The position numbers and the translations under genes were made by a program. The notes under the pieces are model-generated. The model searched no databases and had not been told where the DNA came from. It saw only the letters and a list, made by a program, of their open reading frames with translations. From Planctomyces sp. SH-PL62 (GTDB lineage Bacteria; Planctomycetota; Planctomycetia; Planctomycetales; Planctomycetaceae), in contig CAMDPX010000024.1 in NCBI GenBank assembly GCA_945905295.1, positions 1 to 49,286 of the forward strand: a stretch of 49,286 nt of DNA. The letters are read 5' to 3'. Numbering within the stretch: position 1 is the stretch's first letter; each line of letters begins with the position of its first letter. This document shows, piece after piece, positions 1-49,286 of the stretch.

Positions 1-2
1 CA

Positions 3-131
3 CGGCGAGAGATCGCGACCTACATCGCCTACTACAACAACTCCCGCCGACACTCATCCCTCGATTACCTCACCCCCACCGAATTCGAATCTCAAATGCT
101 CGCCGAAAATAGTGACTCACACTGTCCGTGA
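3..131 (+). pseudogene. IS3-family transposase (OrfB) C-terminal fragment, cut by window edge
   Basis: The frame entering from the left edge reads YIAYYNNSRRHSSLDYLTP and ends at TGA 129-131. This is the conserved C-terminal end of the IS3-family OrfB integrase core (rve domain), where the YN..R.HSSL.Y.TP pattern follows the last catalytic glutamate. Only about 42 residues are visible, so it cannot be told whether the full gene outside the window is intact. It marks the right end of an IS3-type element or its remnant; no terminal inverted repeat was recognised just downstream. Confidence 0.8.
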
Positions 132-168
132 AACACCGAGCACCTCACAGACTCGCCTGCCGGTTTCT

Positions 169-206
169 GGTGGGCCGGCGCTCGAAGCGAGCTTGTCCCA
201 CCCTAC
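169..206 (-). repeat. Solitary REP-like unit ending CTAC
   Basis: On the minus strand this begins GTAGGGTGGGACAAGCT and ends GCCGGCCCACC, so GTAG is followed by an imperfect hairpin (GTGGG.../...CCCAC, with an internal GCTCG/CGAGC stem). No second inverted unit is seen beside it. It lies between the IS3 fragment and the end of the parvulin gene. Confidence 0.5.
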
Positions 207-233
207 AAAATGCACGCGACTCGATGTGTCGCC

Positions 234-1427
234 TTACGACTTCGGCGGTTCGTAGCCTTTGATCTCATACGGCGAATCAATCGAGGCCGAGTCCCACAGC
301 TCCTCGAGGATCTTTTCCATCTCGCCTTGCTCGTCCGTTTGCAGCAGCGTCAAGCGGATCTTTTCCTGGACTTCATCGAACGGGACGTGTCCGGCGTTTT
401 GACGTTCCACCACGCGCACGACTTGAAAATAGCCGCGCGGCGATTCGATCAACTCGCTCGGCTCGCCGATGGGCAATTCAAACAGCAGTGCTTCGATCTT
501 TTCGTCGGCAAGACTCCCTTCGTTCGTCCAGTCTTGCAGACCTTTGTTCTCCGCGTTCAAACCGTCGGAGATCTCGGCGGCCATTTCTCCAAAGTCGCGG
601 GCTTCTTTCAGCCCGTCGGCCAAAATCCGCAGCTTCGCGCGCGCCTGCTCTTCATTGGCTCGCGAGATCAAGATTTGCTGCCACCTCACGCGGCGTTTGA
701 ACTCGTAGTCCTTCAAGTGCTGCTGGTAATACGCGAACAAATCCTGCCGGCTGAGCTTCTGGTTGTTCTTCACCTTGGTGGCCAGGTACTGCTGAGCCAT
801 CACCTTGTTGCGAAACTGGTACTCGACCATCGCCAGCGACGTGCCATGCTTTTGCAGTTCGCGATCCAGCTCCGCCGTGCTGGTGACCTTCATCTCCTTC
901 TTCATCTGATCGAGCTGCTCTTGAAGCTGCTTCTTCATGAAGCCGTCGATCTGCTTCTGCTGATCCTTCTTGAGCGACCGCCGCATCGCTTCAGAGAGCA
1001 GCTTGCGTTCGACATGCGCCCGCAGGTCGCGTTCGATGAGCTGCTCAACTTGCTTGCGGTATTGATCCGGCGGCACTTGCTCGCGCATCTTCGAGAGCTG
1101 TTCGGCGTACCGTTCCAAAATTTCCGCTTCAAACAGCGGCGAGCCATTCACGGTGGCGACAACACGATTCCCCTCCAGTTCTTTGGGAATCTCGCTGTCG
1201 GATTCAGTCGCTGAAACAAGTTCGACGGGTGACTTCTCGTCATCGCGATCGCGCTGTTTCTTGTCGGCCTGCGCGGTTTGCTCCGAGTTCCGAGCGCCCA
1301 CCTTCCTCGGCGGCGGCGGCCCGACCACAGGATTATCGACCTTTGGACCCAGGCCGGTGTCTCCCTTGCAGCCAGCGAGCGCCAGCAGGACCGTCAGTAA
1401 AATTTGAGTCAGTCGCATGAACCGCAT
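234..1427 (-). CDS. Parvulin-type peptidyl-prolyl isomerase lipoprotein (SurA/PrsA-like)
   Basis: This is a 397-residue protein whose N-terminal hydrophobic stretch ends in the lipobox LALAGC, so the mature protein is expected to be lipid-anchored in the cell envelope. A charged linker (residues about 40-85) is followed by a helical SurA-N-like chaperone region rich in Glu, Lys and Gln (about 90-240). A rotamase (parvulin) domain follows at about 245-365, with the features QQILISR..., DFGEMAAEISDG and LFELPIGEPSELIESPRGYFQVVRV. The family folds or isomerises prolines in exported proteins. The ATG at 1427 is chosen because it gives a complete lipoprotein signal. It lies downstream of mfd on the same strand, with a palindromic repeat between them. 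Confidence 0.85.
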   Translation of the reverse strand: MRFMRLTQILLTVLLALAGCKGDTGLGPKVDNPVVGPPPPRKVGARNSEQTAQADKKQRDRDDEKSPVELVSATESDSEIPKELEGNRVVATVNGSPLFEAEILERYAEQLSKMREQVPPDQYRKQVEQLIERDLRAHVERKLLSEAMRRSLKKDQQKQIDGFMKKQLQEQLDQMKKEMKVTSTAELDRELQKHGTSLAMVEYQFRNKVMAQQYLATKVKNNQKLSRQDLFAYYQQHLKDYEFKRRVRWQQILISRANEEQARAKLRILADGLKEARDFGEMAAEISDGLNAENKGLQDWTNEGSLADEKIEALLFELPIGEPSELIESPRGYFQVVRVVERQNAGHVPFDEVQEKIRLTLLQTDEQGEMEKILEELWDSASIDSPYEIKGYEPPKS

Positions 1428-1435
1428 CCTTGCGC

Positions 1436-1507
1436 GCTCGTAGTGACCGCATTCATGCGGTCCCCTCTGCCCGCGCCACCGCCCCGATCAATCGGGGCAC
1501 TACGAGC
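1436..1507. repeat. REP doublet (REPIN-like) between mfd and parvulin gene
   Basis: Outer arms GCTCGTAGTG (1436-1445) and CACTACGAGC (1498-1507) are exact inverted repeats containing GTAG and CTAC. Inside each arm is a 6-4-6 hairpin: ACCGCA-TTCA-TGCGGT on the left and, read inward from the right, CCCCGA-TTGA-TCGGGG. The stems differ at three positions, each with its partner changed as well. Confidence 0.75.
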
Positions 1508-1532
1508 AAAGGGGCGGGACTATCCGCCAATT

Positions 1533-4500
1533 TCAAATCGGCTGCAACACCGCTTTTAGCAGCGGCAACAGGGCGTCAAACGACGTCTCCGCCCCTTCCC
1601 CCATTGGCCAGTACGCCGACTTCATATCCACGATCCGCAGCCGTCCTTGATGCTTGCCGACCAACGGCCGCATCCGCGAGGCGTCCCGATAGCCGAACAC
1701 CAACCAGTCATCCTCACGAGTAATCCGGTCGATGCTCCACCGCGCCGCGCTGAGTTGCAGCTCGCGCAGCTCGACCATTTTCTCCGCCAGAGGTGGGAGC
1801 GGGCCGAAGCGATCGCGAAGTTCGTTTTGCCAATCGGCCAATTCCTCGAACGATCCCACCGCCGAGAGTTTGCGATACGCCTCGATCTTCGGCCGGCCGG
1901 GCGGGACGTAATCGTGAGGCAGATACGCCGTCACCGGCAGATCGACTTGGACGTGAATGTGCTCCTTCAACGGCTGCTTCTTGGCGGCTCGGACGGCGTT
2001 CTCCAGAAGCTGGCAGTACAGCTCGTAGCCGACCGCTTCCATGTGCCCGCTTTGCTCAGAGCCCAGGATGTTGCCGGCTCCTCGAATCTCCAGGTCACGC
2101 ATCGCGATCTTGAAGCCGGCTCCCAGTTCGCTGAATTCTTCGATCGCCTTCAGCCGCTTCGTCGCCAGCGGAGTCAGCGACTTCCCCTCTTCGAGCAAGA
2201 GATAGCAGTACGCCTTGTGCTTGTACCGGCCGACTCGCCCCCGAAGCTGATGCAGGTCGGCAAGTCCATAGTTCTGAGCGTCGTTGATGAAGATCGTGTT
2301 CGCGTTCGGGATGTCGATGCCGCTCTCGATGATCGTCGTGCAGACGAAGATGTCGAGCTCGCGATTCACGAACTTGACCATCACCTCTTCCAGTTCGTGC
2401 CCCGCCATCTGCCCGTGACCGATGCCGATCCGCGCCTCCGGCACGATCTTTTGAATCCGATCCGCCATCGACTTGATGTTGTAGACCCGGTTATGCACGA
2501 AGAAGACCTGCCCGTTGCGATTCAGCTCTCGCACAATCGCCTGCCGAATCAGATCGCCGTCGAAGCGGCACACGCGCGTCGTCACCGCCATGCGATCCAC
2601 CGGTGCGGTCGTCAGGTTGCTGATGTCCCGAATCCCCAGCAGCGACATGTGCAACGTGCGCGGAATCGGCGTCGCGGAAAGCGTCAGCACATCCACCTCC
2701 AGCCGCAGGTGTTTCAAAACCTCTTTGTGCTCGACCCCGAAGCGTTGCTCTTCGTCGATCACCAGCAGGCCGAGGTCTTTGAACCGCACATCCGGTGACA
2801 CCAGCCGATGCGTCCCGACCAGCAAGTCGATCGTGCCGTTCGCCGCACCCTCGATGATTTTCTTCTGCTCACCCTTCGTCTTGAACCGCGAGATCCCTTC
2901 GACGGTGATCGGGAACTCGGCCATCCGTTCCGTGAATGTCCGGAAATGCTGCTCGGCGAGCACCGTCGTCGGCACGAGCACCGCGACTTGCTTGCCGGCG
3001 TCGATGACTTTGAATGCGGCCCGCAGCGCGACCTCAGTCTTGCCGTAACCGACGTCACCGCAGATCAGCCGATCCATCGGCCGTGCGCGTTCGAGATCCC
3101 CCTTGCAGTCCTCAATCGCGTTGAGCTGATCCGGCGTCTCTTCATACGGAAACGCCGCATCGAACTCCTTCACCATGTGCGAGTCCGCCGGATACGCGAA
3201 CCCCGGCTTCGTCTCGCGCGCCGCTTGCAGCAAGATCATGTCCGTCGCGAGATCCGCAACCGCATCCGCCACCTTCTGCTTCCGCTTCGCCCACGACGTC
3301 CCACCAATCGTGCTCAGTTCCGGCGACGAGCGCTGCCCACCGACGTACTTCTGCACGAGATGAATCAGCGACACCGGCACATAGATCAGCACGCGGTTCG
3401 CGAACTCCAAGGTGAGATGCTCCTCAGTCGCGTCCCCCTTCTCCATCAGCTTCATTCCGCGATACCGAGCAATCCCGTGCGAGAGATGCACGACGACATC
3501 CCCTTCATTCAGCTCGAGAAAACTATCAATCGCCCGCGTCTCAACCTTCCGCCGCCGCTTCGTTTCGCGCGCGATCGTCGCCCGCCCGAACAACTCATGA
3601 TCGCTGAGCACAATGACCCGCTCAGCAACCAGCCGAAAGCCCTTGTTGACCCGGCCGACGCAGAGCATGACGCGATCGGCGAGCACCATGTTCTGCCCGG
3701 CCGAAAGCCGATCGCCGTCAGCCGACAGCCGTGATACTGTTTTCTCGGGCGACGGAAAAACGGTATCACGGCTGTCGGCCAGCGGCTCACGGCCAGCGGC
3801 CGAACGAGTTTCCGACAACAATTCCGCCAACCGTTCGCGTTCCCCCTCGTTGTGACACGCGATCAAGACTTGCTCGTCGCGGCCAACAACCGTCGCCAGT
3901 TCGTTCATCACTTCATGCTTCGGCCCGCTGAACCGCTCAATCGACTCGACCTGCAAATGGCATGAGGTCTCGAACGAATCCGCCGCAATCGGCGCGATGG
4001 TCACATTCGCGAAGTCGGTCAGCCGAGCGATCACTTGTGCGATCTCAGCCAGACCAGTGGTCTCACTGAGCCGCTCGCGATACAGCCGCGCCTCGTCAAT
4101 CAGTTCGGGCAATTCAATGATCGCGACCCAACTGCCAGCCGGAAGATGAGCCGCCAAAAGGGGTCGGGAGTCTTTTTCAGAGCGGCCTATCATTTCAATT
4201 TGAGAGTCGTGCGACGAAGGGCCGCTCTGAAAAAGACTCCCGACCCCGTTGCTCGCCAGCGCCGTCACGCTGACCTCGCTCAGCGTCTCAATCGTCCGCT
4301 GCGATTCGACATCAAACCGCCGCAGCGATTCGAGTTCATCGCCAAAGAACTCCAACCGCAGCGGGTCTTCCGAGTCCGACGGGAAGATATCCACAATCCC
4401 GCCATGCACGCTGACCTCGCCGGGCAACTCGACCGCCGGAACACGTTCAAAGCCTCGCTCGATCAACCAGCGCAGCAACTCTTCGACATCAACGTCGCTA

Positions 4501-4991
4501 CCGACTCGCATCGTGCGGGATGAGGCGGCGATCTCATCGCGTCCCGGAACCGGCTGCATCAGCGCCGGCCCGCTGGTCACGATCACGCGCGGCGGCTTGT
4601 CGGACGCCAGCGCCCGCAGCACGCGCAGCCGAGCACCACCCACCGCATCCATCGCCGAGCCATCCGGCGGCCAACTCTCCCACGCCGGAAAGATCGCCGG
4701 GACTTCACCGAGAAAGTTGTAAACATCATCCGCGAACTCATCGACATCGTGCATCCGAGGCAACACGACGACCAGCGGCTTCTCGTTCTCAACCTGCTGA
4801 GCCAACGCCGCGACAACTAACCCGGCCGACGAACCCCAAGCCCCATCAATCGCTCCCGCTTCCCCTCGTTTCAGCGCGGCAATCACCGCCGCAAACGACG
4901 CCTGCTTGGGCAACAACGCGGGCAGCTCGCGCAGGGTTATCCCCTGGCGATTCACTTTCGGCGAGTCGTCCTTCCGTCGAGGCTTCGGCAT
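1533..4991 (-). CDS. mfd: Transcription-repair coupling factor Mfd
   Basis: This is a 1152-residue protein, the usual Mfd length. An N-terminal UvrB-like module is followed by an RNA-polymerase-interacting CarD-like domain (about 485-555, LNEGDVVVHLSHGIARYRG). The SF2 translocase motor carries CGDVGYGKTE (about 642), DEEQRFG (about 743), SATPIPRTL and QLRGRVGR (about 917), and a C-terminal D7 domain follows. Mfd removes stalled RNA polymerase and recruits UvrA. The start MPKPRRK at 4991 is preferred over an upstream in-frame start because the TGA of the preceding gene overlaps it as TGATG, suggesting translational coupling. Two palindromic repeats (3721-3779 and 4160-4247) are translated in frame inside the N-terminal half, at about residues 404-424 and 248-278, both before the motor. 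Confidence 0.95.
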   Translation of the reverse strand: MPKPRRKDDSPKVNRQGITLRELPALLPKQASFAAVIAALKRGEAGAIDGAWGSSAGLVVAALAQQVENEKPLVVVLPRMHDVDEFADDVYNFLGEVPAIFPAWESWPPDGSAMDAVGGARLRVLRALASDKPPRVIVTSGPALMQPVPGRDEIAASSRTMRVGSDVDVEELLRWLIERGFERVPAVELPGEVSVHGGIVDIFPSDSEDPLRLEFFGDELESLRRFDVESQRTIETLSEVSVTALASNGVGSLFQSGPSSHDSQIEMIGRSEKDSRPLLAAHLPAGSWVAIIELPELIDEARLYRERLSETTGLAEIAQVIARLTDFANVTIAPIAADSFETSCHLQVESIERFSGPKHEVMNELATVVGRDEQVLIACHNEGERERLAELLSETRSAAGREPLADSRDTVFPSPEKTVSRLSADGDRLSAGQNMVLADRVMLCVGRVNKGFRLVAERVIVLSDHELFGRATIARETKRRRKVETRAIDSFLELNEGDVVVHLSHGIARYRGMKLMEKGDATEEHLTLEFANRVLIYVPVSLIHLVQKYVGGQRSSPELSTIGGTSWAKRKQKVADAVADLATDMILLQAARETKPGFAYPADSHMVKEFDAAFPYEETPDQLNAIEDCKGDLERARPMDRLICGDVGYGKTEVALRAAFKVIDAGKQVAVLVPTTVLAEQHFRTFTERMAEFPITVEGISRFKTKGEQKKIIEGAANGTIDLLVGTHRLVSPDVRFKDLGLLVIDEEQRFGVEHKEVLKHLRLEVDVLTLSATPIPRTLHMSLLGIRDISNLTTAPVDRMAVTTRVCRFDGDLIRQAIVRELNRNGQVFFVHNRVYNIKSMADRIQKIVPEARIGIGHGQMAGHELEEVMVKFVNRELDIFVCTTIIESGIDIPNANTIFINDAQNYGLADLHQLRGRVGRYKHKAYCYLLLEEGKSLTPLATKRLKAIEEFSELGAGFKIAMRDLEIRGAGNILGSEQSGHMEAVGYELYCQLLENAVRAAKKQPLKEHIHVQVDLPVTAYLPHDYVPPGRPKIEAYRKLSAVGSFEELADWQNELRDRFGPLPPLAEKMVELRELQLSAARWSIDRITREDDWLVFGYRDASRMRPLVGKHQGRLRIVDMKSAYWPMGEGAETSFDALLPLLKAVLQPI
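3721..3779. repeat. Palindromic repeat inside mfd coding sequence (GATACCGTTTTT family)
   Basis: The arm GCCGACAGCCGTGATACTG (from 3721) is matched by its near-exact reverse complement ending at 3779, around a short GC-rich loop. Single-arm relatives with the core GCCGTGATACCGTTTTT occur at 37162-37184 (upstream of gmhA) and 47267-47289 (between the two formyltransferases). In mfd it is read through in frame. Confidence 0.8.
4160..4247. repeat. Perfect 28-bp inverted repeat inside mfd
   Basis: Arms 4160-4187 and 4220-4247 are exact inverted repeats starting GGGGTCGGGAGTCTTTTTC, separated by a 32-nt loop. The outer 21 bases are identical to the outer part of the intergenic element at 18451-18539, but the inner parts of the two elements differ. 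Here the element is translated in frame within Mfd. Confidence 0.9.
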
Positions 4992-5641
4992 CAGCCACTT
5001 TTGTAGGATGGGCACTCCTGCCCGTCCATGCGGCGAAAGGTCTTGGACTTCGCATGCACCGCATCTCGCCGGATCAGCCATTCGTCAACAAAGAAGTGCG
5101 AGTCGATCAACGCTTGCAGAATCGGACAGTCGGCTGACGGCGAAATCGTCAACGTGTCCGTCGATAAAAACGGATACGCTTGCGTCTCCCCTTCGATCTT
5201 GGCGAAGAACAATCGCCCCGAAGGGTTCTTCTCGCGAGTGCCTCTCGGCAAAAAAATCGGCCCAGCAAAACCTTCGATGCCGTTGCGAGACAGCGCTCGG
5301 CGCGAGTCTCCCGACATGACGGCGCTGAAAATCGATTGACCCTCCAGACTGAGTCGCATCGCAGCCGGCAACCCGACATCCACGTCGATCGTCCCGTGGC
5401 GGTACGGCGTGGAAAACCAAGTCCGCTCCGACCACGCGAAGAACCGCGACGAGTTGAATGCCTGAACCAAGAACGCCGCGTCCGATCCCTCGCTCGCGTC
5501 AGGCCGGTGAACGAACACCGAAAAGCTCAGTTCCCGAAACCGCACGCCGAAGAACTTCGAGTCACACGCCACCACCAACACGCGCGCCCGGCCTGCGTGT
5601 TCCACCGGAGTCAAACCCTCGCCCCTGAGCCCAACGCCGTT
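4991..5641 (-). pseudogene. DUF2071/acetoacetate-decarboxylase-like protein, C-terminal part, split by IS
   Basis: About 215 codons read on from the IS junction (GLRGEGLTPVEHAGRA..., VVACDSKFFGVRFRELSFSV, then FVVDEWLIRRD near the end). The fold resembles acetoacetate decarboxylase-like/DUF2071 proteins; this is judged by eye and is moderate. If the IS at 5642-7214 and one copy of the 9-bp target repeat are removed, the frame joins the ATG at 7265 and gives about 230 residues, a normal size. The last residues RMDGQECPSYKSG are encoded by a REP-like unit at 5003-5027. Its TGA overlaps the mfd ATG. Confidence 0.6.
5003..5027 (+). repeat. Solitary REP-like unit (GTAGGAyGGGCA family)
   Basis: GTAGGATGGGCACTCCTGCC is followed by CGTCC; GGGCA-CTCC-TGCCC forms the hairpin. 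It is the same family as the doublet at 36445-36507. It lies within the 3-prime coding end of the split DUF2071-like gene. Confidence 0.75.
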
Positions 5642-7214
5642 AAGTATTTTTACATAGCGAGCGTTAGGTGCTGTTTGAGTTGGAGTTTGTGTTGTCGTGT
5701 GGCGGCGATGATGTTTGGTTTTCCGGCGTGAGGCTTGTCTTTGTTGTCGGGACGGTAGCGTGCTTGTTTGGATTTCTTGGTGCGTTCGTAGTGGTCGGTG
5801 ACGGCATGACGCAGTTTCGATTTCAAGCTGGTGCCTTGGGCGGGGATCTCCGACCACGAGTGGAACACGTCGCGGATGGCGTGGATCGCCAAAGCCGCGC
5901 TGCTGTGCGTGGGCGGTTGCCCGATCGCGATCTGCTCCTTCACCGCGAACAACTGGATCATCCACAGCCCCAACAGCGACCAATCCAATTCGCACAACGC
6001 ACGCTCCGGTGTTTTGCTGCGCAGCTTGCTGCGACCGAAGGTTTGTTTGATCGTGCGGAATTGCAGTTCGATGCCCCACCGCAATTGATACAACTGACGC
6101 GCCGTCTCGCCCGACAGTTCTTTCGGGTTGAGAACGCTCGTGACCAAGTAGATCGGCGTGCGACCGAACTTCATGGTGATCAAGCGCAGGACCAGCGGCG
6201 GTTGTTTTTTGCGAGCCGCTTTGGTCGGCCAGCAGTAGACGATGCCGTGCGACTCGCGCGCGTAGCCGAGATTCTTCAGCAGCGTGACGTTGCTTCCGAC
6301 ACGCATCAGGAAGTGATGCCCCTGGTCCACGATCGACCTCCAGAAGTCGTAGCCCACGAAGCCCGCGTCGCCGCAAAACAGCGTTTTCCACGGGAATCTC
6401 TCGGTTTTCAACAGCTCTTGAAAATGCGCTCGCTCGCTGGAATTCGACGGCCCGGTGCGCCAGCACCACAGCAATCGCAGTCCCATGTGCCACACCAGTG
6501 TCAACCAGATTTGCGGTTTGACCGGCTGCGACTTCTTCTTCCGTTGTGCCACGCCGTTCTTCCGGCGCTTCTTCGCACGGTGCTTGGCACTGGCGCTGCG
6601 ACCATAGTTCGCGGCACAAAACGCCTGCTCGTTGGGAGCCGTTCGCGGCGTGCTGACGCGCGAGCCATCGACGGCCAACGGCAGCCAGCCGCCCACTCGC
6701 CAATACTCGCCGCCATGCCGCTCCATCAGGCCCTGCATCCGAGCCCACAACAACGGCAACAACTGGCCGGTGACCGTGACCAAGGCTCCGGTCAGTCCTT
6801 GATAACTGCTGAGGGCCGCTCGCCCCAACATCTTCAACGACCAGGAGTGAGCCTCCGCAAACGCCCCCGTGAGCGTCGCGTGGTCGGACCACACCCACAA
6901 CACCGCCAAGATGATCAAGTCGCACACCAGCCATGTCGTATTGCCATGAAACTTCAAGTTCTGGAAACTCTTCTCGCTCACGATCCAGGTCACCGCCGAC
7001 CGCAGCGTCTCGCCGTTGACCTGTTGTTTTGCCGGCTTCCGACCACTCGTGGCCTTCGCCGTCTTCTTCCGCCGATGTCCCTGTTTGATGTGTTTCATCT
7101 CAGCCAGACTCCTTTCAAGCTGAAGCGTTTTCAGTTTGGGTTAATGGGGGAGTCTGGCTTTTTTCATATTCTCCAATTCACGTAAACCTCGGATTTCCTC
7201 GTTTCAAAATACTT
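5642..7214 (-). mobile_element. IS4-family insertion sequence, about 1.57 kb
   Basis: The ends are AAGTATTTT on the left (5642-5650) and AAAATACTT on the right (7206-7214), forming terminal inverted repeats. They are flanked by AACGCCGTT (5633-5641) and AACGGCGTT (7215-7223). These flanks are best read as a 9-bp target duplication with one mismatch, because excision then restores an open frame across the site. The flanks are also near-palindromic, so the inverted repeat could alternatively be counted as 18 bp and include them. One transposase gene fills the element. Confidence 0.85.
5650..7098 (-). CDS. IS4-family DDE transposase
   Basis: This is a 482-residue transposase with a basic N-terminus (KKTAKATSGRKPAKQ). 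A DDE core follows: AVDGSRVSTPR (first Asp), FCGDAGFVGYDFW (second Asp region) and the IS4-type signature YQLRWGIELQFRTIKQ, which fits the Y-2-R-3-E-6-K pattern carrying the catalytic Glu. Length and motif order are intact, so it may be active. Its TAA stop (5650-5652) touches the left terminal repeat. The family moves by cut-and-paste transposition. Confidence 0.92.
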   Translation of the reverse strand: MKHIKQGHRRKKTAKATSGRKPAKQQVNGETLRSAVTWIVSEKSFQNLKFHGNTTWLVCDLIILAVLWVWSDHATLTGAFAEAHSWSLKMLGRAALSSYQGLTGALVTVTGQLLPLLWARMQGLMERHGGEYWRVGGWLPLAVDGSRVSTPRTAPNEQAFCAANYGRSASAKHRAKKRRKNGVAQRKKKSQPVKPQIWLTLVWHMGLRLLWCWRTGPSNSSERAHFQELLKTERFPWKTLFCGDAGFVGYDFWRSIVDQGHHFLMRVGSNVTLLKNLGYARESHGIVYCWPTKAARKKQPPLVLRLITMKFGRTPIYLVTSVLNPKELSGETARQLYQLRWGIELQFRTIKQTFGRSKLRSKTPERALCELDWSLLGLWMIQLFAVKEQIAIGQPPTHSSAALAIHAIRDVFHSWSEIPAQGTSLKSKLRHAVTDHYERTKKSKQARYRPDNKDKPHAGKPNIIAATRQHKLQLKQHLTLAM

Positions 7215-7265
7215 AACGGCGTTGCCGCCGAGGGTTGCGGACGGTGGCCTCGATTTCGTGAGCAT
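7215..7265 (-). pseudogene. N-terminal stub of the IS-split DUF2071-like gene
   Basis: Reading minus from ATG 7265 gives MLTKSRPPSATLGGN, then the left junction. Joined to the fragment ending at 5641 through the shared target sequence it continues in frame as GGNGVGLRGEGLTP. The stub is only about 14 codons outside the target repeat, so the start codon choice is tentative. Confidence 0.45.
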
Positions 7266-7278
7266 CTTCTGGCACAGC

Positions 7279-8013
7279 TCAGTCTCCCCTCGAATTGTGT
7301 GGAGACCCAAACTGGGACAGGATCGCATCGGCAATATCGACGCTGCGCCAATTCAATGGCTGTGCCTCCAATTGCCGTGCCATCGCCGCGTCCGTCTTGG
7401 CTAGGTGCTCGCGAACCTCCGGCGTCGACATGAAGGACTCGATAATCAGCTCGTCCGTGGACTTCCGAGGCTCGTAAGTGATCGCGCCAACTGAGACATT
7501 TGCATCGGTGATCACAGTCGCGCATTTGTCTGAGATCGCGGATGGCAGACTCTCCATTTGTGCCGTGCTGGCCATGAAGCATGCCACCTGCTGATCGCCG
7601 TGCGCGACGTTTTGCTGTTGCACCACGGTCACCTGCTTCGCCACGACTGGCGAGCGAAACTCTTTCAAAGCGAGAGCCAGCTTCCGCGTCTCACCAAGGT
7701 ATTTCGCGGAAGCGTTGTGATAGACCTCGGCCACTTGTGGAGATTGGCCTTCCGCCTTGGACATCAGCCGTGCGGCCTGGACGTGTGCCAGCATGGCCCC
7801 ATCGACCAAGATTTGCTCCATCGGATTGTTCACGACGCCAGCATCCACCCGAATTTGCTCGAACGCCCGAATGTGCGATTCCGCCGAAACTGTGCTCAGG
7901 TTTGTACTGGTGGTCATGGACTCGAACTGCGAGATACCCGCGAGGCCGAACCGCAGGATCTGAATTCCCTTTTGCAAGTCGTGAACGATCAGAGGTTGCG
8001 GCGTCGCCTGCAC
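7279..8013 (-). CDS. Unknown protein, possibly phage- or plasmid-type family
   Basis: This is a 244-residue protein with no signal peptide or membrane segment. The centre (IRVDAGVVNNPMEQILVDGAMLAHVQAARLMSKA, split here for reading) and the phrase VAKQVTVVQQQNVAHGDQ recall a poorly defined family seen on phages and plasmids, in which a short helical region precedes a QxVxVxxxNVxxG beta segment. The function is unknown. The GTG start at 8013 is chosen because AGGAG lies seven bases upstream. It is followed by the IS4-invaded gene on the same strand. Confidence 0.6.
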   Translation of the reverse strand: MQATPQPLIVHDLQKGIQILRFGLAGISQFESMTTSTNLSTVSAESHIRAFEQIRVDAGVVNNPMEQILVDGAMLAHVQAARLMSKAEGQSPQVAEVYHNASAKYLGETRKLALALKEFRSPVVAKQVTVVQQQNVAHGDQQVACFMASTAQMESLPSAISDKCATVITDANVSVGAITYEPRKSTDELIIESFMSTPEVREHLAKTDAAMARQLEAQPLNWRSVDIADAILSQFGSPHNSRGD

Positions 8014-8339
8014 CTCGTCTCCTAGTCATCTTCATCATCAAACGGCATGCCGGGATCGGTTAGTTGTGTCATGGTGTCCTTTCCTTGTCTGGTCAAATCC
8101 ATTCGCCCGCCTGTCTGCGATGACCCTCAGCTAAACCAGCAGTTCAACCAAGCTGATCGCGACGGCAGCCACATTACTAATTTTCTGGACGCACAGGTAA
8201 GTGCTCTTTTAGTGACAAGTGAAAAGCAGGCGGAGCGACCACTCGCCGTGATCAGTGTGAGCTAAATCGAGAGACGAAACCGGGCATATCAACTTGAAGC
8301 CCCCCCCCGGCTTAGCCGCCGGACATCTGCGGATCGCCT
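8014..8339. other. Intergenic stretch with no recognised feature
   Basis: Short open frames occur on both strands but none shows a recognisable domain. A run of nine cytosines lies at about 8299-8307. Nothing else was recognised. Confidence 0.5.
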
Positions 8340-8687
8340 TCAGCGAACTGTGCGCACGTCGTTCTCACCCACCGTCACTGCGAGGAGAGTCTCATGCCCA
8401 TACTTGTTCTGCGAACAGCAACGTCTGACACCCACTGCGAAGACCTCTACGGCTGCGACTGCGCGGTCATGCGCAACGGCAGATCGTTCTTTCCACAGGC
8501 TTTGCCGAATGGCTGTCCGTGACTGGCGTTGTTCGGACGAGCTTTTGATCGTCGGAATCAACGCGGGACTCAACGACAACTGATGCATGCCCGTGCCGAG
8601 CTGCAACAGGAACGCACGCGGGCGGCCGGCCAACTCGCCGCAAAGCGCCACTGGTTTTCCGGCGGCGTTGAGAGTCGGCCATGTCAT
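8340..8687 (-). pseudogene. Remnant of PEP-protein phosphotransferase (Enzyme I) C-terminus
   Basis: The first 50 codons (8687 to about 8538) read AAGKPVALCGELAGRPRAF and then GMHQLSLSPALIPTIK. This matches the C-terminal end of PTS Enzyme I/PtsP proteins: the CGE(L/M)AG active-site cysteine loop followed by SMSP..IP.IK. Everything N-terminal of it is missing. The remaining codons to the stop at 8340 do not resemble the family, which suggests a frameshifted or decayed tail. The first codon overlaps the stop of the upstream dihydroorotase-like gene (GTATGA), so residual expression is possible, but no PTS function could remain. Confidence 0.55.
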
Positions 8688-9958
8688 ACGTGATATCGCA
8701 CTTTGCCGGCGACGATAACCAGATGCGCTCGGCCTTTGACTTCCCAGCCGGAGAACGGGGAGTTGCGTCCCTTCGAGCGGAACTTCGTCGGGTCGATTCT
8801 CCAGGCGGTGGTCGGGTCGATGATCGTGATATCGGCGTCGTGGCCGGATTTCAGCGTTCCCTTCTGGATGCCCAGGATCGTCGCCGGATTGATCGTCAGC
8901 TTGGCGATCAACTTGGCCCAGGTCAGGTGCCCCGGCTCGATGAGCGTCTTCACGCAGATCGGCAACAGCGTTTCGAGTCCCACGACTCCAGCGGGAGCAC
9001 TGTCGAGTTCGTTCTGCTTCTTCTCGTCGGCGAACGGCTGATGGTCAGAGCAGATGACGTCGATTGTCCCGTCGCGTAGCCCTTCGATCAGCGCGTCGAT
9101 GTGTTCCTTCGTCCGCAACGGCGGATCGACTTTGAAATTCGATTCGTAGTTTTGCAGAGCCGAATCATGTAGCGCGAGGTGGTGCGGAGTGACTTCGGCG
9201 GTCACGCGGAGACCTTTGGCCTTCGCGCGGCGCACTTGATCGACCGCTCCGGCTGTCGAGAGGGTCATCAAGTGGACGTGTCCGCCGGTCATCTCGGCCA
9301 GCGCGATGTCGCGGGCCACCATGATGACCTCGGCCCCGGCCGGGATGCCGCGCAGGCCCAGCAGCATCGAGTGATATCCCTCGTGCATGATCCCTTTGGC
9401 CGCGAGCTCCGGGACTTGCGGATGATTGAAGATCGGCCGTCCGAACATGCGGGTGTATTCGAGCGCTCGCCGCATGATCTCGGCATTGGCGACGGTGCGC
9501 TTGCCGTCCGTGAAACCGACTGCTCCCCCTTCGACGAGCTGCCCGATCTCGGCCAGTTCTTCGCCGTCGTTGTTCTTCGTGACGGCTCCCAGCGGGAAGA
9601 CGTTGCAGTGCCCGGCCCGCTCGCTTTGCAGTTGGACAAACTCCGCCGCAGCGCGGTTGTCGACAACCGGCGAGGTATCAGGCATGCATGCCACCGAAGT
9701 CATCCCACCCGCGAGCGCCGCCGCCGTGCCCGATTCAATCGTCTCGTCTTTCTCATCGCCTGGTTCGCGCAACGACACATGAATGTCGATCAGCCCCGGA
9801 CAGACCAGCAAGCCGGTCGCGTCGATGACGTGATCGGCGACCGACGCGCCCGTGTCGATCCCTTCGATGCGGTCGTTCCGCAAAAACAGACTGCCCACCC
9901 GGTCAATGTTTTGACTGGGATCGATGATGCGTCCGCCGCGAATCAGTGTGGTGCTCAT
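8684..9958 (-). CDS. Dihydroorotase-like protein, probably catalytically dead (PyrC-prime type)
   Basis: This is a 424-residue amidohydrolase-fold protein aligned by eye over its full length with class I dihydroorotases (PGLIDIHVSLREPG, FKVDPPLRTKEH, GRNSPFSGWEVKG). The metal-site HxH is HVS here: His60 is kept but the second His is Ser62 (codon TCG, checked in the DNA). The region usually HCED reads NHPQ (178-181), and the usual DHAPH reads DHQPF (305-309). Known inactive dihydroorotase homologues bind aspartate carbamoyltransferase and support its assembly. The upstream pyrB on the same strand, 191 bp away, fits that role. If so, a working pyrC must be elsewhere in the genome. Confidence 0.85.
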   Translation of the reverse strand: MSTTLIRGGRIIDPSQNIDRVGSLFLRNDRIEGIDTGASVADHVIDATGLLVCPGLIDIHVSLREPGDEKDETIESGTAAALAGGMTSVACMPDTSPVVDNRAAAEFVQLQSERAGHCNVFPLGAVTKNNDGEELAEIGQLVEGGAVGFTDGKRTVANAEIMRRALEYTRMFGRPIFNHPQVPELAAKGIMHEGYHSMLLGLRGIPAGAEVIMVARDIALAEMTGGHVHLMTLSTAGAVDQVRRAKAKGLRVTAEVTPHHLALHDSALQNYESNFKVDPPLRTKEHIDALIEGLRDGTIDVICSDHQPFADEKKQNELDSAPAGVVGLETLLPICVKTLIEPGHLTWAKLIAKLTINPATILGIQKGTLKSGHDADITIIDPTTAWRIDPTKFRSKGRNSPFSGWEVKGRAHLVIVAGKVRYHV

Positions 9959-9990
9959 CGGACTTTCGCTGGTGACAGTTTCGTGACTTC

Positions 9991-10153
9991 GTAGCCTGAC
10001 TCTCCGAGGCTGTGAAAGAATTGGCAGCTGAACTCGCCAGAGTTCAGTTTTCTCGGCGAATTCTAAAGTCTGGCGACTTCAGCTACCCAAACCTTCACAG
10101 ACTCTCCGAGTCGGGATCTTTCGCTGCTTCCCCGACTCGGAGAGTCGGGCTAC
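9991..10153. repeat. Nested REP doublets between pyrB and the dihydroorotase-like gene
   Basis: The outer arms are GTAGCCTGACTCTCCGAG (9991-10008) and CTCGGAGAGTCGGGCTAC (10136-10153). A third copy of GACTCTCCGAGTC lies at 10110-10122. Inside sits a second family: AACTC-GCCA-GAGTT at 10030-10043 and, inverted, a GTAGCTGAAGTCGCCAGACTT unit whose reverse complement ends CTAC at 10084. The pieces CTGTGAA and TTCACAG flank the inner element. This reads as one doublet inserted into another. Confidence 0.75.
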
Positions 10154-11121
10154 GTTCCAGAGGACTCTTCTTGCCTTCGATTGTTCAACAGATACAAGCA
10201 CGCCATGCGGATCATCAAGCCGTTGGTCACTTGATCGAGAATGACTGAGTGCGGGCCATCGGCGACTTCAGGAGTGATTTCGACTCCGCGATTGATCGGG
10301 CCGGGGGCGAGGATCAGAACGTCCGATTTCGCTCGGCGGATGCGGTCGCCGTTCATGCCGAAGAAATGCGCGTACTCGCGAATCGACGGGAAGAACGCGG
10401 ATCGCTGCCGCTCGAATTGAATCCGCAGCAGGTTGATGCAGTCGCATTGGCCGAGGATCTCGTCGAGATTGTTCGAGACCTCAACACCCAGCCGTTCGAC
10501 ATGCTCCGGGATCAACGTGGAGGGGCCGCAGACGATGACCCGCGCGCCGAGCTTCTTCAGGCCCCAGATGTTCGACCGAGCGACGCGGCTGTGCAGGATG
10601 TCGCCGACGAGAGCGACCGTCAGCCCCGCGATTTTCTGGCGACGTTCGCGAATCGTGAAGATGTCGAGCAGTCCTTGCGTCGGATGCTCGTGCGTGCCGT
10701 CCCCCGCATTGAGGACACTCGCCTTCAGCAGCTTCGACAACAGATGCGGCGAGCCGGACGTGCTGTGCCGGACGACGACTTGATCGACTCCCATCGCCTC
10801 GATGTTCTGAGCGGTGTCGTAAAACGTCTCCCCCTTCGAGAGGCTGCTGGTCGAGGCGGTGAAGTCGACGGTATCCGCGCTCAGCCGTTTGGCGGCGAGG
10901 CTGAAGCTCGTCCGTGTGCGAGTGGACGGCTCGAAGAAAAGATTCGCGACGACCGTCCCTTTCAGGGCGGTGAGTTTCGTTTCGCCCTCGGCCGCGAGCC
11001 GTTTGAACTCAGCGGCCTGATCCAAAATGAGCGAAATCTCGTCGGCGGAAAGCTCTTCCAAGCCGAGCAGATGTTTCTTGGTCCAACGTACCCCGGCAGC
11101 CGAAGCGGTCACGGTGGTCAT
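10150..11121 (-). CDS. pyrB: Aspartate carbamoyltransferase catalytic subunit
   Basis: This is a 323-residue enzyme that condenses carbamoyl phosphate with aspartate in pyrimidine synthesis. Carbamoyl-phosphate binding is shown by [20 protein letters not shown] and the later [12 protein letters not shown] are the other family signatures, and the length is standard. The ATG at 11121 ([16 protein letters not shown]) is chosen because upstream in-frame codons only translate a palindromic repeat (11176-11247). Its 3-prime end touches a repeat: the GTAG-type arm overlaps the stop region. The dead dihydroorotase-like gene lies downstream on the same strand. Confidence 0.95.
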
Positions 11122-11175
11122 GGGCGTTCGAGTCCAACGAAAGGCAAAGATCGAAGTTGGGCCGGATCGTACCAA

Positions 11176-11247
11176 CGTGGGGCAGGTTTTCAACCTGCCC
11201 GACGGAACACTGAGTTGATCGTCGGCACGTTGAAAACGTGCCCCACG
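11176..11247. repeat. Palindromic doublet with covarying arms, upstream of pyrB
   Basis: The left arm is CGTGGGGCAGGTTTTCAACC... from 11176 and the right arm is ...CGTGCCCCACG to 11247. The two arms are inverted copies except that the left hairpin is GGCAGG/CCTGCC and the right is GGCACG/CGTGCC, a paired change that preserves each local stem. It lies between the HEAGH lipoprotein gene and pyrB. Confidence 0.8.
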
Positions 11248-11251
11248 TCGA

Positions 11252-12214
11252 TTACGGAAACTCCACGCCGATCCGTTCGATGGATTGCCCGTCAACCTCG
11301 ATGTTTGAGGCTGACGTCTTGATGTCAGGCACTGAACGTGACTGGACGTGCTGCGATTCGGGCAATGTGCCGTTGGCGACTTGTTCGGACTTGATCCGTC
11401 CGACAGCGTGCCCGCCTAAAATGCTGGCGAAGTATGTGCCGTAGCCGCCGAAGACTCCGCCGAACGCGCCGCCGACATACGTGCCGTACGCCGGATACAG
11501 AATCTCATAGGCGTCTCGCTGAGTTTGTTCGTCCGACTCCGTCAGCAGATAGCCGAGCGCATCGTTGGTTGCCTTGGCCTCGTGATACAGCGGAACTCCG
11601 GGAATCAAATACGCCGCCGCATACGTCCATTTCCATTCGCGCTGCGCGAAGTCCTTCGAGTGCCCCGCCTCATGGACCGCGACCGCCGGGACGTCGGAAT
11701 AAACGTGGACCGTATTCGTGAAGGGATTGAAGTGATCGCCGCCGAAGACTCGGCCGGGGAAGACTGTCTCTCCCAAGACGCTGAGCGTGCCAAGCGTGTA
11801 ACGCCAGCCGGCTCCAACGGAGTCGTTTGCTTTCAGACGCCGCCAGTCATCGCCGGGGCGATACTGATTGAGCCGCACCTTGACCGACGTCAGCTCATTC
11901 TTCGCGAGATAATCCGCGATCGCCGACTCGGTCTGCGATCCGATCCGGTGATTCCCGATCCGTCGATCCCAAAGAATGATTTTGTCGGGAATGCTCCAGA
12001 CCCAACCAACGTTATCCAGAACTTTGTGCGGCTCGCCACGCTCGATCTGCTGAGTGTTACAGGCTTCCAACTCAGGTGATGTGCGATACCGCTGAGCGGC
12101 ACCATAGGAATACGGTAATGTCGCGCAGCCACTAAACCCGATCAGTGCCAGCACTGCCAATACACAGGCTCGACACGCAAAAGTCGATCGCTCAATCGCC
12201 GATGATTTGGGCAT
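11252..12214 (-). CDS. Lipoprotein with HEAGH motif, function unknown
   Basis: This is a 320-residue protein. From the ATG at 12214 the N-terminus ([10 protein letters not shown]...) leads into a hydrophobic segment and the lipobox FSGC, giving a lipoprotein. The upstream in-frame extension to 12556 lacks coding character. [19 protein letters not shown] contains HExxH (HEAGH), the zinc-peptidase motif, at about residue 197; whether it is an active protease is unclear. A glycine-rich C-terminal part ([27 protein letters not shown]) could be a membrane-inserting or structural segment. It lies upstream of pyrB on the same strand. Confidence 0.7.
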
Positions 12215-12344
12215 GAGAGACTCCACGGCAGGAGATCGAGAACAGCGACCAGACGGGCATTTGAAGAGAAAACTTCCATGCGGCGTGAGCCGTCCGCGGA
12301 TCGAAGGGGGCGGGTTTCTATCGACTTCGGCTTGGCGGAGGCAA

Positions 12345-12386
12345 TGTGTTCTCTTGGCTTCAAAACTGTGTTCTCTTGGCTTCAAA
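12345..12386. repeat. Two-copy 20-bp direct repeat, 22-bp period
   Basis: TGTGTTCTCTTGGCTTCAAA occurs exactly at 12345-12364 and 12367-12386. It lies in the 334-bp divergent region between the HEAGH lipoprotein gene (minus) and the CBS gene (plus). The period is two helical turns, so it could be an operator, but it may also be a simple slippage duplication. Nothing else was recognised in this interval. Confidence 0.6.
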
Positions 12387-12548
12387 CGGGACTTCAAATC
12401 GCCGCCCGCGGCTTGACAACTTGCAATCGCGATGGCACCGTGCATCCGCAGAAATGACGGGCTCGAAGTCACATCGATCCTGTCAGCCGTTCGGCCGCCT
12501 GCGATGCGCTCCCTGTTCATCTCACACTTTGACACGCGGAGGTCTGCC

Positions 12549-13055
12549 ATGCACATGAGTGAATTTGACGACGCCTATGACGATCAACAGCGTATTCGTG
12601 GTGCAATCCTCGAAACGCCCATCAGCGATCTACCGTTGCGTGATCCAATTTTGGTCAGCGCCTCGTCGACCGTGGCCGACGCGGTGAAGTCCATGAACGA
12701 CCATCACACCGGTTGCGTGTTGGTGGGCCGTGAGGGCAAGCTGATTGGTATCTTCACCGAGCGCGATGTGCTCACCAAGGACTTCTTCCGCTCGGACAGT
12801 CACACGGTGGCGGTCGAAACCGTGATGACCAAGAATCCGGAAACGCTCGAAGCGGACGACAGCATTGCGTTCGCGCTCAACAAGATGAGCGTCGGCGGCT
12901 ATCGCCACATCCCCATCATGCAAGGTGGCCGACCGGTGGGAGTACTTTCGGTGCGGGACATCGTGGACTTCCTCGTGGACCTCTTCCCCGAAGACGTTCT
13001 CAACCTGCCTCCCAGCCCGTCGAACGCTATCACCAATTCAATCGACGGTGGGTAA
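12549..13055 (+). CDS. CBS-domain pair protein
   Basis: This is a 168-residue protein with two CBS repeats (about 25-80 and 90-150). These include PILVSASSTVADAVKSMNDHHTGCVLV..GIFTERDVL and then VMTKNPETLEADDSIAFALNKMSVGGYRHIPI..GVLSVRDIV. CBS pairs bind adenosine nucleotides and regulate other proteins; no output domain is attached here, so the partner is unknown. The start at 12549 is set by GGAGG at 12538-12542, seven bases upstream. A strong hairpin with a T-run follows the gene. Confidence 0.9.
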   Translation: MHMSEFDDAYDDQQRIRGAILETPISDLPLRDPILVSASSTVADAVKSMNDHHTGCVLVGREGKLIGIFTERDVLTKDFFRSDSHTVAVETVMTKNPETLEADDSIAFALNKMSVGGYRHIPIMQGGRPVGVLSVRDIVDFLVDLFPEDVLNLPPSPSNAITNSIDGG

Positions 13056-13079
13056 TCCTCGCAGGCTCACCAAAGAGAC

Positions 13080-13153
13080 AGGCGAGCGGGGCGGCGTCAG
13101 CCCCCCGGTTCCATAATGAGTTCACCGGGGGGCTGACGCCGCCCCGCTCGCCT
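13080..13153 (+). terminator. Long hairpin with T-run between convergent genes
   Basis: The 29-bp perfect inverted repeat (arms 13081-13109 and 13125-13153, GGCGAGCGGGGCGGCGTC...) has a 15-nt loop and is followed by TTTTTTGTTT on the plus strand. It fits an intrinsic terminator for the CBS gene. Because of its length it also belongs with the other long perfect palindromes in this window. No T-run follows on the minus strand. Confidence 0.75.
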
Positions 13154-13176
13154 TTTTTGTTTCAGCGGTGGCAATC

Positions 13177-14130
13177 TCAGCCGCCCAGCAAGCCGAGGAC
13201 GCCGAGTCCATAAAACGTGTACTCGACGTCCGCTTGTTCGTCCCAGCTTGCTCCGCGAAAGCCGCCCGTTGGGAATTCGAGTTGTTGGGTGATGAATGCG
13301 GTGATGGCCGCCACGTCCAGCGGTTCCGTCAGACCAAAGTCTTGAGCGACGAGCAGTGTGGTGAACGTCGACAGGCCGTCTGCGAACGGGATGCGTGTGT
13401 TGGCTTGAAAGCCACCTTCGTCGCTGCGGACCAGCTTCATGAAATCGCGCAGGTCGGCCGTGAGCTGTTCGTCGGCGAAGCCCAATCGCCGTAACAGCAC
13501 GGCGGCGGCAACGGTCGGATTCGTGCCGCTGGTTTTCATCGGACCAATCTCGACAAAGCCGCCATCGTCACGCTGCCGGTCAAACAAGAACTGTCCGAGC
13601 TTCTTCGGCTTGGGTGGCTGACGGCCGAGCAACTCGTAAGTCATGACTGTCAGGAACGAGTGATACGTGCTGCCGAGCGATCCTTCGGCCGACTTCGCGT
13701 AGCCCCCGTCGGGAGTCCGCACGCTTTCGAGCTTGGCGGCAATCTGATCGGGCCAATCCGCCGGCTCATTGGCGAAGAGATCGGGACCGCCAAACGTTTG
13801 TGTGACCAGCGCTGAGTACAGCCAACTGATGAGATCCACCACGTGCAGCGAGCGCCAATCAAAGCTGCTGAGGAACCGGCCAACTTGTTGAGCCTCTTCG
13901 GCCGAGAGTCCACCGAGCACCGCTAAGCCGCGAACCGCGAAGCCGGTGTAGTAGAGATCGGAATCTCCCTCGCGACCTTTGAATCCACCGTCGCGCAGTT
14001 GCCGCGAAAGAATGAATCGCCGATGCCGCTCTCGTCGCTCCGGCTCCAGTCGCGCGAGTCCAGCGGCGACGCGCGTGCCGAGGGAAATGAGGTAAGGGTC
14101 GTTCGTCATCGTTCGTTGATCGTTCGTCAT
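13177..14130 (-). CDS. Prenyltransferase/squalene-cyclase-type repeat protein
   Basis: This is a 317-residue protein with repeated DGGF/GGY motifs typical of the alpha-alpha toroid of protein prenyltransferase beta subunits and terpene cyclases: LRDGGFKG, TPDGGYAKS, RDDGGFVEI, SDEGGFQAN and TGGFRG. The regular spacing of about 45-50 residues supports five or more repeats. Proteins of this sort in planctomycetes are often annotated as geranylgeranyl-transferase-like, but the substrate is unknown and no alpha subunit is nearby. Two in-frame starts exist (14130 and 14109) and the sequence does not decide between them. It is divergent from the MATE gene. Confidence 0.8.
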   Translation of the reverse strand: MTNDQRTMTNDPYLISLGTRVAAGLARLEPERRERHRRFILSRQLRDGGFKGREGDSDLYYTGFAVRGLAVLGGLSAEEAQQVGRFLSSFDWRSLHVVDLISWLYSALVTQTFGGPDLFANEPADWPDQIAAKLESVRTPDGGYAKSAEGSLGSTYHSFLTVMTYELLGRQPPKPKKLGQFLFDRQRDDGGFVEIGPMKTSGTNPTVAAAVLLRRLGFADEQLTADLRDFMKLVRSDEGGFQANTRIPFADGLSTFTTLLVAQDFGLTEPLDVAAITAFITQQLEFPTGGFRGASWDEQADVEYTFYGLGVLGLLGG

Positions 14131-14144
14131 GAGTCGCGGTGAGT

Positions 14145-14221
14145 GTAGCCGTACCGCGACCGTTAGGGAGCGGCCCGCGATGCCGAACCGGGCCGCTCCC
14201 TAACGGTCGCGGTACGGCTGT
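14145..14221. repeat. Long palindrome starting GTAG in a divergent promoter region
   Basis: The left arm GTAGCCGTACCGCGACCG... (14145-14176) is matched by an inverted arm at 14190-14220, with about 30 paired bases and a 13-nt loop. It sits between divergent genes, so transcription termination is not its obvious role. Confidence 0.8.
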
Positions 14222-14311
14222 GCCGACCGTCGATCAACGCCTGCCTTGCGTCCGTGCGTCTCACGGCCTCAAATCCGACGCCACCACCGATCTTTCCGCG
14301 AGCGCCCGCTG

Positions 14312-15742
14312 ATGTCTGAGCCCGAACTTCCGCATGAGCCTGTCGCGACCAGCGGCGTCGCTTTGGCGGATGATCCCGAACACGCCGGTTCCTTGCGAGA
14401 GCTGTTGCGGATCGCGGTCCCGTTGATGATTAGTTCGGGGTCGGTCAGCGTGATGCACCTTGCGAATCGAATGTTTCTGACTTGGCATTCGTTGGACGCC
14501 GTGGCGGCAGTGCTGCCGGCGGGGATTCTGCATTGGACGATCATCAGTCTGATTTTCGGGACCGTGCAGTACGCGAACACGTTCGTCGCGCAATACGAAG
14601 GAGCCGGCCGGCGCGACCGTGTGGCGACGGCGGTGTGGCAGGGGATCTACCTGGCGGCTGGCGGAGGCGTGTTGGTCAACTTAATCGCGCTGTACGCCGG
14701 CCCGCTGTTCAACGCGATCGGCCACGAGCCAGCCATCGCCAAATTGGAGGCCGAGTATTTCGGCACGCTCTGCTTCTCGTCGTTGCCGATGCTGCTGACC
14801 GTTGCGATGACTTGTTTCTTCAGCGGACGGGGAAAAACGCGAGTGGTCATGGTGGTCAACGTCGTGGGTGTAACGGTCAATGTTCTCAGCGATTACTTGC
14901 TGATCTTCGGCAAGGGGCCGTTCCCAGAGATGGGCATTCGTGGTGCCGGCATTTCGACGGTGCTGGCGCAGACGGTCGAGTGCGTGATGCTGGGGTGGCT
15001 GTTCTTTCAAGCGAAGCCGCGTGCGGAATACGGCACGTTGAAAAATCGAGCCTTTGATCGCGAGCTGTTCGCGCGGTTCGTGAAGTTTGGATTTCCTCAG
15101 GGCCTGCATTTCTTTCTCGATGTCGCCAGCTTTGCGGTCTTCATGCAGCTCATCGGAAAGCTGGGGAAGACTCAGTTAGCGGCGACCAACCTGGCGTTCA
15201 ATCTCAACACGCTGGCGTTCATTCCGATGCTCGGCTTGGGGACAGCGGTCTCGACACTGGTCGGGCACCGGATCGGCGAAGGGCGTCCCGAACTGGCGGT
15301 TCGCACGACTTGGACCGCGTTCAAACTCTCCGCCGCTTACATGCTGACGTTCGCGGCGATCTATGTGCTGCTGCCGGAGCTGATCCTGCGACCGTACTTC
15401 GCCGATTCCAGCGAAGCGGACTCGGCCCCGGTGCGCGATCAAGTGATTGAACTCCTGCGGTTCGTCGCGGTGTATTCGTTCTTCGACGCGATGGGGATCG
15501 TGTTCGGATTCGCGATTCGCGGAGCCGGGGATACGCGGTTCGCACTGGTCTTCTCGTGCGTGTCGGCGTGGACGTTGATGGTGCTGCCGACGGTCATCAG
15601 TTTGAAATGGTTTGGCGGCGGCCTGAATGCGTGTTGGTGGTTCTGCACGATCTACATCATCGTGCTGGGCTGCGGATTCCTCTCCCGGTTTCTGGCCGGG
15701 CACTGGAAGTCGATGCGAGTGATCGAGGCGGCTCCGAAGTAG
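14312..15742 (+). CDS. MATE-family multidrug/metabolite exporter
   Basis: This is a 476-residue membrane protein with about twelve hydrophobic segments in two halves, each about 200 residues, as in the NorM/DinF MATE antiporters. Recognisable segments include LLRIAVPLMISSGSVSVMHLANRMFLTW at the start and MGIRGAGISTVLAQ and FGFAIRGAGDTRFALVFS, the GxGxT-like signatures near the half ends. It would export cationic drugs or metabolites using an ion gradient. The start at MSEPELPHEP (14312) is preferred over 14246 because the hydrophobic core begins soon after. The TAG stop lies inside a GTAG repeat end. Confidence 0.9.
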   Translation: MSEPELPHEPVATSGVALADDPEHAGSLRELLRIAVPLMISSGSVSVMHLANRMFLTWHSLDAVAAVLPAGILHWTIISLIFGTVQYANTFVAQYEGAGRRDRVATAVWQGIYLAAGGGVLVNLIALYAGPLFNAIGHEPAIAKLEAEYFGTLCFSSLPMLLTVAMTCFFSGRGKTRVVMVVNVVGVTVNVLSDYLLIFGKGPFPEMGIRGAGISTVLAQTVECVMLGWLFFQAKPRAEYGTLKNRAFDRELFARFVKFGFPQGLHFFLDVASFAVFMQLIGKLGKTQLAATNLAFNLNTLAFIPMLGLGTAVSTLVGHRIGEGRPELAVRTTWTAFKLSAAYMLTFAAIYVLLPELILRPYFADSSEADSAPVRDQVIELLRFVAVYSFFDAMGIVFGFAIRGAGDTRFALVFSCVSAWTLMVLPTVISLKWFGGGLNACWWFCTIYIIVLGCGFLSRFLAGHWKSMRVIEAAPK

Positions 15743-15820
15743 GTCAGCTTTTCCAGGCTGACCGGTTTTGACATCGGCGTTGTCGAGAACGTTCGGGTCA
15801 GGCTAGAAAGCCCGACCTAC
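15739..15820. repeat. REP doublet spanning the MATE stop codon
   Basis: GTAGGTCAGCTTTTCCAGGC... (15739-15763) and ...GAAAGCCCGACCTAC (15795-15820) form the GTAG...CTAC bracket. Each arm is its own hairpin (GGTCAGC/GCTGACC on the left, GGTCGGGC/GCCTGACC on the right). The MATE stop codon is the TAG at 15740-15742. Confidence 0.85.
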
Positions 15821-15836
15821 AAGCAGGAGACTTTAC

Positions 15837-17516
15837 ATGTTCGACGTTTTGATTCGGCACGCTACGGTCATTGATGGAACTCGCGCCCCGCGCTTCGTCG
15901 CCGACATCGGCATCAACGGAGACCGCATCGACTCGATCGGAGATTTATCCGCCGCCGAGGCGAAGCAGACGATTGACGCGACGGGGTTGGTCGCGGCTCC
16001 GGGATTCATCGACGTTCACACGCATGCCGATGGCTGGCTGTTGAAGTCGCCGCACTTGCTGCCCAAGACGCTGCAAGGCTTCACGACCGAGGTGCTGATG
16101 TCTGACGGCATCTCGTATGCGCCGGTCACTTCGCAGACGTGGCGGGAGTGGGTCTTTTATCTGCGATCGCTGAATGGTCTGGCGCTCGATGAGTATTCCG
16201 GTTGGAATTCGATTTCCGAGTTTCTCGACCGCATCGCCGGGAACAACGTGCAGAACGTGATTGCGCAAGTGCCCTATGCAAACGTCCGCTCGGCCGTCTG
16301 TGGCTGGGGGCGACAGCGGCCGGATGATTTTCAGATGCGGTCCATCGTGCGCGACATTCGCCGAGCGATGGAAGAGGGGGCAGTCGGACTCTCGACCGGG
16401 CTCGATTACATCGTGCAGTGCTTCGCCACGACCGATGAACTCGTCGAGGCGAGCCGGCCGGTTGCGGAATTCGGCGGGCTGTATGTCACGCACATGCGCT
16501 ACAAGCTCGGCCTGCTGCCGGCGCTGCGCGAGGCGGTCGAGATCGCGAAGCGTTCCGGAACGAAGTTGCACGTCTCGCACTTGAAAGCGTCGACGCCACA
16601 AGCGACCGACGAAGTGCTGGCGTATCTCGACCGCGAGGCGTGCCGTGAGGTCGATCTGTCGTTCGACGTGTATCCGTATCAATCCGGCTCGACGATGCTG
16701 AGCTATCTGTTGCCGTATGAAGTCTGGGAATCAGGCCCGATCGCGGCGGTCGAACGGCTGCGCGATCCGATCGTTCGCGAACGCTTCAATCGCGGACTGC
16801 ACGAACATCGGGTCGAGATCGACAAGATTCACATCGCGTGGGTCGGCAGCAAAGAGAACTCGCGGCATCAAGGGAAGCTGCTGAGCGATTACGTCGAGAG
16901 CCGCCACATGTCGCCGGGAGATGCGCTCGCCGATTTGCTGATCGACGAACGACTCGCGGTGTTGCTGGTCGTCAACGAGGGTGCTGACCCGCTGGTCACT
17001 CCGTTCCTGCAACATCCCAAGCACATGGTCGGGACCGACGGCATCCTCTGCGGTTGCGTCAGCCCGGTTCGAGCGTCCGACCGGGGCAAACTCGCACCGA
17101 TCACGAATCCTTCGCCGAATGCGATGAACGCCAACAAGCCGCTGGAAGCGTTGCGCCTCGAAGGCCGACCGCATCCGCGCGTGTTTGGCTCGGCCGGCAG
17201 GATACTTGGCCCGCTTGTGCGCGACGTGAAACTGTTCTCGCTGGAAGATGCCGTCCACAAGCTGACCGGTTGGCCGGCGGCTCGCTATGGCTTGAAGCAA
17301 CGCGGTGAGTTGAAGCCCGGTCACTTTGCGGACGTCGTACTGTTCGATCCGGAAACGATCACAGACCAAGCGACCTACGAAGAACCGTTGCAGCCGACGA
17401 CTGGAATGCAGGGCGTGTTCGTGAACGGCACGCCGATCATCGAGTCGGGGCAGCCCGTGTCGCCCGACCGCCTGCCGCGCACGTTGCCGGGACGGCATCT
17501 GCGCTGCGAGCGGTAG
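15837..17516 (+). CDS. D-aminoacylase-type amidohydrolase
   Basis: This is a 559-residue metal-dependent hydrolase of the N-acyl-D-amino-acid deacylase group. The metal-binding HTH motif is APGFIDVHTHAD (about 58-68). STGLDY, FGGLYVTHMR, LHVSHLKAS and the late VGTDG match the family, and KLTGWPAARYGLKQRGELKPGHFADVVLFD is the usual C-terminal return to the small beta domain. The family deacylates N-acyl-D-amino acids or related N-acyl compounds; the exact substrate is not fixed by sequence. AGGAG eight bases upstream supports the ATG at 15837. The TAG stop overlaps the first bases of the next repeat. Confidence 0.9.
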   Translation: MFDVLIRHATVIDGTRAPRFVADIGINGDRIDSIGDLSAAEAKQTIDATGLVAAPGFIDVHTHADGWLLKSPHLLPKTLQGFTTEVLMSDGISYAPVTSQTWREWVFYLRSLNGLALDEYSGWNSISEFLDRIAGNNVQNVIAQVPYANVRSAVCGWGRQRPDDFQMRSIVRDIRRAMEEGAVGLSTGLDYIVQCFATTDELVEASRPVAEFGGLYVTHMRYKLGLLPALREAVEIAKRSGTKLHVSHLKASTPQATDEVLAYLDREACREVDLSFDVYPYQSGSTMLSYLLPYEVWESGPIAAVERLRDPIVRERFNRGLHEHRVEIDKIHIAWVGSKENSRHQGKLLSDYVESRHMSPGDALADLLIDERLAVLLVVNEGADPLVTPFLQHPKHMVGTDGILCGCVSPVRASDRGKLAPITNPSPNAMNANKPLEALRLEGRPHPRVFGSAGRILGPLVRDVKLFSLEDAVHKLTGWPAARYGLKQRGELKPGHFADVVLFDPETITDQATYEEPLQPTTGMQGVFVNGTPIIESGQPVSPDRLPRTLPGRHLRCER

Positions 17517-17579
17517 CCGCGTTCGCCAGAACGCGGGTTTGAGACCACACGCACCCGCGTTCTGGCGAAACGCGGCTAC
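17513..17579. repeat. REP doublet after the amidohydrolase
   Basis: The bracket runs from GTAGCCGCGTTCGCCAGAAC... (17513) to ...GAAACGCGGCTAC (17579). The arm hairpin is CCGCGTTC-GCCA-GAACGCGG. The amidohydrolase stop codon TAG (17514-17516) is part of the GTAG. Confidence 0.85.
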
Positions 17580-17586
17580 AGATACG

Positions 17587-18441
17587 TCACGCACTCTCAG
17601 TCGGCGGAGCGGCTTTCGACTTCGGCCCGCGCGCGCTGATGACCGTCAGCACTTCTTTGGCGTCCACCAGCGTGCGGCGCGAATCGTCGTAAGCGATCAT
17701 GATTTTCTTGGCGAGAATCTCTTGTGAGATGACGCGGCCTTGTCCGGCTTTCGTGACGACTGTGGCGCCGACCGGGGGCAGCTCACGCTGATATTCCTCG
17801 TAGGTGTCGTACTCGTACCGCAGACAGCATTTCAGACGTCCGCAGCGGCCGGAGATCTTGTTCGGATCGAGCGTCGCCTTTTGGACCTTGGCCATTTTCA
17901 TCGTGACTGGCGGCATCTCGCGCAGGTGCGTGTTGCAGCAGACAGGCTTGCCGCAGTCGCCGTAATCGGCCAGCAGTTTGGCTTCATCGCGAATGCCGAT
18001 CTGCCGCATTTCGATCCGCAGTTTGAAATGCCCGGCCAAGATGCGGACCAAGTCGCGGAAGTCGATCCGCTTTTCTGAGAGGTAATAGATAATCAATCGC
18101 TCTCCGCCGAAGAGCCGTTCGATGTCGATCAACTGCATTTGCAGTTTGCTCTCGGTGATGATCCGCCCGCAGTCGATGAAGTCTTGCCGTTGCGTGGCGA
18201 TGACTTGATCGCGTTTGCGCAGATCTTCGGCCGTGGCGATTTGCAGAATGCGGCCCGACTCATCGGTACGGCCGAGATACTTCCGGGTTTGCTCGGAGGC
18301 AGTCGACAGCACCTCACCGCATTCGACGCCGCGCTCGGAGCGCACGATGACGACCGACCCCCGCGCGATCGGGTCGTCGTTCTTGGCGGAGAACTCGCCG
18401 ACAATGCGCATGATTCCGTAGCGGACAATGTGGTTGGCCAT
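17587..18441 (-). CDS. ricT: PSP1-domain protein RicT (YaaT-like)
   Basis: This is a 284-residue protein with the PSP1 C-terminal domain. Conserved segments are VVIVRSERGVECGEVL, HFKLRIEMRQIGIRDEAKLLADYGDCGKPVCC and PNKISGRCGRLKCCLRYE. The paired cysteine clusters CGKPVCC and CGRLKCC match those that hold iron-sulphur clusters in RicT of the RicAFT (Y-complex), which affects RNA processing in Bacillus. RicA and RicF are not seen here. It lies downstream of hom on the same strand, separated by a perfect palindrome, so the two may not be co-transcribed. Confidence 0.88.
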   Translation of the reverse strand: MANHIVRYGIMRIVGEFSAKNDDPIARGSVVIVRSERGVECGEVLSTASEQTRKYLGRTDESGRILQIATAEDLRKRDQVIATQRQDFIDCGRIITESKLQMQLIDIERLFGGERLIIYYLSEKRIDFRDLVRILAGHFKLRIEMRQIGIRDEAKLLADYGDCGKPVCCNTHLREMPPVTMKMAKVQKATLDPNKISGRCGRLKCCLRYEYDTYEEYQRELPPVGATVVTKAGQGRVISQEILAKKIMIAYDDSRRTLVDAKEVLTVISARGPKSKAAPPTESA

Positions 18442-18450
18442 GTGGTGCCC

Positions 18451-18539
18451 AAGGGGTCGGGAGTCTTTTTCAGGCCGCGGCGAATTTATTGATTATGTGA
18501 AACCGGGAGACGCGGCCTGAAAAAGACTCCCGACCCCTT
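18451..18539. repeat. Perfect 29-bp inverted repeat between hom and ricT
   Basis: The arms 18451-18479 and 18511-18539 (AAGGGGTCGGGAGTCTTTTT... and its exact reverse complement) have a 31-nt loop. It is the same family as 4160-4247 inside mfd: the outer 21 bases are shared, but the inner arm bases differ (GCCGCG here, AGCGGCC in mfd). Confidence 0.92.
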
Positions 18540-18543
18540 CGCG

Positions 18544-19857
18544 TCACGACGCGACCGGGATGCGGACTCGCGGCGGACGAATACTTTTTAACTGCGCGAG
18601 TTCCGCGTCGGCGTCGCGCATCGCCCCTTCGGTGCTTTCGTGAGTCATGATGACCAGTGGAACGGTCGGCGGTCCACCCGGTGAGGTGGCCGATTCGGCT
18701 TCCTTCTGAATCACCGACGCGATGCTGATGTTGTGCCGACCCAGGATGTCGGCGATGTCGGCCAGTACGTGTGGGCGATCCTCGACGTTGTATCGCAGGT
18801 AGAAGCGGCGGCGCACGTCGGTCGCCGGCAACAGCGGCAGCGGCGAATGCTCGCGCCAAATATCGAGCCGCGCGAACGTGAGCTGTGCTCGGCCGACTGC
18901 CATGTCGATCAAGTCCGCGACGACGGCCGAAGCGGTCGGCATCTCGCCCGCCCCCGCGCCGGAGTACCACAAGCGTCCGACTGCATCGCCAGTCAGCTCG
19001 ACCATGTTGAACGCGCCGGAAGTCTTCGCCAGCGGTTCATCCAGTTTGATCAGCGTCGGCTGCACGTGCATTTCGAGTTGTCCGGCGACCAGCCGCGCGG
19101 TGGCCAGCAGCTTGACGCGATAGCCGAACCCCGCCGCGTTTCGCAGGTCGGCGAGTTCCAGCTTGTCGATGCCGGATCTTTGAAACGCCAAGACCGGCAC
19201 CTTCGTCCCGAACGCCAGTTGGCTGAGCAGCACGAGCTTCTGCGCCGCATCGGTCCCATCCACGTCGAGCGTCGGATCGGCCTCGGCATATCCAAGCCGC
19301 TGGGCTTCGGCGAGCACATCGGCATACGGCCGCCCCTTCTCGTGCATTTCGGTCAGGATGAAGTTGCTCGTCCCGTTGAGGATTCCCTGGATCGAGATGA
19401 TCTGGTTGCCGGCCATCGACTGACCAATCGCCGCGATGATCGGAATGCCTCCCGCGACGGCCGCCTCGAACGCAACAGTGCGGCCCAGCTCGCGAGCACG
19501 CCGGAAGACTTCGTCGCCGTGTTCGCACAGCAACGCTTTGTTGGCGGTGACAACGTCTTTGCCCGATTCCAGCAGCCGCAGCATGATCGTCCGAGCCGGT
19601 TCGAGTCCTCCGACCAGCAGCAACGCGACGTCGATCTCCTTGTCCGCATACACCGCGTCTGGATTGTCGGTGATCATCCCCTCCGGCAACGTCACCCCGC
19701 GCAGTTTTTCGAGATGCTGCACGACCACGCGCCGAATCTCGATGGGGCGGCCGGCTCGACGAACAATCCGCTCGGCCTGAGCGGTCAAGATCCGGGCGAC
19801 GCCGGTCCCGACGGTCCCCATTCCAATCAAAGCGACACGTAACGGAGCTGTCGGCAT
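18544..19857 (-). CDS. hom: Homoserine dehydrogenase
   Basis: This is a 437-residue enzyme that reduces aspartate semialdehyde to homoserine for threonine and methionine synthesis. The N-terminal NAD(P)-binding motif is VALIGMGTVGTGVARIL. The catalytic region contains LLVGGLEPARTIMLRLLESGKDVVTANKALL and GILNGTSNFIL, and the substrate-binding lysine region is YAEADPTLDVDGTDAAQKL. A C-terminal ACT domain (RFYLRYNVEDRPHVLADIADILGRHNISI) indicates feedback control by an amino acid, usually threonine. ATG 19857 is chosen over an upstream TTG. Confidence 0.95.
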   Translation of the reverse strand: MPTAPLRVALIGMGTVGTGVARILTAQAERIVRRAGRPIEIRRVVVQHLEKLRGVTLPEGMITDNPDAVYADKEIDVALLLVGGLEPARTIMLRLLESGKDVVTANKALLCEHGDEVFRRARELGRTVAFEAAVAGGIPIIAAIGQSMAGNQIISIQGILNGTSNFILTEMHEKGRPYADVLAEAQRLGYAEADPTLDVDGTDAAQKLVLLSQLAFGTKVPVLAFQRSGIDKLELADLRNAAGFGYRVKLLATARLVAGQLEMHVQPTLIKLDEPLAKTSGAFNMVELTGDAVGRLWYSGAGAGEMPTASAVVADLIDMAVGRAQLTFARLDIWREHSPLPLLPATDVRRRFYLRYNVEDRPHVLADIADILGRHNISIASVIQKEAESATSPGGPPTVPLVIMTHESTEGAMRDADAELAQLKSIRPPRVRIPVAS

Positions 19858-20080
19858 GAGCTTCACCAACCAACGAGGATCCCAGCAAGAATCTGGATTG
19901 AGAACGATTACAGACGTGATTCAACCACCTTCGCTGAGTTTGGTCGTCTCCGCCTGTTGACGCAAGGGGCGAGATTCTCATCAGGAGCGGGCAATGTTTT
20001 GACGTCGTCCATGCAGGAATCTTGGCTTCATTGGTGAGACTTCTCGATCACGATTGCGAATCCTCGCTCTGCGTGGGAAA

Positions 20081-20159
20081 GAGCCCGACGAATGAAAGGA
20101 GACGACGAATGCTTCACTCGTCGTGACACATTCGTCGTCTCCTTTCATTCGTCGGGCTC
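20081..20159. repeat. Perfect 31-bp inverted repeat (CCCGACGAATGAAAGGAG family)
   Basis: The arms 20081-20111 and 20129-20159 (GAGCCCGACGAATGAAAGGA...) are exact inverted repeats with a 17-nt loop. The left arm is identical over 31 bases to that of the element at 43627-43698. Confidence 0.9.
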
Positions 20160-20246
20160 ATCATCCTGTTCGTTGATGAGGGCAACGCTGAGGATTGAGA
20201 TGCCTATGGCTCGGTGTAATCCGCTCGCGACCTGTGATGTTTCTCG

Positions 20247-20307
20247 GTAGCCGGGCTCTCCGAATCGGGAGTCTTCCTGCACGCCCCGGCTCGGAGAGTC
20301 AGGCTAC
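20247..20307. repeat. REP doublet (CTCTCCGAG family)
   Basis: The bracket runs from GTAGCCGGGCTCTCCGAATC (20247) to ...CTCGGAGAGTCAGGCTAC (20307). It is the same family as the outer element at 9991-10153. Confidence 0.8.
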
Positions 20308-20428
20308 GGACTCATCGGATTGCTTCTCTTCGGAAAAGCGCACAGTTTCGCTAGCAAAATTAACCCAAGAATTGATCCCTGCCCTTGAGCCGGATGGTCG
20401 CCTCGCACCTCGACGAACTGCACGACCC

Positions 20429-20436
20429 CTCTGCTC
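20429..20436. repeat. Target site duplication, left copy
   Basis: CTCTGCTC, repeated exactly at 23579-23586 on the other side of the transposon. Eight bases is a typical duplication length for the IS1 family. Confidence 0.9.
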
Positions 20437-20457
20437 GGTAGTGGGTCAGTCTAATCA
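20437..20457. repeat. Left terminal inverted repeat of the IS1-type transposon
   Basis: Begins GGTAGTGGGTCAGTCTAAT. The first bases GGT match the way IS1 ends begin. Exact inverted match to 23558-23578. Confidence 0.93.
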
Positions 20458-20524
20458 AAGTCGCGACGCGGATTCGTCCGCTGGATGTTGACACGCTTTC
20501 GGATGCGGTCATGCTTTGAGCATC

Positions 20525-20761
20525 ATGGCAAAAGCAAAACGTCCCCGCGACATCAACCAACTGGCCAAGGCGATTGTGGACATAGCCACCGGCGAGACGC
20601 CAGCCATACAGCCAGACGACAGCGGCAAGAATCCCGCCGCAGTCGCGCTTGGGCGGCTTGGCGGGTTGAAAGGTGGCAAGGCGCGGGCCGAGAGCCTCAA
20701 CAAGCAGCAGCGGTCTGAGATCGCCAAGAAGGCGGCTGCGGCACGCTGGAAGTCACAATAA
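20525..20761 (+). CDS. Small KGG-type protein, transposon passenger
   Basis: This is a 78-residue basic protein. The C-terminal half, ALGRLGGLKGGKARAESLN and then SEIAKKAAAARW, matches a small widespread bacterial family of unknown role with a conserved LGGLKGGKARA and an alanine/lysine-rich tail; nucleic-acid binding is plausible from the charge. The ATG at 20525 is used; an upstream TTG would add three residues. Its end overlaps the end of the convergent HEPN-like gene by nine bases. It lies just inside the left terminal repeat of the transposon. Confidence 0.75.
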   Translation: MAKAKRPRDINQLAKAIVDIATGETPAIQPDDSGKNPAAVALGRLGGLKGGKARAESLNKQQRSEIAKKAAAARWKSQ

Positions 20762-21214
20762 ATTCCGCTTGATTCGCCAACCAGCAAGGGCGTTTCCGAA
20801 ATGCTTCGCGATCCGACTTTGGATGGCAGCTAATTCGGTTATTTGGCGTTGAGAATTTACGAACCCTTCGATTTCACTTGCCTGTTCAACAGCCCACTTC
20901 GATCGAATTTGCTCGCCAGCAGGTTTGTTTAGTAATTCATAGTCTGCTTGGTGACGCCACGATTTCAAGTCAGCCAGTCGATGACCTGCTTCCTTTAGTG
21001 TGAGGTCATCTGAAAACCCTAATGCCCAGGGAACGGTCTCATGTTTCTTCGGGTTGGCTGGAATCTCCAGTTGAAGCCTGCTGGTCAAAAATTCTAAGCA
21101 ATGGTGCATTGCGCCATAGTACGCGCGGCTGACGCTTGATCGCCAAGTTGGCTCGGCTGATCCTGTAGCCACGCACCACGCCCCAGCGATACGGATAAAT
21201 TCCCTACCCTGCAT
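20753..21214 (-). CDS. HEPN-domain-like protein, third gene of passenger operon
   Basis: This is a 153-residue helical protein. The segment WRSSVSRAYYGAMHHCLEFL is the HEPN-type helix pattern (SRAYYaaxH), followed later by LADLKSWRHQADYELLN, the second conserved helix with an RxxADY core. HEPN proteins include RNases of toxin-antitoxin and phage-defence modules as well as non-catalytic partners. The canonical catalytic Rx4-6H motif is not certain: R..YYGAMHH gives an R-to-H spacing close to it, and RHQADY is the other candidate. The ATG overlaps the end of the upstream gene by 11 bases, so expression is coupled. Confidence 0.65.
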   Translation of the reverse strand: MQGREFIRIAGAWCVATGSAEPTWRSSVSRAYYGAMHHCLEFLTSRLQLEIPANPKKHETVPWALGFSDDLTLKEAGHRLADLKSWRHQADYELLNKPAGEQIRSKWAVEQASEIEGFVNSQRQITELAAIQSRIAKHFGNALAGWRIKRNLL

Positions 21215-21818
21215 CTTGGACTTCCAAGTCGAGGACGACGCTGCCGGGCATCAGTGATGGGAAAAACTCACTCAGTCGTTGATACCAGATTGACATCAAC
21301 GGCGAACAATCGACGTTCGTGTTGACGATTACCTTAACAACCAAGCGTGATGACTGCGTGACGCTGAATTCGTCTATTTCCTCGGCCACTCGTACTTTTT
21401 CGCCGAAAATCTCTCTCGCCAACTCATCAATCTGCTCTATGAACTCGTTCGGAAATTCTTCACCAGGTTTAGCGGGGGCCTGCTGCGATGCCACCTTCGC
21501 CTCTAGGGCCTGTAAACGGTCCTTCAAGGCGTTAAGTGTTTCTTGGTCGATAACCACATACTTGCTAGATAAGTTAAGAAGTTTGCGATTTTGCTGCTGC
21601 GCAACCACAGCGTTTGCAACCTGTTTTACTCGCAGCGACGAAGCTGACTTCTTAGGCCCGTGGCAGACAAACGTGTGTGGCCTCTCAGCTTCAAGACCCC
21701 AAACGACAACGTCGCGTCCTTCTCCTTCGATTGTTGCGCATCCAAAGCGGTCGCTTCGACGCGAGTCTTGCTTCAGGCCGCCCCTCATTGCTTCTTTAAC
21801 TCTGTTGTGCTGAAACAT
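21204..21818 (-). CDS. Unknown 204-aa protein, second gene of passenger operon
   Basis: The N-terminal part contains a short beta-rich segment (GRDVVVWGLEAERPHTFVCHG). The middle has a coiled-coil-like helix (QETLNALKDRLQALEAKVASQQ), and the C-terminal part has an alternating beta/helix pattern (SRLVVKVIVNTNVDCSPLMS, then WYQRLSEFFPSL). No known family was recognised. A strong Shine-Dalgarno (GGGAGGGG) lies just upstream of ATG 21818. It overlaps the first gene by 23 bases and the HEPN-like gene by 11, so the three proteins are probably made together. The C-terminal fold and its HEPN neighbour recall split nucleotidyltransferase/HEPN pairs, but no GSxxxxD motif is seen. Confidence 0.65.
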   Translation of the reverse strand: MFQHNRVKEAMRGGLKQDSRRSDRFGCATIEGEGRDVVVWGLEAERPHTFVCHGPKKSASSLRVKQVANAVVAQQQNRKLLNLSSKYVVIDQETLNALKDRLQALEAKVASQQAPAKPGEEFPNEFIEQIDELAREIFGEKVRVAEEIDEFSVTQSSRLVVKVIVNTNVDCSPLMSIWYQRLSEFFPSLMPGSVVLDLEVQDAG

Positions 21819-22473
21819 CCGCCCCTCCCGTCGCTTGTTTAACTTGGTGTTGCTTAGCGAGTACGAACCTGTCGAACACGTTCGACAGTCGAGTTGCAGA
21901 ATCGCAAAAGAGATTCTCTGAGAAAGTCGTTACTCCATTTCCGTCAATCGAAATAGAAAAGAAAGCTGCCTCGTCTTCTTCATTGAATCGCAGCGTGAAA
22001 CTAAGTTCATCAGCTTCCTCAATGCCAAGCGCAAATGTACCGCGAGTCAAGTACGCATCATCAAAATCCATGCCAACAATTGGGCCTAAAATGCTTCCAA
22101 TTGCAATCTGCGCTACTCCAATCCGAAATCCAGCATTTGACTCAGAATTTATCACTTCTCTGTCACCGAGGGCCGCAAACAACATCGCGCTAATTTCAGC
22201 GAGATCTGAGTTCGGAGTGGGCAATTCGTTGTCAAATAGCTCTGATGCAACAAAATCGACGTGAACATGCACGACGGATTCGCCAGATTTGCCCGCCAGA
22301 GTTGATGGTTCGATTACACACCGTGCGAATACGAGTGATCCGAAGACATCAAACGATGCAATTCTCTCTCCTCGAATTGAATCAATGTTTGGGACATCGT
22401 CTCTTTTTAGATGCCAGCAATTGCCGAGACGGCGAAGATATGAGCTAGAGAGGTTTGGTGGTTGAATTGACAT
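21796..22473 (-). CDS. Unknown 225-aa protein, first gene of passenger operon
   Basis: From ATG 22473 the protein begins MSIQPPNLSSSYLRRLGNCW. It is soluble and acidic, with alternating hydrophobic strands (SVVHVHVDFVASELFDN, DELSFTLRFNEEDEAAFFSI), and resembles no family I can name. A longer in-frame start at 22527 would add 18 residues, but the shorter start is followed by more regular sequence. Codons are richer in A and T than in the host genes around the transposon. The 208-bp region between this start and the transposase start is a divergent promoter region. Confidence 0.6.
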   Translation of the reverse strand: MSIQPPNLSSSYLRRLGNCWHLKRDDVPNIDSIRGERIASFDVFGSLVFARCVIEPSTLAGKSGESVVHVHVDFVASELFDNELPTPNSDLAEISAMLFAALGDREVINSESNAGFRIGVAQIAIGSILGPIVGMDFDDAYLTRGTFALGIEEADELSFTLRFNEEDEAAFFSISIDGNGVTTFSENLFCDSATRLSNVFDRFVLAKQHQVKQATGGADVSAQQS

Positions 22474-22681
22474 AACTAATTGTAACGACGCATTTAATGG
22501 CGTCAATAGGCGGTTAGAGCTGGGCATTGAGACTCGGCCGCCATGCCTGTTTCCCAGAAAATGACGAACAACGGAAAACTTCGCAGGGTTACAAATGGTT
22601 CGACATTGTGCCGAGCGTCGATTGAGAATTCCACCAACAAAATCAAGAAGTCATTTGCCAATCCAAGAGCGGTCAAGCATA

Positions 22682-23560
22682 ATGGTTAGTATGAAAACAC
22701 TGACCACCCAAAAGCGTTGCCAAGTCGTCGCGGCCTTAGTCGAGGGAAACAGCATCCGCTCGACCGTTCGGATGACTGGCGTGTCCAAGAACACTGTGAC
22801 CAAGTTGCTGGTCGATCTCGGCTGTGTTTGCACCGAGTTTCAGGACAAAGCCCTCCGCAACTTGGGCTGCAAACGTCTTGAGTTGGACGAAATCTGGTCA
22901 TTCGTCGGAATGAAGGACAAGCAAGTCCCGGCCGAGCGCAAGGGCGAGTTCGGCGTTGGCGACGTTTGGACTTGGGTTGCGATTGATCCTGTAAGCAAGC
23001 TGATTCCGAGTTGGCTGGTCGGCAATCGTGATGGCGAGTGTGCGCGAGCGTTCGTTGATGACTTGGCTTCACGTCTCGCGAACCGCGTCCAACTGACGAC
23101 CGATGGCCTCAAGTCGTACATCGACGCGGTAGACAACGCCTTCCCGGATCGTGGCGTCGATTACGCGATGCTGGTGAAGGTCTACGGTCAGACCGAAGCG
23201 GAAGGCAACCGCCGATACAGCCCGGCCGAGTGTCTCGGATGCGAGCGCCACATCATGGTTGGCGATCCCGACCCGAAATACATCTCGACCAGCATCGTCG
23301 AGCGCCAAAACCTGACCATGCGAATGAGCATCCGGCGGTTCACACGACTGACCAACGGTTTCAGCAAGAAGGTCGAGAACCACACTCACGCGGTCGCTTT
23401 GCACTTCATGCACTACAACTTCTGCCGAATGCACCAATCGCTGCGGATGACTCCCGCGATGAAAGCCGGAGTGACTGACCGCAAGTGGGGCATCGAAGAC
23501 ATCGTCGCGTTGCTGCCGGAGTTGAAATACAACACGCGACCGAAAAAACAGGCTTCCTGA
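22682..23560 (+). CDS. IS1-family transposase
   Basis: This is a 292-residue protein. An N-terminal helix-turn-helix (CQVVAALVEGNSIRSTVRMTGVSKNTVTKLL) replaces the short zinc-finger InsA part of classical IS1. The DDE domain follows with LELDEIWSFVG (first Asp), DVWTWVAIDPVSKLIPSWLVG, QLTTDGLKSYIDAV (second Asp) and STSIVERQNLTMRMS (catalytic Glu). HFMHYNFCRMHQSLRMTP is the usual C-terminal segment. All motifs are present in one uninterrupted frame, so it is probably active. Its TGA is the first three bases of the right terminal repeat. The ATG at 22682 is used; 22595 is an alternative. Confidence 0.9.
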   Translation: MVSMKTLTTQKRCQVVAALVEGNSIRSTVRMTGVSKNTVTKLLVDLGCVCTEFQDKALRNLGCKRLELDEIWSFVGMKDKQVPAERKGEFGVGDVWTWVAIDPVSKLIPSWLVGNRDGECARAFVDDLASRLANRVQLTTDGLKSYIDAVDNAFPDRGVDYAMLVKVYGQTEAEGNRRYSPAECLGCERHIMVGDPDPKYISTSIVERQNLTMRMSIRRFTRLTNGFSKKVENHTHAVALHFMHYNFCRMHQSLRMTPAMKAGVTDRKWGIEDIVALLPELKYNTRPKKQAS

Positions 23561-23578
23561 TTAGACTGACCCACTACC
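23558..23578. repeat. Right terminal inverted repeat of the IS1-type transposon
   Basis: Exact reverse complement of 20437-20457. The transposase stop codon occupies its first three bases. Confidence 0.93.
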
Positions 23579-23586
23579 CTCTGCTC
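23579..23586. repeat. Target site duplication, right copy
   Basis: CTCTGCTC, identical to 20429-20436. Removing the transposon and one copy restores a continuous pre-insertion sequence GACCCCTCTGCTCCGGC. Confidence 0.9.
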
Positions 23587-23641
23587 CGGCTAACGTCGTC
23601 GTATCCTGACTCTCACCCCTGCTGCCGATACACTCCGCCGC

Positions 23642-25387
<1,746 letters not shown>

Positions 25388-25414
25388 AGCTGAGGTGAGG
25401 AGTCTGCGGTTTTC

Positions 25415-26158
25415 ATGCTCGTCATCCCTGTGTTGGATTTGCTCAATGGTGTGGTCGTGCGCGGCGTGGGCGGACGTCGCGACGAATACCGGCCGGTGGA
25501 AAGTGTGCTGACGTCCTCCTCGCAACCGCTGGACGTCGCGCGGGCTTTTCGCGACCGGTTGAGTTTGACCACTTTGTACGTCGCCGATTTGGATGGCATC
25601 CTGCGGCAGCAGCCCAACGCCGACGTTTACCAACAACTGGTCGATGATGGCTTTGAGTTATGGATCGACGCGGGAGTCCGCTCCCTCAGCGACGCGAATC
25701 GCCTGCTGAGCGTGGGAGCCGCGAAGGTCATTGTCGGTTTGGAAACGGTCCCCGACGCACGACTGCTGGCAACATTGGTGGCCGAGTGCGGCGCGCCGCG
25801 GATTATCTTCAGTCTCGACCTTCAAGCGGGACGTCCGATGTTGGGCCACTCGGATTGGCCGGATTCCTCGCCGCTGGGGATTGCTCAAAACGTGGTGAGT
25901 CAGGGTCTCACGCAACTGATCGTGCTGGATCTCGCCAGCGTCGGCGAACAACGGGGGCCGAGCACGATCGCGCTGTGTGAATCCATTCGGCGGATCGCGC
26001 CAAAAGCTCGCCTCATCACCGGCGGCGGCGTGCGGACCGCCGATGACCTGCCACCTCTGCAAGCCGCGGGGATCGACAGTGTGCTGCTCGCCACAGCGCT
26101 GCACAACGGTGCGATCAGTTTCGCGGAGTTGCCAGCGGTTCATTCGCGCTCCATTTGA
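25415..26158 (+). CDS. HisA/HisF-family TIM-barrel protein
   Basis: This is a 247-residue protein of the HisA-HisF fold: PVLDLLNGVVVRGVGGRR, TTLYVADLDGI, WIDAGVRS, VIVGLET, ITGGGVRTADDL. These fit phosphate-binding loops of the two half-barrels. It differs from ordinary HisA (no full PAID(I)I start, several non-standard loops) and resembles the HisA-like proteins found near tetrahydromethanopterin-linked C1 genes in some bacteria; a direct role in histidine synthesis is doubtful. It starts 28 bases after the histidine kinase. The last residues (AVHSRSI) are encoded by a palindromic repeat that contains the stop codon. Confidence 0.75.
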   Translation: MLVIPVLDLLNGVVVRGVGGRRDEYRPVESVLTSSSQPLDVARAFRDRLSLTTLYVADLDGILRQQPNADVYQQLVDDGFELWIDAGVRSLSDANRLLSVGAAKVIVGLETVPDARLLATLVAECGAPRIIFSLDLQAGRPMLGHSDWPDSSPLGIAQNVVSQGLTQLIVLDLASVGEQRGPSTIALCESIRRIAPKARLITGGGVRTADDLPPLQAAGIDSVLLATALHNGAISFAELPAVHSRSI

Positions 26159-26215
26159 TTCGCGCGGCTCTTAAAGGAGTTGCCGCGCGAATCAAATGGA
26201 GCGCGAATGAACCGC
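26135..26215. repeat. Perfect 34-bp inverted repeat overlapping a gene end
   Basis: The arms 26135-26168 and 26182-26215 (GCGGTTCATTCGCGCTCCAT...) are exact, with a 13-nt loop. The left arm encodes the last residues and the stop codon of the HisA-like gene. It lies between that gene and the convergent yacG. Confidence 0.92.
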
Positions 26216-26235
26216 ATCCGAGCAACCACAATCGG

Positions 26236-26439
26236 TCACTCGACGTCGTCGTCAGCGGGCGGGGGAAGCGTGTCCGGCAGTTCCGTGAGCGGTTCGACGA
26301 TCGCGTACTTGCCTTCGGACCAGCGAAACAAATCGATGTGCCGGCAACGCTCGCTGCAAAACGGAAAAAACTCTGACTGGAGAACGCCCTCTCCGACGAG
26401 CAGTTTTTTGCAGATGGGACACGTCGGTGGCTTGTTCAT
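26236..26439 (-). CDS. yacG: DNA gyrase inhibitor YacG-like zinc protein
   Basis: This is a 67-residue protein with CPICKK near the start and FCSERCRHIDLFRWSEGKY following. The four cysteines (CxxC...CxxxC) bind one zinc, and the family inhibits DNA gyrase. The length is normal and it ends in an acidic proline tail. The ATG at 26439 overlaps the TGA of the upstream ligase gene (ATGA). An apparent upstream extension in the same frame is the ligase coding sequence read in another frame. Confidence 0.88.
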   Translation of the reverse strand: MNKPPTCPICKKLLVGEGVLQSEFFPFCSERCRHIDLFRWSEGKYAIVEPLTELPDTLPPPADDDVE

Positions 26440-27812
26440 TTTTGCTTTCGATTCATTCGCCGCGATTTCATCTCTGATCGAGGCAAGCTGTGCGTATCGA
26501 CGGGAATGACTTCGGGGCAAAAGTGCAGCCGGTCATGAATCGCCGATTCGATGCGGTCGATCATCGCATGGAATTCGTCAAGCTCGTCGGCGTCCGGAAT
26601 GCCCATCGTCGTTTCGATCTCGATCTGAAGTTGCGGCATCGAGTCGCGCGTCACGGTTCGGAATTGGAATTCGATCACCTCGGGGAACTCACGCAGGATC
26701 GCCTCGATCGCCGTCGGAAAGACGTTGTTGCCGCGAATCGTCAGCATGTCGTCGATGCGGCCGAGGATTCCACCCTTCAGCCGCAAGAGGTTTCTTCCAC
26801 AAGGACACGGCAACGAATCGAGTTCCACGATATCGCCGGTGCGATAGCGGATCATCGGAGAACCAATGCGGCCGAGATTCGTGATGACGAGTTCGCCGCG
26901 AATCGGTGGCGATGAGGGTTGAGATTGACGGCCATCAGCCATCGGCCAACAGCCATCAGCCAGCAGGACATACCCCGTTTCAGGGTCGATGATCTCGGCG
27001 ATGCACTCGGTTTCGAGGATGTGCAGCCCTCCGGGATTCTCAACGCACTCGGCAGCGAGCGGGCCAACTTCGGTCATCCCCCAATGATCAATGACTCGCG
27101 CTCCCCACGCTGCTTCGATCTTGTTTCGGATCGACGGCACACTGCCGCCCGGTTCGCCGGCCACGATCAACAGACGGACGGACTTCAGCATTTCGGAGGC
27201 GGTCGAGTTTCCTGGTTGCTTTGCCAAGTCGGCGGCGACCTCGGCCAGACGCAACGCATACGTCGGCGTGCAGCAGACGACGGTGGCCTGGTTCTCTTCA
27301 ATGAACTTCAGTCGCGCTTCGCTCGACATTCCGCCCCCCGGCAGACAGAGCCGGCCCAGCCGTGCCGCTCCCTCAAACGCCGCCCAGAAGCCGAGGAACG
27401 GGCCGAACGAAAACGGAAACGCCAAGCGATCATCCGCTCGCAGGCCGGACATCTCGAAGATCTGTTCCCAACAGCCGAGCATCCATTGCCAGGACTCCGG
27501 CGTGTCGAGCCATCGCAATGGCTGCCCCGTCGTACCCGACGTTTGGCAGAATCGCGAATACGTTCCGACTTCAAATGTCAGATTCGATCCATAGGGCGGA
27601 TGACCTTTGTAGTCCTCGACAAGTTCGGCCTTCGTGGTCAGTGGGAATCTGGAAAGGTCTTCTGGTGCTCGCAGCGAATCGATCGCAGCTTGTGAGAGAT
27701 CGACACCCGCAGCTTGCCACTTGCTCGTCCAAAAATGGTTCGCGGGGATCAGCCGTTGCAGCAAGCTGCGGAGGCGGTCGGCCTGATGCTGTTGAATCTG
27801 TTCGCGGGTCAT
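26436..27812 (-). CDS. PaaK-like adenylate-forming ligase
   Basis: This is a 458-residue AMP-binding enzyme related to phenylacetate-CoA ligase. The adenylation motifs are QTSGTTGQPLRW (P-loop) and DHWGMTEVG, followed by YRTGDIVELD and GRIDDMLTIRGNNVFPTAIE. It activates a carboxylic acid as an adenylate; the substrate is not known. ATG 27812 (MTREQIQQH) is chosen since the upstream codons lack family character. The residues LADGCWPMADGRQ are encoded by a repeat-like stretch at 26921-26965, inserted in frame in a loop. It is the first gene of a pair with yacG. Confidence 0.85.
   Translation of the reverse strand: MTREQIQQHQADRLRSLLQRLIPANHFWTSKWQAAGVDLSQAAIDSLRAPEDLSRFPLTTKAELVEDYKGHPPYGSNLTFEVGTYSRFCQTSGTTGQPLRWLDTPESWQWMLGCWEQIFEMSGLRADDRLAFPFSFGPFLGFWAAFEGAARLGRLCLPGGGMSSEARLKFIEENQATVVCCTPTYALRLAEVAADLAKQPGNSTASEMLKSVRLLIVAGEPGGSVPSIRNKIEAAWGARVIDHWGMTEVGPLAAECVENPGGLHILETECIAEIIDPETGYVLLADGCWPMADGRQSQPSSPPIRGELVITNLGRIGSPMIRYRTGDIVELDSLPCPCGRNLLRLKGGILGRIDDMLTIRGNNVFPTAIEAILREFPEVIEFQFRTVTRDSMPQLQIEIETTMGIPDADELDEFHAMIDRIESAIHDRLHFCPEVIPVDTHSLPRSEMKSRRMNRKQK
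26921..26965. repeat. GGCCATCAGCC-type repeat inside the ligase gene
   Basis: The sequence GACGGCCATCAGCCATCGG... shows alternating GGCCATCAGCC/GGCCAACAGCC steps that resemble the GGCCGAT/GGCCAAC steps of the repeat at 47243-47332. It is read through in frame. Confidence 0.5.
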
Positions 27813-27835
27813 TCGATGGCCTCCACATTCGGCCG

Positions 27836-28045
27836 TCATGCTTCTGCAAGCACCTGAATACGTCCTGGTACTGGTTCCGCATGGGACTTGTTCCGAATGG
27901 CGTCGGGTTGCTGGGACAGAATCAACTCGGTCAGATCGTTGAAGACAGCCATACGAGCTTCTAATGAGAGCGATCGAAACCACAAGGCTTTCGCTTCCCA
28001 GGACTCGTCGGCTCGGTTGTTCGAGATCGAAGGCGCTTCGTTCAT
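27836..28045 (-). CDS. Small unknown protein
   Basis: This is a 69-residue protein, MNEAPSISNNRADESWEAK followed by WFRSLSLEARMAVFNDL and a C-terminal PVPGRIQVLAEA. It resembles small planctomycete proteins of unknown role with a WFRSLxLExR core. Its ATG lies two bases after the TAG of the secreted propeller protein gene (TAGCAATG), so translation is probably coupled. No signal peptide is visible. Confidence 0.65.
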   Translation of the reverse strand: MNEAPSISNNRADESWEAKALWFRSLSLEARMAVFNDLTELILSQQPDAIRNKSHAEPVPGRIQVLAEA

Positions 28046-28047
28046 TG

Positions 28048-29529
28048 CTACTCTGCCAGATAATTCAACGTGTAGTACGCCTGCTTGTGCAACAGCGGCA
28101 ATCCCTCGGCCGATTTCACACCGTCGCAATGCAGTTCGTGGACGTGTCCTTCTTGCAGACCGGCGATCTTCAGGCGGACGCTTTTGCCGTCGGCCGCGAC
28201 GGTCGCGGATTCGATCGTTGGTGTCGTTTGATCGACTTCGGGACTGCCGTAGCTCGCCTGATAGATGTAGGTGTAGGTCGACATCTTGTACGACTTCACG
28301 TCGCCGACCGCCGCGGCGTCCACCGGATGCGTGAAGGTCAGTTCGAAGCCATCGGGCTTCGCGTGCATCTCATGAATTTCAAACGGCACCTTGCCGGACC
28401 AGTCGATCCGATCCAGCGAGTGCGGCTTCGGACCACGCGAGCCCCAGCCACGATTGGTTCCGCCGACGAACAGCGAAGCGCTCGGCGACATCAACATGCC
28501 CAGGCTACCCGAGCCGATCCCGCTCCGGAACGGGAAGCATGCCCCTTGATAATGCCCTTTGACCTTCTCCAGATAGACGCGCATGACCGTGCTGTCGGAC
28601 TGATCGCCGACGAACAGTTGATTCACAAATGGCCCAAACTTGCCGGTCGAGTCGAACGCGATCCCGCTCGCCGACTTGCCCATCTTGGGATACGGGAAAT
28701 AACAAGCTGGCGGTTCGAGTTCAGGGATCTTCTTCGCTTCGGTCATCATGCGGCTCCCGCTTTCCGGCTCCTTCGGCTTCGCGCCGAGCACCGCTTTGAC
28801 CGCAGGCTCGTCGTACCATTTGAATCCACCAGGATGCCCGACGAACTTGCCCGGCCGCAGATGCTTCAACGCGCAGGCTCCGTTCCACGGTCCTTGATTG
28901 TCGGTGTAGAAGACTTCGCCGAGGTGATTGAAGCCGATCCCTCCAGGCGAACGAATGCCGCTGGTTGTCGGAATCATTTTTCCGTCGGGCGAGATCCGCA
29001 GGCACCAGCCGCGATACTTGCTGTCGCTGCTGAATGAGCCAGTCAAGCAGAGCACGACCCAGATGTTTCCATCTTTGTCGAACCGCGAGCCGAACGCGTA
29101 CTCGTGATAATCGCCGTTGATGCCCCAAGAGTCCGAGACCGTCTCGATGAGATCCGCTCGTCCGTCGCCGTTCACGTCCTTCAGCCGAGTCACTTCCGGC
29201 CGCTGCGTCGCGTAGATCCAACCGTCCCGATATGCGATACCGAGCACCTCGTGCAGCCCGCTGGCAAACTGCGAGAACTTCGCATCCTTGCCCGTCGCCG
29301 AAAACGGCTTGTCGAGCAAATAGATCTCCCCTCGCCGCGTGCTGATCGCCAACTTGCCATCCGGCATGAGATCAACCCCACCCGCCTCCAACACGATGTT
29401 GTCGGGGATCACAAACGAAGTGATCGGGAAATAGTCATCCTCGGTTGGCGGCTTGTCGGCAGCGAGAGCCAAGTTCGAGAAGCTCCAAAGGACGATCAAA
29501 CTCAGCGGCTGGCGAAACATCTTCAACAT
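28048..29529 (-). CDS. Secreted beta-propeller protein (membrane-bound dehydrogenase-like)
   Basis: This is a 493-residue protein with an N-terminal signal peptide ending near ALAADK. The repeats [43 protein letters not shown] and [12 protein letters not shown] form a six-bladed propeller of the type annotated in planctomycetes as PQQ-independent membrane-bound dehydrogenase domains. A C-terminal beta-sandwich follows. No haem motif is present in this one. The start at 29529 (MLKMFRQ) gives a complete signal peptide; a start three residues later is also possible. The substrate is unknown. Confidence 0.75.
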
Positions 29530-29532
29530 GAA

Positions 29533-29952
29533 TTACTCCCAAAATTCGACACTCAAACCGGAAAGTCCTTCAAAATCTTTGCGATTGCGTGAAACGAGAG
29601 TCGCTTGATGCGCCACACACGTTGCCGCGATTCGCAAATCGTTCGTCGGAGTACGGATGCCGCGCATCCGCCAGTCGCGAAAGACTTCATTGGCGGTTTC
29701 ATCGTAAGCCAATAATCGCTGCGTGCGTAAGTCGGCGAAGGTTCGTTCAAAAAGCGAGTAAGCCTCTGTGATCGTCACGTTCGCCTTACCGGCCTGGGCC
29801 TGCCGGATGACGTCCAAACGGCCGCGAATTACCTCTTCGACCACGACAACCGGAACCGACTGCTCCAAAAATGGGATCGCGATGAGCCGTGTCCAATAGT
29901 CTGCACGACCACGCAAGAGATCACTGAGCACGTCGGAATCAAATGCTTTCAT
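29533..29952 (-). CDS. PIN-domain toxin (VapC-like RNase)
   Basis: This is a 139-residue PIN-domain protein. Acidic residues at the expected places are Asp5/Asp7 (MKAFDSDVLSDLL), Glu39-40 (VVVVEEVIRGRLD) and the C-terminal TNDLRIAATCVAHQATLVSRN with its Asp. VapC-like PIN proteins cleave RNA, often tRNA. Its ATG overlaps the TGA of the upstream antitoxin-like gene (ATGA), the usual arrangement of a toxin-antitoxin pair. The DNA target and RNA target cannot be read from sequence. Confidence 0.85.
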   Translation of the reverse strand: MKAFDSDVLSDLLRGRADYWTRLIAIPFLEQSVPVVVVEEVIRGRLDVIRQAQAGKANVTITEAYSLFERTFADLRTQRLLAYDETANEVFRDWRMRGIRTPTNDLRIAATCVAHQATLVSRNRKDFEGLSGLSVEFWE

Positions 29953-30230
29953 TTCGCGGCTTCCTTCTCCGCGTCACGAGCCGCGTAAGCTTGCCGGCAA
30001 ATCTCTTCCAGCGTCGGGTCGTCGCGGTACTTGCCAAAGAGCGCCATCAGGCCTTGCGGCTCGAGGTCGTAAGTCAGCAATTCGCCACGATTCACCATCT
30101 CCTGAATGTCTTTTTGGAGCGCCGCGACAGCGGCCTCGCGAGTCGGACGAACGACTCGCAGTTCGGGATCACCGACGACCGTCGCCGTGAATTGCCCGTT
30201 GGTGGGAATCACGCGAATGGAAATGGTCAT
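29949..30230 (-). CDS. Probable antitoxin partner of the PIN protein
   Basis: This is a 93-residue protein directly upstream of the PIN gene and overlapping it by four bases. An N-terminal beta segment (MTISIRVIPTNGQFTATVVGDPELRVVR) resembles HicB-like or VapB-like antitoxin folds, followed by a helical C-terminus (TREAAVAALQKDIQEMV...). It would neutralise the PIN protein and probably repress the operon. Assignment rests mainly on position and size. Confidence 0.65.
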   Translation of the reverse strand: MTISIRVIPTNGQFTATVVGDPELRVVRPTREAAVAALQKDIQEMVNRGELLTYDLEPQGLMALFGKYRDDPTLEEICRQAYAARDAEKEAAK

Positions 30231-30246
30231 GGCCTGCTCCTTGAGA

Positions 30247-33186
30247 CTACCAAACGTATTTCACTTCGATCTTTGCCGAACCGTTCTTCAATTCCACCGG
30301 CACGAGCAATTCAAACCGGTTTCCGGCTTGGCGGACAACGGGTTGTTTGGAGGAACTCGAAACGATTCGCAGCTTGAGAGTCCCGTCGATCGTGAACCAG
30401 CTTTCGGGGCCGGGTTCAATCTTCTGAGCAGTGACCGCTCGGAAGAAGAGATTGTTGAGCGACACCGAATCGCCGGGAGTGACCGTCAATGACAGCGTGC
30501 GATCCAGCGACAATTCCTTTCCGTCCTTTGAGTCCTTTCCGTCCTTCCCCTTCCGAATCGCGCGTGGGAGATCTTCGATCGCAACTCGGCCAAACGTGTA
30601 TTGAAAGATTGGCCGACGAGCATCATCGAAGCGATAGCCTTTGAACTGATAGCCTTGATCACGCGCCGGTTGACTGGGCCACGCGGTGCTCGCGTCGGCC
30701 AACACGGCGAACGGAACTTCGGAAGGCAGCGGCAGCACGTTATCGCCGAGCGGATTTTGGAAACCGGGGCCACGCCCGACCCAATGCTTCGAGGCGTCGA
30801 TGAATTGCCCCTGCCAGATCCAGAGCAATGCGAAGCGGTCGAAGTCGAACGCGAGGTTCACACCTTCGGGATATCCAACACCGAAGCCGCGCGGAGCGGT
30901 GATGTTGCCACCATCCGACTTCGGTCCTTGCAGGAAGTTGCGATACAGGATCGGTTCTTTGTCCGGCGTGAGCACGATCGCTTCGCGCACGATTCCGGCG
31001 GGGATCGCCGCGCTGCCGCCGTCGGTGAGGTACGCCCAGGTGGCTTGCATCTGCTTTGTCGGACTCGCATCGAGCACCTCTTTGATGATCGCCATGCCGT
31101 TCGGCCAGGCATTGGGCATGCGAGTGCCTCGGCGATACGCCTGCGGGTCGGCGAGATACCGATAGTACCAATCTTCTCGCAGCCGCCGGTTCATTGCGTT
31201 GAGGTTGATTGCCTGGATGCCGGTTGCGGCATGCTCGTTGAACGGATGGCATTTGACGCAGGACAAGCCTTTGTCGCCGACCAATTGCCGGCCGGCGGAC
31301 TTCGCTTTTGAGAGCGACTCATCGAAGGCCGGCAGATTCGCGGCCGTCTTGAGGTCCACGGCCGCGAATGTTTTCGCCAGCGAGCCAGCATGAAACCTCG
31401 GCATCCGAGCGTGCATGTAAGGCCGGTCCTTTTGCTTGGGATCGCCTTTCGTGCCGTTCTGCAAAAGATCGGTCAGCGCCTCTTCACGCAGCTTGTCACC
31501 AACGCCGTCGAGCGCGGGTGGGATGCGGCCTTCGTCACCCATCTCTGGGATCTGCGTTTCAAAATAGGCGTTGCGAATGGGTTCGACGCCGCCGACTTTG
31601 CCACGCTCGTGACAGGCATAGCAATTGAAGCTGAGCAGCGCGTGCGTGATCGTCTCGGCCGGAGTTGATTCGGTCGCGTTGCTCAGCGACTTGAGCGCCT
31701 CGGTGGTGGCGGAGCGTTGCAACGGAGTCAGTTGGTAATGCGGCAATCCGCGCGGAACCGTCTCCGCTATGCAACCGCCGGTCGCTCCGAGTTTCGAGAG
31801 CGGCTTCGCCTTCAACTCGGCCCCGAGTTGCTCGTTGTCTTCTTTCAGTTGATGACACGAAGCACAACCGAGCGTCGCGAAGAACTTGCGGCCCTTCTCG
31901 ACTTGCAACGAATCAATCACGAACGGCTTGTCATCGCCATCAGTCGCAACGGGCTTCGGTCGCTCGCGAGCGATTGTGATGAACGCGGCGGCGGACGTGC
32001 GCTTAATCCCCTGCCCTTGCATGTCGAGCGTCAGCGTCCACTCGCCGCCCCCTTGGAAGTAATCGACGATGATCTCATGCGGGCCGACATCCAGCGAGAC
32101 GCGGCCTTCTTTCTCCGAGTGCGGATGTACGCCGCCGTTCTTGACCACTTCTTTGCCGTCGATCAGCAACTGGCTGCCGTCGTCGCTGCCGATCCAGAAC
32201 TGGTACTGCCCCGGCTTGTCGATTTGCAGGAAGCCGGTGAACCGCATCCCGAAATTGTTCTGTCGTTTGCCGACGGCCAAATCGAGACCGCTGACCGTTC
32301 CGGTCGCGATCGGTTTCAGCGCACCAAAGTCCGGCACGTCATTCCAATCCCCTTCAAAGTAGGCGTAATTCATGTTCGGCGGCACCTTGTGCCCCTGAAA
32401 GAAATAGGCGGCGATCTCGCGAGCTTCCTTCTCGTTCAAGTTCAGCCCTGGCATCCGACCGCTCGGCCGCACGGCGTGCGGGTCTTGCAAGAATTTCGCG
32501 AGGCTCGGCAGCGTGTACTTCGCCGGCAGATTCCCCAGCGGAATGAACGTTTGCGTGACCGGCTTCTTCGGAGCGTCGTCGTCGTCATCGACCAACGCCT
32601 GTGCAACTTTCGGGATCGGCCCCGCCGCCTTGCGAGGCATGTGACACGCGACGCATCCGAACCGATGAAAGTGCTGCTCGCCAGCTTTGACCGCAGCGTG
32701 CTCGGCCATCGCTTCTTGCGGAGCTCCCGTGGTCGCGAGGAAATGCGTGAGCGCCTCGGCCGCCGCGCTCCGTTCGTTCTCCGGCAGACCGGCCAAAACA
32801 TCTGGCATCGTTGTCCCCGGCTTCGCCTTCTGAGGATTCGCGAGCAACGCTCGGAGGAAACTCAACCGCACGCGCGAGCCAACTCCATCCAAAATCGGCG
32901 ACTGCTTCTTCGTGACTTGCTTGGCGGTCGCTCCGTCCGCTTGATGACAGGCGACGCAGCCTAGTTCACCGAGCAGCAGCTTTCCGCCCGTCCCAAAATC
33001 CTTGGGAGCGTTGTCTCCCGCCGCCGCGAAGAACCGCTCGAACCCAGCCACGACCGGATGATTCACCAAGGGTTCGGCAAACGGATCGCTGTTCGGCTTG
33101 GGGTCCGCAGCCAGCAACGGGGAACTCAACAACCAACCAACCAACAAGCCGCTCCACGAGAATGCGGCGAGACGATGTCTGGGCAT
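30247..33186 (-). CDS. Large PA14-containing multi-haem cytochrome c
   Basis: This is a 979-residue exported protein (signal MPRHRLAAFSWSGLLVGWLLSSPLLAADP, split here). Five CxxCH haem sites are seen: CVACHQ (about 80), CVACHM (about 176), CASCHQ (about 439), CYACHE (about 520) and CVKCHP (about 641). A PA14 carbohydrate-binding-like domain (about 272-398) contains FEGDWNDVPDFG and FWIGSDDGSQLLIDGKEV. A beta-sandwich ends the protein. The start at 33186 is chosen for the signal peptide. Proteins of this layout are characteristic of planctomycetes and are thought to take part in extracellular or periplasmic electron transfer during polysaccharide use; the partner is unknown. Confidence 0.85.
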   Translation of the reverse strand: MPRHRLAAFSWSGLLVGWLLSSPLLAADPKPNSDPFAEPLVNHPVVAGFERFFAAAGDNAPKDFGTGGKLLLGELGCVACHQADGATAKQVTKKQSPILDGVGSRVRLSFLRALLANPQKAKPGTTMPDVLAGLPENERSAAAEALTHFLATTGAPQEAMAEHAAVKAGEQHFHRFGCVACHMPRKAAGPIPKVAQALVDDDDDAPKKPVTQTFIPLGNLPAKYTLPSLAKFLQDPHAVRPSGRMPGLNLNEKEAREIAAYFFQGHKVPPNMNYAYFEGDWNDVPDFGALKPIATGTVSGLDLAVGKRQNNFGMRFTGFLQIDKPGQYQFWIGSDDGSQLLIDGKEVVKNGGVHPHSEKEGRVSLDVGPHEIIVDYFQGGGEWTLTLDMQGQGIKRTSAAAFITIARERPKPVATDGDDKPFVIDSLQVEKGRKFFATLGCASCHQLKEDNEQLGAELKAKPLSKLGATGGCIAETVPRGLPHYQLTPLQRSATTEALKSLSNATESTPAETITHALLSFNCYACHERGKVGGVEPIRNAYFETQIPEMGDEGRIPPALDGVGDKLREEALTDLLQNGTKGDPKQKDRPYMHARMPRFHAGSLAKTFAAVDLKTAANLPAFDESLSKAKSAGRQLVGDKGLSCVKCHPFNEHAATGIQAINLNAMNRRLREDWYYRYLADPQAYRRGTRMPNAWPNGMAIIKEVLDASPTKQMQATWAYLTDGGSAAIPAGIVREAIVLTPDKEPILYRNFLQGPKSDGGNITAPRGFGVGYPEGVNLAFDFDRFALLWIWQGQFIDASKHWVGRGPGFQNPLGDNVLPLPSEVPFAVLADASTAWPSQPARDQGYQFKGYRFDDARRPIFQYTFGRVAIEDLPRAIRKGKDGKDSKDGKELSLDRTLSLTVTPGDSVSLNNLFFRAVTAQKIEPGPESWFTIDGTLKLRIVSSSSKQPVVRQAGNRFELLVPVELKNGSAKIEVKYVW

Positions 33187-33302
33187 GACGGGCAGTCCTT
33201 GAGGAAAACAAACACTTGAGGCAGGAATCAATGGGCGGGAATGTGCGGCGAAGTCTAATGTGACGTGCATTCAGCCAACAGCAAGCATTCCGCGAAGTGA
33301 CC

Positions 33303-34562
33303 TCAGGCCAACGACCGGAATCGCCAGCAACCGGCAGCGAAAAAGAGCGCCGAGAATCCCAGCAGCACGAGGCAACTTTGCGCGATCACGGCCACGTCAG
33401 GCTGAGGATTCGTCATCGCTTCCAGGTAGGCGATCAACGACCACGAGTGCGGAGTGATGACACTGATCTCCTTCATCAACTCCGGCATCCAATCGCGAGG
33501 CACAAAGCAGCCGCCGATCCCGGCCGTCGTGATCACGATCAAGTTCGAGTACGACGCGACTTGCGAATCCGTCCGTACGCTGGTCGCGATCAACAGGCCC
33601 AGGCTCGTGGCCGCCAGCGACGTGCAAAAAATAATCGGCAACAGCAACAGCGGTTGTTCGCCCCACGTCATGCCGTACGACATCCGGCCGAACACGAACA
33701 ACGCCGCGCTCTGCAACAGTGAGACCAGCAGATACGGCAACGTCTTGCCAATCAGCAATCCGGCTGGCGTGAGCGGAGCGATTCGGAGTCGCCGCAGCGT
33801 GCCGAGGTCTCGCTCGGCGATGAACGAGCGAGCCATCACGTTGACCAGAAAAAACGTGAACATCACCGTGAAACCCGGCACCAACCGATCGTAGATGGTC
33901 GCCTTGGCGGAGCGCCCTTCGGCGACGGAAGCTTCTAATTTCACAGACGGTGGTTCGCTCGTCGTCGGTGGATTCGGAGACTCCGCGTCCTCTTCTTCGG
34001 CCGCCGCTTCCATGTTTCTGATCAAGACCCGGCCGAGGTTGTGACGCTTCGCGACGGTCGGAAAGACTTCATCCATCGTCAGCGAATACAGGTTGTTCGA
34101 GACCAGTTTGCTCACCCAGCTCCACGAGGCTTTCGTTTCAACTTCAACGTCGAGACTGGTCAGCCCCTTCGCGAGTTTTCCCTTGCCGACCTTGCGCGTG
34201 AAAAAGTCGCGCAGTTCCAGTTCGTCGATCCGCTTCTGGAACTCCGGCCCGATCGTCAGCGACATCGTTGCTTTGCCGTTGAAGACGTCTCGTTTCGCGG
34301 TGACCGTGTCGGGATACGAGATGACTTGAATGTCTCCCTTTTCGGCGAGCTTCGCTTGCAGCCGCTTCGCCAGTTCACCACCGTCTCGATCGACCCACGC
34401 CACTTGAATGACTTGATTGCTTGCCCGCCAGCCGAGCAGTTTGCCCGTCGAAAGCCCAATGATGCTGATGAATATCAGCGGCAGGATCAGCAGCACCGCC
34501 AGCGAGCGCCGGTCGCGCATCTGCAAACGCAGGTCTTTCCAGGTGAGATGAAACCAGCCCAT
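33303..34562 (-). CDS. ABC-2-type transporter permease
   Basis: This is a 419-residue membrane protein. A first membrane helix (about 20-40, VLLILPLIFISIIGLSTG) is followed by a long extracytoplasmic domain (about 45-200), then five C-terminal membrane helices, as in NatB/YhiP-type ABC-2 permeases. The middle segment VMFTFFLVNVMARSFIAERDLGTLRRLRIAPL is the family coupling region. It forms an exporter with the ATPase encoded immediately upstream (34576-35529). The substrate is unknown; such pairs often export drugs, sodium or polysaccharide precursors. Confidence 0.88.
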   Translation of the reverse strand: MGWFHLTWKDLRLQMRDRRSLAVLLILPLIFISIIGLSTGKLLGWRASNQVIQVAWVDRDGGELAKRLQAKLAEKGDIQVISYPDTVTAKRDVFNGKATMSLTIGPEFQKRIDELELRDFFTRKVGKGKLAKGLTSLDVEVETKASWSWVSKLVSNNLYSLTMDEVFPTVAKRHNLGRVLIRNMEAAAEEEDAESPNPPTTSEPPSVKLEASVAEGRSAKATIYDRLVPGFTVMFTFFLVNVMARSFIAERDLGTLRRLRIAPLTPAGLLIGKTLPYLLVSLLQSAALFVFGRMSYGMTWGEQPLLLLPIIFCTSLAATSLGLLIATSVRTDSQVASYSNLIVITTAGIGGCFVPRDWMPELMKEISVITPHSWSLIAYLEAMTNPQPDVAVIAQSCLVLLGFSALFFAAGCWRFRSLA

Positions 34563-34575
34563 CAGACGAAGTCCT

Positions 34576-35529
34576 TCAATCCCGCAACCTGCGGCCAGTC
34601 AGTTCCAAGAACAGTCGTTCGAGGTTCGATTGATTCGTTTCGACGGAGACCAGCTCCGACTTCTCCGCATCGAGTACATCGAGCACGCGACGCAGTTCCC
34701 CGATGAGTCCGTCGCCAGTCGAATGGCTCTCCGACCGGTGCAGCACGAGCCGTGATTCCTCACCGTTGGACGAGCCGTTCGTTTCGATCAGCCAACTCAA
34801 TTGCTCGCGCGCCGTCGCCGATAGGCCACGCACTCTCAACGCCAATTCCTGTTGCATTTGGCCGAGCAGTTCATCGAGCCGTCCCATCGCCAAACGGACG
34901 CCGTGATCCATGATCGCCACGCGGCTGCAGAGAGCGGAGACCTCTTCCATGTAGTGGCTGGCGTAGATCACAGCCATGCCCCGCGACGCCTCTTGCCGCA
35001 CGCACTCCAGCAGATGCGACCGGGACTGCGGATCGACGCCGACCGTCGGTTCGTCCAGGATCAACAACTGCGGCCGGTGCATCAGCGCGACACCGAAATT
35101 CAGTCGCCGCTTCATCCCTCCGGAGAAGTGTCCCGAATGCCGCTCGGAATGTTCGTTGAGGCCGATCTGATCGAGCACCTCGTCACATCGTTGCCGGAAC
35201 GCCACGCCACGCATGCCGTACAACTTGCCGAAGAATTCGAGGTTCTCGCGAGCCGACAGCTCCGGATAGATCGCGAGTTCTTGCGGCGCGATCCCCAAGA
35301 ATCGACGTGCGTCTCGCGGCATCGACTTGAGCGTCCGGCCATCAAAGCGAACGTCACCGGAGTCCGCTTCGAGCAGCCCGGCGATCATCGACATGGTCGT
35401 CGTCTTGCCGGCTCCGTTGGGGCCGAGCAGTCCGAAGATTTCTCCCGCCTCGACCGTAAAGCTGACGCCGTCCACGACCCGCGTGCTGCCGTAGCTCTTC
35501 CGTAGTTCGACGACTTCCAGGCAGCTCAT
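34576..35529 (-). CDS. ABC transporter ATP-binding protein
   Basis: This is a 317-residue ATPase. Walker A is LLGPNGAGKTTTMSMIAG and the signature is HFSGGMKRRLNFGVALMHRPQLLILDEPTVGVD, which includes Walker B. The NatA-type C-terminal extension (from about 225, RVRGLSATAREQLSW) follows. The start at MSCLEVVELRKSYGS (35529) is chosen because the fold begins there. It ends 13 bases before the permease start, forming a two-gene exporter operon. Confidence 0.92.
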   Translation of the reverse strand: MSCLEVVELRKSYGSTRVVDGVSFTVEAGEIFGLLGPNGAGKTTTMSMIAGLLEADSGDVRFDGRTLKSMPRDARRFLGIAPQELAIYPELSARENLEFFGKLYGMRGVAFRQRCDEVLDQIGLNEHSERHSGHFSGGMKRRLNFGVALMHRPQLLILDEPTVGVDPQSRSHLLECVRQEASRGMAVIYASHYMEEVSALCSRVAIMDHGVRLAMGRLDELLGQMQQELALRVRGLSATAREQLSWLIETNGSSNGEESRLVLHRSESHSTGDGLIGELRRVLDVLDAEKSELVSVETNQSNLERLFLELTGRRLRD

Positions 35530-35551
35530 CAAAGTCTCGCAGTCGCAGCGT

Positions 35552-36313
35552 TCACATCCCGACGACGAAGGCATGCGTAGTAATCGCGGTTACGGCCGCA
35601 GCGATGCCGACTCGCACGTTGTCGTTCACGCGAGAAGGTAGCGACTCCGCAAACGCCGCGACAACCGCCGCCGAAAAGCCACACGTCAATGCGATTGGCC
35701 AGCTCGCTTGCGGTTGCGATTCTGCCCAATATGCCAGCGAAGACAGGTAACCCCCGAAGCCCACGAACGCGAGTGTGCCCGCCCAACTCTTTGCCCGGTT
35801 CCAGGGAAGTGTCGGTCCGCGAAGCAAAAGCCCGCAGGTCGTCGCCATGCCGTCACCAAACGCCAGCACGCACAACACCAGCATTCCCAGTTCGGCATGT
35901 TTCGGAATCAGCAGCAGCGTCGCCAGCACCGACACCGAGTAACCAAACACCGCCGCCAACTCCGACTGCTCACCCTTCCGGCGAATCGTCTTGTAGCGCC
36001 ACAGCAGCAATGCCGTGATGCCCACAATCAAGCCCGCCGCGATCTTCTGAAACGTCGGCGATAGCGGATCTTTGTGCGGATAAATGTACGACGCGATCGG
36101 CAACAGACCGGGACTCATGTGCCAGAGCCGCCGCTTGAGTTCTGTCGCCGACAAATGCCCCGGCAGTTCCAGCCAGCGACGCGGCCGCGCGACTGAGTCG
36201 ATGCGCAACCGATTCCCCGATGCCGTTTCGTGCCACTGGCCGCTCGACGGCGACGAGGTGTGATTCGCGATTCGCTCGCGATCCGAAGTCTCATTGGCTT
36301 GTTGCCGAGACAT
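35552..36313 (-). CDS. Dolichol-kinase/phosphatidate-cytidylyltransferase-like membrane protein
   Basis: This is a 253-residue protein from the ATG at 36313 (MSRQQANETSD). It has seven to eight membrane helices. The signature LAFGDGMATTCGLLLRGPTL followed by PWNRAKSWAGTLAF matches the CTP-dependent lipid kinase group (SEC59/DGK1/VTE5), which phosphorylates dolichol, diacylglycerol or phytol. The lipid substrate here is not known. An alternative start at 36364 adds 17 residues. It is followed by the ABC exporter genes on the same strand. Confidence 0.75.
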   Translation of the reverse strand: MSRQQANETSDRERIANHTSSPSSGQWHETASGNRLRIDSVARPRRWLELPGHLSATELKRRLWHMSPGLLPIASYIYPHKDPLSPTFQKIAAGLIVGITALLLWRYKTIRRKGEQSELAAVFGYSVSVLATLLLIPKHAELGMLVLCVLAFGDGMATTCGLLLRGPTLPWNRAKSWAGTLAFVGFGGYLSSLAYWAESQPQASWPIALTCGFSAAVVAAFAESLPSRVNDNVRVGIAAAVTAITTHAFVVGM

Positions 36314-36444
36314 GATGGCTGCACCGGTTTGAAATGGCGATCCGCGATGACTCATCGCGCGCAACGCCGATGCCTGGAATCATCGGATGGTGCGACGCAC
36401 AGATATCAGCAAACTCCGCGACCGGCAGAGCCTGCCGGAAAATC

Positions 36445-36507
36445 GTAGGACGGGCACTCTTGCCCGTCATCCTGTTTCTGATTGAGGGGCAAGAGTGCCC
36501 GTCCTAC
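36445..36507. repeat. REP doublet (GTAGGACGGGCA family)
   Basis: The bracket runs from GTAGGACGGGCACTCTTGCC (36445) to ...GAGTGCCCGTCCTAC (36507), with the arm hairpin GGGCA-CTCT-TGCCC. A single unit of the same family is at 5003-5027. Confidence 0.88.
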
Positions 36508-36512
36508 TGCCG

Positions 36513-37121
36513 TCAGCCGGCGTGGCGGCCGACCTTGTTGATCCGACCATAAACGTCATTGAGAATCCAATGAAACAACACGAGATGGATCGATTCGACC
36601 ATTCCCATGTCGTCCAACGGCACATGCAGATTGTTCTTCCCCAGCGATTTCAATTTCCCGCCGCCGTAGCCGGTAATTCCCCATGTCCGCAGGTTGTGGC
36701 GATTCCCCCACTCGACCGCATTCAAGATGTTCGGGCTGTTGCCGCTGCCACTGATCGCAATCAGCACGTCATCCGGCGACGCAAAGTTCTTGAGTTGTTC
36801 GACGAAAATGCGATCAAACCCTTCATCATTGCCCCACGCCAAAATGTACGGCGTGTTGTCGGTCAGACTAAGCACCTTCAATCGCTTAACGCTGTCGTTC
36901 GTGAAGTCCTCGCGTCGCAGCGTGCTCTTGCCGAGGTCTTCGCAGAAGTGCGACGAGTTCGACCCGCTTCCGCCGTTCCCGCAGATGAACACAAACCGGC
37001 CGTCCTGATACGCCGAATAAATCTCGTCCGCCAACCCAGCCGTTTGGCTGAGATCCAGCCGCCCGAACTCTTCAGCACAGCGAGCGAGATACTGTTGCGG
37101 GTTGAGATGCGCTCCGAGCAT
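36513..37121 (-). CDS. gmhA: SIS-domain sedoheptulose-7-phosphate isomerase (GmhA-like)
   Basis: This is a 202-residue SIS-domain protein. The motifs [19 protein letters not shown] and [13 protein letters not shown] are the phosphate-binding loops, and [10 protein letters not shown] follows. GmhA converts sedoheptulose 7-phosphate to D-glycero-D-manno-heptose 7-phosphate for surface-sugar synthesis; a few residues differ from E. coli GmhA, so a related sugar isomerase is possible. No other heptose gene is adjacent. It ends just beyond the REP doublet, and a GATACCGTTTTT-type repeat lies upstream of its start. Confidence 0.8.
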
Positions 37122-37139
37122 GACTGAATACTCCTTTGG

Positions 37140-37185
37140 GCCGACAGCCGTTCGCCGAAAGCCGATAGCCGTGATACCGTTTTTG
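37140..37185. repeat. GATACCGTTTTT-family repeat upstream of gmhA
   Basis: CCGACAGCCGTTCGCCGAAA is followed by GCCGATAGCCGTGATACCG and TTTTT. It shares GCCGTGATACCGTTTTT with elements at 3721-3779 and 47243-47332. Only one arm is clear here. Confidence 0.7.
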
Positions 37186-37265
37186 TGAGTATAGGTGGCG
37201 ACTCATCGCGACTTGTCGTGATTCGACTGCCGCGTTGCAACTCGAATTCTCGGTCGCGGCATCGC

Positions 37266-38615
37266 TCAACTCAACAACTCGTGAATCACCTTGCCGTTGT
37301 TGACCACTTTCACGGGGCGGCCTTCGGGAGTGTGGAATTCGGCATCGGGGTCGATGCCCAGGCAATGACACATCGTCGCCGTCATGTCCTCCGGACTGCG
37401 CGGATCAGCGGCGGGTTTCTCCCCCTTCGGATTCGTCGCTCCGACAATCAAACCGCCACGTACACCGCCGCCGGCCATCAGGATGCAGTTGGACGGGCCC
37501 CAGTGGTCGCGGCCAGCGTTGTTGTTGACGCGCGGAGTGCGGCCGAACTCGCCCATCACGACGACCATCGTCTTGCCCAACAGGCTGCGAGTCGCAAGGT
37601 CGTTCAGCAACGCCGAAAGCCCCGTGTCGAGTTGCGGCAGCAGTTCGTTCTTCAGCACGCGAAAGTTGTCGTTGTGCGTGTCCCAGTTGGAATGGTCGAT
37701 GGTCACGCAGCGGACGCCGGACTCGATCAACCGCCGAGCCATCAAGCAGCTTTGTCCCAGCGAGTGCCGGCCGTATTCATTGCGCAACGCTTCGCCTTCG
37801 GAATGAATGTCGAACGCCGCCTTTGTGGCCGGCGAAGTAATCAGATCAAACGCCTTGTCGCGAAAAGCGGAGGTCATGCGGGCCTTCGAGTTCGCGGCGA
37901 CCTCGGCAGATTTTTCAAAGCGATCGACCTGCCGCATCAACGCTCGACGGTCATTTAGCCGCGAGCCATCGACGACGACAGGCGGCACGAGGTCCGGCAC
38001 GCTGAAGTTCGGAGCATTCGGGTCTGCCTCGACGACAAACGGCGCGGCGACCGAACCGAGGTACGCCGATCCGGCCGACGGGTGCATCTTCGGCAAGCAA
38101 ACATACGGCGGCACCGCTCCGCGCGGCCCCAGCATTTTCGCGACGACCGAGCCATGCGCCGGTCGCTGATTGTTCGGCACGAGATTCGGATTGAACCCCG
38201 GCAGCGGCTGATAGCCAGTCAGCATGTAGTGGTCAGCTCCGCCATGATCCGAATTCGGATGCGTCAACGACCGCAGCAGCGCGAAGTGCTGAGCCTGCTT
38301 GGCGAGCAGCGGCAAGTGTTCGCAAATCCGCATTCCCGGCACGGTCGTGTCGATGGAATTGAACTCGCCACGAAATTCCGGCGGCGCGTCCGGCTTCAAA
38401 TCCAGCGTGTCGATCGTCGACAGCCCACCCTTCAAAAACAAAATGATCAGCGACACATCATCCTTATCCTTCGCGCCCTTGTTTGAGTCCGCGGCCCGTG
38501 CTCGACCGGCCAGCAACTCCGGCAGCGAGAGCATTCCGGTCAGAGTGCTCGCGCAGCCGACCTTCAACAAATCACGACGTTGAATGCCGTCACAGAATCG
38601 GGCGGAGGAAGCCAT
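37266..38615 (-). CDS. DUF1501 protein with Tat-like signal
   Basis: This is a 449-residue protein. The N-terminus (MASSARFCDGIQRRDLLKVG) carries the twin-arginine pattern RRDLLK before a hydrophobic stretch. The core has the alkaline-phosphatase-superfamily look of DUF1501: VSLIILFLKGGLSTIDTLDLKP near the start, SDHGGADHYMLTGY, GVRCVTIDHSNWDTHND and VVVMGEFGRTP. DUF1501 genes are very common beside DUF1549/1553 genes in planctomycetes, as here (39210-41447), although the ParB-like pair lies between them. The two are thought to act together in the envelope; the substrate is unknown. Confidence 0.85.
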   Translation of the reverse strand: MASSARFCDGIQRRDLLKVGCASTLTGMLSLPELLAGRARAADSNKGAKDKDDVSLIILFLKGGLSTIDTLDLKPDAPPEFRGEFNSIDTTVPGMRICEHLPLLAKQAQHFALLRSLTHPNSDHGGADHYMLTGYQPLPGFNPNLVPNNQRPAHGSVVAKMLGPRGAVPPYVCLPKMHPSAGSAYLGSVAAPFVVEADPNAPNFSVPDLVPPVVVDGSRLNDRRALMRQVDRFEKSAEVAANSKARMTSAFRDKAFDLITSPATKAAFDIHSEGEALRNEYGRHSLGQSCLMARRLIESGVRCVTIDHSNWDTHNDNFRVLKNELLPQLDTGLSALLNDLATRSLLGKTMVVVMGEFGRTPRVNNNAGRDHWGPSNCILMAGGGVRGGLIVGATNPKGEKPAADPRSPEDMTATMCHCLGIDPDAEFHTPEGRPVKVVNNGKVIHELLS

Positions 38616-38650
38616 ATTTAGATTCCCGTTGTTTGGATTACACGAAAAGA

Positions 38651-38866
38651 TCAGACCGTCGCTACTTCTCGCGACCGTAATGTTTCCAATTGCTTCGTCG
38701 CAGCTTGGATCAATTCATCATCTTCCATATCCCAAATCGACTCGTGCGCCATCCCGCGAGCCAAGTACGAGAGGTTGACGATCAATTGGCCGAACCGAAC
38801 GTCGGAACAATGCTCGCACAACTCACGTAAGACCTGGAAAACTTCTTCACGATCTGGGTTTGTCAT
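38651..38866 (-). CDS. Small unknown protein, second of a pair
   Basis: This is a 71-residue acidic protein, MTNPDREEVFQVLRELCEH followed by VRFGQLIVNLSYLARG and the acidic ESIWDMEDDELIQAA. Similar small proteins with an FGQLixNL core and a WDxEDxELxxAA tail occur in planctomycetes. Its ATG overlaps the stop of the ParB-like gene by four bases. Confidence 0.65.
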   Translation of the reverse strand: MTNPDREEVFQVLRELCEHCSDVRFGQLIVNLSYLARGMAHESIWDMEDDELIQAATKQLETLRSREVATV

Positions 38867-39165
38867 GGCAATCGTTCTCCCACGGTGGGCCAGTCTCCGA
38901 CGGGTGTCGGCAAGTCCCCTAAGACATCAATCGGAACCAAGGTTCCCGGCGATAACTTGGCGATGCGAGTCGCTCGCGTCACGCCGTTGAAAATGGCCAA
39001 TTCTCCGTCTGTTCCTCGATAAATCCAAATTGGCGGCATTCCTGTCGCCGAACGGCCGTAGCGAGCGATTTGCCGTTGGAGTTTGGCTGGGTCTGCTCCC
39101 CCGGATCGCGAAGCCGGCAGGTGCAACAACCGAGGGTCAACCCAAACAACTTTTGGATCACTCAT
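38863..39165 (-). CDS. ParB/sulfiredoxin-fold protein
   Basis: This is a 100-residue protein from ATG 39165. The segments VDPRLLHLPASRSGG, LQRQIARYGRSATGMPPIWI and AIFNGVTRATRIAKLSPG give a ParB-N-like fold: a loop, a helix and the GVTRATR box. Proteins of this fold occur in toxin-antitoxin-like and regulatory pairs. An upstream GTG start (39171) is also possible. It is coupled to the 71-residue protein. Confidence 0.7.
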   Translation of the reverse strand: MSDPKVVWVDPRLLHLPASRSGGADPAKLQRQIARYGRSATGMPPIWIYRGTDGELAIFNGVTRATRIAKLSPGTLVPIDVLGDLPTPVGDWPTVGERLP

Positions 39166-39209
39166 TGCCACAGTCTAAGAACAAACTCTTGTGATGCGTA
39201 ACAACGAAG

Positions 39210-41447
39210 TTAGTGATTGAACACAAACTCCAACGAATTGAGCAGGCTCCAGGCTAAATCTTCGGCCGCTTGGCGGCGAGTGGATTCGTGATCTTGCAGG
39301 TATTTCGTGGCGACCGCCTTTTCGTTGGCGGTTGGCAGGCGGCTTTGGACGGTCAGGTAGAGTTCGTCGATCAAGGCGGAATTGTCGGACGGGTAGCGGC
39401 GGACGAGGCGGGCCACGGTCCCCGATTCGTGAGACAGCTTGGATTGCAATTCGGGCGAATTGAGAACATGTAGAACTTGCGAGACGCTCGGTTCGGTGGC
39501 CCGTTCGCATTCACAGGCGGTGGCTCGGACGGGGCGGCCGAAGAGTTTCAGGAAGTAATGATTGACCTGGCTGTCCCAGAGTTGGATGGCTCGTGAGCCT
39601 TCGGGAACGCCGCTGAATTTCTCCGGGACGCCGGTCGCTTGGCAGACGGCATCGAAGAGGACTTCGGCATCCAGCCGCTTGAGCAACGCTCGTGAATAGT
39701 TCTGTTCGTCACGTTCGTTGGTGGCGTTGGGATGCGCGGATCGCTGGTAGGCTCGCGAGACAGTGATCGTGCGGATGAGTTGATGCACATCGAAGCCGGA
39801 TTCGATGAACCGCGCGGCCAGCGCGTCGAGCAGTTCGGGATTCGTCGGCGGGTTGGTCAGTCGCATGTCATCGACCGGCTCAACGAGACCTCGGCCGAGG
39901 AAGTGCGCCCAGACGCGGTTCACCAGGTTCCGCGCGAAGAACGGATTCTTCGGCGAGGTCATCCATTCGGCGAGCAGCTTGCGGCGATCTCCGTCGGGTG
40001 ATTGCGTGGGCGATGGTTCGCCGAGCGCGTGAGCGAAGACCGTCTCACCGGTGCGTGAATGCTTGGTTGGGCCGGAGTCCTTGGCCAGCAGCATCTCCCC
40101 TTGCGGAGTCGGCTTGAACGAGACCTGTGTGAAGAACGCTTCCATGCCGAAGTAATCGGTTTGGCTCCAGCGGTCGAACGGGTGGTGATGGCACTTGGCG
40201 CATTCGATGCGCGTGCCGAGCAGCACTTGCGAGATCGTCGCGGCTTGCTCGCCCGACTGCTTGACCGCCTTGAAGACGTAGCCGGCCGGTTGATCCCTCA
40301 GCAATCCCTCGGCCGTCAACAACTCGCGAGCGAACCGGTCGAACGGTTTGTTCGTGGCGAAACTGTCCCGCATCCAACGGTAGTAGGCGTGTGCTCCGGC
40401 ATGTCCCAGAGTTGGCCGTTCGACGCGCAGCAAGTCGGACCACTTGAGCCCCCAATAGTCGGCGTACTCCTGTCGCTTGAGCAGATCGTCAACCATGCGT
40501 GCTCGGCGGTCGGGGCGTTTGTCGTCAAGGAACTTGCGAACCTCATCTGGCTTGGGCAACGTGCCGATCACGTCGAGGAAAGCTCGGCGGAGGAAATCTT
40601 CGTCGGAGCAGAGATCGCTCGGTTGAATGTTGAGCTTCGTCAGTTTGGCATCGACGAGTGGGTCGATGAAGTTCCCCTCACCATTGGCTCCGGTACTCGG
40701 TTGGGCAACGGCAGCAGAGTCCATCGGTCGCGGGACCAGCACCCGGAAAACGTCCACCGCGCCGAGGTAGTTGGCCATGATGGCGACGTCGCCCGGTGTC
40801 TCGCCGGTCGTGACGAGGCCGTGTTCATCAACGCCCGCGAGTCCCTCGTTATTCGATTGGAACTTGGCGTGCCGAGTGACGTCTTCTTCAATTCCATTGT
40901 CAAACTTGGCGACGACCTTCAGCGGCTGAGTCGTCTTCAGCTTCATCAGTTGTTCGTGCGGTGAAACGGTGATGGACACGACACGGGGCGCGGTTGGCTC
41001 GCCGAACGGCAGGCCCGCCGCGATCCAATTCCGCAGCGTGCGATACTCATCCGATTCTTTGCGGATGCGGGCTCCGCCACCGTGCGGCATGTCGCCGCAG
41101 GCTTTCTGCAACAGCAAGCTCCGTTCGGGAACTGCGGGATTCGTGCGCCGACCGCGGCTTTCACTGGTCAAAGCGATGTGATCGGCGGGTGCATCGAAGC
41201 CGAAGATCGACAGTTTGAAACCGTTCTGGCCTTCCGCCTTGCCGTGGCATCCCGACGAGTTGCAGCCGAAGCGGGACAGGATCGAAACCACGTCGGTTTC
41301 AAAATGAAACACGCGTGTCTTCGCGACTTCCTGGGCTCCAAGCGAGGGAGCGGTCGTGGCGAAGCCGAGCAAAACGAGGCTGCTCAGAATCCACCGCGTG
41401 CGGTGGCTGACAAGCCGACAACATTGGGAACAGGCAGGCGGGTTCAT
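39210..41447 (-). CDS. DUF1549/DUF1553 haem-motif protein
   Basis: This is a 745-residue exported protein of the planctomycete DUF1549-DUF1553 type. An N-terminal domain has CNSSGCHG (CxxxCH), a possible haem or metal site (about residue 62). A bacterial Ig-like region (about 150-240) is followed by DUF1549 with ECAKCHHHPFDRW (CxxCH, about 415) and DUF1553 with LAEWMTSPKNPFFARNLVNRVWAHFLGRGLVEP. These proteins are thought to be surface or periplasmic and to cooperate with DUF1501 proteins. The ligand is unknown. Confidence 0.88.
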   Translation of the reverse strand: MNPPACSQCCRLVSHRTRWILSSLVLLGFATTAPSLGAQEVAKTRVFHFETDVVSILSRFGCNSSGCHGKAEGQNGFKLSIFGFDAPADHIALTSESRGRRTNPAVPERSLLLQKACGDMPHGGGARIRKESDEYRTLRNWIAAGLPFGEPTAPRVVSITVSPHEQLMKLKTTQPLKVVAKFDNGIEEDVTRHAKFQSNNEGLAGVDEHGLVTTGETPGDVAIMANYLGAVDVFRVLVPRPMDSAAVAQPSTGANGEGNFIDPLVDAKLTKLNIQPSDLCSDEDFLRRAFLDVIGTLPKPDEVRKFLDDKRPDRRARMVDDLLKRQEYADYWGLKWSDLLRVERPTLGHAGAHAYYRWMRDSFATNKPFDRFARELLTAEGLLRDQPAGYVFKAVKQSGEQAATISQVLLGTRIECAKCHHHPFDRWSQTDYFGMEAFFTQVSFKPTPQGEMLLAKDSGPTKHSRTGETVFAHALGEPSPTQSPDGDRRKLLAEWMTSPKNPFFARNLVNRVWAHFLGRGLVEPVDDMRLTNPPTNPELLDALAARFIESGFDVHQLIRTITVSRAYQRSAHPNATNERDEQNYSRALLKRLDAEVLFDAVCQATGVPEKFSGVPEGSRAIQLWDSQVNHYFLKLFGRPVRATACECERATEPSVSQVLHVLNSPELQSKLSHESGTVARLVRRYPSDNSALIDELYLTVQSRLPTANEKAVATKYLQDHESTRRQAAEDLAWSLLNSLEFVFNH

Positions 41448-41722
41448 GGGCGGGAGTTCGCAGGTGGGAGGCGTTGACGATGTCTATTATCGACCGAACG
41501 AACGCATCAAAGCCAGCGGATGCTAACAACACAAAGCGTCCGGGGACAATTCGCGAGTTGGGTCGCTCCGATTTTTCGACCTTTCGGGTAACAGTGCTGA
41601 TAGTTCTCCCGGGGCCTGACCCCTGCTTGTGGAACTGCTGTCTTACGCGGTCTGTTGCCGGAGTTCCGGGTCGCCGCTATGAGTTCGTGCGTTGTTGCCC
41701 CTCGCCCCCATTTTGAGTTTCC

Positions 41723-43621
41723 GTGACCGTGACCGCACCGGCTTCCAGCGTTGATCCGATCTCCTTCAGGCCTCCTGTCGGCGAGTTGCCCATCTCCCCG
41801 TCGCCGGCTCGCGCCGAGTATCAGCGACGCCGAGACGGTTTCTTCATCGAGCTACAACGGCTGGCGAAGATCGACCGCAAGCTATCGTTATCGCGGCTGG
41901 GGCTGTTTGTCGCCGGGATTGGTTTGGCGGCGATGTCGCTGACGTCCAACGAGGTGGCCCCCTGGTGGTGTGTGATTCCGTTCGGGCTGTTCGCGGTGGC
42001 GATCGTGTGGCACGAACGAGTGGCGCGAAGTTTGGATCGTTGCCGCCGAGGGATCGCTTATCACGATGCGAACATCGACCGCTTGGAGCATCGCTGGCAA
42101 GACGCGCAGCCGATCGGTGAGCGGTACGTTGACGAGCATCATCCCTACGAATTCGATCTCGACCTGTTCGGCAAAGGCTCGCTGTTCCAGCTTCTGTGCC
42201 GAGCGCGCACGCGGCTGGGTGAGGACACGTTGGCCGATTGGTTGCGGTCCGCCGCCAGTCCGTCCGCCATCGACTTCCGCCAGCGAGCAATCAACGAACT
42301 GCGTGGCCGCGTCGATCTGCGTGAAGAGTTGGCGCTGTTGCCGGCCGAGGTCCACGACTCGATTGATCAGTCACTGTTGCAGGACTGGGCGTCGCGAACG
42401 CCACGACTCTTGTCGCGGAAGTTGCTGGCGATCACGGCGCTAGTGGGAATCGCGGCGTTGATCACCGGCGGTGGCTGGTGGTTGTTCGACTGGCCCGTCG
42501 CGTACTTTGCTTCGGTCGTCACAGCCGAGCTCGTGTTGCACTTCGCGCTCCGGGGAATGTTGCAGCAAGTGGCTCACGATATTGACCGAGCCGATTCCGG
42601 ATTGGCGATCCTGTCGCAGGTGCTCAACGTGCTCGAAGCCGAGCGGTTTCAGACGCCGTTCCTGACCGCGTTGCGTTCGCAGCTCGACACGGAACGTCAT
42701 CCACCCTCGTGGCAGATTCGGCGGTTGCATCGGTTGGATGAGTGGCTCGACAGTTCGTTGCACAATCAGTTTTTTGTGCCGTTCGCGTTCGTGCTCTGTT
42801 TGCCGATCTGGTTGTCGCACTCCATCGAACGCTGGCGAGCGACCATCGGCCCGCGCATCGCGCAGTGGCTCGACGCGGTCGGGCAGTTCGAAGCGATCAG
42901 TTCGCTGGCCGGTTACGCCTGCGAGCATCCGGCCGATCCGTTTCCGGAGATCGCCGGTCCGGAGGCACAGTTCGATGCGGTGGGTCTTGGTCATCCGTTG
43001 ATTCCCGAGGAACGCAGCATCCGCAACGATCTTCGCTGCGGAAAGCAGCCGCAGTTGGTGATGGTCAGCGGCTCGAACATGTCGGGCAAGAGCACGCTGC
43101 TGCGGACCATCGGCTGTAACGTCGTGCTGGCGTTCGCGGGTGCTCCGGTGCGAGCGACCAAGCTGAAGCTCTCGCCATTCGTGCTCGCGACGTCTGTCCG
43201 CGTGCATGACTCGTTGCTGGAAGGTGCGTCGCTGTTCTTCGCGGTGATCTCGCGGTTGAAAGGGATCGTCGAACGGACCGGCGGCCAGACGCCGCTGCTG
43301 TTCCTCATCGACGAAATCCTGCCGGGCACAAACTCGCACGACCGCCGCGTCGGAGCCGAGGCAATTATCCGCCAACTGCTGCACCGCGGCGCGGTGGGAC
43401 TCGTGACGACTCACGACCTCGCTCTGACCGACATCGTCGATAAGCTCGGTCACATCGCCATGAACGTCCACTTTGAGGACCGTCTGGAAGAAGGCCGTAT
43501 GACGTTCGACTATCTGCTCCGCCCCGGCGTCGTCCGCCGCAGCAACGCGCTGGAACTCATGCGACTCATCGGACTGGGAGAACCTGTCGAATCCGAATCG
43601 CCTCCGGAAACTGATCGCTGA
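41723..43621 (+). CDS. MutS-like ATPase with membrane segments
   Basis: This is a 632-residue protein. The C-terminal ABC-type ATPase of the MutS family contains Walker A GSNMSGKSTLLRT (about 450), LIDEILPGTNSHDRR as Walker B region and VTTHDLALTDI. The N-terminal mismatch-recognition domains of true MutS are absent. Instead hydrophobic segments (about 60-95, 230-265 and 340-360) suggest membrane anchoring, so a mismatch-repair role is unlikely. MutS-like membrane ATPases of this kind have no established function. It converges with the amidohydrolase gene at 43710-44921, with a long palindrome between them. Confidence 0.85.
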   Translation: MTVTAPASSVDPISFRPPVGELPISPSPARAEYQRRRDGFFIELQRLAKIDRKLSLSRLGLFVAGIGLAAMSLTSNEVAPWWCVIPFGLFAVAIVWHERVARSLDRCRRGIAYHDANIDRLEHRWQDAQPIGERYVDEHHPYEFDLDLFGKGSLFQLLCRARTRLGEDTLADWLRSAASPSAIDFRQRAINELRGRVDLREELALLPAEVHDSIDQSLLQDWASRTPRLLSRKLLAITALVGIAALITGGGWWLFDWPVAYFASVVTAELVLHFALRGMLQQVAHDIDRADSGLAILSQVLNVLEAERFQTPFLTALRSQLDTERHPPSWQIRRLHRLDEWLDSSLHNQFFVPFAFVLCLPIWLSHSIERWRATIGPRIAQWLDAVGQFEAISSLAGYACEHPADPFPEIAGPEAQFDAVGLGHPLIPEERSIRNDLRCGKQPQLVMVSGSNMSGKSTLLRTIGCNVVLAFAGAPVRATKLKLSPFVLATSVRVHDSLLEGASLFFAVISRLKGIVERTGGQTPLLFLIDEILPGTNSHDRRVGAEAIIRQLLHRGAVGLVTTHDLALTDIVDKLGHIAMNVHFEDRLEEGRMTFDYLLRPGVVRRSNALELMRLIGLGEPVESESPPETDR

Positions 43622-43626
43622 GAAAG

Positions 43627-43698
43627 GAGCCCGACGAATGAAAGGAGACGACGAATGTTTGAGCGGTCTCATTCGTCGTCTCCTTCCATTCGTCGGGC
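43627..43698. repeat. Long inverted repeat (CCCGACGAATGAAAGGAG family)
   Basis: The left arm 43627-43657 (GAGCCCGACGAATGAAAGGA...) is identical to the left arm at 20081-20111. The right arm 43670-43698 has one mismatch. It lies between convergent genes. Confidence 0.9.
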
Positions 43699-43709
43699 AC
43701 CTTTCCTCC

Positions 43710-44921
43710 TCAGGCAATTCCGACTCGCCACACCATCTTGTTGCGAACCGCAAACAACTCTTCCAACGGGTTGCGATGAATCGCCGCCGAGCTCAATGAA
43801 ACGGCGACCAAGTCCGCCCGTTTGCCGAGTGTGAGCGACCCACATTCGCGATCCAAGCCAAGAGCCCGCGCACCGGCCAGCGTGCCGAGTTCCAGCAACG
43901 TGCTCGGCGCGACATCGGGAAATCGTTCGCGCAGAAAGACCAACTCGTTCCACAAACTGAGGTCCGGGTTCGAGCCTCGCCCATCGGTGCCGAGCGCGAC
44001 GTTCGCTCCGCGCGTCAGTAACAGCCGCCACGGATGCGGTTCGTGGCCGAAGAACTCATGCGTGCGCGGACAGTAGACGACGCTCATCTGCGGTCGAGCA
44101 GCGATGAAGTCGATCTCGTCGTCCGCCAGATAGTTCCCATGCACGACCAACGCTCGCGGCGCATCGGCCAGCGTTTGCAGAATGTCGAGCGGCCGGCGTC
44201 CCAACGGCAACCCTTTCTCCGGCCAGGCACCGAATGACTTCAGCATCTCGACAAACTCGCCACGCCCATGAGCGAGAAACTCCAGTTCCTCGCGAGTCTC
44301 GGCCAGGTGCATCGCGACCGGCGCATCGACTCGCCTCGCCAATTCGACCGAGCGACGTAGCAACTCCGGCGAGACGCTGTACGGCGCATGCGGCGATAGG
44401 GCGTAAGTGACATGCTCGCTCTTGCGGCGAAGCCACTCCTCGGCAAGTTCCATTTGCAATTCCACGGCTTCCGGTCGCAGTCCGATCAACTCGCGAAACG
44501 CGAATATGCGCGGGCTGCCGGTCGGCAAAGCGGCTTCGCCCCAGCCGGATGTGGCGATCTCGCCTAACAACGTGGTGCCGGTCTCGGCCGCTTCGATCGC
44601 TCCGAGATTCACAGCGTTCGACTGCACCGTCGAAGTCGGAATGAACTCGCGGCGGCGGTACGCGACCAGCGAACGAATCCAATCCGTGAAGGGCCGCGCC
44701 GGCTGGAACGGCTTTTGGACGAGGCTGAATTCCAGATGTGCGTGGGCATTGACCAAACCCGGCAAGAGGGTGACGTCACCCAGATCGTGACACGCCTCAT
44801 GAGGCTGCGCCGAGCGAACTGCGGTGATGCGACCGTCATGGATTTCAACCACGCCGTTTTCAATCGGTGGCCGATCGACGGGAATCACCCAGCGAGCTTT
44901 GAATTGAATGGGCGATGACAT
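43710..44921 (-). CDS. Amidohydrolase (MtaD/ATZ-TRZ-like)
   Basis: This is a 403-residue metal-dependent hydrolase. Metal and active-site motifs are LPGLVNAHAHLEFS, LSPHAPYSVS, MHLAETREE, VVHGNYL and LGTDGRGSNPDLS. The NAHAHLEF and HAPYSVSP motifs are close to those of cytosine-deaminase/S-adenosylhomocysteine-deaminase and aminodeoxyfutalosine-deaminase proteins. A role in menaquinone synthesis by the futalosine route is possible but no neighbouring gene supports it. It lies downstream of the PIG-L gene on the same strand. Confidence 0.85.
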   Translation of the reverse strand: MSSPIQFKARWVIPVDRPPIENGVVEIHDGRITAVRSAQPHEACHDLGDVTLLPGLVNAHAHLEFSLVQKPFQPARPFTDWIRSLVAYRRREFIPTSTVQSNAVNLGAIEAAETGTTLLGEIATSGWGEAALPTGSPRIFAFRELIGLRPEAVELQMELAEEWLRRKSEHVTYALSPHAPYSVSPELLRRSVELARRVDAPVAMHLAETREELEFLAHGRGEFVEMLKSFGAWPEKGLPLGRRPLDILQTLADAPRALVVHGNYLADDEIDFIAARPQMSVVYCPRTHEFFGHEPHPWRLLLTRGANVALGTDGRGSNPDLSLWNELVFLRERFPDVAPSTLLELGTLAGARALGLDRECGSLTLGKRADLVAVSLSSAAIHRNPLEELFAVRNKMVWRVGIA

Positions 44922-44992
44922 GCGATGGTTCTAGCGTTGGTTTGTCTCTGGCAATGAAGTTGTCGGTGGATTGGGGTAGGGATGGGACTTCG

Positions 44993-45072
44993 CACACGGA
45001 TGCGAGAGACGCACACGGATGAAAAGCACTTTCGGGTTATCTTCATCCGTGTGCGCCTCTCGCATCCGTGTG
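44993..45072. repeat. Long inverted repeat (CACACGGATG family)
   Basis: The arms 44993-45023 and 45042-45072 are inverted with one mismatch. Each arm also contains the short direct repeat CACACGGATG twice. It lies between the amidohydrolase and PIG-L genes. Confidence 0.85.
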
Positions 45073-45149
45073 TGGCCTTCCAAAACATCGCCACATCAGC
45101 AGCAAGATCCCCGCGACAAGAATACCACCCAGACACCGTCTCCGACGAA

Positions 45150-45815
45150 TCAGCGCACGACCTCTCGAACCAATACAAACGCCTCGGCCGCGTGGACGCT
45201 GACCGTCGAACCGCGATACCGAGCCAACGCTTCGATCGCCACCAGCGAGCGCGGATTGGGCGCGGGCTTGAGTTGCGAGGTAAAGCACTGCATCGCTTCC
45301 AACTTCTTCGGCAGGTACGCCGCGATGTCAACGAACACGGTCGGATAAAACACCGCGCTGTCGATCGGCGGTGCCCATTCGGTTTCACTGAGCGTTTCGT
45401 AACAGAGCAGTTGCTTGACCGGACAACTCGCCAGCGGCCGAGCGGCCACGAGCGTCGCGTGATAGATGCGGCCGTGATCCGCGTGCAGGTCGCCGTGATG
45501 CGGCAGATAAACCCGTTCGGGTTGCAGTTGTTGAAACTGCGTCGCCAGCGCGTCGGCAATCAGATGCCCCGGAGTCACGTCCAGCTTCGGAGCGGGAAAG
45601 TCGAGAAACCGCGTCTCGCGCACTCCCAAGATCGCGTGTGCGTTGCGAGCTTCCGCGCGAGTTCGTTCGACTGACTCGTCGGAATACAAATCGGGCGCAC
45701 CGCGGGTGGCGACGATCACAAAAACGTCGTCCCCCTCGGCCGCGTGCCGAGCCATCACGCCGCCGCATCCCAGGACTTCGTCGTCCGGATGCGGAGCAAT
45801 CACCACAACTCGCAT
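45150..45815 (-). CDS. PIG-L/LmbE-type deacetylase
   Basis: This is a 221-residue deacetylase. The N-terminal IAPHPDDEVLGCGG holds the zinc ligands (PHPDDE, residues 8-13), and PHHGDLHADHG (about 103-113) supplies the third zinc ligand and a catalytic residue. Members remove acetyl groups from N-acetylglucosamine derivatives, for example in bacillithiol, mycothiol or surface glycan synthesis. The substrate here is not known. The neighbouring formyltransferases and polysaccharide deacetylase suggest sugar modification. Confidence 0.9.
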   Translation of the reverse strand: MRVVVIAPHPDDEVLGCGGVMARHAAEGDDVFVIVATRGAPDLYSDESVERTRAEARNAHAILGVRETRFLDFPAPKLDVTPGHLIADALATQFQQLQPERVYLPHHGDLHADHGRIYHATLVAARPLASCPVKQLLCYETLSETEWAPPIDSAVFYPTVFVDIAAYLPKKLEAMQCFTSQLKPAPNPRSLVAIEALARYRGSTVSVHAAEAFVLVREVVR

Positions 45816-45955
45816 GAGAGACTCCCAAACTCACCCGACGCGCAAGTTTTGAAGTTGCGCACTTTGGATTTTGCGATGGCACCCACCGACCTCGTGTGAG
45901 TGGTCGCTTTACAACACCGACAACCAGATTGCAGGTTTTGTTTTGCACTTTGCGT

Positions 45956-46026
45956 CTCTGCGGTCTTCTCATCACTGCGGTGCCAATTCTTCACCGCAGA
46001 GATTGGAAGACCGCAAGAGAAGCAGA
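45956..46026. repeat. Complex palindrome (CTCTGCGGTCTTC)
   Basis: CTCTGCGGTCTTC (45956-45968) pairs with GAAGACCGC (46006-46014) and CTCTGCGGT also matches ACCGCAGAG (45993-46001), so several folds are possible. Confidence 0.6.
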
Positions 46027-46123
46027 GCGCGGACGTTTCGATTCGTGGTGAGACGAATGTTGCGAAGTCGGCGGGAACCGCACTCTTTCCCATGAAATCA
46101 TTCCTCAAGATCTCAAAACGCGC

Positions 46124-46192
46124 AAGCGAGGGCGAACGCTTCAAACAACATCGAGCCGGTTTTTGAAGTCATGTGAAGCGTCCGCCCTCGCT
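46124..46192. repeat. Inverted repeat AAGCGAGGGCG
   Basis: AGCGAGGGCGAACGCTTCA (46125-46143) and its inverted copy at 46174-46192 differ at one base. The hairpin lies just downstream of the formyltransferase gene. Confidence 0.8.
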
Positions 46193-46203
46193 GACGCTTC
46201 GGG

Positions 46204-47208
46204 TTAGTTTGCCTTCCACTCCGCGATCACTTTCTCCAATTCCCCAATCCGCGCCTTCAACCGGCTGACTTCGTCTTCGACGACATAACCCAATCGTTGT
46301 CCAACGGGCAGCTTCGGCTTCGCAACATCGCCGTCACCCCACGCGACCTCGCTGAGCCAGATCAATCCGTCCCCCGTTTGCACGAGCGAACCGCGTTGCG
46401 GATCGTTCAGCAAGACTCGGCCGATGACGCCACGAAACGGAGTGACCGTCTCCAATTCTGCTCGCCACGCCAGCAGCTTGCGGTCTTTGAGATACGAGTA
46501 CGCTCCGGGATGCGGCCGACCCGCCGCTCGGATCAAGGCATGAATCTCGATCGCCGACTTCGTCCAGTCGATCCAGCCATCTTCGGGAGCACGCTTGCCG
46601 TGATATGTCGCGAGCGATTCGTCTTGCGGCTGCGGATTCCATTCGCCCGACAGCAGCTTCGGCAGCCAGCGATCCAACGCGCGGACGATCGCTTGTTCGA
46701 GATTGGCCGTGACTTGCTCGGCATCATCGGTCGGAGAAACGTCAAACGGCTCTTGCACGAGGATCGGACCGCTGTCAGTTCCCGCATCCATCACAAAGAA
46801 GTTCGCCGCTCCGGGAGTCCCGTCCAAGACCAGCCACGCAACCGGAGCACGTCCCCGACCACGCGGCAGCAACGTCGGATGAAAGCCAACACACGCCAGC
46901 TTCGGCACCGACAACAAATCCGATTTCACGAGCTGCGATAGACCAACCACAAACAACAAATCCGGCTGCCACTCGCGCACTTGAGCGACGATCTCCGGCG
47001 CGTTGATGTTCTGAAACCCGACGCACGGCACGCCCGCTTCGGATGCGACGTCATTCAGCCGGACGAACCCACTGATTGCGGACGGATCGACGGGGACAAG
47101 CTCAAGCACTCCGACCACGTTGGCTCGGTGACGCAACAGCGCCTGCAACGTCAGGCGGCTACTGCCGACACTTCCTGCCAGAACGATGCGAAGCGGTGAT
47201 GTGGACAC
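46204..47208 (-). CDS. Formyltransferase-family protein (Fmt/ArnA-like)
   Basis: This is a 334-residue protein. The N-terminal formyl-transferase domain has LRIVLAGSVGSSRLTLQALL, the substrate segment GFHPTLLPRGRGRAPVAWLVLDG and SGPILVQEPFDV. The C-terminal part (from about 210) resembles the Fmt C domain, and a short coiled coil ends the protein. The substrate may be tRNA-Met or a sugar nucleotide. The GFHPTLLPRGRGRAP motif is closer to sugar-modifying members, which fits its neighbours. Confidence 0.75.
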   Translation of the reverse strand: MSTSPLRIVLAGSVGSSRLTLQALLRHRANVVGVLELVPVDPSAISGFVRLNDVASEAGVPCVGFQNINAPEIVAQVREWQPDLLFVVGLSQLVKSDLLSVPKLACVGFHPTLLPRGRGRAPVAWLVLDGTPGAANFFVMDAGTDSGPILVQEPFDVSPTDDAEQVTANLEQAIVRALDRWLPKLLSGEWNPQPQDESLATYHGKRAPEDGWIDWTKSAIEIHALIRAAGRPHPGAYSYLKDRKLLAWRAELETVTPFRGVIGRVLLNDPQRGSLVQTGDGLIWLSEVAWGDGDVAKPKLPVGQRLGYVVEDEVSRLKARIGELEKVIAEWKAN

Positions 47209-47242
47209 TTTGGAAATCCAGTCTTGGCGAATGAGTTTGTCT

Positions 47243-47332
47243 GGCCGAAAGCCGTGAGCCGTTGGCCGATTGCCGTGATACCGTTTTTTGTTTGGGAAAG
47301 GCTAACGGCGATCGGCCAACAAGCATCGGCCG
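47243..47332. repeat. GATACCGTTTTT-family repeat between formyltransferases
   Basis: GGCCGATTGCCGTGATACCG and TTTTTTG are followed by GGCTAACGGCGATCGGCCAA, an inverted arm. It shares GCCGTGATACCGTTTTT with elements at 3721-3779 and 37140-37185. Confidence 0.75.
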
Positions 47333-47336
47333 GAGG

Positions 47337-48179
47337 TCACGCGGCTTTGATCAATCGATCTTTGAGCATGTCTCGCGCGACCTGCTCGAATCTTCGGTAA
47401 TCGCTGAGGCCGGGTGAGTAATGCAACTGGCTTGGGCCTGGTGGAATCAGAGTCGGTGAGGCTCGGAAGTTGGCTCGGTTATCGTAAATCCAATTCAGGA
47501 TCAGCGCCGCTCCGGCGACGCTCGATTTCGCGAGCAGCGTCAGTAAGTTGTCGATGAACGGATCGAACGCGAAGCGGCCTTGTTTCACGATCGCGCCGGT
47601 GTCGATCCCCTTGTCGACGAAATGCAGCGTCACACCGACGTTGTCGAAGTCGCGATTGAGCACCGCCCAGAACTGGCCGTGAGCCCCGCGATACATCGGC
47701 GTGATCCCCGCATGCAGATTCACGAAGCACGGAGCGGCGGCGAGTACCGGTTCTTTGATGATGCTCGTCCCCAGTACGACGACGAGTTCTGGTTTCGCCT
47801 TCTGCAACACCTCGATGACGGCTGGATCGTTGATCGACTCCACACGCAGCACTTCGCAGTCTGGCTCGAAAGTCGATGCCGCGCGGACTTCGCGATATTC
47901 GGAGCAGGCCAACGCCTGTCGCTTGAGTCGCAGCTTCGTGTACGCGCCGAGCAACAGTCGGTCGAGCCAATAACCGCGACGCAGCTTCTTGCCGCGACGA
48001 AAGACGGCGCGCAGCACTTCGCGGCGCGGGCGTTGTTGTTTCACGACGGCGACGAGATCGACTTCGGAGGCGAGTCGGCTGAAGACGTATTGCGAACCGG
48101 CTGACGGTCCCATCAGCACGGCCACGCGCGGGCGTGCTTCATGCGGCCCAGTGCAGGTTGCGGCCGGCGGACAGGTCAT
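47337..48179 (-). CDS. Formyltransferase-domain protein
   Basis: This is a 280-residue protein. LGTSIIKEPVLAAAPCFVNL followed by HAGITPMYRGAHGQFWAVLN is the formyl-transferase core (NLHxGxxPxYRG), and VGVTLHFVDKGIDTGAIV is the usual following strand. Members transfer a formyl group from 10-formyltetrahydrofolate to amino sugars. ATG 48179 (MTCPPAATCTGPHEARPR) is chosen; it overlaps the end of the polysaccharide deacetylase gene by 41 bases. The acceptor is unknown. Confidence 0.8.
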   Translation of the reverse strand: MTCPPAATCTGPHEARPRVAVLMGPSAGSQYVFSRLASEVDLVAVVKQQRPRREVLRAVFRRGKKLRRGYWLDRLLLGAYTKLRLKRQALACSEYREVRAASTFEPDCEVLRVESINDPAVIEVLQKAKPELVVVLGTSIIKEPVLAAAPCFVNLHAGITPMYRGAHGQFWAVLNRDFDNVGVTLHFVDKGIDTGAIVKQGRFAFDPFIDNLLTLLAKSSVAGAALILNWIYDNRANFRASPTLIPPGPSQLHYSPGLSDYRRFEQVARDMLKDRLIKAA

Positions 48180-49155
48180 GAGCGATCTCCTCCATAGTCT
48201 TGATTTCGATTTCGCCTGCATCGCGCAGCTTTGCGGCGGCGATACAAATCTGCTCGAACGATTCGAGCTGCTGCGGCACGTCGGGCAAGAAGTTGTGCGG
48301 GTGTGTGTAGAGGCTGAAGATGCGACCGAGCCGCGCGGCCTTCTGCATCCCTTTGGAGGCTCGATGCACTTGCGACTCGCGCGGCACGAATTTCGACAGC
48401 CCGGTGCAGCCGGGAAAGAACATGCTGTGAGGCAGCTCCCACAACCCTTCGACTCGCCGAGCTTTCCCCAGCGGCGGGCAGATAACGAGCGACTCGTCCA
48501 CGAATCGCAGCACGCGCACCAGGTTGTAGGTCAGTCGATTGAGCAACCGATTCTTGATCGGCTTCGCCGCCGTGCCGAGCAGAAACCACTCGGAGTTCGG
48601 CCCTCGAAAACAGGTGTGCCCTGTCTCGCGAAGGACATCGAGATGACCGACTTTGTTGCGCGGGAAGACGAGCGATCGAACCTCGCGTCCCCAGCGCTTC
48701 GCGACTTCGCGACAGGTATCGAACTCGGCCTTCGCCACTTCGCGCGTACAAGCGTCTTCGCCAATGACGACGTGCGAGAACGTGTGGCTGGCGAGTTCCT
48801 GATGCACCGGGCAATTGACGATCGCCTCAACCAATTCGGGAGCGTAGTACCGCAAGCCACGCGGTTCGGTCATCGACGGGATGCCGTCGTACCAATCACC
48901 GGTGAACCATTCAGGCTGCGGCGCGGGAAGCTGTTTCGGATAGCGGCCGCTGGGGCAGTCTTCTGGTTTGAGCATCAAATGTCCGACCGTCGCCCATGTC
49001 GCCGAGATTTGATGTCTCGTGAAGATGTCCAACAACCCGCGCACCACTTCGCGCACGCGTTCGACTCCTTGAGCATGATTGAGGTCGCGCGCGTTACGGC
49101 GCGTCCCCCAAGCCATCTCGAAATCGAAGCTGATGGAAAGAACGCCGACGGCCAT
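48139..49155 (-). CDS. Polysaccharide deacetylase (NodB-like)
   Basis: This is a 338-residue protein of the carbohydrate-esterase 4 fold: LSISFDFEMAWGTRR (first Asp), ISATWATVGHLML, HQELASHTFSHVVIG (the HxxxH metal ligands) and YTHPHNFLP near the end. It resembles deacetylases of surface polysaccharide pathways. The overlap with the following formyltransferase gene suggests an operon in which acyl groups on amino sugars are exchanged. No signal peptide is evident, so it may act in the cytoplasm. Confidence 0.85.
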   Translation of the reverse strand: MAVGVLSISFDFEMAWGTRRNARDLNHAQGVERVREVVRGLLDIFTRHQISATWATVGHLMLKPEDCPSGRYPKQLPAPQPEWFTGDWYDGIPSMTEPRGLRYYAPELVEAIVNCPVHQELASHTFSHVVIGEDACTREVAKAEFDTCREVAKRWGREVRSLVFPRNKVGHLDVLRETGHTCFRGPNSEWFLLGTAAKPIKNRLLNRLTYNLVRVLRFVDESLVICPPLGKARRVEGLWELPHSMFFPGCTGLSKFVPRESQVHRASKGMQKAARLGRIFSLYTHPHNFLPDVPQQLESFEQICIAAAKLRDAGEIEIKTMEEIAHDLSAGRNLHWAA

Positions 49156-49286
49156 GAATCACGGCTCTCGAACAATGCGAAAAAGGGGGAGTTGGGAAAG
49201 GGGCGGGAATGTCCAACGAGCGGTCGGAAAGTGTCAAGGTGAGTCGATCGGGGTCGGGCGTTCAAATTTCAAAATTGCCGAGGCAA

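Follow-up and report, generated by a model that had tools for sequence, protein, structure and literature searches.

We analysed a window of 49,286 nucleotides from a planctomycete draft genome, in which a unit of 3,142 bp (positions 20437-23578) is bounded by perfect 21-bp inverted repeats. The features of the unit, with the evidence for each, are as follows:

20429..20436, no strand: target duplication, left copy, CTCTGCTC (sequence comparison)
20437..20457, plus strand: left terminal inverted repeat, GGTAGTGGGTCAGTCTAATCA (sequence, own-genome repeat search)
20525..20761, plus strand: KGG small gene, 78 aa, ATG at 20525, recurring accessory gene of the lineage (ORF list, family profile and alignments)
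20753..21214, minus strand: cargo gene 3, 153 aa, probable HEPN-domain protein (ORF list, indirect homology; no direct Pfam match)
21204..21818, minus strand: cargo gene 2, 204 aa, unknown (ORF list, Pfam; weak PADLOC LmuB match)
21796..22527, minus strand: cargo gene 1, 243 aa, unknown (ORF list, Pfam; relatives absent from 149 other genomes of the family)
22661..22680, no strand: degenerate copy of the palindrome ATGCTTGAnCGnTCAAGCAT, a candidate operator or RNA hairpin, function inferred (pattern match)
22691..23560, plus strand: IS1-type transposase, 289 aa, ORF open from 22595 (ORF list, Pfam, NCBIfam, alignment)
23558..23578, minus strand: right terminal inverted repeat (sequence, own-genome repeat search)
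23579..23586, no strand: target duplication, right copy, CTCTGCTC (sequence comparison)

The terminal repeats (20437-20457 and 23558-23578) are 100% complementary over 21 nt, and CCCTCTGCTC, which contains the 8-bp target duplication CTCTGCTC, is present at either end of the element. With three mismatches allowed, the terminal repeat occurs at two places only in the 8.6-Mb genome, both of them ends of the element, and the transposase has a single match there. The most likely transposase start is the ATG at 22691, and its stop codon falls within the right repeat. A first-pass annotation, made from sequence alone, had claimed the perfect repeats and exact duplication, an IS1-type transposase accompanied by about 2.2 kb of other coding DNA, and a passenger richer in AT than its surroundings. 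All of these claims held: non-transposase genes occupy about 2.2 kb inside the ends, and in the passenger the GC content is down to 0.48-0.51 from about 0.60. Neither Rfam nor tRNA scanning turned up anything in the window.

The passenger operon encodes proteins of 243, 204, and 153 aa on the minus strand, and its genes overlap at 21796-21818 and 21204-21214. The 204-aa protein has a weak match to PADLOC LmuB (1.6e-4 over 67 aa). The claim that the last gene is HEPN-like found indirect support only: the 153-aa protein matched no Pfam model at E<=1 or E<=10, and its link to HEPN runs through a Gloeothece protein, with which it shares 36% identity over 73 aa and which in turn hits PF05168 (4e-6). 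On this indirect homology alone, we consider the product to be probably a HEPN protein. The RNase motif of HEPN proteins is Rx4-6H; the corresponding region aligned as WRHQADYE, without the spacing expected of that motif, and a single-sequence structure model was unusable (pLDDT 41). Searches of 150 genomes for relatives of the 243-aa protein and of 343 for those of the 204-aa protein each returned a single genome, their own. There were no relatives of the 153-aa or 204-aa protein in viral contigs, and none of the latter in plasmids. Searched against the other transposase loci collected, the three proteins gave no phmmer match at E<=1 and only chance-level tblastn matches (E 0.5 to 0.95), and none of them matched PD-Lambda-2_B. 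We infer that the operon is a defence or toxin-antitoxin-like module, a function that is unproven.

Family placement and comparison with known systems

PF03400 (IS1) was matched by all 38 transposases compared (E<=0.01), including that of the window (4.5e-9, 37.2 bits; cut-off 24.1). The best NCBIfam match of the window transposase was transpos_IS1 (1e-17), with a score of 64.7 bits that falls short of the equivalog cut-off of 100; hence it is a diverged member of IS1 or belongs to a sister group. D71, D143, and E209 are invariant across the 38 transposases and align with the D, D, and E of E. coli InsB. No solved structure was matched by the transposase profile. IS1 elements typically measure about 0.7-1.2 kb (a range also given by the first-pass annotation), hold only transposase genes, and make duplications of 8-9 bp. 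The window element satisfies the IS1 criterion of terminal GGT with an 8-9 bp duplication and fails that of size and gene content, having a single transposase ORF in 3,142 bp and relatives of 1.3-4.8 kb. It meets the criterion for a transporter IS (tIS), namely IS ends and a transposase around non-transposition genes that move as a unit, although movement itself is inferred from sequence.

The lineage shares with E. coli IS1A (768 bp) a PF03400 DDE transposase, ends that start GGT, the D-D-E alignment with InsB, and a short target duplication. Unlike IS1A, its elements are about 2-6 times longer and carry an extra KGG gene and variable cargo, and a single transposase ORF stands in place of the insA/insB frameshift of E. 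coli IS1. tIS elements, with one transposase, two ends, and passenger genes, have been described as a general class, with ISDsp3 of the IS6 family as a named example (PMC7986276, PMC9330008). The window lineage differs in being IS1-type, in nearly always bearing cargo, and in combining a recurring accessory gene with cargo swapping. A similar outline, in which varied defence genes accompany a conserved transposition core, is seen in Tn7-like transposons (PMC8649781), whereas the window lineage has one IS1-type transposase in 1.3-4.8 kb; none of the five ORFs of the window element matched Tns-type Pfam models. Toxin-antitoxin pairs are also embedded in Tn3-family transposons (PMC7157771), but our lineage has an IS1-type transposase and cargo of many other kinds too. 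PD-Lambda-2 (PADLOC) resembles some of the lineage's cargo (see below), but is one type of cargo rather than an element, and is not what the window carries. The tIS concept of passenger-bearing IS elements is already known; neither the IS1-type lineage nor its KGG gene and swapping of cargo turned up in the open-access literature searched.

Recurrence, cargo exchange, and empty sites

We searched transposase-selected loci for a 16-nt inverted repeat with an exact 8-bp duplication beside the transposase. Matching ends of the same kind with an exact duplication were found at 62 of 160 loci; displaced decoys gave 5 of 786 under the same rule, and 0 of 152 when GGT was demanded at both ends. The delimited units span 1.3-4.8 kb, and their ends are often GGTAGTGnnTCAGTTT. 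Dozens of diverged elements have their architecture in common with the window element, and the ends and duplication, which could have proved unique to this copy, recur around many others.

Cargo in the lineage includes XRE/ImmA pairs resembling PD-Lambda-2, HigB, HicB, MazF-like proteins, methyltransferases, one Abi-like protein, proteases, and many unknowns. PD-Lambda-2_B was matched by 4 of 65 cargo proteins (best 1.3e-45, PADLOC). The cargo is often toxin-antitoxin, restriction, or other defence-like, though no enrichment against background was computed. Two elements of the same genome, L145 and L147, have transposases 94% identical in nucleotides and 96% in amino acids, and unrelated cargo; 29 of the 36 element pairs with transposases at least 70% identical have no cargo in common. 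The cargo-free form is rare among the 62 delimited units: L265 is a minimal element of 1,365 bp with a full kgg, the transposase, and no cargo ORF of at least 75 aa, and L235 is a near-case. These elements probably constitute a widespread IS1-like lineage that pairs a transposase and a recurring KGG gene with exchangeable genes ferried between bacteria.

Empty sites could be aligned to the base in relatives of two plasmid copies, in Mesorhizobium and Acidiphilium. The 80-nt empty sites show 1-4 mismatches when one copy of the duplication is kept, versus 24-29 when both are kept, which shows that the complete unit is inserted in one piece. The first-pass annotation had also named an empty site to be expected in a related strain of the window genome. 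A base-exact site for the window element was not obtained within the genus, where the empty allele cannot be demonstrated because the intergenic DNA has diverged. In a syntenic relative (G103), the two flanking genes lie 351 bp apart with no element between them. The possibility that the passenger consists of host genes kept at this site in relatives lacking the transposase is rejected by this synteny. Both checks that might have refuted the first-pass reading of the whole as an IS1-type transposon, recurrence of the ends and host origin of the passenger, favoured the transposon.

The KGG gene and the upstream palindrome

Of the 62 delimited elements, 52 contain KGG at >55 bits (33 in a group of 36 and 19 in a group of 26), which indicates a core part rather than a passenger; its earlier assignment to the passenger therefore failed. 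Seven of the remaining elements have no KGG match and three only a partial or motif-level match, so the gene is not strictly needed. Among 294 genomes of the phylum, strong KGG genes occur in six, within 2 kb of a transposase in five of these, and KGG is present in all five genomes with a transposase of at least 440 bits. A different class yielded 49 strong KGG genes, of which 32 have a transposase no more than 5 kb away, with both genes on the same strand in 31 cases; the other 17 have no listed transposase nearby. KGG without a nearby transposase was also seen in three of eight family genomes, once at a contig end. P63C-type cargo proteins begin with KGG-like motifs.

Neither Pfam nor NCBIfam gave a match to the window KGG at E<=1. 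No Pfam model was touched by more than 2 of the 37 family members, always at E>=0.012. The family profile matched no PDB sequence at E<=1, and a fold search of the KGG model (pTM 0.38) against the PDB gave no match at E<=0.001.

The palindrome copy in the window lies 10 nt ahead of the transposase start codon and differs at 3 of 18 fixed letters. With up to four mismatches, the palindrome is found upstream of the transposase in only 53 of 123 loci with KGG, versus 4 of 30 without, one of the four being L235, whose KGG is cut short. General palindromes of at least eight pairs were also seen in 6 of the 30 loci without KGG.

Proposed mechanism, rival explanations, and meaning

In all likelihood, we propose, the window element is a unit transposon from a lineage of IS1 type with swappable cargo beside kgg, although no transposition was observed. 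The data directly show the ends with their duplications, their recurrence, the association with KGG, the change of cargo, and insertion of the whole unit. In this model, the DDE transposase would act on the two GGTAGTG... repeats and move everything between them by 8-bp staggered insertion. The core, of about 1.35 kb, would run left repeat, kgg, transposase, right repeat, with variable cargo beside kgg that is exchanged between elements, probably via recombination in the common kgg and transposase sequences. InsA of E. coli IS1 acts as a repressor (PMC12428005). We infer, without binding data, that KGG binds DNA as a small protein controlling transposition in the role of InsA, and that the palindrome ahead of the transposase gene may be where it acts.

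The most serious alternative is that KGG has no role in transposition and is mere cargo, serving the neighbouring toxin-like operon as an antitoxin or partner. This remains possible, since KGG adjoins toxin-antitoxin-like operons, 17 of 49 genes have no listed transposase nearby, and similar motifs start the P63C-type cargo proteins. Against it, KGG is constant while cargo varies, it is kept in the cargo-free L265, and the palindrome is commoner in loci with KGG. An ordinary IS1 that captured host genes once, by accident, would fit the absence of relatives of the window cargo elsewhere (149 other genomes for the 243-aa protein, 342 for the 204-aa protein), but is very improbable given the same architecture in dozens of diverged elements and the rarity of the cargo-free form.

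We also have little reason to place the element in the IS1595 family rather than IS1. IS1595 has a related DDE fold, passengers occur in some of its groups, and it is the classical home of passenger-bearing IS; its members likewise make 8-bp duplications, and Siguier 2009 connects the two families in its title. However, PF03400 was found in 38 of 38 transposases, the 15 Pfam families listed at E<=0.01 for these proteins include no IS1595/ISXO2 DDE model, the best NCBIfam match is transpos_IS1 (below cut-off), and the ends are GGT as in IS1A. Because Pfam and NCBIfam both put the transposase with IS1, we rejected IS1595 membership, which is highly unlikely. An assembly artefact could be suspected in a draft genome split over 476 contigs, but it is practically ruled out by the internal position of the element in the 49-kb stretch, by matching elements on complete plasmids of named isolates, and by empty sites in relatives.

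The reading of the window element as an IS1-type unit transposon raises the question of how an element with one transposase keeps gaining and swapping cargo, and what role the constant KGG plays. Because these transposons are small and have sharp ends, their cargo is directly readable, and the repeats delimit each candidate defence or toxin-antitoxin module. Such delimited elements permit guilt-by-association discovery outside defence islands. A bolder reading, which we consider somewhat less likely than not, is that these IS1-type cassette transposons form a distinct family spanning several phyla. In it, KGG would be a dedicated DNA-binding protein that, together with a palindromic operator, governs both transposition and the turnover of cargo, and the family would serve as a compact, general carrier of bacterial immunity and addiction genes. 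If true, the family would be a hunting ground for new genes of these kinds, such as the probable HEPN operon of the window.

The transposon and its recurrence

The first-pass annotation had proposed an IS1-type transposon carrying a passenger operon. Perfect 21-bp inverted repeats and an exact 8-bp duplication (20429-20436 and 23579-23586) delimit a 3,142-bp unit in the window (20437-23578), with the following features:

KGG gene, plus strand, 78 aa, leftmost gene of the element
Three overlapping genes, minus strand, 153, 204 and 243 aa from left to right, between the KGG gene and the transposase
IS1-type transposase gene, plus strand, rightmost gene, its stop codon within the right repeat
22661-22680, degenerate copy of a palindrome found upstream of many related transposases

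The terminal repeat and the transposase are both single-copy in this 8.6-Mb genome. The transposase matched PF03400 (IS1; 6e-9) and also NCBIfam transpos_IS1 (1e-17), the latter match falling short of that model's cut-off. All 38 aligned transposases matched PF03400, no IS1595-type domain was among the Pfam families listed for them, and three invariant acidic residues correspond in the alignment to the D-D-E triad of E. coli InsB. We class the transposase as IS1-type, either a diverged member or a sister of the classical IS1 family. We note that the window also holds a hairpin repeat with 37-nt arms (20081-20159; further occurrence at 43636-43691). Its 22-nt half, GAATGAAAGGAGACGACGAATG, has 135 + 132 copies in the genome at ≤3 mismatches, often as inverted pairs, and a reversed control gave 0; we read these as a REP/MITE-like family.

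The annotation had suggested checking whether the ends and duplication recur around other copies, and they do, in 62 delimited elements. A one-genome-per-species scan found 157 transposase relatives, of which we kept the best 80 (53-72% identical, from many phyla as judged by record title), and a viral-contig scan yielded 207, from which we again took 80. The rule for delimiting an element was strict, demanding an inverted repeat of 16 nt (≤4 mismatches) together with an exact 8-bp duplication, and 36/80 and 26/80 loci, respectively, satisfied it. Two viral-contig rows, L271 and L272, are one and the same element. Lengths ranged from 1,323 to 4,779 bp, with GGT at both ends in 60 of the 62 and at one end in the other 2. 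None of 152 displaced decoys was delimited when GGT was required at both ends; a larger rerun gave 5/786 under the loci's own rule and 13/786 without any end-letter demand. Where no element was delimited, the locus may have lost part of its sequence, have diverged or run into a contig end. Among distant relatives (transposase <370 bits), four (L165, L169, L170 and L177) are 2.6-2.8-kb units with matching ends and duplications and without a KGG match, L168 is a 4.5-kb unit with matching ends, a duplication and a weak KGG-like match, and no ends were found for several others.

The L151 locus (G161:C22) holds two different lineage elements in opposite orientation, separated by ~4 kb and each flanked by an exact duplication of its own. 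With 207 stretches matching it, the transposase is common in IMG/VR 'viral' contigs, so lineage elements may travel on phages or proviruses or insert into them; contamination of these contigs by host DNA is not excluded.

IS elements with passengers have been defined as tIS (PMC7986276, PMC9330008). No paper returned by our searches of the open-access literature described such an IS1-type lineage in its title or abstract; ISfinder may hold single members.

Elements insert as whole units

Empty sites on plasmids show that these elements insert as a whole unit. A 3,370-bp element on a Mesorhizobium loti plasmid and a 2,634-bp element on an Acidiphilium multivorum plasmid are each missing from related plasmids. 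When the flanks were joined over 80 nt with one 8-bp copy kept, relatives differed by 3 and 4 mismatches for Mesorhizobium and by 1 and 1 for Acidiphilium, as against 24-29 with both copies kept; in both Mesorhizobium relatives one mismatch falls within the 8 bp itself. The Acidiphilium element (L185) splits the RES-domain gene of a RES-Xre pair, of which related plasmids hold uninterrupted forms.

An empty site in a related strain had also been suggested as a check. One related genome, G103, lacks the element between the same two flanking genes, which we take by eye to be homoserine dehydrogenase and a sensor kinase (proteins 96% and 91% identical to the window's; 351 bp between the genes). 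The exact empty-site junction in G103 could not be aligned to the window.

The KGG gene and an upstream palindrome

The KGG gene had been counted as part of the passenger. The three-gene part of that claim held; KGG recurs across elements and is better regarded as core than as passenger, a membership that we consider likely. Full-length profile matches (>55 bits) lie inside 33/36 and 19/26 (viral contigs) delimited elements, on the opposite strand in 3/52 (L052, L081, L276). Three more elements have lesser matches, which cover the N-terminal part in L064, are cut short in L235 and amount to a KGG-like motif of a cargo protein in L073. Among the 62 the profile found none in L079 and six viral-contig rows. 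In a hand-set list, 38/39 elements had some match, including L064 and L005, the latter a mere motif within a P63C protein.

KGG occurs in 8 of 150 Planctomycetaceae genomes: near a transposase in 5, at a contig end in 1 and alone in 2. Across 294 Planctomycetota genomes, 5/6 with KGG at E≤1e-20 have it ≤2 kb from a transposase, and all 5 with a transposase of ≥440 bits possess KGG; among 11 others with weaker transposases, G280 has a weak KGG-like match 2.7 kb away and G070 a KGG far off. In 200 genomes of a different class, 32/49 strong KGG genes have a transposase ≤5 kb away, which shares the strand in 31 cases, a count based on a partial transposase list.

The window's KGG had no Pfam or NCBIfam match at E≤1, and the KGG family profile matched no PDB sequence at that threshold. 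Any single Pfam model is touched by two of 37 family members at most, all at E≥0.012; one plasmid record annotates KGG as 'histone H1'. Structure prediction gave a helical fold (mean pLDDT 83.5, pTM 0.38), without a PDB fold match at E≤0.001.

Variant forms were also seen. A short form (model positions about 33-81; G619:C160, G575:C239, G658:C376, G611:C23, G630:C1) is divergent to the transposase, about 110-155 bp away, as a second arrangement. One cargo-protein cluster (L005, L073, L155, L261; L005 is P63C by Pfam) starts with a KGG-like motif, conceivably as if the accessory gene had fused to cargo. L271, L272 and L277, which lack a standard KGG, encode downstream of the transposase a minus-strand protein with a KGG-like DANQIA motif, zinc-ribbon-like by eye.

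A palindrome, ATGCTTGAnCGnTCAAGCAT, lies ~10 nt 5' of many transposase starts. At ≤6 mismatches it was upstream of 39/62 transposases and 18/62 KGG genes, with 102/1,680 random windows of the same elements and 20/1,240 shuffles as controls. At ≤4 mismatches it was present in 53/123 KGG-bearing loci versus 4/30 without a full KGG (Fisher p 0.003, relatedness not corrected for) and 14/2,220 random windows. These counts lean in the motif's favour, because the pattern was derived from these same elements. Some copies alter both arms jointly and remain palindromic, e.g. ATGCGTGA...TCACGCAT. Any palindrome with ≥8/10 pairs, not always the ATGCTTGAnCGnTCAAGCAT motif, was found in 42/124 KGG-bearing loci, 6/30 without KGG and 3.3% of 3,345 random windows. 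The palindrome might act as an operator or, in the transcript, form a hairpin that covers the ribosome site; both are allowed. We infer that KGG may be its ligand, in a role that would, by analogy, resemble that of InsA, described as the IS1 repressor (PMC12428005), on which the proposal is modelled.

Cargo content and turnover

We scanned 65 cargo proteins from the first 39 elements. Pfam returned 51 families, among them HTH_3 (5), SDH protease (3), N6/N4 methylase (2) and M78/ImmA peptidase (2), with single matches to HigB, HicB, PemK/MazF-like, NYN, dCTP deaminase-like, HNH and type I specificity families. An Abi-like protein was among 20 viewed in detail. PADLOC assigned PD-Lambda-2_B to 4/65; ten hand-picked proteins also gave AbiD-like, type IIG-like and PDC-M63B matches, with no match at 1e-5 for 5 of the ten. 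Many cargo proteins match nothing, and the composition is stated without an enrichment test against background genes. By single linkage, an XRE/ImmA-type family occurs in 18/83 elements and a partner family in 13/83. Among known systems, Tn7-like elements carry defence cargo (PMC8649781) and Tn3 elements carry toxin-antitoxin pairs (PMC7157771).

The window's cargo (GC 0.48-0.51, down from ~0.60) occupies the place held by XRE/ImmA pairs in relatives, and the overlap of its three genes suggests a single operon. Its last gene had been called HEPN-like, which is backed only by alignment of the 153-aa protein to a Gloeothece HEPN protein (36% over 73 aa); the 243-aa and 204-aa proteins had no relatives in the collections searched for each. 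That this cargo serves defence or acts like a toxin-antitoxin module is only guessed from the company it keeps, and we would not favour this reading over its opposite.

Cargo differs between close relatives. Among 36 pairs with transposases ≥70% identical, 29 have no common cargo family and 7 do, one of the 7 being doubled because L271 and L272 are the same element. One genome (G163) has four elements with differing cargo, two with distantly linked XRE proteins, and L265 (1,365 bp, exact duplication) holds KGG and transposase with no cargo ORF ≥75 aa. L145 and L147 are 94% identical in the transposase region and 75% in the left 250 bp, and share nothing in the middle. We infer that recombination in shared flanks would be the simplest route by which these elements exchange cargo.
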